A DNA stretch of 64,000 nt from Ianthella basta (Eukaryota > Porifera > Demospongiae > Verongiida > Ianthellidae): contig OZ025881.1 in assembly GCA_964019415.1 (NCBI GenBank), forward strand, positions 3,877,121-3,941,120. Direction: 5' to 3'. Every line of letters starts with the position of its first letter. Within the stretch, counting starts at the first letter, position 1. Position numbers and translations under genes: made by a program. The notes under the pieces are model-generated. The model saw only the letters and a program-made list of their open reading frames with translations. It was not told the DNA's origin and ran no database searches. Of the stretch, positions 1-64,000 are shown piece by piece.

Positions 1-94
1 CCAATAACAGCAGCAAAATATCCGTACTTTGGTTGCTGATTTAAATTCACAGACGATAGCTAGGCAGAGTGAAGGCAGACATACATGTGGAGAT

Positions 95-301
95 TGATAC
101 TGGAGAGGCGGACGAAGGTTTTGCACCACCTGTGCAACTGATGAAGAGGGCACTTGGATTTGCTGTGACAGTTGTTCCAAATGGCATCATGATCTTTGTT
201 GTGTAGGGCTATATCTGACTCTATCAACCTTGTCCAGTTCTTTTGGAAGTGCGCTGAATGTTGATCCATGGCTGTATTACCGATCTTATCCATTTAGCTA
301 A
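95..301 (+). pseudogene. PHD-finger fragment (partial gene or transposon remnant)
   Basis: One open frame from about 95 to the TAA at 299-301 contains a PHD zinc-finger pattern: Cys-x2-Cys (CTTC), an acidic stretch, then WICCDSCSKWHHDLC, giving Cys-x2-Cys followed by His-x2-Cys. PHD fingers bind histone tails and also occur at the ends of transposon-encoded proteins. No start codon or further zinc ligands can be joined to it, and the frame upstream is closed by a stop just before the segment, so this could be an internal exon of a gene lying off the window or a decayed transposon piece. The finger pattern is seen directly; any function is inference. Confidence 0.45.
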
Positions 302-1301
302 ATGAAGTTTAAATGAAAGCACAGTAATTCCTACCGTGGTACCATGCATGGCATTTATCCCTTGTTTCTGTGTAGCACACATCAGCATTCCAGCACCCAA
401 GCCTTATAGCTATAACAAGCCCTCATAGAGACCATACCCCGTGCGTGTGGAGAATGTGTAGACCTAGCTATATATTATTACTATTATGTCTCTTTCCATA
501 TACAGACGCAAGCCGTCTGCAACTCTTTGCGCATAGTTATGGCCACTGACCATCTAGTCTGGCTTTCTAGACCGTCCGTACGCACCCAGAGGCATGGAAG
601 GAGAGGGACAGTCGTCGATCATATACAGGCTGTTTTTTAGCGAAACCTATGTTTTAGAAGCTACACGAGCCCTTGAAAGTGCCTTAATCTTGCAAACGGC
701 CCAAAAGTGCGGACAGACAAACTGGCTATGGTTTCATGTAGCAGGTGCCCTAGAGGATTGCGCAAGAGTTGTGCAATCCTCATAGCGAGCCACCTCACTT
801 GATTTTCCATTATTTGGCTAGCGGCTGCGGTCCTCCTGTGTCTATGCTACAGTGGGCAGACCCTTCTGCAATACCTAGCGGGCACCCGCTACATGAAACC
901 AGAGCCAACAAACTGAGCCACAAACCGATAGATCATCACCTCACCAAATTACTTCCTTCTGGTGAAAACTAGCCCTTAAAAGATTCACACTACTCGACAT
1001 TTTCAAAGCTTGCTTTCCTTACCGTCAATGATCTCTTTTGCACCAAACTCATTATTGGTTGCCCAACTTCTGGATATCATTGAAGCCGTTACTTCCATGT
1101 GTGTAATATATATTATTAAGCTTCATGTGTTTGTAAAGATTCAACTAGTACTGTCTCCGTAACACCACTGTTAATCTTTCTGCCAAGTCCTCTTATGTAC
1201 TGTATGTGGGAGATTGTCACATACTAGGCCTGGTAGCTACTATAGGTTATCAGGGTGTGTGCTATACTTCAAGTTGCCTCATATTGCCCTAACATGTAGG
1301 T
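302..1301. other. Gene-free stretch, nothing recognised
   Basis: Short open frames only (for example 594-785 and 769-972) with no recognisable domain. It probably holds the promoter and 5' untranslated sequence of the kinase gene that starts at 1302, but no clear core promoter motif was identified. Confidence 0.4.
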
Positions 1302-4300
1302 ATGGCTGCCATGACAAGCTCACAACAGGAGTACTTTCTCCTCCTAAATGATGTACCAATTGCAAACACTAACAATGTCTTGAGAAATTGGCTCAATAGT
1401 CTGAATGCTGGACATGTTGTGAAAGGGAAATTGCTGGTGAAGAATATCCAGCTGCGTGATGGCAGCTATGCTGTGTACAGCTTAGCCTCTGACAGAAACA
1501 TGAAGGTAACCTGCAGCAGCAAGGATGTAGCTCCACTCTGCGAAGATGAGTATGAATGGCTTGTTGCAATCGAAAAGCCTATTGATCGTCATCAAGTCTA
1601 CATTCAGAGAGACAAGTTTGATGCTGTTAAAAAGTTGCAAGTAGGCATTAAAGTGTTGGTCTCACTGCAAGTCCAGGCAGGAGCCACACTCGAGCTGCCA
1701 ATTTGCTCCAGTCGCCAGGCAACCGTACAATACATTGGTCCTGTCCAGGACAAGCCAGGAAGATGGATTGAAGTGGAACTGGAGGTAAAGCACAAAGCAC
1801 TCCTGTAAATGAGGGTATAGCAATTGCATTTGTCTCTAATATATTGCAGTACACATGGTGTTATTGCAGATCCATACTATCCCTTAGGGGCCTAGAGAGC
1901 AAACTATATATACTTGCTGTTCTGCAGTGTACATACATTTGTACTGCCTGCCTTTTGCTTAGTCTCGCACGCCAGCCCTTCCTGCCGGGGGGAGGGAAGG
2001 TCTGTTGGCCAAGTACACATATATTAATATGGCGCGTTGGAATGCAATTATTGCATCACACAATAGGAGAACTAGGAGCTGACGCGTGAGACTACCTTTT
2101 GCTAGCCATCTGTATGAGCTATTGCACCGCTTATCATGTCACACGCTGTGATTATTAAATTTGCTATATTAGTCAATTATTGGAAGTGATGTACTGATAT
2201 TGTTCCTTGTTAGGAGAAGCATGGAAGCTCTCATGAAACATTCAAAGAGTCCCGCTATTTCAAGTGCAAAAAGGGATTTGCTGCCCTTCTGCCTGCCAGC
2301 CACATCCTGTCAGTATTGCAATCCACCCACAAGAAGCTCCTGTTTTCACACGAAAAATCCATAACAGATCGGAGCTTTTATCTAGATGATCAAATTGTCG
2401 TTTTTGACAAAGATGGAAGACAAGTACCAGGAATAGTCAAATGGGCTGCAGAATTTCCTAAGAAGTCTGGGAATAGAGGCTACATCATTGGGATTGAAAC
2501 AGTAAGAAGTTGCCATGCCCTTAAGTCATTTAGTGCCTATATGCAGAAATATTTTTCATAAGTTGCTGTTTATATAATTATGTTACTTGCACTGTATATA
2601 GTTGTGGCTACAATAGATCATGCCTAGTCACACCTAGCGTATAAAGTTATCACATCATGTACAGGATATGATGTCCTGTGTCATAGCTAGCCTATAGATG
2701 TAGAGTGCTTACAGATTTGCTTACTTTCTGTAGAACAAGCCCATTAAGAAGGAGAAGGTTAGAGAGCATATTCATAAGATGGGCCACCATTTTCAGGAGC
2801 GTGACGAGAAGAAGCACACCTACCTTGCTGTACCAGAGCAGTCAGTGCTAAAAGAAGGAGATGGTACACCAGTTGATCTGCATCCTAAGTCTATGGATGC
2901 CAGTAAGCCTTCAGAAATGCCTACTTTGACTCCAGCTGTTGCCACTGGCAATGCTTTGGAGTCTGACTATTCCACCATGCAAGTTATTAACAAGCTGGAG
3001 GAAGCTGTTGAGGACACAGTGCTAAGAACATTTGGGATGAAACGTGACAGATTTGAAGTCCAACATGAGCAGTGCCAGAGACTGGACAGGCAGCAGCATG
3101 AACATTACCCAGGAACCACCAGTTCAGGGGTAAATAGTGCCAGTCAGCATCACTTTGACCATGATCAGTGTGGAGAAGAGATCCAGGAGTATCACAGATT
3201 GCCTCATCACAGAAGACGTACCTATTCCTTTGAGAGGCAGACCTCTGAGATGCAGCAGGCAGCTCAGGTTGTCCCTCCTTGCCCAAGCTCACACAGCTTA
3301 TAGAAGTAGGCACTGCAGTAGAGCTGGTAGACCCACCAGGATATGGTACCATTAGATGGATAGGGAAGTTCCCTGGTGTGAATCAAGATATTGCTGGTGT
3401 TGAAATGGTGAGCTGTGCAATTGTATTCCCGGACTTCAGTATCCCCAGTAGTGGGATTCATCCGCTAGTATACAAGTATGTGTAAGTGTTCAAAAACACG
3501 TGGTATTGGTAGCTGCATATCATTCAGCAATATTATTTGATGCCTTAATGTATAGAAGGTACTTACATACAAAGATATTGCACAGCTACAGTCTGTTATC
3601 CTTCCATATATAATACAGCTATGCTATATGTACAGCTAGCTGTTAGCAAACAACTTCACTCGCTATTAGTATACAGTGTAACTACACACAGTACATGTCA
3701 GCAGGTTCCTTGCAATATCACATTGCATGTGTTTCTGCTGCAGCAAACAAGTGTGGATAGACACAGCAATAGTTCCTGTAAGGGTGAGCCTTACTTCAAC
3801 TGTAAGGATGGACATGCAGTTTTCGTTGTTCTCAGCGGGCTGCTGCCAGACAAACGGCATAGAAAAGAACAGTCATCCGGCGACAGTAAGCCATGTAATT
3901 GTGCACTTAGTCACACTGCATGCATTGTTAAGGCCTTCAGGATTCGTTAAGTGTGGTTGTGGTTTATGTCACTAATAGCTGAGTGACACTTACTAGTTTA
4001 TTCATGGAGTCCCAGTGCAGTTTGTACATCAGTTCTCAGGGTATGTATTGGTTTTTGTGTTATTAGATTCTACTGTGGAAACTTCACACTCTTGTGATAG
4101 CAAGGACCAAGTGACAGAGATCAAGGCAAAGGTCCGTTGCCACAGTGAACAGAATGCAACAGTCCAGGGGCAGGCTGTACTTACCCACACGGATGCTGCC
4201 AATGAGAGGGATGTACAGCTCAGCAAACACAAGAGACAAATAAGGGGAGGTGTCAGTGGCAGCTGTGAAGAGGCTCTTGAGACAAACATTATCAGTTGTG

Positions 4301-5166
4301 AGGAGGAACTTCAGGCTAAGGACCAAAAGATTAAAGAGCTACAGCAAACAATCACTAGTCTCAGAGCAGATATAGAGCAACTTCAGAAGGAAAAGGAATA
4401 TACAACGAGACTCTGGACCATTCCTGAAGCTGAGCTTGAAGTGACCGCAACTGTACTGGGGAAGGGAGCATATGGGGAGGTGCGAGTGGGGGTCTACCAT
4501 GGTGACCGAGTGGCAGTGAAGAGGCTACACGATGTCATTGCAAGTGACTACTATCACAAGATGATCCAGAGGGAGATGGGGATTGCTGCTCACCTGAGAC
4601 ACCCCAAGCTTGTCCTCTTCATTGGTGCTGTCACCACGGGCAACCTCACCATAGTAACGGAGCTGATGGAGACCAGCCTTCGCTCTGAGCTGGAACATGG
4701 GCGCCTCAAGGAAGCCCACCTTCTCCCCATCAGTCAAGACATAGCCTGTGCCCTCTGCTACCTCCACTCCCTCTCTGAAACCATCATCCACCGTGACGTC
4801 AGCAGTGCCAATGTGTTACTCAACTCCAGACAGGGAGACTGGATTGCCAAACTGGGTGACTATGGCTCAGCCAACATCCTGGCCAAGGTACAGACGGAGG
4901 GCCCCGGCTGTCCTGTGTATGCTGCCCCTGAAGCAAGCAGGCCAGAGGAGCAGGGACCCAAGATGGACGTGTACAGCTATGGTGTGCTCCTACTGGAGAT
5001 GTGCTCCGGCACTCTCCCTTGTGACCTCCCAGCCATCCAGCAAGCAGTGCACACCTGGGGACAGCCGAAGCGTCAGCTGGGAGTGCTGGCCTGTCAGTGC
5101 ACTCACCAGAGCAGAGATAGGCGGCCTCACATGAGGGCAGTGGTCACACAGCTCGATGGAATGTGA
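1302..5166 (+). CDS. CYLD-like triple CAP-Gly / TKL kinase fusion protein
   Basis: Six exons (1302-1784, 2214-2501, 2734-3129, 3297-3407, 3744-3885, 4067-5166) join in phase to 839 codons plus stop. Residues 1-160 resemble the CYLD N-terminus; CAP-Gly 1 spans exons 1-2 (ATVQYIGPV, then RYFKCKKGF), a second CAP-Gly-like unit ends exon 2 (GYIIGIET), and the third spans exons 4-5 (YGTIRWIGKFPG, then YFNCKDGHAVFV), matching the NEMO-binding CAP-Gly of CYLD. Exon 6 starts with a coiled coil and continues into a kinase of about 240 residues: G-loop GKGAYGEV, VAVK lysine, HRDVSSANVLL catalytic loop, DYG in place of DFG, and AAPE. The HRD..N, DxG and lysine are present, so activity is plausible. The USP protease of CYLD is absent. 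The exon 3 donor is the least certain junction; a longer exon 3 reaching about 3290 is possible. Exon 5 to 6 phase agreement supports one protein, but two genes cannot be excluded without cDNA. Confidence 0.72.
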
Positions 5167-6454
5167 CTGGAAATGTTAGGAGTGGCCATGGGACACTTCA
5201 TGCAGAGCTGCCTTTTATTTTGTATACTCTTTAAGCAATAAGTAATGTACCTCTTGGCATGCAGTATATACAGTAGTAGCTATGCTGATTCTTGAGTTGT
5301 TGTACAACATAATATTATACTTACACAAGAGATTTTCATAAACCATCATCACCTCCAGTTTGTGTGTATACTATAATCATGCATTTTCCATGCTTGTACT
5401 TGTGTATAATTATAATACTGTGTATGCATGCACTTTATAACACATGACATGACAATTGTATATAGCATTACACACACATTATACACATTCAATACTGTAG
5501 TTGCATAATTATGCAATAGTAATGATGGTCATGTACAGTACATGTAATATATAGAGTATAGTCAATGAAAAAGATATTATGTCAACAATGGCAGTCACAT
5601 TTTAGTGTAGGAAGAGTCCGCGTGTATATACAGCAACAGAATACCTCTCACTATAATTATTGGCATTTGCAAGCTAGCGTACCAGTGGAATAGGCAAAGC
5701 AGCCACTACTTTCTACAAACAGCTATAGCAGCACTCCTTGTACAGGAGCAACACCTGACCTGCAGCATGAGGTGGTGGTGCACAGCACTGAGTTTCCCTC
5801 TGCTGATATCATCGATGTGTAACTAAACATGCGAGGCTGTTGGACAGGAGGCCTCCACCAGTGTCCAGTGCATGACCATGCCCTAGACTTGATGGACAGA
5901 CATAGCATGCCATCAAACTCTTACCAGTCAAATGCACAACTATAGTATTGACATGAGAATAACAGGCAGTGTGCATGTATGCCTACATGATAGTAAGTCC
6001 TGTAAGTCCTCCTGAGACACTTTGGTGTAGAAGGCTGGTAGGCGTAATATCCAGTGATAGCCCTTGTTCAACCTAGCCTTGCCTGGCCATTGCAGTGGCT
6101 TACTGCAATAAACTGACCTCTCATGATAGTAAGTACTGCATTGACTGTGAAATCACTTGCACATGCAAAAAACTAAATGAGCAAATGCCTTTAGTATTAA
6201 AGATAGATACAGCTACGTACGTAGTGCAGCAAACTGACCTGCAATTACAGTACACAGCTACAGCTCTACACATGGCAGGTTACAAGCTGCAAAGTACTTT
6301 AAAATACAGAAAAAATTCACTGTTAAGTGTTTCATAGCCATTGTGTTACTAACCACACCAGCACACTAATATCATGTAATAAAGTGTCCCAGACTAAGCC
6401 CTGCCATTCACAGCACCCAAAGTCCCATAACCTCCAGCTAGCTATTGTAGCACA
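5167..6454. other. Convergent intergenic region
   Basis: Lies between the stop codons of the kinase gene (+) and the RBCK1 homologue (-). No coding sequence recognised. AATAAA hexamers occur on the plus strand near 6107 and 6379 and on the minus strand near 5213, so overlapping 3' untranslated regions are possible, but none of these sites can be assigned with confidence. Confidence 0.4.
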
Positions 6455-9400
6455 TCAGTGACAATTCCCACAGCGTGGCGTACACTTCTGTCTATTCACT
6501 CCACATTTGCACCCCCCACTGATGTCACCACGACCCTGCAGGGGTGAGGAGGGAGACATTAAACAGGGTACCAGGGTTGGTGTTAGAGTACCCAAACCCA
6601 AAAACCAGTCCCTATTCCCATTCCACTTGGAAGGGAAATAGGGCCTGCAAATGTTGGGGTTTCAAAGCCGTTGACTTCCACTGCATGATTTCATGTGGCA
6701 CCAATCAGATTGCAGAGTCGTTCGCATCACTTAAATATTGGCAGTACATGGCTATAACAATTGAGTCCTGCCAGGGATCAGCTTGCCTGTTGACGAGAGC
6801 TGCTTTATTGTGTGTGGGGAGGCTGCAGAAATAAAAAATGGATGTGTTCTTCACATTTGCTGGTCATAGAGACAGAATCATCGAATGGCTATCAGATCGG
6901 TCCGGGCTTACCACTAAAGAGGAAGATTTCCCTGTTTTGCCTGCAGGTGGGTGTGAGCAACTTTGGTAGGCCAACAAAGGCATCTTTCCCACTGAATAAG
7001 GCACACACACCTTTTTCTCTGTTACTACGTAAACCAAGTGGGCCGTCCGTGCCAATCTACAGCTGTACGCAATTGCCTTCCTAAGCCTCAACCGTGGCAC
7101 CTGCTTAGAAACAGTGTTGTGAAACTACTTCCAAATTGGTCATAGTCATGTGGATTGTGACAGAATAGAAGTCAACAGCTTCAACCCCCCCCCCCCCCTC
7201 CAATGTTGCCAGGCCCTACTTCCCAAGCATAAGTCAGAATGGAAACAGGGACAGGGTACAAGGCTAGTGTTAGAGCTGACATATTGCGTGGTCTAGGTTG
7301 ATTGATGCCTTGTGGTGCGTGTACTGTTGTGGTTCACATCCTTAACTTAGGCAACATGCTCGTATGCACGTCATCTTTGTATGGCTGTTTTTACACCATA
7401 AGTGATTGGGCATGAGCAGTTCTTAGTGGAGTGCATGTCTCATGCAAAAGCAAGATTAATTGCTTCCACTTACTTACAAGCTGTTCCTAACATGTCAGAT
7501 GCAACCTCAGCAAAAGTGTATTATATGTTTTCTAGGTTTCTCCCTGTGGAGTACTCTACCTACCAAAACATACTCAGTGCCCTCCGTATAGTCATACAAT
7601 GACAAAGTAAGTCCATTCCTGCAACTAATTCATGTCCAAACTATCATACTCTACTAGCACCACTTCTGTTTCTTTGTTTCCCTACTACACCTTTATGTCA
7701 GATTCAAAACAACAGTGCAGTTACCAAACATTTGATTGCGTGCTACAGCTATTATATGTATATTTCTGTATACTTAAACTTTCTTTCCATGGCACATACA
7801 GTAGATTAGTAGACCTGTTGTGGCTAAAGGGTTCAAAATAAGATTTCATGACTTGACCAACTGAGTCTATCCTACCTTTGGTCCCCAGCGTGGTCCCTTT
7901 GTGGCCCAGCAGAGCTCAGTCTTGCACACACTGCACTTGATCCAGTCACAGCCTTCCTTCTTCTGAACAATCACCCCACACTGGGAACATCGCATAGCAT
8001 CCCCCTTTGTCAACATTTGCTACAGATGCAAGAAGAAAAGACAAAGTGAGACAGAGAGTTAGCAATACAGGTAGGCAGGCCTCAAAAGTGAAGAAAACTT
8101 TAAAATTGACCAATATAAGTCCATGTGAAGCCTTTGATTGGTCTGCAGTTTGTTGAAGGAAGTCCGCATTGTGCCCTTTGTCAATCTACATAACACTTGC
8201 TCGGCCATTCCATAAAAAAACATAGGTATGTAATTTGTGCCAAGTATGGTATGTGTAGTCCAAGGCAAGCATTTGAATGCACACATTCACACCAAACATA
8301 CATCATGCAGTTAAACACTACTGAACCTGCAGTAACATTCACTGTACCACCCCACCAGAGCTCAGAACCATCCCTCCATTGTGTATACCAGGTCAAAGTA
8401 CGTACCTCCAGGAACTCCTTGGTGGCTCTGGCTGCCTCATCGTTGGCTGCCTTCCTGGCAAGGTCGTCCTGATACTCCTTACAGTTCATGCCCTCGTGGA
8501 TGGCCTTACATGTCAGGCAGTTGGTCTTATTGCAGATGGGGCAAGGGAAGTGGTTGACGTCATCCTCATACACGCACCATCCAGGGCAGTCTGTTGTCAC
8601 ACAGTGGAAGGAGTCGGCCATGACTGCCTCTGCCTTGGCTATTCCTCGGTGCTCAAACTTTTCAAATTCTTCCTCTGTCAGTACCTATACAGAAAGAAAG
8701 CAGAATGTTGGAGGGCGGATGCAGGGGAGGGAGTAACACACTGGAGTTTGGAGGTTGAATGGTAGGGAAATGGACAAGAGTGGAAGTGAAGGCACTGGAC
8801 TGAGAAGGGTATCAATGCACTGAACATCAAGTTGTCCAACAATGACATCCTGGACATGTGATATGCTGCATGTGGTTGCTTACTCCTCTGATCTCCCTCT
8901 CAGTGATTATACTGCCACAGGGGTAGTCAGCAAATGGACACGTGACCTCAGCATCCTCACTGTTCACAATGGATCCTCTGAGGCAGTCCCTTCATACAAC
9001 CAAAATGGAAGAGCCACTATAACACATGGTCATACTGTACCAGGAGTGGTTGGAACAACATAGTGACCAGTGCACAATACAGATGTTTTCTATGGGGTGC
9101 CATTTGTAAAAATATTCAATGAAAAGTGCATCTATCATAGATCACTGGATGTATGCAGAGATCACTGGATGTATGCAGAGATCACTGGATGTATGCAGAG
9201 ATCACTGGATGTATGCATAGATCACTGGATGTATGCAGAGATCACTGGATGTATGCATAGATCACTGGATGTATGCAGAGATCACTGGATGTATGCATAG
9301 ATCACTGGATGTATGCAGAGATCACTTGATGTATAACTTGTGATCCATGTCAGTACTAGAATTTACCAAATATACTGTACTGTAAGTACGCATAATAAAT

Positions 9401-10250
9401 CAGTATAAAATTGTGCAAGCGCTCCTTAGTACTGGTACCAGTGTGGACAAGCAACTGAAAATAGTCTGTACCCACCAGCCCTACAGTGCAGGGGAGCATG
9501 ACCAATCATTCATGCCAGTGCCATACTGTACATGTACAGTTACTTCAAAGTTGTGTAGCATGCACTGTGGAAAGTGCCACTGCATACATGTTCCAATACA
9601 TACATAGCTTACGTACTTGCAGAACATGTGGAGACACTCCCTCAACATCACACCTTCTCCAGGCTCAATATCTTCGAGGCACACCGAGCACTCAAAAGCC
9701 TCTATGTTCTCAATGATGTCTTTAAAGTCTGTAGCTTGGAGTGCCTGGAAGTTCTTCACTCTCTCCTCCTCACGACGCCTTCTTTCCTCCTCAATATTCT
9801 ACATGCACACATGCGCAGGGAAACACTCACATGCTAAGGTACACTGATGCACCATGTGCAATCTCAAATAATACTCATTACAAGAATGTGAAAATAAAAG
9901 CAAAACCTCTAAATGTACAACACTCAGTTTGCCACAGTCAATTTTAGTGGTGTGGTGTCTGTGTAATCAGTCCACGGCATGACGGAAGAGAGAGGTCACT
10001 GCAGGGTGGACACAAGGCAGAAACCTCTAGTCACCAAGTGCACCTACCCTATACAGTACCTCCTCTAGCAGTGGGAGCTAGTGTTGGGTGAAGTCATATG
10101 CTCTAGGACTAGTTATTCACATTACACCAAACACCCGCAATGGAACTAACTAGCAAGCAACCATGAGGTCTGTGGCAGTGGCAAGTGCATCAAAAGAGGA
10201 ACCTGCTCCCATGCACCCAACCACACCCCACACCCACACTCACACACTTA

Positions 10251-10313
<63 letters not shown>

Positions 10314-10320
10314 CCACCTA

Positions 10321-10385
<65 letters not shown>

Positions 10386-13300
10386 CACATATATCACACT
10401 GCACCACCCACCCGTCTCATGGATTCCTCATCCTGGTCCAACTTCCTCATCAGCTCCTTTTCTGAGTCATCAAACTGGTAGTCCAGAGGTGGCTGGTAGT
10501 CCGCAGGCCGAGCAGCTGAGCATATCTCACAGCCAGGGCGAGCAGGCTTGTTGACGAAAGTGCAAGTGGGGCATGCCCAGCCAACTGGGCCTGCTTCAGG
10601 TGATGCCACTGGTACATCAATTCCAAATATGATTGGACGGGAGCCACTGTCAGACTTCTCGCTACCAGGTTCAGGGCCTGTACAAGTGGTACAACCAGCA
10701 TTGTGAGTGACAAGTATGTCAGGTAACACAGTCACATACGAGGTGAGGGTGACATGGTCCGTTTTACCTGGCGGTGCTGCACGCCGAGGCTTTGCAACTG
10801 GCAGGGGTGACTGTGCAGCATGCACTTTAGACGGTGCTGGTGGTGGCAGGTCACGGAACATGTCCACAGCACCATGTGGGGTCTGAGGAGTTGAAGGGTA
10901 AAGGATGGCACACACAGTGATACATCTAAACACACAGAACAGCAAGTGTACCATCATACAACTGCTTTTACGTACATGCTGTCTTGCATATCTTCACACA
11001 CACACACACACTTTTGTAGTCCCAAAATATTAACAGCAATTTGGATGGAGATGCTCTCTGAAGCTTAGCATATGGACACTAACACAATACTCCGACATGT
11101 TCTACCCACCCTAGCAGGGCCTTCCTTCTCCTTCTCCACACGGTGGTCATCCTGTTCCTGCTGCTGGTGCTCCATCTTGTCCCGGTACGAGTCATAGTTG
11201 ATGCGGTCCAGGTTGCCCTTACGAGCCTTTACTACATACATGAACACTTCAGCATCGGGCGCTCCCCCAACAAGGTTATCCACAAGGTCCTCATCTCGAG
11301 CAAGGCGCTTGCCAATGATCCACTTCTGGACTTCTCGTGGGAGAAGGTTGCTATGTTCCACCTACCAGTAGAGGTGAGACATACTAAACTGCACGCTAGT
11401 GATTAATGAAGCCTCTAACACTAAGAACTAATTCAGACTGCTGTGTAGCAGCTGGTGCATGTCTTCAACCCTCCACAGGGTGTGGCACCTGCAATGCAGC
11501 ACAGCTGGCTCACGGTGGGGGCTGAGATGCCGCTGCTGTAGCAGATCACGTTTGTTTGCACACCTCTACTAACCTCTAATTTGAGGTCTTTAACTTTCCA
11601 CTTGCGGCTGGCGTGGACAATAATGATCGCAGGCGGGCTAGTGCTCTGCTGGCTCTCAACTGTCACTTGCAGCCTAGAGGAGGGAGGAATCAAGTCACCT
11701 GTAGCCAATATTGCTTACATTAGCCATGTTGCCTTACAATAACATCTAAGATATGCACATACACATCTCTTCACTGCTGGAGACACTCCTGTTGTGGACG
11801 GCGATTGAAAGAGCAGCTGCAGTTTAAGAATCCCCTGTGCATCTTAGTTTTAAGGTCATCTTTGAATGCACTGCAGTCAGCCTTCAGCTTCTTCAAACAA
11901 ACTGCGTGCGACAACCCAAGCAGTCGGTATTCTCCCGCAAGGCTGCTTCCAGCTGGCTCAGTATTAACCTATCAAGGTACTGTATGTTTGGGTACCACTC
12001 TTCTCCCGCAGACCATACTTGTCTCTTGCTGTGCATGTTTAAGTGCACATCAAAACACTCGCTGCTACCTAATCTAGTATCTGCACATCGTGCGTGAAGT
12101 TCCGATTAATCATATCCATCAGCAAACTTTTTTAGACCTTGTTTGCCTTTCCTGGATAAGCACCTGGAGGAGTGGGTCTAGCACGCTAGACTAATTTACA
12201 CCCAGTACACACAACCCAAAATTGGCTACAGCATACTCCGGCTCACTCTCACCTAATGCAGTCCTCAGAGCTGTCACAAGGCAACTCCTTCTTCTTCTCC
12301 TGGCAGGTTCCACTTAGTGCTACTTGACCCACATGCTTTGGGTACTGCATCAGCCGGTCCACCATCTGATATGCCCTTGTTCCATTGTTAGCATTGACGG
12401 CTATAGTCAGCTCAGACAGCCATAAATCTGCAAATACGTATGACAGAACAATGCATTCAAAGTACCATTCCATGATCTAGATGATAATACCAGGCTTTTA
12501 CACACATGCACACACTCCATGCTAATATTCTATATCGCCAGTATACACATATGCATACACACTTGCTAAGAAAACCATCTGCCATACACACATAATTCAT
12601 TCGACTTGCTCCGACTTCCGCATTCGACTACATATTTCGTACATACACATACAAACACGCACGCACGCACACATGCACACATTTATACTACTACCATTAA
12701 CACTGCCTCTACCATGATGTAGACATACCATGTATAATGCATTTCCTTACTCAAGTCTCCAGCTGACATGCTGCCTTGGATGGCCTTTTCAGCTTCAGAT
12801 ACTCCACGATTAAACTGCCGTGAGCTTTGGCCAGTAGCATCTGCAACAAAAACACAATACATCAGTAATCTGGTTTGCTATACCCTACTTCCTGCTCGTC
12901 ACTAGCATGGGGTAAATGAGAAAGTACCCCCAGGTGTGGGCAGGTAGTAGGGATTGCAATCCAGACTAGCCTGGCTGTGAACAATGGGATTGACTAGAGG
13001 CTAGGTCACAAATAGCCTGAAAAAAGTGGAGATGGCTAACAACTGAATCATTTGACGAGCAAGTACTCGTAATAGTTATCACTGATGGCTACGACCACAC
13101 CCTCCCAATTGAAATCGCACAGAAATTGCTACTGTAGCCTACCAAATGAAAAAGGTCCTACATGCTGCCTGGCTCGCTAGACCACCTCAACTATGCACCC
13201 AGGGACCTTTCTTTAGGCAGTGTAAAGTTGGACAGGGTAGCAGGCCACACTGCCATACAACCAATCTCACTAATTCAACACACCCACTTACATGCGTCTT

Positions 13301-16300
13301 GTGGTGGTGATGCAGCATGTTGGCGTGGTGCTGGCTGCTCAGGATAGCCTGCAGATCGAGTAGGAGGCTGCTCCTGGTGGTAGTCTACATACTGCATTGC
13401 AGGCTCCTGTCTGGGGTAGTTGGCAAAGGCATTAGGCAGCGGCCTCTGTCTGTGTGGAGATGGCAGGGAGTCACCCTGAGTGTGAGGGGATGGCAGGTTG
13501 CCTTCACCATGCCTGTAGGGACCTGGCAGGTTTTCTCCACTGGACCATTCACTCCTCAGTTGAGGTGCGGGCCTATAGCCCACATCCTGCCCACTGCCAT
13601 AGACACTGCCAGCCGTCTCATGACTAAGCCTACATAGGAGACACAGAAGGGAGACAGGGGGCTACATGCAGTACATGGGGCTACATGCAGTACATGGGGC
13701 TACATGCAGTACATGGAGCTACATGCAGTACACGGGGCTACATGCAGTACACGGGGCTACATGCAGTACACGGGGCTACATGCAGTACACGGGGCTACAT
13801 GCAGTACACGGGGCTACATGCAGTACATGGGGCTACATGCAGTACATGGGGCTACATGCAGTACATGGAGCTACATGCAGTACACGGGGCTACATGCAGT
13901 ACACGGGGCTACATGCAGTACACAGGGCTACATGCAGTACATGGGGCTACATGCAGTACATGGAGCTACATGCAGTACACGGGGCTACATGCAGTACACG
14001 GGGCTACATGCAGTACACGGGGCTACATGCAGTACACGGGGCTACATGCAGTACACGGGGCTACATGCAGTACACGGGGCTACATGCAGTACATGGAGCT
14101 ACATGCAGTACATGGAGCTACATGCAGTACACGGGGCTACATGCAGTACACGGGGCTACATGCAGTACACGGGGCTACATGCAGTACACGGGGCTACATG
14201 CAGTACATGGGGCTACATGCAGTACATGGGGCTACATGCAGTACACGGGGCTACATGCAGTACACGGGGCTACATGCAGTACACGGGGCTACATGCAGTA
14301 CATGGGGCTACATGCAGTACACGGGGCTACATGCAGTACACGGGGCTACATGCAGTACACGGGGCTACATGCAGTACACGGGGCTACATGCAGTACACGG
14401 GGCTACATGCAGTACACGGGGCTACATGCAGTACACGGGGCTACATGCAGTACATGGGGCTACATGCAGTACATGGGGCTACATGCAGTACATGGGGCTA
14501 CATGCAGTACATGGGGCTACATGCAGTACATGGGGCTACATGCAGTACATGGGGCTACATGCAGTACATGGGGCTACATGCAGTACACGGGGCTACATGC
14601 AGTACATGGGGCTACATGCAGTACACGGGGCTACATGCAGTACACGGGGCTACATGCAGTACATGGGGCTACATGCAGTACACGGGGCTACATGCAGTAC
14701 ATGGGGCTACATGCAGTACATGGAGCTACATGCAGTACACGGGGCTACATGCAGTACATGGGGCTACATGCAGTACATGGGGCTACATGCAGTACACGGG
14801 GCTACATGCAGTACATGGGGCTACATGCAGTACACGGGGCTACATGCAGTACATGGGGCTACATGCAGTACACGGGGCTACATGCAGTACACGGGGCTAC
14901 ATGCAGTACACGGGGCTACATGCAGTACACGGGGCTACATGCAGTACACGGGGCTACATGCAGTACATGGGGCTACATGCAGTACACGGGGCTACATGCA
15001 GTACACGGGGCTACATGCAGTACATGGGGCTACATGCAGTACACGGGGCTACATGCAGTACACGGGGCTACATGCAGTACACGGGGCTACATGCAGTACA
15101 CGGGGCTACATGCAGTACATGGGGCTACATGCAGTACATGGGGCTACATGCAGTACACGGGGCTACATGCAGTACATGGGGCTACATGCAGTACACGGGG
15201 CTACATGCAGTACATGGGGCTACATGCAGTACAGGGGGCTACATGCAGTACATGGGGCTACATGCAGTACATGGGGCTACATGCAGTACATGGGGCTACA
15301 TGCAGTACATGGGGCTACATGCAGTACATGGGGCTACATGCAGTACATGGGGCTACATGCAGTACATGGGGCTACATGCAGTACACGGGGCTACATGCAG
15401 TACACGGGGCTACATGCAGTACACGGGGCTACATGCAGTACACGGGGCTACATGCAGTACACGGGGCTACATGCAGTACACGGGGCTACATGCAGTACAC
15501 GGGGCTACATGCAGTACACGGGGCTAGATGCAGTACATGGGGCTACATGCAGTACACGGGGCTACATGCAGTACACGGGGCTACATGCAGTACATGGGGC
15601 TACATGCAGTACACGGGGCTACATGCAGTACATGGGGCTACATGCAGTACATGGGGCTACATGCAGTACATGGGGCTACATGCAGTACACGGGGCTACAT
15701 GCAGTACATGGGGCTACATGCAGTACACGGGGCTACATGCAGTACATGGGGCTACATGCAGTACATGGGGCTACATGCAGTACATGGGGCTACATGCAGT
15801 ACACGGGGCTACATGCAGTACATGGGGCTACATGCAGCACCAAACACAACTTGTGTAAGGCACAATCTTTAACCTGCTATGCCTACGTAGTTGGGCCTTA
15901 GTGTATGTCGAGCGTTGCTGCCATGTCCCACTTCAACTTATAACCTTGCTGATCTGACACTCTGCACTTGGTGGTGGTTGTACAGCAGATTTCACCCAAG
16001 AGCACATTTGTCGTACAAGCAGTAATGGTCTCGTTGCACTGAGTAAGGTCAGCTACTACACAGACATGTACATGGCTCCTCCACTAAGGTGCTCACAACA
16101 GACAATCTGTAGACTCAATTGTGCGCACAAACCTTGGTCTGCCGTGCATCTGTGCCTCGTATCCACCGTCAAAAGGCTGGCTACCAGGCATTGCAGTAAC
16201 ACCTGGAGAAGAGATAAACACACATGGCGAGTGTGCCATACACCAGGTACGTACATGAAATGCTGAGGGCTACTTGGGCCATGCAATGCACACTCTGCTA

Positions 16301-17834
16301 CCCTGCCAAGTGAAATGCTACTCCAACATACGTACATAAGTACACACAAGAATGTCATTAATAGTGTAAGCATGTGTGGAGTGGCCGGGAGTTGTGATAG
16401 TGAACTTCTTTGCACACATACGTACCTTTTTTGTTCATTGTTTCTGCAAATGAAGAGACAGAAAGGCATACATAGGGGAATAGATTGGCAATAGATCAAT
16501 GAAAGGTGCATCATAACCACACACACAACATGTATGACACAGTGCTGGTGAACAGGCTGTACGAAACTGAAAATGAAAAGGTTTGGCTACACATGAAATG
16601 ACCAAGTTAACTGTAAATCAAGTTGTCCTTACACTGTGTTCACACAAGGGCTTCAGCAAGTACAAGTGAACACATTTTCCAGGAACAGATCATTTCTTGA
16701 GTAACGGATGTAGCCTAGGTTCAATAAAAAGGACATTTTAGCCGTGTAGGCCTTTGTCAGCAGAAACTGTTGAAAATTCAGTTTTAGCTGGCAAAGGCCT
16801 ACACAGCTGTAATGTCCCGTTTTATTGGCACTACTGTATGCTACATTTAGCGCTCAAGAAGTTCCCTGTTCCTGTTATCAGCTACGTACGTAGCAATGAG
16901 TCTCTGCAACATTGCATTTTCCAGTACCATTCACACAATCACACTCAAATGTTATGTGTACTGGGTAATGGAGTGTGATAGCTTTGTATGGTATGACACC
17001 TGAACGAAGTTGAACAATGCTACCAGCGCTGGACCATACACATTGATGCCCCAATCGGAACAGTGCTGGTGTAAAGTGCAGCAACCATTCCATTACAGCA
17101 CTGTTAATATGAGCAATATGCCCATACAAACCGAACACTACAGAGGCAGCATGAAGTAGAGCGGGTCTGCATGTGGTAGCCCAAGCCCCAGGTGCTAGCT
17201 GTGCTGTTCTTCACTACTATCTCTCAATGTGTACCACACGTGTGACACACAAACACCAAGTGTTTGAGCACTTACTGTCCTTCTCCTTAGCAATTGCCTT
17301 GCTGACTGCTGTCACAAACACTTCACATGCACTCTCTTTGTCAAACCTCAACAAGTAAATGGAATTTTCATGGTTTACTTCACAGCATTTAGGATGGGAG
17401 TCCATGTGTCTCTGGATGGTTGTGGTTGTTTTCAACTTGAGTTGAAGCAACTCCTTCCAAGAGAGTGGAAAGACAGGGAGGAGTGAAGTTACATGGATCA
17501 TCCAACAGAAATAATGCCAGTCTTGAAACCCATGGTTTAAAGTTATCAGAAGATTCGAAAGTGTAAAACCATGTCAATTCAATAATATATGCAAACATGG
17601 TTAGAACATAGCCTCTAAGTCATTGCAGGGTTAAGGCCACTGTCTGCCTACAGCTGAACAGACCACTTGGGCCAATTTGCACACCTTTTGTGCAGTGTAG
17701 AACTTGAGAATGTGATGGTTCCCACCATCAAACAACTTCATGGTGAACTGGTTTGGCTTGTCCAGTGGCTGCCAGTTCTCACTGTCAAAAGAGAAGACTG
17801 ACACTCCAGTCGCCGTGGCTGTACACAGTGCCAT
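6455..17834 (-). CDS. RBCK1: HOIL-1/RBCK1 homologue, RBR E3 ligase with SHARPIN-like N-terminus
   Basis: Sixteen exons, all phase-compatible, give about 847 aa (human RBCK1 is 510): 17834-17685, 17453-17276, 16443-16426, 16202-16133, 13629-13292, 12840-12751, 12427-12253, 11673-11574, 11361-11110, 10882-10768, 10677-10412, 9798-9617, 8989-8884, 8684-8406, 8019-7876, 6535-6455. Order of parts: PH/EVH1-like domain (1-109), proline-rich linker (about 140-250), LTM helices (about 285-330), UBL (about 341-405, with [16 protein letters not shown]), NZF (about 529-550, [20 protein letters not shown]), RING1 (from about 621), IBR (about 708-757), RING2 (from about 784; candidate catalytic Cys in EGCDW, about 797) and a last 26-residue exon ending NCH-stop. 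In vertebrates HOIL-1 forms LUBAC with HOIP and SHARPIN and makes ester-linked ubiquitin. An in-frame TGA directly upstream supports the ATG. The first two junctions are the least certain; the rest are strong. Confidence 0.88.
9138..9336. repeat. 20-bp tandem repeat in RBCK1 intron
   Basis: About ten copies of the unit atcactggatgtatgcagag, with a single g/t alternation (gcagag or gcatag) between copies. It lies in the intron between the two RING1 exons of the RBCK1 homologue. Confidence 0.9.
10254..10382. repeat. (CA)n microsatellite, two blocks
   Basis: Two CA runs of about 57 bp separated by a short ctcacccacctacgta interruption, in the RBCK1 intron just downstream of the NZF exon. Confidence 0.95.
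13657..15838. repeat. 19-bp minisatellite, about 115 copies
   Basis: A 2.18-kb array of the unit ggggctacatgcagtacat. Variation is almost limited to one C/T position (acacgggg or acatgggg) and an occasional acatggag, so each unit can be scored as C-type or T-type. Because 19 is not a multiple of three and the unit has no stop in any plus frame, it yields three overlapping open frames of 600-740 codons that are artefacts. It sits in the intron 16132-13630 of the RBCK1 homologue, beginning about 27 bp from the 3' splice site at 13630. Confidence 0.97.
16731..16817. repeat. Foldback / MITE-like inverted repeat
   Basis: The arm starting ggacattttagccgtgtagg is matched in reverse complement by the arm ending cctacacagctgtaatgtcc, leaving a loop of about 35 bp. 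A stretch just downstream (16838-16925) has a diverged counterpart at about 41998-42080, so the neighbourhood belongs to an interspersed repeat family. Confidence 0.7.
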
Positions 17835-18049
17835 CCTTCAGACAATGCCTGTAGAGTTGCGTAACACTGCCTAAGAGAGAGGGAATGTGAAGACAATGTG
17901 AACAAGACGCTTTAATATGCAGTGAGATTGTGCAGCCTTCAGTGTGGACATTGAAGTCACATTCCCCAAGCAAAAGTGAACAGACACACTCTTTGTACGT
18001 ATCACGGGCTAGTGTCAATGTTCATTTCAACTGCCATCTCACCTCAGAT

Positions 18050-18525
18050 ACCAAGGTAGTCTTGTTCCCAGCCCCACCTCCACCATTCCGCCTTTTTATT
18101 CAGAAGGGGGGGGCAGAGGAAGGGTCTGGTAACATTGCCATACCATTTCCGTACCCGGGAGGCGGAGTTGTCAATAAAGAAACGCATTTTAACGTGTGTA
18201 ACCGCATAACCAACTCTTATGTACGTGTAGGAGATGGTGTCGCGATCTGCAGCATCTTCGTCAGCGGAGACCTGTTGGGTGTGCGGGCAAACTCCCAGCG
18301 GCAAGAACAGAAGGCTGCCCAATTCCCCAATGTACCGTATGCTTGCGCCATGAAGACATGGTCAGAACTGCGTTTTTACGTGTTACAATAGCATTCTGTG
18401 ATTTGTTTGGTCACACCAGGATTCAGGCGCGCTGGTACGGAAATGGCATGGCAATGTTACCAGACCCTTCCTACCCCCTAAATAAAAATGGCGGAGCGGC
18501 GGAGGTGGGTCTGGGAACGAGACTA
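18050..18525. repeat. Inverted pair of a ~100-bp interspersed repeat
   Basis: The stretch at about 18060-18155 and that at about 18431-18525 are reverse complements with scattered differences; both contain ggtacggaaatgg and aatgttaccagaccc when read in the same sense. The pair lies in the divergent intergenic region between the RBCK1 homologue (-) and the first ALDH gene (+). Confidence 0.75.
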
Positions 18526-18937
18526 AAAGACTGGTCAGCTTGTGAGATTTCACCTCACGGCACTGTAAAACCACCCTGTGACACAGGCTCACCAAATAAT
18601 ACAGTTTAACGTACATGATCCACCCCACTATCACTCTGATCACATTACAACATTATTAGCTTAATTTCGGTCTAAGGCCCAGTGATTAGCTAATATCATA
18701 GACCATCGGTGCATCGCGTGAAACACGCGGGATTGCATCGACCGTCCCAGGGAAAACAAACTTATCCTCACAACCAAGAATGCATGGGTAACTAGAATAG
18801 CCTTACCTTGGCGGGAGTGACAAGGAATGATCGCAAACTCACTCCAACAATGGAAGGTAGGTTATAGTCTCCTCTGCTTCAAAGGTAATTCCCCAAGAAT
18901 TGCGTCAAACCCCTATTTAGTAACCATAGGGTACTGC

Positions 18938-18967
18938 GCACGCTCAGATGAGACCATCTGAGCGTGC
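18938..18967. promoter_or_regulatory. Perfect 13-bp inverted repeat upstream of ALDH copy A
   Basis: gcacgctcagatg and catctgagcgtgc are exact reverse complements separated by agac, about 127 bp upstream of the first ALDH start codon. It could be a protein-binding site or a short hairpin; function is unknown. Confidence 0.55.
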
Positions 18968-19048
18968 ACTATTGCGCAACGGCAAGGAGTAGGTATAGCG
19001 AGCTAGGCAGACTACCGGTCAGATCCTGTTGAAACACGTCTCACGAGT

Positions 19049-19054
19049 CACGTG
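19049..19054 (+). promoter_or_regulatory. CACGTG E-box near ALDH copy A
   Basis: A CACGTG palindrome lies 40 bp upstream of the first ATG of copy A. The other two ALDH copies also have CACGTG close to their 5' ends (25631-25636 and 33980-33985) although the flanks of copy A are otherwise unlike theirs. CACGTG is the binding site of bHLH-Zip factors; use here is inference. Confidence 0.4.
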
Positions 19055-19093
19055 CCTCTACGCTGCACACAGTTTACTCAATCACTTCAAGTT

Positions 19094-20620
19094 ATGTCTG
19101 AAGAACCAGCTGCAAAGCGGTGCAAGATGTCGGAGGAGCTGTTCAACGCCGAGGGAGAGCCTAAGGTCCTCTACAAGCAGATCTTCATCAACAACGAGTG
19201 GGTGGACTCAGCCAGCGGCAAAACCTTCCCCACAGTCAACCCCTGCACTGGAGAGAAGATCTGCGATGTTGCAGAGGGCGACAAGGCAGACGTGGACAAG
19301 GCCGTCAAGGCTGCTCGGGAGGCGTTCAAGCTCGGAGGCACGTGGAGGACCATGGATGCATCGAAGCGAGGTCTTCTCCTGTACAAGCTAGCAGACCTGA
19401 TCGAACGCGATCGCGAGTATCTGGCCAAACTGGAGACACTGGACAACGGCAAGCCGTACAGCGATTCCTACTACACGGATCTGAACCTTGTGATCAAGTG
19501 CTATCGCTACTATGCTGGCTGGGCAGACAAGATCCACGGTAAAACCATTCCAACTGATGGCTCCGTCCTGACCTTCACTCGTCTCGAACCAGTCGGCGTC
19601 GTGGGTCAGATCATCCCCTGGAACTTCCCCCTCCTGATGCAGGCGTGGAAGCTGGCGCCTGCCCTCTGTGCCGGCAACACCGTGGTCCTGAAGGTTGCCG
19701 AGCAGACCCCCTTGACTGCCCTCTACGTAGCAGCTCTGTCTGCGGAGGCCGGGTTCCCTGCTGGTGTGCTCAACGTGGTGCCCGGCTACGGTCCGACAGC
19801 AGGCGCAGCCATCTCTTCCCACCCAGACGTGGACAAGGTGGCCTTCACTGGATCGACTGAGGTCGGCCACCTCATCCAGCAGGCTGCAGGAGCCAGCAAC
19901 CTGAAGCGGGTGACCCTGGAGCTGGGTGGCAAGAGTCCCAACATCGTCCTGGCCGATGCTGACCTGGAGTACGCCGTGGAGAAGAGTCACTTTGCCCTGT
20001 TCTTCAACCAGGGCCAGTGCTGCTGTGCTGGATCCCGCTGCTTCGTGGAGGAGTCCATCTACGACGAGTTTGTCCGTTTGAGTGTGGAGCGGGCCAAGAA
20101 GCGCACAGTGGGTAATCCCCTTGACCCCGCATGTGAGCAGGGTCCTCAGGTTGATCGCGAACAGTTTGACAAGGTCCTGAGTCTCATCGACAGTGGGAAG
20201 AAGGAGGGAGCCAAGCTGGAGTGTGGCGGATCTCGTCACGGAGACAAGGGTTTCTTTGTGCAGCCAACGGTCTTCAGTGATGTCCAGGACCACATGAGGA
20301 TTGCCCAGGAGGAGATCTTCGGACCCGTGATGCAGATTCTGAAGTTCAAGACCCTGGATGAAGTGATTGAGCGTGCTAACAAGACCAACTACGGTCTGGC
20401 AGCCTCCATCTTCACCACCAACCTGGAGAATGCTCTCATGCTAGCCCAGGGCATCCGCGCCGGCACAGTGTGGATCAACTGCTATGATATACTGGAGGCC
20501 CAGGCACCATTCGGCGGATTCAAGGAATCTGGCAGCGGTCGTGAGCTGGGAGAGTATGGCCTGCAGCAGTATTCGGAGGTGAAGACCGTGACCATCAAGA
20601 TGCCTCAGAAGAACTCTTAG
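19094..20620 (+). CDS. Aldehyde dehydrogenase, ALDH1/2 class, copy A (intronless)
   Basis: A single 508-codon frame, with a second in-frame ATG at 19127 giving the 497-residue protein shared with copy B. It oxidises aldehydes to acids with NAD+. Visible motifs: cofactor-binding IIPWNFP and [19 protein letters not shown], catalytic-base [10 protein letters not shown], nucleophile region [11 protein letters not shown], and the C-terminal PQKNS ending typical of ALDH1/ALDH2. No mitochondrial presequence is apparent, so a cytosolic enzyme is likely. No introns interrupt it, in contrast to the neighbouring genes. An AATAAA polyadenylation signal is at 20768-20773. Homology to copies B and C begins at the inner ATG, so copy A has its own promoter, divergent from the RBCK1 homologue. 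Whether it prefers retinal or acetaldehyde cannot be read from the sequence. Confidence 0.95.
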
Positions 20621-20865
20621 ACTATAGTGGAAACTCTTTATACGTAGATTGCCATTGAGGATAGATCTTCTTTGTAGAGTGCTTACATGTAGTCTACTTT
20701 TGTACATGTACTTTTGTAGCCAAAGGTTGCAATGAATGATCAGGTCAGCTGCTGACATGTGTTGTGCAATAAAGGGTGTATGTATACACTAATTGGATAA
20801 TGACCCCAAGAGGACTGCATTCCTGATGTGATGGGGTACTTAACACCTATATAGCTATATAGCTA
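20621..20865 (+). repeat. ALDH 3' flank shared by all three copies
   Basis: About 240 bp after the stop of copy A match the sequence after the stops of copies B (below 24039) and C (below 32446) in reverse orientation, including the polyadenylation site region. This shows that the duplication unit included the 3' untranslated region. Confidence 0.85.
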
Positions 20866-21397
20866 TACCTGGCCACCCACAGTCTGGGGAAATGAACTGA
20901 TGTCCACAGGGACAGTGTGAGGAGACCCTCACTGGTGTCCATCCATACCTCAGACAGAGGGCGTCTCGAAAGGCCTGTTTGTGCAGGTTGAAGCCATACT
21001 TGGCTAAGGAAGTGGTGACAAGCCAGGACGATGCACCCTTTCCACTGGCCTGATCCATGCCCCTTTGCTTGGCTGTGGGCAGTGTGGACTTCAGTTACAA
21101 TATATATGCCATCTAGAAGAACATTAAATGATTATGTACATATTATGGATGTGGCAATGTAAAAAGTGAAACTTGTGCATATCGATTCTATCAGACAGCG
21201 CGGTAGTGCTGTCTATGTAGGGATGGTGGTGGGTGGTTGTATGCTATAATACAAACGGAAAGTAGCGCTACTCCTGAACAGTAGTAAGAACCGCCACAAG
21301 AAACCACTTACAAGGAAGGGAGGCTGTACAGTATGCAGAGCTATCCTTACTTCCTTAGGGTGTACATGTGTAAAAATGTTTCCTCCAAAAACAAGGG

Positions 21398-21649
21398 CAG
21401 ATGTAGGGATGGTGCAGTGTGTACTTGCAAGTATGGCAAAACCACCTGGCGGAAAGACCGTAGGAACAAAGAGGAGGGCCGGTCCATACAAAGAGGAGGG
21501 CCAGCCTGTCCACACAACAAGGAGGAGGGCTGGTCCATGCAAAGAGGGGGCCAGCCGGTCCATGCAACAAGGAGGAGGGCCAGTCCATGCAAAACCCAAG
21601 TCATTAACATGCGCTGACTTTGAATACGTTTTCACCATCCCTACATCTG
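21398..21649 (+). mobile_element. Inverted-repeat element with 51-bp core repeat, copy E1 (about 2.5 units)
   Basis: Bounded by the exact 17-bp inverted repeats CAGATGTAGGGATGGTG (21398-21414) and its complement (21633-21649). Inside, 21471-21600 carries about two and a half units of the 51-bp repeat that is expanded in the other copies. No coding capacity; it resembles a non-autonomous foldback element. Confidence 0.75.
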
Positions 21650-21735
21650 CCAGCATTTTGCCGCGCTTGCAGTCTTGCTACCATCCCCTGTTTCTCAGCC
21701 TGCGTATTATAGTGCAATTGTACAATGTGAGTGTG

Positions 21736-21965
21736 CAATAACAAGGGTTGCCACAGGAGACTATCCTATTGCATGCATATGCCCATTCAAGCTGCATGTT
21801 CCCATGTATATATATATCACCATGCTGCATGCATTCACCCATGTACATGACCAAAGTGCTATTGAGGAAAGCCTGAATAGTCAGACATTGCAGTCTGGTG
21901 TGCACCATGGCACATATACAGCTGCACTCTGTACACTGTATAAGCCATTTGCACCCTGGATATAG
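21736..21965 (+). repeat. Interspersed repeat R1, copy 1 (short)
   Basis: Starts caataacaagggttgccaca and continues through ttgcagtctggtgtgcaccatg. Matches longer copies at 31433-31815 and 34300-34660 and, in part, 27815-27890. No coding potential recognised. In E1 and E4 it follows the inverted-repeat element at about the same distance, so element and R1 were copied together. Confidence 0.8.
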
Positions 21966-22567
21966 GGAGTTAATTTGAACTTCGCAAGTGTTGACAGTGA
22001 AGTGTACAATGTTTGTGCTGGTGTACGCTGTAAAACAGTGTTGGATTCAGACCACCATTGGTTTTTCTCAGGGACTAAAAGTGTTACAGTCGTTGTTTGA
22101 AACCACTGCTTGTCCCTGAGAACCACCACTGGTGGCCATGGCCTAAAACCACCACTGTTTTTACAGTGTAGAGCCAAACAGAGAGGGCCCGAAAGTGGGT
22201 ACACTGGTTTGCAGGCAGCTATGTAGTGAAGAGCAATGGTAAGCAATAACATGTACTAGTAGCTGAGCTGGGTGGCTTTGCATAGCTACATAAGTGATGA
22301 ATCCAAAGAATATATGGGTCCTGCAGCTAGCTGTTACATCGAAACATGTAATGGATTGCATTGAAGAGCAGGAGGGCCTAGATTCTAGAGCACAGCAAAG
22401 TAGATTGAGTAGCAAGCAATTTGCAAGATAACCTAATAACTAGTGTACAGAGCACATGCAGCAAAGCAGAAAGATGGGAAAATAGTAAAGCTGCACCTGT
22501 GGGTGTAAAGGGAAAGCTGAAGGGCTGGAATGGGCATGCAGTAGTAGGAGGCGCAGCAAAATGTTGG

Positions 22568-23483
22568 CAGGTGTAGGGATGGTGAAAACGTATTCAAAAT
22601 TAACGCATGTTAATGACTTGGGTTTTACATGGACCAGCCCTCCTTCTTGTTGCATGGACCAGCTGGTCCCTCTCTTTGCATGGACTGGCCCTCCTCCTTG
22701 TTGCATGGACCGGCTGGTCCCTCTCTTTGCATGGACTGGCCCTCCTCCTTGTTGCATGGACCAGCTGGTCCCTCTCTTTGCATGGACTGGCCCTCCTCCT
22801 TGTTGCATGGACCAGCTGGTCCCTCTCTTTGCATGGACTGGCCCTCCTCCTTGTTGCATGGACCGGCTGGTCCCTCTCTTTGCATGGACTGGCCCTCCTC
22901 CTTGTTGCATGGACCGGCTGGTCCCTCTCTTTGCATGGACTGGCCCTCCTCCTTGTTGCATGGACCAGCTGGTCCCTCTCTTTGCATGGACTGGCCCTCC
23001 TCCTTGTTGCATGGACCGGCTGGTCCCTCTCTTTGCATGGACTGGCCCTCCTCCTTGTTGCATGGACCAGCTGATCCCTCTCTTTGCATGGACCGGCCCT
23101 CCTCCTTGTTGCGTGGACCGTCTGGCCCCCCTCTTTGCATGGACTGGCCCTCCTTCTTGTTGCATGGACCAGCTGGTCCCTCTCTTTGCATGAACTGGCC
23201 CTCCTCCTTGTTGCATGGACCAGCTGATCCCTCTCTTTGCATGGACCGGCCCTCCTTCTTGTTGCGTGGACCGGCTGGCCCCCCTCTTTGCATGGACCGG
23301 CCCTCCTCCTTGTTGCATGGACCAGCTGGTCCCCCTCTTTGCATGGACCGGCCCTCCTCCTTGTTGCGTGGACAGGCTGGTCTCCCTCTTTGCATAGACC
23401 GGCCCTCCTCCTTGTTCCTACGTTTTTTCCACCAGGTGGTTTGCCATACCTTGCAGGTACACACTGCACCATCCCTACGTCTG
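22568..23483 (-). mobile_element. Inverted-repeat element with 51-bp core repeat, copy E2 (about 15-16 units)
   Basis: Same element in reverse orientation. The end repeats (22568-22584 and 23467-23483) each differ by one base from the E1 version. The core, about 22626-23420, is an array of a 51-bp unit (17 codons, so all frames stay open). Each unit contains ggaccagctggtcc-like palindromes alternating with caacaaggaggagggcc. Confidence 0.85.
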
Positions 23484-23622
23484 CCCTTGTTTTTGGAGGA
23501 AACATTTTTACACACCCTTTACATTAATAATGATTGCCACTTCAAGAGGTAATACATGCCAATAGACAAATGTAATACCCTGAGCCATGCAATTTTATGG
23601 CCTTGTGCACTGTGGTCGGCAG

Positions 23623-24039
23623 CTTGTCTGGCTTAGTTGAAGACTATCCCATCTGGGCTACTGGCAAGGAAAATATGGTTTCCTCTTTATTCTTCCCCTT
23701 GCACATGCTTGTCGTCATGTATCAGTAACTGGGTAGCCTTTAGCTATAGTCTGCTGGCTACCATTATAGCTGTAAAGGCTAGCTACAGCTAGGTACACTT
23801 TACATATGTACAGCAAGGGAGCTGTTAAGGCCTCTATAGCCAGGTATGTAGCACCCCATCACAGTCCTCTTGGGATTATTATCCAATTAGTGTATTACAC
23901 CCTTTATTACACAACACATGTCAGCAGCTGACCTGATCATTCATTGCAGTACATGTACAAAAGTAGACTACATGTAAGCACTCTACAAAGAAGATCTATC
24001 CTCAGTGGCAATCCACGTATAAAGTGTTTCCACTATAGT
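23623..24039 (-). repeat. Segmental duplication flank of ALDH copy B
   Basis: From gcttgtctggcttagtt to the ALDH stop codon this stretch matches 32006-32446 next to copy C almost base for base. The minus-strand polyadenylation hexamer AATAAA is at 23908-23903. The duplication breakpoint is at or near 23623. Confidence 0.85.
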
Positions 24040-25533
24040 CTAAGAGTTCTTCTGAGGCATCTTGATGGTCACGGTCTTCACCTCCGAATACTGCTGCAGG
24101 CCGTACTCTCCCAGCTCACGACCGCTGCCAGATTCCTTGAATCCGCCGAATGGTGCCTGGGCCTCCAGTATATCATAGCAGTTGATCCACACTGTGCCGG
24201 CACGGATGCCCTGGGCTAGCATGAGAGCATTCTCCAGGTTGGTGGTGAAGATGGAGGCTGCCAGACCGTAGTTGGTCTTGTTAGCACGCTCAATCACTTC
24301 ATCCAGGGTCTTGAATTTCAGAATCTGCATCACGGGTCCGAAGATCTCCTCCTGGGCGATCCTCATGTGATCCTGGACGTCACTGAAGACCGTTGGCTGC
24401 ACAAAGAAACCCTTGTCTCCGTGACGAGATCCGCCACACTCCAGCTTGGCTCCCTCCTTCTTTCCACTGTCGATGAGACTCAGGACCTTGTCAAACTGTT
24501 CGCGATCAACCTGAGGACCCTGCTCACATGCGGGGTCAAGGGGATTACCCACTGTGCGCTTCTTGGCCCGCTCCACACTCAAACGGACAAACTCGTCGTA
24601 GATGGACTCCTCCACGAAGCAGCGGGATCCAGCACAGCAGCACTGGCCCTGGTTGAAGAACAGGGCAAAGTGACTCTTCTCCACGGCGTACTCCAGGTCA
24701 GCATCGGCCAGGACGATGTTGGGACTCTTGCCACCCAGCTCCAGGGTCACCCGCTTCAGGTTGCTGGCTCCTGCAGCCTGCTGGATGAGGTGGCCGACCT
24801 CAGTCGATCCAGTGAAGGCCACCTTGTCCACGTCTGGGTGGGAAGAGATGGCTGCGCCTGCTGTTGGACCGTAGCCGGGCACCACGTTGAGCACACCAGC
24901 AGGGAACCCGGCCTCCGCAGACAGAGCTGCTACGTAGAGGGCAGTCAAGGGGGTCTGCTCGGCAACCTTCAGGACCACGGTGTTGCCGGCACAGAGGGCA
25001 GGCGCCAGCTTCCACGCCTGCATCAGGAGGGGGAAGTTCCAGGGGATGATCTGACCCACGACGCCGACTGGTTCGAGACGAGTGAAGGTCAGGACGGAGC
25101 CATCAGTTGGAATGGTTTTACCGTGGATCTTGTCTGCCCAGCCAGCATAGTAGCGATAGCACTTGATCACAAGGTTCAGATCCGTGTAGTAGGAATCGCT
25201 GTACGGCTTGCCGTTGTCCAGTGTCTCCAGTTTGGCCAGATACTCGCGATCGCGTTCGATCAGGTCTGCTAGCTTGTACAGAAGAAGACCTCGCTTCGAT
25301 GCATCCATGGTCCTCCACGTGCCTCCGAGCTTGAACGCCTCCCGAGCAGCCTTGACGGCCTTGTCCACGTCTGCCTTGTCGCCCTCTGCAACATCGCAGA
25401 TCTTCTCTCCAGTGCAGGGGTTGACTGTGGGGAAGGTTTTGCCGCTGGCTGAGTCCACCCACTCGTTGTTGATGAAGATCTGCTTGTAGAGGACCTTAGG
25501 CTCTCCCTCGGCGTTGAACAGCTCCTTCGACAT
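24040..25533 (-). CDS. Aldehyde dehydrogenase, ALDH1/2 class, copy B (intronless)
   Basis: An uninterrupted 497-residue frame, nearly identical to copy A from the shared ATG onward (MSKEL instead of MSEEL at the start). All landmarks are kept: [16 protein letters not shown] for the general base, [11 protein letters not shown] for the nucleophile, PQKNS at the end. Function as for copy A: NAD-dependent aldehyde oxidation, probably cytosolic. The 5' flank is unlike copy A but like copy C, with a CACGTG site at 25631-25636 and a run of (caat)n near 25674. The intact frame and the near-absence of amino-acid change argue that it is functional or very recently copied. Confidence 0.93.
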
Positions 25534-25630
25534 CTTGCTAGGGCCGATTGCCAAGTGTTGTGTGCGATGGGTGGGGTAGCCGTAGTGGGGTGATATTGGT
25601 GAGGCGAACGCACCCAGATTTGGAAGCTAT

Positions 25631-25636
25631 CACGTG
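25631..25636 (-). promoter_or_regulatory. CACGTG E-box near ALDH copy B
   Basis: CACGTG about 100 bp upstream of the copy B start codon, in a context (atcacgtgat) that makes a 10-bp palindrome. See the equivalent site at copy C. Confidence 0.4.
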
Positions 25637-25694
25637 ATCAATTAGACTATCTTTCTGCATAAAATTATATCAATCAATCAATCAATCAATGATA

Positions 25695-26785
25695 GTTTCC
25701 TCCAAAAACAAGGGGATGGTGCAGCGTGTACCTGCAAGGTATGGCAAAACCACCGTAGGAACAAGGAGGAGGGCCAGTCCATGCAAAGAGGGGGGCCAGA
25801 CGGTCCATGCAACAAGGAGGAGGGCCGGTCCATGCAAAGAGGGGGACCAGCTGGTCCATGCAACAAGGAGGAGGGCCGGTCCATGCAAAGAGGGGGGCCA
25901 GCCGGTCCATGCAACAAGGAGGAGGGCCGTCCATGCAAAGAGGGGGACCAGCTGGTCCATGCAACAAGGAGGAGGGCCGGTCCATGCAAAGAGGGGGACC
26001 AGACAGTCCATGCAGCAAGGAGGAGGGCCGGTCCATGCAAAGAGGGGGACCAGACGGTCCATGCAACAAGGAGGAGGGCCAGTCCATGCAAAGAGGGGGA
26101 CCAGACGGTCCACGCAACAAGGAGGAGGGCCAGTCCATGCAAAGAGGCTGGACCAGCTGGTCCATGCAAGAAGGAGGAGGGCCAGCCCATGCAAAGAGGG
26201 GGGGCAGACGGTCCATGCAACAAGGAGGAGGGCCGGTCCATGCAAAGAGGGGGGCCAGACGGTCCATGCAACAAGGAGGAGGGCCGGTCGAGGGGGGCCA
26301 GCCGGTCCATGCAACAAGAAGGAGGGCCAGTCCATGCAAAGAGGGGGGCCAGACGGACCATGCAGCAAGGAGGAGAGCCAGTCCATGCAAAGAGGGGGGC
26401 CAGCAGGTCCATGCAACAAGGAGGAGGGCCGTCCATGCAAAGAGGGGGGCCAGACGGTCCACGCAACAAGGAGGAGGGCCGGTCCTTGCAAAGAGGTGGG
26501 CCAGTCGGTCCATGCAGCAAGGAGGAAGGCCTGTCCATGCAAAGAGTGGGGCCAGACGGTCCATGCAACAAGGAGGAGGGCTGGTCCATGCAAAGAGAGG
26601 GACCAGCTGGTCCATGGAACAAGGAGGAAGGCCAGTCCATGCAAAGAGGGGGGCCAGCCAGTTCATGCAGCAAGGAGGAGGGCCAGTCCATGCAAAGAGG
26701 GGGGCCAGCCGGTCCATGCAACAAGGAGGAGGGCCAGTCCATGCAAAACCCAGGTCATTAACATGCGCTGACTTTGAATATGTGT
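25695..26785 (+). mobile_element. Inverted-repeat element with 51-bp core repeat, copy E3 (about 19-20 units, truncated ends)
   Basis: Shares the outer sequence tttcctccaaaaacaagg with E1 and E4 but has lost most of the left inverted repeat, and the right end breaks off after tttgaatatg, before the right inverted repeat. The core, about 25760-26750, is the longest 51-bp array in the window and the most varied, with several units shortened or altered. Confidence 0.8.
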
Positions 26786-26954
26786 AGTATTCCAAACAAC
26801 ACTGGTGCATACAGTCACAAACTGTGGCAGCCGTACCCAGGTGGTCCAGCTGATACATGGCATGGGTACGATTGCTTAATGTGCCTCAAGAAGGCCGCGA
26901 TAAATGGGGGTAATCTAATTGTAGCACCAATCAGCACCAATTGGCGGGAAGCAA

Positions 26955-27026
26955 CACCTATGCAGTAGCCCAGCCCTTAGCACAGTTGCCTGACAATCCC
27001 TATGGTGTAGGGTCCAAATCCTACTT
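26955..27026 (+). repeat. Possible tRNA-derived SINE head
   Basis: agcccttagcacagttg resembles a tRNA D-arm/A-box region, and gtagggtccaaatcctac can form a T-arm with a B-box-like loop. No acceptor stem closes it, so it is more likely a SINE head than a tRNA gene. Confidence 0.35.
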
Positions 27027-27466
27027 CACCCATTCCCCCCACTTTTTGCTTGACTTTATCTATATACACAGTACAAGTTACATATACTAGGGTGAAGCCG
27101 TACAAGGAATGCACCCAAAATGCGTACCACACCACACGTGCATGCCTCGTGCTGCATATCTAGCCCAGATAAGCGGTCACCCATACTGGGGAAAACATCA
27201 CATGCAAGTACAAATTCCACACGATATACCCACAACCAGCACATGTGGACTAGCTGCTCTAATTGCTCAAAGGCAAGCAGCAACACAGCCACTGCCACAC
27301 CACACAGTACAAGTTACAGCATTGAGCTCCACTACGGGTATATATACACCAGTACTACTGCCTGGCACTACCCACCATGGCCAGTACAACCACCAGCACC
27401 ACATACTGTGCAAGTTGCCAAAAACGGCTCTAGCACATGTGCCAACATTACACAAACAACACTCAC

Positions 27467-27672
27467 CACCACCACCACCTCCACGCCCACCACCACCATG
27501 CACCGCCATACAGTCCAAGTGATTAGAATGCAACCACCACTACCACCACCAACAACAACAGCCAACGCCACCACCACCACCTCCACGCCCACCACCACCA
27601 TGCACCACCATACAGTCCAAGTGATTAGAATGCAACCACCACTACCACCACCAACAACAACAGCCAACGCCA
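27467..27672 (+). repeat. Tandem duplication of a ~102-bp CAC-rich unit
   Basis: Two near-identical units, each holding a run of cac triplets followed by atacagtccaagtgattaga and a second cac-rich half. The low complexity gives long open frames (threonine or histidine rich) that are not considered genes. Confidence 0.85.
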
Positions 27673-27957
27673 CCACCACCACCACCACCACACAGTCCAA
27701 CTTAGAATCCTAGACTTCTCCTTTTCCCCCCTCTTTTTTTGACTTTCACTGCCCCTACCTGCCCCACCACCACACCCATCATTAGCACTAGCAACACTAC
27801 CAACACCAAAACATCCACACAATGAGTGCAACTAGACTATATGCACTGGTGAGTGTTAACCTGTGTAACTTGTACTGGTGGTGTTTTTAGTACGTATGTT
27901 CTACCGCATATGCTGGCTACAGCGATTGCAACCTGGATTGTATGGTGGTGTACGTGT

Positions 27958-28062
27958 GGAGGTGGCAGTGGTGCTGGTGGTGGAGGTGGCAGTGGTGCTG
28001 GTGGTGGAGGTGGCAGTGGTGCTGGTGGTGGAGGTGGCAGTGGTGCTGGTGGTGGAGGTGGT
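27958..28062 (+). repeat. 24-bp GGT-rich tandem repeat, about 4 copies
   Basis: Unit ggtggcagtggtgctggtgg followed by tgga, repeated about four times. Would encode glycine/serine/alanine repeats, but no gene context supports translation. Confidence 0.9.
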
Positions 28063-28099
28063 AATGGGATTATATACATATATCACCAAAGCTCGAATA

Positions 28100-29600
28100 G
28101 ACAGCGATCAATGGCCTTGCTTCGCTCGCTTACGCACTCAGCAATTATACAAAGCTGTGCATGTGTGAAGGCAGTGCCCATTTTACATGTCTTTCACTTC
28201 TTGGGATGGACTGTAGGGCCAAAGTGAGGAGTTGGCAGGTGGATACAAACTGTGCTTAAGCTAGCTACAATCAGACCACCATAGGTCTTTCTTCCAGTGT
28301 TGTTTTGGTTATACCTCTAACTAAAGCTAAATACTCTTAGTATGCTATCTCAGACATTTAGTTAACTAAATTAGAACTGTTAGAGCAGCACCACACTAAA
28401 ACTAAAACTGGACCTAATGCAGAGAGCAGAAGCTACAGTACTAGAACTATACACTCTCAAGAGCACGATCTTCTGAGTAAGTTCCAAACATGTCATAGAA
28501 GATCATGTTAAGTGTATGTAAACTTATGTTAGTCCCAGAAATACTGTACTTTATGTATGACCCTGATCATGAGTGTCCATTTCATGAAAGCCACTTTCCA
28601 TAAAATTCTGTTTGCTGGTGGTGATTTTGCTGTTCATGCATTTGGCACTAATAATACCAGAACTAAGCTAAAGTAGCTAAGACCTTTAACTAACTCAAAA
28701 TGGGCTAGTTGCACTAAAACCAAGGAGCACCCCCACTGGAACAAACTCAGACTATATTTGACAGCATCTCTTTCAACCAAACTAGAGCTAAAACAATTTT
28801 TGTGTACCAAAACAACACTGCTTTCTTCCATACTAGATATAACTAGCTAGTATGTTGCCAGACAAGCAAAATCTGTGTGCACAGTGACCTTTCACAGAAA
28901 TAGCATCTTTTTACATAGAGAGAGTGGAATCTTTCATGTGCATACACACTAGGAGAGGACATGCAGTCATTGGCTGTGTTGCCTGTCTTGTTTGCATGCA
29001 CAGTTCTCACCCCTCTTTCTGCAATCCACTCAATTTGCATAATTGCATTTAGTAGATGATTGCAACTACAAACGTTTTTGTGAAGTATATAGTTTGGGGA
29101 GAAGGTGTTGGGGCAAATATTCAAAGAAACCTTCAACATGACACTAGCTACATAATGTTGTGAAGGCTCATTGCTACGTGATGGCTAGTGCATGGGGGAA
29201 CTTCTTAAGCAATGAACGTAGCAAGGTAAGATCAATTAACTAATTAAATTAGCCTTTGTCAGCCAAAACTGAAACTGTGTGCAGAGGTATACATAGACCG
29301 GATGTCTGTACTGTCTGGCTGTTTATATAGATGATTACACAGTAGTAGCTGTAGGCATATCTGTTTGACACACAGGTGCCACTCCTGTTCAAGACACGTC
29401 CTCTGTCAGGCAACTGTTTCCTGGTTATTGACAGGGTCTAGTAAAACCTGTACTACAGGATGGCTTACAGCATGGCAGTGGAGGGAAGAACTAATGAGAA
29501 TGGTGAGTAGAGCTTACTTCCACGGAAGTATCATTCATATTATTGTAAAATTCCACTAAGCCAACTTATCAGTTCGTGCTATCTTTATTATCATGACAGG
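28100..29600. other. Gene-free stretch, nothing recognised
   Basis: No convincing coding exon, repeat array or RNA gene seen on either strand. Confidence 0.4.
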
Positions 29601-29608
29601 CAGTGTGT

Positions 29609-29610
<2 letters not shown>

Positions 29611-29693
<83 letters not shown>

Positions 29694-29707
29694 TGTATGT
29701 GTGTGTG

Positions 29708-29738
<31 letters not shown>

Positions 29739-29745
29739 GTGTGTG

Positions 29746-29776
<31 letters not shown>
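29611..29776. repeat. (GT)n microsatellite
   Basis: About 165 bp of GT with a few GTAT and TTG interruptions. Confidence 0.95.
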
Positions 29777-29777
<1 letters not shown>

Positions 29778-29825
29778 ACATGTGCATGCGCTGGGTCTGG
29801 ATCCAGACAGTGGACTTCTTTAACA

Positions 29826-29905
29826 TTTGAGCTGTGGGCTAGAGGTTTGACTCAATTGCAGTGTGACCTGTAGTGACTAATATTTATTGGATCAGGTTCA
29901 ATCCC
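29826..29905 (+). repeat. Possible tRNA-derived SINE head
   Basis: Contains gggctagagg (A-box like) and ggttcaatccc, a good match to the RNA polymerase III B-box GGTTCRANTCC, about 60 bp apart. No full cloverleaf could be drawn. Confidence 0.35.
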
Positions 29906-29915
29906 AGTGCAGCAG

Positions 29916-29974
29916 TGATGTCTGTGAGAAAGTTGTATACTATAATATAGTATACAACTTTCTCACAAACATCA
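29916..29974. repeat. 27-bp near-perfect inverted repeat (hairpin)
   Basis: Arms at 29916-29942 and 29948-29974 are reverse complements with one mismatch and a 5-bp loop. The central part reads gagaaagttgtatacta on one arm. Confidence 0.9.
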
Positions 29975-30514
29975 TATTATTATAATACTGTATATTATTA
30001 TAATATATTCTATTCAATACTTCCCCAGCTGTAGGCTGTGGAGTGGGTAGAGCCTCAAAACCATCATGAGAGAGATGAATATTGCTTCTGTCCAGACCAA
30101 TTTAAAATGTGGTGACTTCTCTCAACTCTAAGCCTTTCCTTCTAGAAAGAGCTGTGCATGTGGATCTTGTTTGGATACCTTTTAACCAGTGGCAACTTCC
30201 TTATAAGAAGCTTGGGGATGCATCTGGTCATTTTGCACCAGATTCAACTAGAAGCCTAGCTTGAATGGAGGCCCAGTCAAAATGCTTTAAAAGAATTGGA
30301 ATCCTGTAACCGTACTACTAGTTATTAGACATAATATGCCATGCATTTATTGTACACACCAAGTGCATTTCTGCATGTCAGTCACCACCCATATAACATT
30401 ATATATAGTCCCTGGAATTGCTTACTTCTATACAGTACAGCATAGTCTCAATGTGTGGGTAATGCTTTTGTAAAGCCATGCACAATTAAGGAAATGATAA
30501 TCCTTCACTTGTGC

Positions 30515-31430
30515 AGTTCCTGGAATTGTTGAGTCCTTGACAGGAAATGGATTAACTGCAAGTGTTGAAATTTCATGGATTCCTCCCACTGAAACCAATG
30601 GAGTAATTACAAGGTATATCCTTGCATATGGCACAGAAAGTGGTGAACTCAGTTCAGAAAATATAGTAGCATCTGTTACAAGCTACACAGTGGCTGGTTT
30701 GGAGGAGAACACAGTGTATACCTTCCGTAACTGTGTATGGCGAGACCAGTGCTGGAAGGGGAGGGGGAGCTCTGCTTTTGTAACAACACTGCCAGATGGT
30801 GGGTGGTGCTTACCGTGTGTGTGTGAATGTGCATGTTTGCGTGTGTGTGATATGCAGAGCAGAAAATGCACAGGTCTGCCCCCTACACTTGACTCTTGCA
30901 GCTACAGATGGTGCTCCTTGTGAGCTGACTGGTAACACAACAGCTAGGCCCTACCACAGTGACTATTAGCTGACAAGCACCTCACATGGATGAGCAAAAT
31001 AGACGTCTTTTGAGTAACACAGTGGAGTACAGCATCAGTGGGTCTCCTGGTACTGCTCAAGAGGTCAGAGTTCCAGTGAACTCCTCAGAAGGCAGTATGC
31101 AGCAAAGTGTTGTGGAGGGGTTCCGGCCATACACAGCTTACCAGTTCAGAGTGAGATAGAGCTGTGACTGTGGTGGGAGCAGGTCCCTTTAGCAATCCAG
31201 TGGTCATTATCACACTGGAGGATGGTTAGTGCTACCTGCTGATCCATGAGTATGAGAAGTGCACCAGGATTGATCCCAGTAATGTGTGTACCTTGCGCTT
31301 TCTCCTCCAGTTCCTGGTCCAGTGGAGTTACTCGTTGCAATCACGGCATCATCCAGGGTGACCCACATCTCCTGGACTCCACCCCTCTCCCCTGATGACA
31401 GGGTCACAGGATACGAACTCTCCTACTCTC
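30515..31430 (+). pseudogene. Decayed FN3 receptor gene, copy 1
   Basis: Three fibronectin type III exons can be recognised by their starts and strands: VPGIVESLTGNG...SWIPPTETNG, a second ending EGFRPYTAYQFRV, and VPGPVELLVAI...HISWTPP. The coding is broken: the second domain has TGA where the conserved B-strand tryptophan is expected (TIS-stop-QAP), and the first domain shifts frame near the F-strand (30720-30770). The third domain is cut at about 31430 by repeat R1. A short downstream piece (31818-32005) continues the homology to copy 2. FN3 domains normally build adhesion molecules and receptors. The same TGA is in copy 2, so inactivation preceded the duplication. Confidence 0.75.
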
Positions 31431-31432
31431 AT

Positions 31433-31815
31433 GCAATAACAAGGGTTGCCACAGGTGATTATCCTATTGCCTGCATATGCCCATTCCAGCTACATGTTCC
31501 CTTGTACATATACACCACCATGCTGCATGCATACATCCATGTACATTACTGAAGCGCTAATGAAGAAAGCCTGAATAGCCAGAAATTGCAGTCTGGTGTG
31601 CACCATGGCACATGTACAGCTGTACTCTGTACACTGTATAAGCCAATTGCACTGGTGGGTGTTGTCCTTGTAGCACTGGCACATATACTGGAGATGCATT
31701 TTGTAACTTGTACTGTGTGGTGGCGGTGGTGGCAGCGGTGGTTGCCTTCCAACAATGAGTGCAACTACGCTAAATGCACTGGTGGGTGTTAGCCTGTGTA
31801 ACTTGTACTGGTGGC
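31433..31815 (+). repeat. Interspersed repeat R1, copy 2, inserted in FN3 copy 1
   Basis: Full-length copy that interrupts the third FN3 exon of copy 1 after ctcctactct; copy 2 of the FN3 region continues without it at the matching point (about 38500). Contains a ggtggcggtggtggcagcgg core and ends with gtaacttgtactggtggc. Confidence 0.8.
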
Positions 31816-32005
31816 ATGTATGAATCATTTTATGAATTATTACGTACAATCACACATACATAGGTGGATAGTAAAGGAGAGGAAACACAGCCCCAGCATG
31901 GCGTTCTGCTTAGATGAGTGCATGTGGGTGAGGGCTGTCTTGTTCCCCACACTATATACAATGCCCAGTGCTGCACCACAGAATGTCTCAGTCTGCGCCT
32001 CCAGC

Positions 32006-32446
32006 TTGTCTGGCTTAGTTAAAGACTATCCCATCTGTGCTGCTGGCAGGGAAAATACGGTTTCCTCTTTATTCTTCCCCTTGCACATGCTTGTCGTCAT
32101 GTATCAGTAACTGGGTAGCCTTTAGCTATAGTCTGCTGGCTACCATTATAGCTGTAAAGGCTAGCTACAGCTAGGTACACTTTACATATGTACAGCAAGG
32201 GATCTATAGGGCCTCTATAGCCAGGTATGTAGCACCCCATCACATCAGGAATGCAGTCCTCTTGGGATTATTATCCAATTAGTGTATACACCCTTCATTG
32301 CACAACACATGTCAGCAGCTGACCTGATCATTCATTGCAACCTTAGGCTACAAAAGTACATGTACAAAAGTAGACTACATGTAAGCACTCTACAAAGAAG
32401 ATCTATCCTCAGTGGCAGTCCACGTATAAAGTGTTTCCACTATAGT
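32006..32446 (-). repeat. Segmental duplication flank of ALDH copy C
   Basis: Matches the flank of copy B. At 32005/32006 the sequence switches from FN3-copy homology (gtctcagt..gcctcca) to ALDH flank (gcttgtctgg), marking a rearrangement junction. The minus-strand polyadenylation hexamer is AATGAA (32299-32294) instead of AATAAA. Confidence 0.8.
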
Positions 32447-33937
32447 CTAAGAGTTCTTCTGAGGCATCTTGATGGTCACGGTCTTCACCTCCGAATACTG
32501 CTGCAGGCCGTACTCTCCCAGCTCACGACCACTGCCAGATTCCTTGAATCCGCCGAATGGTGCCTGGGCCTCCAGTACATAGCAGTTGATCCACACTGTG
32601 CCGGCGCGGATGCCCTGGGCTAGCATGAGAGCATTCTCCAGGTTGGTGGTGAAGATGGAGGCTGCCAGACCGTAGTTGGTCTTGTTAGCACGCTCAATCA
32701 CTTCATCCAGGGTCTTGAATTTCAGAATCTGCATCACGGGTCCGAAGATCTCCTCCTGGGCGATCCTCATGTGGTCCTGGACGTCACTGAAGACCGTTGG
32801 CTGCACAAAGAAACCCTTGTCTCCGTAACGAGATCCGCCACACTCCAGCTTGGCTCCCTCCTTCTTTCCACTGTCGATGAGACTCAGGACCTTGTCAAAC
32901 TGTTCGCGATCAACCTGAGGACCCTGCTCACATGCGGGGTCAAGGGGATTACCCACTGTGCGCTTCTTGGCCCGCTCCACACTCAAACGGACAAACTCGT
33001 CGTAGATGGACTCCTCCACGAAGCAGCGGGATCCAGCACAGCAGCACTGGCCCTGGTTGAAGAACAGGGCAAAGTGACTCTTCTCCACGGCGTACTCCAG
33101 GTCAGCATCGGCCAGGACGATGTTGGGACTCTTGCCTCCCAGCTCCAGGGTCACCCGCTTCAGGTTGCTGGCTCCTGCAGCCTGCTGGATGAGGTGGCCG
33201 ACCTCAGTCGATCCAGTGAAGGCCACCTTGTCCACGTCTGGGTGGGAAGAGATGGCTGCGCCTGCTGTCGGACCGTAGCCGGGCACCACGTTGAGCACAC
33301 CAGGAGGGAACCCGGCCTCCGCAGACAGAGCTGCTACGTAGAGGGCAGTCAAGGGGGTCTGCTCGGCAACCTTCAGGACCACGGTGTTGCCGGCACAGAG
33401 GGCAGGCGCCAGCTTCCATGCCTGCATCAGGAGGGGGAAGTTCCAGGGGATGATCTGACCCACGACGCCGACTGGTTCGAGACGAGTGAAGGTCAGGACG
33501 GAGCCATCAGTTGGAATGGTTTTACCGTGGATCTTGTCTGCCCAGCCAGCATAGTAGCGATAGCACTTGATCGCAAGGTTCAGATCTATGTTGTAGGAAT
33601 CGCTGTACGGCTTGCCGTTGTCCAGCGTCTCCAGTTTGGCCAGATACTCGCGATTGCGTTCGATCAGGTCTGCTAGCTTGTACAGGAGCAGACCTCGCTT
33701 CGATGCATCCATGATCCTCCACGTGCCTCCGAGCTTGAACGCCTCCCGAGCAGCCTTGACGGCCTTGTCCACGTCTGCCTTGTCGCCCTCTGCAACATCG
33801 CAGATCTTCTCTCCAGTGCAAGGGTTGATTGTGGGGAAGGTTTTGCCGCTGGCTGAGTCCAGCCACTCGTTGTTGATGAAGATCTGCTTGTAGATGACCT
33901 TAGGCTCTCCCTCGGCGTTGAACAGCTCCTTCGACAT
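32447..33937 (-). CDS. Aldehyde dehydrogenase, ALDH1/2 class, copy C (intronless)
   Basis: An uninterrupted frame of 496 residues from the shared ATG; an in-frame ATG at 34009 would add 24 residues. It is the most diverged copy: one codon is missing near the C-terminus (NCYVLEA against NCYDILEA), and there are several substitutions such as [24 protein letters not shown] and GFPPG. The catalytic landmarks [11 protein letters not shown] and LELGGKSP are intact. Its polyadenylation hexamer is altered. It may be functional, or an early-stage duplicate under relaxed constraint. Role as for copies A and B. Confidence 0.92.
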
Positions 33938-33979
33938 CTTGCTAGCGCTGATTGCCAAGTGTTGTGTGCGATAGGCTAC

Positions 33980-33985
33980 CACGTG
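33980..33985 (-). promoter_or_regulatory. CACGTG E-box near ALDH copy C
   Basis: CACGTG 43 bp upstream of the shared start codon, in a 5' flank otherwise similar to copy B apart from a small deletion. Confidence 0.4.
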
Positions 33986-34066
33986 AGCTATTATACTATC
34001 TTTCTGCATAAATTATGTCAATCAATCAATCAATTAATGATATATAGTTTCCTCCAAAAACAAGGG

Positions 34067-34218
34067 CAGATGTAGGGATGGTGCAGTGTGTACCTGCAAG
34101 GTATGGCAAAACCACCTGGCGGAAAAACTGTAGGAACAAGGAGGAGAGCCAGTCTGTGCAAAACCCAAGTCATTAACATGCGCTGACTTTGAATACATTT
34201 TCACCATCCCTACATCTG
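34067..34218 (+). mobile_element. Inverted-repeat element, copy E4 (essentially empty core)
   Basis: Bounded by exact 17-bp inverted repeats (34067-34083 and 34202-34218) identical to those of E1. Only about half a 51-bp unit is present (aacaaggaggagagccag). It shows the element without expansion. Confidence 0.8.
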
Positions 34219-34299
34219 CCAACAATTTGCCGCGCTTGCAGTCTTGCTACCATCCCCTATTTCTCCGCCTGCGTATTATAGTGCAATTGTACATGGGAG

Positions 34300-34660
34300 T
34301 GTGCAACAACAATGGTTGCCACAGGTGATTACCCTATTGCCTGCATATGCCCATTCCAGCTACATGTTCCCTTGTACATATACACCACCATGCTGCATGC
34401 ATACATCCATGTGCATGACTGAAGCGCTAATGAGGAAAGCCTGAATAGCCAGAAATTGCAGTCTGGTGCACCATGGCACATGTACAGCTGTACTCTGTAC
34501 ACTGTATAAGCCAATTGCACTGATGGGTGTTGTCCTTGTAGCACTGGCACATATACTGGAGATGCATTTTGTAACTTGTACTGTGTGGTGGTGGTGGTGG
34601 CAGCAGTGGTTGCCTTCCAACAATGAGTGCAACTACGCTAAATGCCCTGGTGGGTGTTAT
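34300..34660 (+). repeat. Interspersed repeat R1, copy 3
   Basis: Collinear with 31433-31790, with small insertions and deletions. Lies directly after E4, as R1 copy 1 lies directly after E1. Confidence 0.8.
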
Positions 34661-35247
34661 GGTGGCACATGGGCCATTTTGTCCTTAATTAAGTAATAAT
34701 GCTAATAGCATAGGTTGATGGGCTACTTTAGCTTAGCCATGTGCACCAAACTTCATGGTGAAGCAAGCCCAGCTGCTTTAATATGCCAAACACTGCTATA
34801 TATATCAATATGCAGGTACACATCGATGTATGAACACACATGTGCAGTTTACACACCTACAAACACACAGCCACACTCACCCACCGCACGCACATATGCA
34901 CATGCATATGCGCGCACTACAGTTTAATTAAATTACAGCAAGTCTAGCCAGTTTAATTTAGCATTAGACAGTAGTGGAGGGTTGCTGGATTACATGCATC
35001 CACCACTGTGTGTCTTGCTATTGATGCAGAAACCACACACACCGCACACACTCAGGTTACAAAGACCCCAATTGTATACTGTATTCTTCATGTAGTGTGC
35101 TAAAGCAAATGACAAAACATGTCACTAAATACGCACTTCCCCAGAGCATGTTGCCCCACTGTTGAAACAAGGCAGAATTGCAACAGTTCGCCATGCATAC
35201 AAGTCTTTGAACTCCTTGCACCATAAAGTCAGCATCCTGCATGCATG

Positions 35248-36178
35248 CAGGTGTAGATCAAGGTTGATGGTACGGTGGCTACGGTCATAAAGTTACAGCC
35301 ATCTGTAGCCAAACTTTACGAAGCACAAAGATACGTCACAGAGAATAGCAATATTACTTTTTACCATTTAGTTGTTTGTTTAGCCCTTTTGGGGTCTAAA
35401 ACTTCAGCAGTAAAAAAGCGTCTTGAGTGGAAGCTGGGTGGTAAAGATAATTTTATATACATGCATGCTTTACAGTTACGAAAGTGCAAAATGGCTGTCG
35501 GTGGGAATGTCATTTGACTTTATAGCTCTCAGTGCAGGTCACGCCCCCAACAGGATGTTGACACCAACTGTACATTGCTCCTGTGACCTCATGCATGAAC
35601 ACAACCTGTCAGGGTAGCAAATATGCGTTATATAGAAATAGAATGTCTCCATTAGCTCCCATCAGCAGCAGCACCATGTCATGCAGTCACTGAGTCACAT
35701 GGGCAACTAACAAGATCACCTTTAGTGGGCCTTCTTGCTCTGCTGCATCAGTACTCAGTAACTGCATGCATGACATGGTGCTGCTGCATGCTGATCAAAG
35801 ATAGTACGTACATATAACATTCGCTACCCCAACAGGATGTGTTCATGAATGAGGTCACAGCTGCAGGAACAATGTACAGTTGTCATTAACATCCTGTTGG
35901 GGCGTGACCTGCGCTGAGAGCTATGAAGCCCAATGATGTTCCCACAGCCAGTCATTTTACACTTTCGTAACAGTAAAGCATGCATGTCTGTAAAATCGTC
36001 TTCATCACCATCATTCCACTCTAGAAGCTTCTTCACCGCTGAAGTTTGCATGGGCCCCGAAAGGGTTAAACAACCAAACTGAATGGCAAAAAGTAATAAA
36101 TTCTCTGTGAGATATCTTCATATTTTGTAAAGTTTGGCTGCAGACGGTTTAGGACCCCCCATCAATCTTGATCTACTC
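35248..36178. mobile_element. Large foldback element, ~360-bp arms
   Basis: The left arm (about 35248-35615) and right arm (about 35822-36178) are diverged reverse complements; paired landmarks include gtagatcaagrttgatgg, agccaaactttac, cacagagaat and caacaggatgt. The 200-bp centre holds a further small inverted repeat around gcagcagcaccatgtcatg. No transposase-like frame was found, so it is a non-autonomous foldback or MITE-type element. Confidence 0.8.
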
Positions 36179-36558
36179 CTGCGGATGAGATGCTGAACTG
36201 TTGAACTTCTCTGTTGTAGGATAGCGCAAATTCAACTAAAGACGTACTTTTCAGAATGTACTCTGCAGTTATAATGTCATATTGTACTGTATGTGCACAC
36301 TGTGTGTTCGTGGGTGGTCATGGGCAGCAGTAAACACAGCAGGCAACCATCTAGCAATCGAAGGCCTGCTTTTGATGGGCCTTCAGGCTCTGTCACATAC
36401 CAGGTCCAAAACTCTCTTGCCTGTACATATTGGTACTGATGATCATCAGTGCACATCCCATAATTTTATGTCAGTGCTGATACACACACACACATATAGG
36501 GTCACTATATCACATCAGTCCACCACCTCCACACCCAAACACCACAAAGCAAGTAACA

Positions 36559-37447
36559 ATGGTACCACCACATGTGGTAGTAGAGTAAATGTGGTAGTTG
36601 GAGGTAGAAATAGCTAGACCACCAGTGCAAGTAACAGAGGGTTAGAACCACATGTGCCAGTATAGAGTAAATGCACTAGTTGGTGGCAGAAAAGACCACC
36701 AGCACAAGTAACAGAGGGTCAGGACCACATGTGCCCTCAGAGTAAACAAATGGGAATCGGAATTGGAATCAGTAATGTGTAATTGTTACTTGCACAAGGG
36801 CAGCCCATTTAATGTCTAACATCTATAATACAAGAAATACCAAATGCTGCTGCCCTTGTGCAAGTAACAATTGCTTGCTGCATCGGGCACTCCAATGGTG
36901 CTCGTGCATGTCCTGACCCTCTGTAACTTGCGCTGGTAGTCTTTTCCACCACCAACTAATTGGGTGCATGGGGTTGGGGGTGCTTGTGGGCTAGAGTGCA
37001 AGGTACAAGGTTCAAGGTTCAAGAGCCAGAGATTATGGGATGTCAATGAATCGCACCCAGGCCATGGCGGCAAGATTTTCAGTGACTGCACTCCCTAACA
37101 ACAAACATTGCCCACTGAACACAAATTTACACTGATTCACTCTGACTTACCAAATTGCTTGTGTATAGGTCTGTGTGTATTGCGGGCTGCTGGAATGGTA
37201 GCCTTCTGGCTAAAGGGATTCCCCACATGCATGTTAATAACATTACTGATTCCAATTCCGATTCCCATTTGTTTACTCTGAGGGCACATGTGGTCCTGAC
37301 CCTCTGTTACTTGTGTTGGTGGTCTTTTCTGCCACCAACTAGTGCATTTACTCTACTGGCACATGTGGTTCTGCACTCTGTTACTTGCACTGGTGGTCTT
37401 TTTCTACCTCCAACTACCACATTTACTCTTCTGCCACATGTGGTGGT
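36559..37447. mobile_element. Second large inverted repeat, ~215-bp arms, nested palindromes
   Basis: Left arm about 36559-36775 and right arm about 37235-37447 are reverse complements (accacatgtggtagtagagt pairs with the complement near 37430; cagtaatgtg pairs near 37240). Inside, tgttacttgcacaagggcag at 36784 is mirrored at about 36852-36872. Each arm contains two or three internal repeats of gtaacagagggt and cacatgtg. No coding sequence recognised. Confidence 0.75.
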
Positions 37448-40358
37448 GGTTATAACATTATATCATAGTCGCTGGAATTGCTTACTTCTATACAGTACAG
37501 CATATTCTCAATGTGTGGATAATGCTTTTTGTAAAGCCATGCACAATTAAGGAAATGATAATCCTTCACTTGTGCAGTTCCTGGAATTGTTGAGTCTTTG
37601 ACAGGAAATGGATTAACTGCAAGTGTTGAAATTTCATGGATTTCTCCCATTGTAACCAATTATTAATTAATAATGGTGTAATTACAAGGTATATCCTTGC
37701 ATATGGCACAGAAAGTGGTGAACTCAGTTCAGAAAATATAGTAGCATCTGTTACAAGCTACACAGTGGCTGGTTTGGAGGAGAACACAGTGTATACCTTA
37801 CGTAACTGTGTATGGCGAGACCAGTGCTGGAAGGGGAGAGGGGAGCTCTGCTTTTGTAACAACACTGCCAGATGGTGGGTGGTGCTTACCGTGTGTGTGT
37901 CAATGTGCATGTTTTCGTGTGTGTGATATGCAGAGCAGAAATGCACAGGTCTGCCCCCTACACTTGACTCTTGCAGCTACAGATGGTGCTCCTTGTGAGC
38001 TGACTGGTAACACAACAGCTAGGCCCTACCACAGTGACTATTAGCTGACAAGCACCTCACATGGATGAGCAAAATAGACGTCTTTTGAGTAACACAGTGG
38101 AGTACAGCATCAGTGGGTCTCCTGGTACTACTCAAGAGGTCAGAGTTCCAGTGGACTCCTCAGAAGGCAGTATGCAGCAAAGTGTTGTGGAGGGGTTCCG
38201 GCCATACACAGCTTACCAGTTCAGGGTAAGATAGAGCTGTGACTGTGGTGGGAGCAGGTCCCTTTAGCAATCCAGTGGTCATTATCACACTGGAGGATGG
38301 TTAGTGCTACCTGCTGAGTATGAGAAGTGCACTAAGATCGATCCCAGTAATGTGTGTACCTTGCGCTTTCTCCTCCAGTTCCTGGTCCAGTGGAGTTACT
38401 CATTGCAATCACAGCATCATCCAGGGTTATCCACATCTCCTGGACTCCACCACTCTCCCCTAATGGCAGGGTCACAGGATATCAACTCTCCTACTCTCCC
38501 ACTCTGCCATCAGGAATTGTGAAAAGTGGCAGATGGTTTATCAGATCATCCTCAGGAGGAGCTCTGATTATAAGCACCTGGAGGAAGATGTCATTTATTT
38601 GTTCATACTGCAAGCAGTGACTAGCAAGGGGGAGGAGAGGGAATGACAGACTCTGCCAGAACAGAAGAAGACAGCAAGAGCTACATACAGTATAGTACAC
38701 TTGTTAGGGGACACAATCCACCCACAGATGTAATGTACTATAGTAGCTGACCCGAGCAGTGAACCATTGAGCATCATGCTGGATCTGAATCTCCGGTTGC
38801 ATGTATGAATTATTACGTACAATCACACATACATAGGTGGGTAGTAAAGGAGAGGAAACACAGCCCCAGCATGGCCTTCTGCTTAGATGAGTGCACGTGG
38901 GTGTGGGCTGTCTTGTTCCCCACACTATATACAATGCCCAGTGCTGCACCACAGAATGTCTCAGTCAGTGCCTCCACTGCAAGGTCTGTTGCGGTGAAGG
39001 GGATGGACCTACCACTGGATCACCTGAATGGGCTGATAGAGCACTTTGTGGTGAGATACTTCCCAACTAACGATTAGAGCTTGGTGAGAGAGGAGGAGGT
39101 GCACGAGGCTACTTACCATGAAGATGATGTCATTGAGCATGTAGTGAGTTGTCTTCAGCCCTTCGCAACCTATTAGCTCCTTGTAGCGGCAGCTACTACT
39201 GTTGTACATGGCCCATTCAGCAACCGCTCCTCTTTGAGGATCGTGCCACAAGATGGTAAGTTAGAGTCAAAGACGAGTGAGAGTTCTGTATGATATAGAG
39301 GACACTATCACGTGAAGTGACCACACTACAGGGAGTACACATTGCTTTTGCCATTGACTGCCTCTCTGGTCATATAAATACACATGTACAGTAGCCTAGA
39401 TCACTAAGCCTTGAGCAGTATACATATGCACATGACATACAAGGCATAGCAGGAATACCGGTACCATCAATGAAGCCTGTCCTACCCTGGCACGGTGTTT
39501 GGTGTATGTCTTCCTTGTTAGTTCCTTCGAAGGTGGAAGACCTGAGAGTGAGGAAGGCAGCTGCAAGTTCATCTTCCTACAATTTGACCTGGGACTCCTG
39601 CCACCCCCGTTGGAATCATTCGATACTACAAGGTATGTGGGAAGGAAGGTGATGGGAGAGGAAGGTGGGGATACGGAGGGACAAACAAGGAATGCGTGTT
39701 GTGTTGTGTTAGAGCAATGAGCTGTTGAGAGTGTCCTGCAGAGGCACAGTGTCATGTGAAGCTGCTCCTGTACATGTCTGCTGTACAGGTCTACTCCAAC
39801 TGCTCTGAAGTGATCACTCTTCTCCCCAGCCAGACCTGCTTCACCTTCACACATCTGATCCCAGGCACACACTGTACTGCATGCCAGTGGGGGCATTCAC
39901 TGATGCCAGAGAGGGGGAGAGAGAGGAACAAATTGTTCAGACAGACAATAGAACAACCAACAGGTATTACTATACTATAGGGAAGAGCAGAGCTTCAAAA
40001 TGTTGCTTAGGTAGAATGTCCTAGTTTCAAAGTACATAGGTGCATACATACATACGTATGCGTACATACAGTTTGTGTACATGGCTGTATACATCGCACC
40101 ACACAGCACCAAACTCTATAGTCTCTATATACAGTACAAGATTGGTTATGTCAGGTACATATACCGTGTACAGTAATACCCGGTAAACATGTGTAGCTTT
40201 GTGCATTCTTCTTCTTCTTCCACTAATGCTTCCTCTCAGGGTCTGCCTCTGCTGTTACCCCAATTTCTGAAGTGGCACACTCTCATGCTAAAACTATTGT
40301 GGATGTGGTTGGAATGTCTCTTGGACTAGCTGCATGGGCCAGGGAGTATCTTTGTTAT

Positions 40359-40513
<155 letters not shown>

Positions 40514-40795
40514 TAGAGTAAGAGTAAATGTGAGTATACTCATACGCCTGTGAAATTGTGAGTGTTTTGTGTCTGCTAATGTCTACAAATGGGAATGCGT
40601 ACAATTATGATATTCACAGTAGCTATGCATGTTTGTACTGTACTGTACTGTATGTGGTGATTAGATGTAAAGGAATCATGAGCAAACCACAACAGGAGTC
40701 TGATGGCTGTGGCTGCCTTTTGGTCCAGAGACCAACAGTCATTGTGCCTATAATGAAGGACACAATCTGGGGTGGTTGTCGGTGGATGTAATAAA

Positions 40796-40872
40796 TACAT
40801 ACTGTAGCTGAGTGGCATAGCACCAGTGCATAAGCCATAGGCCCTGGCCATGGGTGTGAATCCCGGTGGCAC
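40796..40872 (+). repeat. tRNA-derived SINE head or tRNA pseudogene
   Basis: tagctgagtgg matches the polymerase III A-box consensus well, and ggtgtgaatcccg resembles the B-box with two differences, at tRNA-like spacing. The acceptor ends do not pair, so a functional tRNA is unlikely. Confidence 0.45.
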
Positions 40873-41420
40873 CACCACCTGCCTTTCAAGCTATTCCATT
40901 TCAAAGGTCTACGAGCATGTATATATGTAACACAGACACCATATAACTGTCTACAGACCATATACGCTGTAAAGGAGTCCCATCCTTGGACCTGCCATGC
41001 TGTATTTTTACTCAATATCACTTCATAAGTTTTGTACATGTTGGTAAACCATCTCCGTAATGTTATTACTCAATGTGTATGGTCATTCTCTTGTTCAGGT
41101 GAAGAAGAAGACACAGAAACCATCGTGAGTTCCCCAACCACGACAGTGTCACATGAGAAACCACAAGCAACATAGCCAAGCTTCCAAGGGTGTCTATGAC
41201 CAACCTGATGAGAATCCCTCTAATCTTCCCCCAAGGAACCGCACTGTTCAACCACTGCAGTTTCGCAACGTAAATGTTCCATGCATACAATCGGCATGCT
41301 GCTGAACATAGGCATGAGTGTGTCCCCCAGTGCTGGTGCTTATAAAGAGGTACCAGAAGACACTCGCTATGGAAGACCTAATGCCTACAGTGCACCACGC
41401 CCTATAATTGCAACCTAATA

Positions 41421-44400
41421 GCGAAGCCTGTGAGTTGCATAGAACTGAATACTTCACACTAGATTGAAAGGGTCACTTCATTACTACCTATTGTGTCTTT
41501 GTATTCCACAATGCCACACCATTGGCTGTTAGTTCACACTTATCCAGGCGGAGGAGCTTCCACTCAGCCCAAACACTCCAACTCGATCCTCTCCCACCCC
41601 CCATCTTCTTAGGCGGTCTAATTTCCCTTGGGGGACATGATCCCATATTCCCCTTACATGCACATACTCTTGGTCACTATACACCTCCTCCCCTAGCTCC
41701 CCCAACCAAACCATCACTCCACTAAAAGGCCTGACCATACTTGTCCACATTTGTACATTTAATGTGTATTCAGTTCACTAAAGAGTAGTGTAAACCACAT
41801 TCAAGGTCTACACACATTCGATTCATATCCAACCAGACATGTACGTCAATACTAGTACTTTCCAGCAAGAACAGGGAATGTCATGAGCAAGGCCATAGCA
41901 CAGCGTACTTTGAACAGTGTGTTTTGGCCATGTACACCTTCATCAGTTCCAGTTGTCAGATGCCTTAGTGGCTAAAACATCCTATTAAATAGACTATATG
42001 CTACATTCACTGCTCGGGAGGTTCCCTGTTCCTGCTATCAGCCACGTACTGTAGCAATAAGCCTCTACAACAATACTGCAGTTCCAACCCACATTCCACT
42101 GCGCATCAGTGGAAGGCAGTCATTAAAGTGTCCAACAAATTTATGTGAAGCCACGGGAAGCAAACACATACGTGACTTATTCCCGCCACTCAGCAACCAC
42201 AACAGGTTAGCTATGTGTTTACAGCCATACGAACAGGGAAGGCATGCTTTGGAGGAAGGCATACATGTACAGTATACACTGACCTTCACAATGAGTTTTC
42301 AGATATATCTCTTGCGCTTCCTTATAGTGAGGAATTACCTACTAGTTGGTTTACGCCCCTACGGCCACTTGCAGGGTAGCACCCAACCACAGAGTGCTTA
42401 TAGTTAAGGAGGTTAGGTTTCCTCCTTCCATTCATACGTATTCTGTAAAGTCATTACCTTGCGCCCAGGCTGTCTGCAGATAATTAGTGGGGGTGGAATT
42501 GAGAGGGCCTGGGCACCAGGCTATAAAGTCATAAAGCCTTTCAGATGTTTGCTAATTCAAGTAACAGAATTAACTGTATATTGGGTTTGAAGTAATCCGC
42601 ATGCCTCACTTAACTGGACTAAACTTTAATGTAGATATGTGAGTGTGTCAAAGTGTGTGCACAATTGAAGCTGAACAATACTGAGGGCACACTACTAGAT
42701 ACCTTTGAATACCACACACTAGCAACATGATAATGACTGTTGCTAAAATACTAGTCAGAACTGTGTTCAGGAGAAACTGCATGCCCAACAATACAAGTGG
42801 ATGACCTACGTCATGACAGTTTGTCGTGTCACACCATAAATAATACAGTTAAAGCTGTCTGACAACCATGAAGGGAGTGCGCGTATACGGTCACACAGAC
42901 TGGCACACAAGGACAGACAGGAAAAGGAGTGCACACTCCCACGTTAACACTCAAAGCAGAGGCAAATCAGATCGTAGAATACCTCGGTCTGCATGCTACT
43001 CCAGCTCTCTATATAGACTGGCCATCTCATGCAGTGACAGCTTCAACTCTACTGTATATAACATCCTTGCAATGAGGACAGGTAGGTGTTGCACTAAGTG
43101 TCCCAATGTAATACAATCCACAATCCACAACCTTGATGTTGCTGCCATGCACACCAGCCAGTGTATACAGCTACGCAAATGCGTCATGGATGGCCACCTA
43201 CAATTGTATGTTCAAGGCTGAACTGTGCCATTTCTGAATGCTTTTTGCCATCATACAGTATATCATAGGAATACAGCTAAGTGCTTTAGGTCCCATCTAA
43301 CTGAACCAGCACATTAGACCCGAACATACCCTCTGTGCAGTGTTAACATTCTCATGACCTGCAATTTGACCTACAATGGAGACAAGGGTCACCTATGGCT
43401 AGCTTGCAGTGCCAGCTACAGCTGCAGGGCACCCACTTGTGTGCTGAGTTGGCAGTAGTGGCTAACATTCTGCAGTGTAGAAGCCACGTGGGTGGCCTGA
43501 TAACAATGTGAATACTAGCACAGCTGTTAGGTGTCATGACTGTGCCAGTGAGCTCAGCACACAAGAAAACAGTAGACTCAATTGGGAAACTGCAACACAC
43601 CTCACTCACAATGACATTACCAGATGACTGACTACATAGTGTAAGAGGAATCCCGCCCACTGTAGTCTTCCCACTCAGCAGACAATCCCTCTAGGCTACA
43701 GCTAAAATGGCTCGTAGATATGACTATGGAATTGGCATGTGACCAGATTGGCTCACAGAACTTCTATTCAATAACTTCACTTCTAGACACATGCAAGCTG
43801 AGGTAGATAAACCAGATCCTCTAACATGTATCTAACACTGGGCAGACACATCAGACAATGCTGCTACATGTAGAGATACAGTCAATACAATTACACTTCA
43901 CAGATCGATCAGTAATGTGTAGACAAATGTATAAGGGTTATCTGTATATAGGCCTATGCATACAGTACACGTGTATTGGGCCAAGGGTGGACTTATATAT
44001 CTTAATTGCCACCATGTGATAGCCTTGTACAACGGCTATTAAATCTCTGCACCCAACAGTTCCCCAGCCAAGGTGTGGCCCCAGCGGTGGGCACTGCTAA
44101 TTGTGCATCAATTGGTTACCTACTTATGTATCTCCACAGTGCAAGGTGTGCCTGTGTGTTTGACCTCCACACAAACACCCTTTCACATACAAACAGGGTG
44201 GTATTGTGTATGTATGTATAGATGTACGTAAGCTACCTATGTCTAGGTGGATGGCCATTGGTCCATGACCAGCTACCAAGTCGCTGTATACTGCACAATG
44301 AACCAAATCCTGTGGAGTCTACAGCTGTGTGTCGATGTTACCCCAAGTCAGCTCTCTCTGCATCAAGAAACTGGAATATCAATATCCTTTGTGTGATGTG

Positions 44401-45689
44401 GCAAGCGGAACTGAGCACATGTCATGCACTACACACCCTTGTAGCAGTGAAACTAAAGCCCTCATCTAACACCATGTCCCCCGTTCTTTCCCACTTTGTT
44501 GGGGGGGCCAGGACATGATACTAAACAAGCTGCTACTGGAGTGACAACACCAGGTGCATTCCACTGCCATTTGGTAAGGCCTCCTCACATTGAAGTCAAC
44601 AATAACTGAAGCTGTCCCAAGTCAGAATCCCATGCACTCACAGACCGTTATGGAAACCACAACCCTTTCTGGAAGCCTTGTCTGACTGTATTAGCCCCTT
44701 GCAGAGTACACTTCAAACACCCAGTGCAGTCCCCCCAGTCAAAACTATGTGCTAATATGTTCACCACCTGCTATTCATTAATGTGTAGCCATGGCATGCT
44801 TGTTGATACACATGTCTGAGCAGACGTACACACTGAACAAAGCATTCATGCACACACGTGCGCCACCACTGGGGCATGTCATGATTGGGTAGCTATTGTT
44901 AGGAGTGAATAGAAGGTGTGCTTGGTGATGCTGATACATGAGCTTCACTGCACACATGACAACAGTTGAACATGGAGGGCGGGATGGGGGGGGCAAGGTG
45001 GTGGCATTATTGATGTGTAGCACAAATTGCACTACAGGCTGTCCTGTACACATATTACACAAGTATCCTGCAGCAATACTGATCACTCTACCCACTCCAC
45101 CTGTACACAGCTTCCATGGCAACACAGTGACAATGGAAGTATTGTTATTCATCATACTGTAATGCAATGAATGGCCCACTCTCTCATTTATGGTATATAG
45201 TGTAACATATATACATAGGCTTGGTATTATAGCTATGCATGCCTAGTGTAGGGCAACACTCCCCCAAGCATGAGGTCTAGATGCACACATCTTCTCATAC
45301 AATCAACATCACTCTTGGCCAGGTATGGACATATACACCTCAATACCATGATCTATAATGTGAGCGTGCAACCTGACACCATGCAGAAGGCACACAAACT
45401 AGTCCATGGATCAAAGGCATCGCTAATCTCAGTTATGCAAACACACTGGTTTCATAAACCACACATGCAGGGCCATGGCATTCTGTGTTGCAGATCCCAA
45501 ATCACCACTGATGATGAACAACTGTGTGTGCGCATGTGTGTGTCTGTGGACAGTAACTGCAGTGTAAACACAGTCATTAAAATATAAAAAAAAAACAAAA
45601 AATGACTTTTGTACATTCAAATAGTAAGTAACATGTGGAGGAAGTGACACTAATGGATACTACAGCTGACCACACGTGCCATGAATAAG
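41421..45689. other. Gene-free stretch, nothing recognised
   Basis: About 4.3 kb with only short, unconserved open frames. 41998-42080 is a diverged copy of the interspersed repeat next to the foldback at 16.7 kb. No RNA gene or promoter identified. Confidence 0.4.
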
Positions 45690-48600
45690 CTAAACTGCCG
45701 TTGAGCCGTCAATGTCTTCTGGCACATCACAAGTCTCAAGATCTTCTGCATCCAAAGGCAGCGACTTCCGTGATTTGTCTGGCTGTGAGTATACGTGTGG
45801 CCTCACTTCATTGGAAGAGGAAGTACACGCCATCAGCCTTTGTGGCTCGGCATAGGGTGGCTCACGGATACCTGTTGGTGAGTCCACTCCATGTTCACAC
45901 TGATCAGGACTCACTTCCTCTTCTACTTCTGACAAGCTTTCTTCTTCATTAGGAGCATTATCCTCCTCCTCTGATACCACACGCTCAAGTGTTGCATATC
46001 TATGTTCAGGGTCCACAGAGCCTTGGAAGGCACTGTCCTCAGAGTCCTCACCATCGCTTGGTTGGAGTTCGTGGTAGCCATTCTCCTGCCCTGTGCTTGG
46101 CGAAGCAGTAAAGCCATTGGTGTACGCCGGTGGGAGTGAGGACGCTGACCCCACTGACCCTGCCGCTGTATCAGAGTCTCTGTACCACGCTGGTGGAGAT
46201 AGGGTGCGACACCTAGTCTGACTTGCAATCCACTCCTGTGGCGCAGTGAGGCGGGCGATCATGGGCATGCTCTTGCTGAGGTCGTTAATGCGATACTTGT
46301 CGGGTTCATCGTACACTGGGGAGTCCCTGCCTGAGTTTGCATGCTCTGCAATGGTCTCATTGTTGGCATAGTATGCATCGAAATAACCGTTGCTTTGTCG
46401 ACCACCAGAATAGCCAGGAAGCTTGCTTAGGTTAACTAAAGGCAAGCCGTTACTGTCCTGAGAGGGGATCTCTGAGTAGACAGCTTCCAGACCTGGTGTC
46501 CCCTTGCCTGACTCACATGCGTTGTACTTGGGCCCCCGACACATCTTCAACACCAGAGCAAGTATGACGGCCAACACACAAAGGATCAGTAGGCATATCA
46601 CGCCCGCAAGAATGCCAATGACTATGTAAAGTAGTGTACCTATTGAAACAAAAGGAGTTATTACTTATGGTAAAGACACTGCACAGCAGAGCAGGTATTG
46701 CATAAAGTGCTCTGAGCTATGTTGACACAAACAAGCTAGTACCCTCCACCCCCCCCCCACACAGGTGAACACCACACATACCTGACAGAAGGGCACCTGG
46801 GCTTGAAGGTGGTTCAGCAGTAGGTGGAGTAGACGAAACAGTGGTGCTTGAAGTTGATGATGGCAAAGGAGTAGACATTCCCACGCCACTTGTCACTGCA
46901 AACACAAGTAGGTAACAAGTATTGCCATTCATGCACTCTCTTTCGGATACTCCCCCACACCCTCCCTTGCATGCCAATAACAGTATTCAAGTATCAGCTC
47001 TGAAATTGGACTCCTCTTAAGAATCACGTACAGGCTCAAACAACAGCTGCACACTGCAGTGATGTAGCCTCTTACATAACTCAACAAGAATCTAGGAATG
47101 GGGTACAGTTCCACTGGATACACCAATAGCATATCTATGACAACAACATCCATATAGGACTGCAGACTAGAACAGACACCTGGTGGTGCTCACATGTACA
47201 TACAGTACTGTGCACATATGAGCACATCAGCAGAGACATGCAAACACACAACATGCATGTTGAGACTAACAAAAGTACTACACTCACCAAAATTAGAGGA
47301 CACGGTTGCTGATGGGCTAGGACTGGGAATATCTGCAATATAAGAGAAAGCTACAACTTGATGGCAACTCAAGGAACATGGAACATGCACAAGCACAACA
47401 TGTCCATAGGTGCACATTTATATGCACACCCTGTACTACGCCAATGCAGAGGGTCTAAGCTAGTGATCAGAAAGTGCACTGTTGGTAGACACACACACCT
47501 GCATTTGATCCAGCAATCTCCACCTCACTGAGGAACAACCACTGATTGTTGTCTCCACCTGAGAATGTAATACTCCACCTCTGTGCAGCCACAGAGCCTA
47601 GGACAACCATACTGTAAATCTGATCTGTGTTTGAGACATTCACAGTTGCTCTATTCTCCTCATCTTTCTGGCCAAAGGTAGTCAACATCCATCCCGTAGG
47701 AACACCATTGATCTGTGGGCTTGCAGTCTTATCATGGTAAAATGTCCACACTATCTTGTCAATGACGACTGGTTCCTGGAACAACAACACTAATGTCACA
47801 TTTCTTCCTTGCCACAGATGAAACAAGCTTGTATTGCTATCATGGGCACCCATCGAGTCTGGTTTCAAACAGTCAAAAAGCCTTGGGTTCCCTGGTGTGC
47901 TACAGTTCCCCTCAACACTACACTTAACCGTATTATCATTGACAACAGTGCAGTTAGAACTGTCATCTGGGTTCACTCCATTGAATCTAACTGACCGAGT
48001 AATAGAGTAGCTTTGTGGCACTACAGTGGAAGAAGCAGAAATGTGTGCATGTTAGTGTATTATAGATGGGCAGACAGCACACTGAGGGCCTGCTGGCATG
48101 AGGCTGCAATATAAGGCATGCTCCATTGGTAGCAATTTCATGGAGATGACTATCTCCAGAACTGGTGCTCTAATGAGCACCACACATCACAGTGTTGTAA
48201 GAGTCAAATTCATGAACGTGTAACCAAACTAAGTGGCAATTTTGCACAAAGAAATTTGCAAATACATTCACCACTGAAATACTGCTCAAGCAAGCACAGT
48301 ATCCCACCCCAGCAGTGACTGCAGCATTTGTAATGAACATGGCATGACTGCACGCAGCACCTTCCAAACAATGTGACTAAAGAGGCCTATCTGCATGCCA
48401 TTGTCCATATACTTGCACTCACCGATTCTTTCCACCTTCCCTGTAATGCTAACCTCATAAAGGAACAGCCCTTGATTTGCATGCAAGGGTATAACGATAT
48501 GCCAACGTCTTGCAGCAGGAAAACCGCTAGTTTCGTCGAAGTCCACCACAACACTCGATGATATTGAACGCCCACTGCCGTCAATGTATTGGGATATGTT

Positions 48601-49149
48601 TTTACCATTCTCAGACACTGCAGTAATGCTCCAATTAGTAGATGGGCTGTAGGCATCACTGTCCTGCCAAAAGTACCATGTCATGGCACTGATGGTAACC
48701 GGCCAACAGAACACCAGCTCCACCTCCACGTAGTCGCCACTCTTCGTTGATCGCCAAACATGGAACAAGTGCCGTGTTGCATTGCTGTTGGCCGGCGGCT
48801 CTACGTCGTCAAACAACCTGCCTGGAGCAGGGCAAGAGACACTGTTGCTCCCCTGAGGCGTGCAGTTCATATCGGGGTCAGGGTCACTGCTATCGAAACG
48901 GTTCGATCTCCTTGTCACATAGCGCTCCGGGACAAGTGAGCCATCTGCTGTAGTCACTGTGGAAGGAGCGGCAGAGTATAGGAACATGTTAAAGATCAGA
49001 TCCACGCTGTGACACCCTCATCTCGTGTTAAGATCCACTACACTATGCTTACCAGTACAGGGGTCTCCTGCTGCAACTAGTGCGAGGTACACGAGTCCGA
49101 CTGACACCAGCGCTAGCAAGAAGCGCCGACATTCGACGGTACTGCGCAT
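45690..49149 (-). CDS. Unrecognised type I membrane receptor with two related ectodomains
   Basis: Six exons (49149-49053, 48956-48423, 48020-47499, 47332-47288, 46895-46782, 46639-45690) join to 753 residues; all introns are phase 1, typical of modular extracellular proteins. Residues 1-27 form a signal peptide. Exons 2 and 3 each encode one domain of about 175 residues with a common pattern: a Cys pair and RLFD early, LFH(V/L)W, a hydrophobic strand, W(Y/T)F with an aromatic, an RRWHI or QRWSI strand and a final LFLxEVxI. The pattern suggests a galactose-binding/discoidin-like jelly roll, but I do not recognise the family. A Ser/Thr/Pro-rich stalk (about 385-437) and a transmembrane helix (about 440-465) follow. 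The tail of about 285 residues has YSEI, YDEP, YHEL and YATL (SH2/ITIM-type), plus LPPAY (WW-type), and an acidic region. Probably a signalling receptor at the cell surface; the ligand is unknown. Confidence 0.85.
46745..46760. repeat. Poly-C tract in receptor intron
   Basis: A short C run between the stalk and transmembrane exons; likely length-variable. No function assigned. Confidence 0.5.
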
Positions 49150-49882
49150 CGTAATCCGACTACCAACCGCCCTCACAAATGACTAATACGGCTGGATCTC
49201 TTCGTGCAGGCTATAACCAGGCGCCGAGGAGTATTCCGTCTACATATACCGCAATCGCACGCGCGGCTTCCTTTCAAGGGCGCAAAATGTTTACACAAGG
49301 TCACATAACAAGCAATGAATGTAGTTATCTATGTGATACTAATTGATTCTGGATAATAAATGCAATTAGTCACGTGTTACTGGGTCGTGTTCGTGATCAT
49401 ACTGCACTGCTAACCCGGATCGACCTTCCACTGCCCTTGGCTGGACAGGTGTCTCCCCCAGCTGCTGCTCCAGGCCCTTCCAGCTGCGTGAGTGCAGGTA
49501 TTGTGCTACAAAGTGGGATGAAAGGCAACTGGGAGACAACACATGGAACACTCTATTCTACCTCCATTCTCTTCATTCTCGAGTACACAAGGACACTGAT
49601 AGCTCACACCTACGCCTAACACACAGGTATTGCATTACACTACAATGGACAGTCCAGCCCGCCCCACTGGTGATGAGTACCTGCTGGACTGTACATCCCA
49701 ACTTGCATGTCTTGGGGCTTCCTCTGCACCAGCTCCTTGCCATGTTGGCCACTTAGGTCTGTGTTAGGTGGTGCGGAACGGCTACATAACAGGCGGAGCA
49801 TGCAGCACACACACACACATTCATGTACACATCATGTCATATCACTACAGCAAACTGTGTGAACAACATCGACCTGGATCGA

Positions 49883-58345
<8,463 letters not shown>

Positions 58346-58617
58346 CTGGGATAGGGAGAACAGAAGGGAACACCTCACCAACATACGCACAGTAAATTAT
58401 AACACCAGTTGCACACTACACGACAAATTCACAGTGATTAGTATAATTCAGAGTTAATTGGCATTACTAATTTCAAAGGCACAGATACTCTATTGTCCAC
58501 CTTGGCACAGAGACCAATGGAGCCACTTCTAGGGCGCTGCAAACCACAATGTCTATTACATTATTATAGTATGTGCCAAAGCCCATTACCTCTGCCCTTA
58601 CTGTCACCTGTTGCAAG

Positions 58618-58728
58618 TGTTGTTGACATCACCAACACCAATGGGGCCGGCTTCAATTCTGTGGTGTCCCACCTCCCCCTTCCCCCCCCATTTTTGCAGT
58701 TAGCCCACTTGCATTTACAGCCCTGTGA
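58618..58728 (+). repeat. Interspersed ~110-bp repeat R2, copy 2
   Basis: About 90% similar by eye to 56985-57105, in the same orientation. Preceded and followed by two short copies of cccttactgtcacctgttg (near 58597 and 58772), as though flanked by a direct repeat. Confidence 0.8.
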
Positions 58729-58999
58729 TGTCAACGGCACTTGCATATGTGCCTAAGCCCACTACACCTCCGCCCTTACTGTCACCTGTTGAATGATGTC
58801 TGTGCTGTTCTCAGTCGAGGGAGGGAGAGTGCACGGAAGTGCAGTGAAGGCACCAAAATGAAACAGTCAGTATGTAGCATGTGTCCTGTGAGGGTACTAT
58901 ACACTATTGTTGGGTACACTCCAGAATCATCCTAAAGCTACGCCTGGTACCCATGCAGGGTGCCCATGATAGTGCAGACAAGTACTGTAACACTGGGAC

Positions 59000-59435
59000 A
59001 GGTGTTAGCAAGGCCTCAAGTTATTACTTCACCTTTAAAAGTAGAACCCTCAGATCTCACCCTTACTTGCAATCCCCAAATCCCATATTAATGCTTTTAG
59101 ATTATCCCATTTTGTAAATGCCCCCTTCATCTGGAATCAATTACCATCAAGCATTCTCCAATCCTCCTCAATGCGTACCTTTAAATTTTGCCTCAGCAAG
59201 ATGCTGTTGAGCGAATTGTAGCTTGATCCTCAATCTATATACACTCCCACTCAGTTAGTTATACTCAAGTCTATCACTTCTTCCCCTTTCACTCCCCCCA
59301 CGCTTGTCGTATTATTGTCCCAGGCGTTGTAAGTATACCTATGTCTTAGGGGAGCACAATTATAGGCTAATTGCCTCTCATACAACCCGTTCCCCACGGG
59401 ATAAAATCATTTCAAATTCAAACTCAAATTCAAGG
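59000..59435 (+). mobile_element. 3' end of a non-LTR (LINE) retrotransposon
   Basis: After frame correction the stretch 59020-59215 reads like the C-terminus of a LINE ORF2 (hydrophobic YF..RT..., then WNQLPSSI, TFKFCLSKMLL). It ends in a short AT-rich tandem tail of caaattcaaa units. It is 5'-truncated and broken, the usual state of dead LINE insertions. Confidence 0.6.
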
Positions 59436-61745
59436 TAGACTTCTAGGTATCAGCAAGACGGCCAGCAGCCAAGGAACAAGTGACACCTGCACACACCATC
59501 AATCACTCAACAGAGCACTTAGTGACTCCCTCCCACTTGACCACCCCTACTCACCCACAACATGACAGACTCCCTCCCACTCATTGGGAACAGACATCTA
59601 GTCCATGTTCCTAATTATAAGCTAAGATAGATGAAACACTTCCCCAGAGGAGACATGCTACACCTTTAGAGCTTGTACCATTTGCACACCCCTTGCACAG
59701 CCAGTCAGTTAGCCCTGGTATGCAGAGTACACAGCTGGCAGACAGGAGTACACAACTAGCACAAAACCAGTATTGGTATACCTTGCAGAGCATACAGTGT
59801 CCATGGTGGGGACAGGCCCTCCTGCTGTCACTCCACAGCTACACCTGTAAAGGACCAGCCCAACCAGTGGATCAAATAGCATGCTGTCATCAGTGAATTT
59901 CAGCCCATTTTCTCACCACACATTATCCCATGTGGTCAGCCAGTAACGTAAAGTAGAAATGACCAATCAGTGTCAGTAGTGATACACCACTTGACTCTAC
60001 AACCGTTTCATCACATTTGGATCTCTACCCAACTACCATATACCTACACTTTAAGTCTCTCAGATGACTGAGGCTACAACACTAATCACCCTCAACTCTT
60101 CCTACATACGTATGTACAGTACAGTAGACTACATACATACATATGCAGTTAAATACAGTACGTATGCATTGCACTCCCTAATGGAGTAGCCATTCATCCC
60201 AGCGAGAATATCCTTAGAGGTGGCACTATACTAAGCTATCAAAACCTGTAAACGTTGTCTGTAGGCACTAGGTAGGCTGATAAGCCATGTCTACCGTCCA
60301 CTTTGAACTACATCACATAAAAGGATTAGGCAGCTCAAGACCAGTAGAATGTACCACTCAAATCAGTAGCTCAACCACACAGGAATAAGAACCACCTGGG
60401 ATGCTGATTTAACATAAAAGTATTAGGAAGTCCATTAGTGATATTTCCTTAATTCTTTGTGCACACCCACAAACATGTTAGCTATGATGCTAATGTAAAC
60501 TTCCCAGGGTGCCACTTCTATATACACCAGTTCCACTTCCCAAACTTCCCCGAGAGGTACATATATATAACACAAGCAATAGTACAGTGTGCCCCCCCCC
60601 CCACAGGTGTGGTTTAGCTTGGCTATCTACTGGTCTGTGGGGATGGAGACTACATATTGTAACCTAGGTAATTTACAAGCTATAAGCATACAGGTAGTCA
60701 CATAAATTCTGGTTCAAATTGTCTCTCAAAATTTATTAGAACAGTCTTCTGTGACATCATAGAAAAACCACAAATCACTCCCAGCCCATATTCCTGTAAC
60801 GCAATAGACGATTTGCTCTGTGGTTGATGAACATGGCCACCAACTGACACCATATTCGCTGCTCTCCTGGGAGAAACTATAAATTATACATGCCATGTCT
60901 AATGGACAGGAGCACTGAGCAAGTTGTTGGGTCATGTTTATTCTAGTCTCTAGCAGTAGCATACATATCAACCATCCCTATCTTGGTGGGACACATCCTG
61001 TTTCGCCTGCAGATGTCCCGCTGTCCTACTCTCACTCCTCAGTCTCCCACTTTTGAAGCATTCTAGCTGAACACTAGTAGCTTACATTGTGAATAAACAT
61101 ACAGATAGCTGTTTTATAGCTGATACAACCAGAATACAACTAATATAAAACTTACACATTGGGCTGATTCCATGATAACATATGAAGTGTGTGAGAGAGT
61201 ATTGCAAGTACAGCAAGCAAAACATTTTGTCCTGCTGTTTTGAGCCAACATCCCACTTTCAGTACTTCTGTCCCACTTTGGTAAATTGCTAGGTAGCCAC
61301 CTGTATGCAGTAGGTATATTGTCAAACACGCCAACCACTGTCTTCAATGCTTCATCACTACAGCTTCGCTCCAGCTGCCACCAGCTGCAATCCACCACTG
61401 TCATCATAGACACAGTAACTAACACTATCAATAAGTTGAACAGCAAAGGTGACACAGCAATACAATGTCATACATACACATTACCCCATCTGTATAATAC
61501 ATCTGAACATCTGGTATTGATATATTTACAGTAGCAATACAATCCTATTCCTGTACCCCACATCCCATCAGGGAATTCCTTCTACCTTGTTGCCTACTTG
61601 CATGCTGCACGGTGCTACCTGAGCAGTGTATGCAACAGTGTTGTGGCAATAATAGCTTATTGCTAATTGATTACGATTACAATTACTTGGCAATTTCAAA
61701 AACCAATTACCATTACCATTACTACTAGGCGAATGCAAGCATTAT

Positions 61746-62764
61746 GGGGCGAGCCTGAGCGAGCGTCACGTACTCTTGCAGTGATCGTGGCCTAGAGAGT
61801 GGGCAATGACAGGAATGGAGCACACATGCATGATGGGTGTAGGTGAATGAAACAGGTTGTAGGAAATGTGGACACACCTCCATGCACATGACTACCAAAT
61901 GCAGAGCATAAGACAGCAAGTTACTGCATTGATACCAGTTTATCTGTAGTATGTGAATGGGTACACCCTGGACAACTGGACTAATCTGTCATGTCACTGC
62001 GTTCTGATTGTGCGTTCTGATTGCTGCACCATGATTGTGTTGAGTCACAATGGCATGTTCTTAATTGTATTGTGCATTATATTTCACTTGTTTTGACATA
62101 ATTATTTCACATTATTAACTTCAATGTAAAATGGTGGGCAAGATGGTGACTCTCTGACTGTCTTCCTCAGCATAATGTGCTAGACATGGTGATATCATGA
62201 AGTGGGGCAGATGGACAACTTATACCCATGCCCACAAATATACTGACAACGTCACTGCATCAGCATGTATGCACTAGATGAGCAGCCTGCTCGAAGGGAA
62301 CTCGCTGCAGCCAACCTTGATCGCTGAAGAATCTGGTCCCTGGCTAGAACAATGGCTGGAGCGCGCTGTCCTTCCAGTGAAACGTTGACTGTAGCTGCCT
62401 GAGCATGAAGCTCACGCAAAAGCCGTGCATCAAAAATCGGCATCCTAGCCGACGTGTGGACCCGCTGCTTGCCCATAGCTACAACAACAAAGGTAGGGGA
62501 GAGCGTCCTTGACATAGCGTCGTGAGTGCGAGCGACGTTCCAACGGGGTGTGTGCGGTTGCTAAGGCATCTTTGTTTCGAAGTCTGCACGGTTGGTAAGG
62601 TGTCTTTGTTTCGGAGTGTGCGTGGCTGGCAAGCGAACGGCATGCAGCCGTGTTCTTCTACACCGGCGAAGAGACTCGGCTTGGGACATATATAGACGTC
62701 TTATGCTTGGCTATGACCTAGACGAAATCGGCCCCGGGGGCCAAAACGGACGTACCATCTATAC

Positions 62765-62852
<88 letters not shown>

Positions 62853-62939
62853 TAATAATAATAATGATAATAATAATAATAAAACAGAGACTTCCGCCTA
62901 CACTCCACGCCAGAGTGGGGCTCGCTCAGGCTCGCCCCA
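61746..62939. mobile_element. Possible TIR DNA element
   Basis: tggggcgagcctgagcgagc at 61746 is mirrored exactly as its complement ending at about 62940. The 1.2-kb interior includes a 264-bp minus-strand frame (62515-62252) with a coding-like composition, three ~35-bp repeats around tctttgtttcg (62565-62635), and the ATA microsatellite. No clear target-site duplication was seen. Confidence 0.4.
62764..62881. repeat. (ATA)n microsatellite
   Basis: About 118 bp of ATA triplets with two single-base changes (gataat). Confidence 0.97.
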
Positions 62940-63755
62940 ATAATATGGGCAGCTTGCAGGGGGGTCAGACAAGGTCCTGGGATTGTGCAATACCAGCACC
63001 TGAATAATTGCATTCCTGACATTCCAATCGCGTCTCCATGTACTACCTGACTGTGCTCCAAGGCCGAGTGTGCCTACCCTGAGCCATGGCAGGGCCTTGT
63101 ACTGCATTCACACCCCTGGTATGACCCGTACGTAGGGTAGCCAAGGAGCCATACAGTGGATTGGGCTTAGTTGTCAGACTGCTTTCACAATTGAGTTGTT
63201 GCAAGTTATCACAGCGTTTCTTGAGGATTGCCAGCATGCTTTAGCCATTTCTAGCATCCCTGCTGTCGAATGTGACAAATCGTGTACAGAACCAAGACGA
63301 TTGCATGGACGTAGCTGCCGATTGCACTCCCATTGCAGGAGCAGTCAACCTATCAGACTTGCAGTCCTGAAGTGATCAATGAGAACTTGCTAACAGCTTC
63401 TAAGGAGTCAGTTCCACAGCATCACTTGCTCAGTACTCCAGATTAGGCTCGATTTGCCTCGCAGCCAGCATCAGCAAACACTCGTATACCAGCATTGTAA
63501 AATGCTTGCAAAACCTATATACCTAGATGCTGGGGAGCTGCCCATTTTCTGAAAGTCCTTGTTTAACTGTGTGCTCAGAAGCAAAGAAACAAGCAATGCA
63601 ACGTGCTTCTCGAAATATATCTGCTCTTAGCTATTATAGGTAGAAAACACAGTATAGAGCAGCCGCGTCAGCCATTTTTCGAACGCACGTGACCTTGACT
63701 GACCCCTTTGGGCAGCTTGGCGGGCCATACATTGGCTCAACTTTGGAGTTGTGTA
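62940..63755. other. Gene-free stretch, nothing recognised
   Basis: No exon, RNA gene or repeat could be supported here. Confidence 0.4.
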
Positions 63756-63756
63756 G

Positions 63757-64000
63757 AGTTAGTACCCTGCATACACTGCTCAAGTAGTACCCTGCATACA
63801 CTGCTCAAGTAGCACCCTGCATACACTTCTCTGGTAGTACCCTGCATACACTGCTCAAGTAGCACCCTGCATACACTGCTCGGGTAGTACCCTGCATACA
63901 CTGCTCGGGTGGCACCCTGCATACACTGCTCGGGTAGCACCCTGCATACACCGCTTGGGTAGCACCCTGCATACACTGCTCAAGTAGTACCCTGCATACA
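63757..64000. repeat. 25-bp tandem repeat running off the window
   Basis: Unit agtaccctgcatacactgct followed by caagt or cgggt; about ten copies, with agtacc/agcacc variation. It continues past the end of the window, so its length is unknown. Confidence 0.93.

Follow-up and report, generated by a model that had tools for sequence, protein, structure and literature searches.

The window, meaning the whole stretch of 64,000 nucleotides that was analyzed, corresponds to C14:3877121-3941120, on chromosome C14 of a 209-Mb genome. Close to its 5' end lies a gene, referred to here as A, that can be read on the forward strand as six exons with GT-AG borders and intron phases of 0, 0, 0, 0, and 1. Exon 1 (1311..1784) encodes a CYLD N-terminal region and the first part of a CAP-Gly unit, CAP-Gly1, while exon 2 (2214..2501) supplies the remainder of that unit and the beginning of a middle unit. 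Exons 3 and 4 as modeled (2734-3129 and 3297-3407), read with an intron at 3130-3296, fall within a region (2734..3407) that encodes a linker and the first half of CAP-Gly3 and forms a single exon in the paralogues. Exon 5 (3744..3885) carries the second half of the CYLD-like CAP-Gly3 and ends in a phase-1 donor. The last exon (exon 6, 4067..5166) begins with a phase-1 acceptor and contains a coiled coil within 4067-4419, a predicted TKL-type kinase at 4420-5163, and a stop codon at 5164-5166. In the conceptual protein, Pfam profiles recognize CAP-Gly in two stretches (E 3.4e-27) and Pkinase at residues 602-796 (E 9.1e-36). The exon-by-exon layout proposed by the first-pass annotation for 1302-5166 was thus partly borne out, with two corrections. 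The start methionine homologous to those of the paralogues is encoded at 1311, the ATG at 1302 being an extra one at a place where paralogue B has ATA, and the two exons modeled as 3 and 4 are one uninterrupted exon in the relatives.

On the opposite strand a convergent neighbor (8184..10993, minus strand), which we take to be a gene resembling HOIL-1L/RBCK1 from the title of the matching PDB entries, has an RBR exon at 8184-8684, found by search and matching RBCK1 chains at E 3.1e-33, and a zinc-finger-like exon at 10397-10993, recognized by eye. A further gene is, from its sequence, presumably one for an aldehyde dehydrogenase. That a HOIL-1L-like gene adjoins A fits a shared pathway, but does not show one.

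A tandem family on C14

Gene A belongs to a set of six genes on C14 (A to F). In each of them the exons for the N-terminal half of CYLD are followed, across a phase-1 intron, by a single exon that specifies both a coiled coil and a kinase. Clean models were obtained for B (C14:3826839-3833355; 902 aa), C (C14:3848049-3859163; 944 aa), D (C14:3798495-3808559; 931 aa), E (C14:3770674-3783488; 945 aa), and F (C14:3728531-3752143; 759 aa), all with GT-AG introns of phases 0, 0, 0, and 1 and without a single internal stop. The order first noticed in A, a CYLD N-terminal half with a kinase in the place of the ubiquitin-specific protease (USP), is therefore repeated in six genes, while two sister genes, U1 and U2, carry USP exons.

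The genome-wide counts that follow are lower bounds. Nine intact copies of exon 1 were found, none of them outside C14:3.46-3.88 Mb, together with a single fragment. Six of the nine (A to F) lead to the kinase and two (U1 and U2) to USP exons; for the copy at 3708258, whose exon spacing and scores are the same as those of F, a C-terminal exon was looked for and not found. A CYLD-like CAP-Gly3 query gave 19 matches, every one of them on C14. The kinase domain was found in 11 full-length matches with 83-100% identity, eight at C14:3.75-3.88 Mb, one at C14:1.63 Mb, and two on C6, and five more fragments lie within the C14 cluster; the next kinases beyond the family are 43% identical or less. An exon-3-like stretch precedes the kinase copies at 3820142 and 3869910, beside which no CAP-Gly3 exon was found. 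The 1.63-Mb copy is preceded by CAP-Gly3-like exons (69% and 44%), and exons 1-3 were not found in the stretch examined there.

The two copies on C6 (C6:7516338 and C6:7549361) have a kinase 83% identical to the family, and no CAP-Gly match was found near either. Within 8 kb upstream of C6:7516338 none of the family's N-terminal exons was found, and its kinase is also preceded by a coiled-coil stretch, 43% identical over part of that stretch. With these searches giving no match, the kinase exists outside the fusion as well. A death-domain exon upstream of the C6 kinase was set aside for want of evidence linking it to the kinase gene.

The two USP-bearing sisters lie on the minus strand, U1 at C14 3.46-3.48 Mb and U2 at C14 3.55-3.57 Mb, and join the same N-terminal exons to CYLD USP exons. 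The Cys box of U2 matches the CYLD USP structure 2vhf (E 4.5e-10) and is 74% identical to that of U1, whose His box matches 2vhf at E 1e-4; the His box of U2 lies at 3553093-3553392 (minus strand). Across the genome, two USP exons were found with the Cys-box query and two with the His-box query, all on the strand opposite to A and about 310 kb or more away from it. A PF00443 profile search did not have the CYLD USP exons among the matches listed, and its match at C14:3.97 Mb was judged on inspection to be a different USP gene. When exons of U1 and U2 were used as tblastn queries, no USP exon was found in the window or in the last introns of A to F, and without a USP these six genes are CYLD-derived but are not CYLD deubiquitinases. 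All eight genes, U1 and U2 as well as A to F, have phase 1 both at the donor that follows CAP-Gly3 and at the acceptor of the exon after it. Thus, the kinase exon sits at the position of the first USP exon.

The kinase exon

The last exon had been read as a coiled coil followed by a complete kinase with its lysine, HRD..N, and DxG residues, and this reading stands: the Pkinase match is strong, as given above, and the lysine, glutamate, HRD-N, DxG, and APE elements are all present. The glycine loop, VAVK, HRD..N, DYG, and APE are kept in all ten kinase copies examined of the 11 listed; B, G1, G2, and the 1.63-Mb copy do not fit a strictly written C-terminal pattern containing an arginine. CTR1 (E 1.6e-26), RAF1, and BRAF make up the best 60 of the 75 PDB matches at E <= 1e-20, and judged by these closest relatives of solved structure, the kinase is of the TKL type. 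Its loop reads HRDVSSAN, unlike the HRDLK..N that is usual in kinases, and we know of no RAF- or CTR1-type regulatory region in the family kinases. An AlphaFold model of the exon, made with an 8-row alignment, reached a mean pLDDT of 40, too low to be informative.

Exon 6 of A has no in-frame methionine codon upstream of the VAVK lysine; on its own it could therefore not give a complete kinase started at an ATG, and the upstream exons would be needed. In B to F, methionine codons occur inside the coiled coil, so that separate kinase transcripts are possible for these genes.

The reading frame of gene A

Where the model of A has exons 3 and 4, all seven other genes (B to F, U1, and U2) have one continuous exon. 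Compared with B, gene A has a net 4 nt fewer just before 3304, in an exon whose frame stays open in its relatives. As a result of this loss the exon-3 frame of A is open only to 3300 and runs into a TAG at 3301-3303 (plus strand), the CAP-Gly3 part lying in another frame. Just two other differences separate A from B across the preceding 167 nt, which makes the 4-nt change a recent one. The sole in-frame GT-AG escape found for A is the 167-nt intron at 3130-3296 (plus strand; GTAAAT...ACACAG), which would restore the fusion but is exonic in the paralogues and has weak sites. Its acceptor scores -4.0, below all 21 family acceptors (4.0-17.5), and its donor 1.9, below 20 of the 21 family donors (0.3-12.5); the matrix was built from few sites, 21 of the 26 family introns, and favors its own members. 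A 29-nt intron or plain read-through at this junction was rejected because of the continuous exon of the paralogues and the 4-nt difference. In the core of CAP-Gly1, moreover, A has a glutamate where the seven other genes carry glycine.

The reading frame of A is thus probably broken, and A likely yields a truncated CYLD N-terminal protein only, barring splicing of the weak intron, a rare allele, or an assembly error. An intact gene at 1302-5166 is accordingly not supported. Consequently, the case for a novel arrangement must stand on B to F. Whether A is a decaying copy that gives a truncated protein at most, the kinase fusion being functional only in the paralogues, seems to us evenly balanced. 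The TAG within the exon-3 frame, the recency of the 4-nt loss, the rescue splice sites outscored by nearly all family sites, and the glutamate in CAP-Gly1 all point to decay, but the downstream parts look constrained (kinase dN/dS against B of 0.24, motifs kept), one in-frame GT-AG solution exists, and an assembly error or a rare allele could also give the 4-nt difference. Decay of A would be compatible with the explanation that we favor for the family.

CAP-Gly units and ubiquitin contacts

Among the 36 PDB sequences listed as matches, only the CYLD CAP-Gly3 chains 1ixd (E 4.5e-13), 7owd, and 7owc fall on residues 386-472 of the A model; the remaining 33 fall on residues 120-198, none with a better E than 2.2e-6. 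A close likeness of the third unit to CYLD had been claimed on the first pass, with a CAP-Gly search lacking CYLD affinity named as the result that would count against it, and the search returned a CAP-Gly3 that is CYLD-specific. CAP-Gly1 is generic: a PDB profile search with six of the eight sequences (those other than A and E) found RIKEN cDNA 1700024K14 and dynactin-1 as its best matches (E about 3e-11) and CYLD CAP-Gly1 at E 0.07 only. For the middle unit, the same kind of search with the same six sequences gave nothing credible, only two unrelated chains overlapping it (E 0.78 and 0.81), and the unit of B, searched alone, had no Pfam match. Of the three CAP-Gly units originally counted, two are accordingly backed by Pfam profile and the middle one is not.

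In human CYLD, CAP-Gly1 and CAP-Gly2 are reported to bind microtubules and CAP-Gly3 to bind ubiquitin, with NEMO on a different face, and LUBAC is reported to recruit CYLD together with SPATA2 (PMC8511506). The ubiquitin contacts given there for CAP-Gly3 are Leu475, Val487, Arg488 (as printed; position 489 by our own count), Glu507, and Phe545 (PMC8511506). Leu475 and Val487 are replaced in all eight genes (A to F, U1, and U2), Val487 by isoleucine in U1, and the arginine is kept in all eight. Glu507 is kept in half of them (C, D, E, and U2). The Phe545 equivalent is kept in U1 and U2 only and is absent from all six kinase genes; gene A retains one of the five contacts, the arginine. Most of the human contact residues are thus replaced, in U1 and U2 as well. 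With these contacts largely lost, the kinase versions are unlikely to bind ubiquitin in the manner of human CYLD, and recruitment of the family proteins to ubiquitin appears doubtful.

Selection and homogenization

For the ten pairs among A-E (the set used for dN/dS), the ratio was 0.13-0.43 in the kinase and 0.45-0.85 in exons 1-3. Kinases C and D, for example, differ by 13.8 synonymous versus 6.2 non-synonymous differences. By these ratios the kinase is under purifying selection. The kinases of A and C show a synonymous distance of only 0.095, against 1.17 for the coiled coil of that same exon and 0.68 for exons 1-3; between A and B the distance is 0.071 in exons 1-3 versus 0.15 in the kinase. 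Nearly identical kinases on divergent N-terminal halves suggest that the kinase module has been exchanged or converted among the copies.

A and B are paired in all three trees. In the tree of exons 1-3, U1 and U2 group with E (93/93, below the firm-support mark of the tool); in that of CAP-Gly3, U1 and U2 are paired (92/91) and C, D, and E come together (83/91). The conflict between these two trees suggests either that the kinase spread more than once or that the N-terminal halves were converted too.

Discussion

The explanation that we favor, with good though not full confidence, is that tandem duplication on C14 multiplied a CYLD gene and that several copies had their USP exons replaced, at one shared phase-1 intron, by a single exon for a coiled coil and a TKL kinase, the outcome being chimeric CYLD-N/kinase genes (A to F) beside the CYLD deubiquitinase genes U1 and U2. 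Gene conversion or unequal exchange would then have homogenized the kinase part, as the N-terminal halves drifted apart. Each fusion would presumably be transcribed as a single mRNA and yield a catalytically active protein, in which the CYLD scaffold would deliver the kinase to complexes also attended by the neighboring CYLD deubiquitinase. The coiled coil may pair chains for mutual kinase activation, and a partner, perhaps CYLD itself or a component of the IKK/LUBAC type, would be phosphorylated instead of deubiquitinated.

Other readings of the same genes have to be weighed against this one. One possibility, that the model joins a truncated CYLD-N gene to a separate kinase gene downstream of it, draws on the C6 copies of the same kinase, near which no CAP-Gly match was found, and on the methionine codons ahead of the kinase in B to F. 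We think it improbable, because six genes repeat the order with a phase-1 donor facing a phase-1 acceptor, the 181-nt intron in A and B offers scant space for a terminator and a promoter, and A lacks a methionine upstream of the kinase lysine. Still less credible is that these genes end alternatively in the kinase exon or, by other splicing, in USP exons: although they share intron phase and cluster with the USP genes, the genome-wide searches found no more than two exons for the Cys box and two for the His box, on the strand opposite to A and about 310 kb or more from it, and the search of the window found none. The fusion protein might also act mainly as a decoy that displaces the CYLD deubiquitinase from its partners rather than phosphorylating them, for which the N-terminal half shared with U1 and U2 speaks. 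Purifying selection on the kinase and retention of the catalytic motifs that were checked make this unlikely, if clearly less so than the two readings before it.

Taken further, most of the CYLD genes of an animal lineage (six of the nine N-terminal copies found) may have been turned from deubiquitinases into scaffold-targeted kinases through a one-exon swap at a fixed phase-1 intron, with two deubiquitinase sisters and a HOIL-1L-like neighbor retained and the kinase homogenized. We put this forward tentatively, as somewhat short of an even bet. If true, it would amount to a switch from eraser to writer on a single ubiquitin-pathway scaffold, as a multigene system.

Work on CYLD treats it as a deubiquitinase that is directed to its site of action by its N-terminal half. 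A natural family that keeps this half and has its enzyme exchanged would be a ready-made experiment for separating targeting from cutting, and would reveal which contacts matter without the USP; the Phe545-type contact, which none of the six kinase copies has and both USP copies retain, is a testable clue. The family also illustrates clearly how an exon can be replaced at a single intron and the new module homogenized thereafter. A putative sponge CYLD (AqCYLD, from Amphimedon queenslandica; Fig 1 of PMC5796713) is reported to have CAP-Gly and deubiquitinating domains, CYLD is described as a paracaspase substrate (PMC5978004), and CYLD and Porifera are both mentioned in PMC7958881. No CYLD-kinase fusion is described in the titles and opening lines of abstracts among the matches listed by searches of the open-access literature, including those on CYLD with Porifera or Amphimedon queenslandica, which is weak evidence that none is in print.

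Three known systems invite comparison. With human CYLD deubiquitinase, the family shares the CYLD-specific CAP-Gly3, and its sister genes retain the USP; A to F differ in having a coiled coil and a kinase for the USP exons and in the absence of a Phe545 equivalent. TKL kinases of the RAF and CTR1 type (3ppz, 3p86, and 3omv) are the solved structures that the kinase domain matches best by sequence, and the family kinases differ from them in being fused to CAP-Gly units. The copies on C6 share the kinase, and C6:7516338 the coiled coil too, but they differ in that no CAP-Gly match was found near them.

Additional copies and neighboring genes

Related kinase exons are very numerous in the Ianthella basta genome: one kinase query returned 661 candidates genome-wide, and all 150 of those that were scored had E < 1e-15. 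Two further kinase copies on chromosome C14 (C14:3819270-3820891 and C14:3869038-3870659) are each preceded by a stretch resembling exon 3 of the family, with no CAP-Gly3 exon found beside the kinase at either locus, and each is followed by remnants of another copy. The N-terminal copies at C14:3708258-3718560 and C14:3728531-3738833 have identical exon spacing at an offset of 20,273 bp, and of these two only the latter was found to have the second half of CAP-Gly3 and a kinase downstream. This pair may reflect a recent duplication or a doubling in the assembly.

Within the window, sequence reading revealed three long, closely similar ORFs (19007-20617, +; 24043-25626, -; 32450-34012, -), presumably aldehyde dehydrogenase-like, each of which has a similar antisense open frame of 350 aa. 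Long tandem repeats (13624-15898 and 22443-26885) keep several frames open simultaneously; in translation, one repeat unit has 19 protein letters and another reads QQGGGPVHAKRGTSRSM.

A HOIL-1L/RBCK1-like RBR ligase gene (window 8184-8684 and 10397-10993, -; RBR exon identified by search, zinc finger by eye) is convergent with CYLD-kinase gene A. This linkage is curious, because the chains targeted by LUBAC in human are also targets of CYLD.
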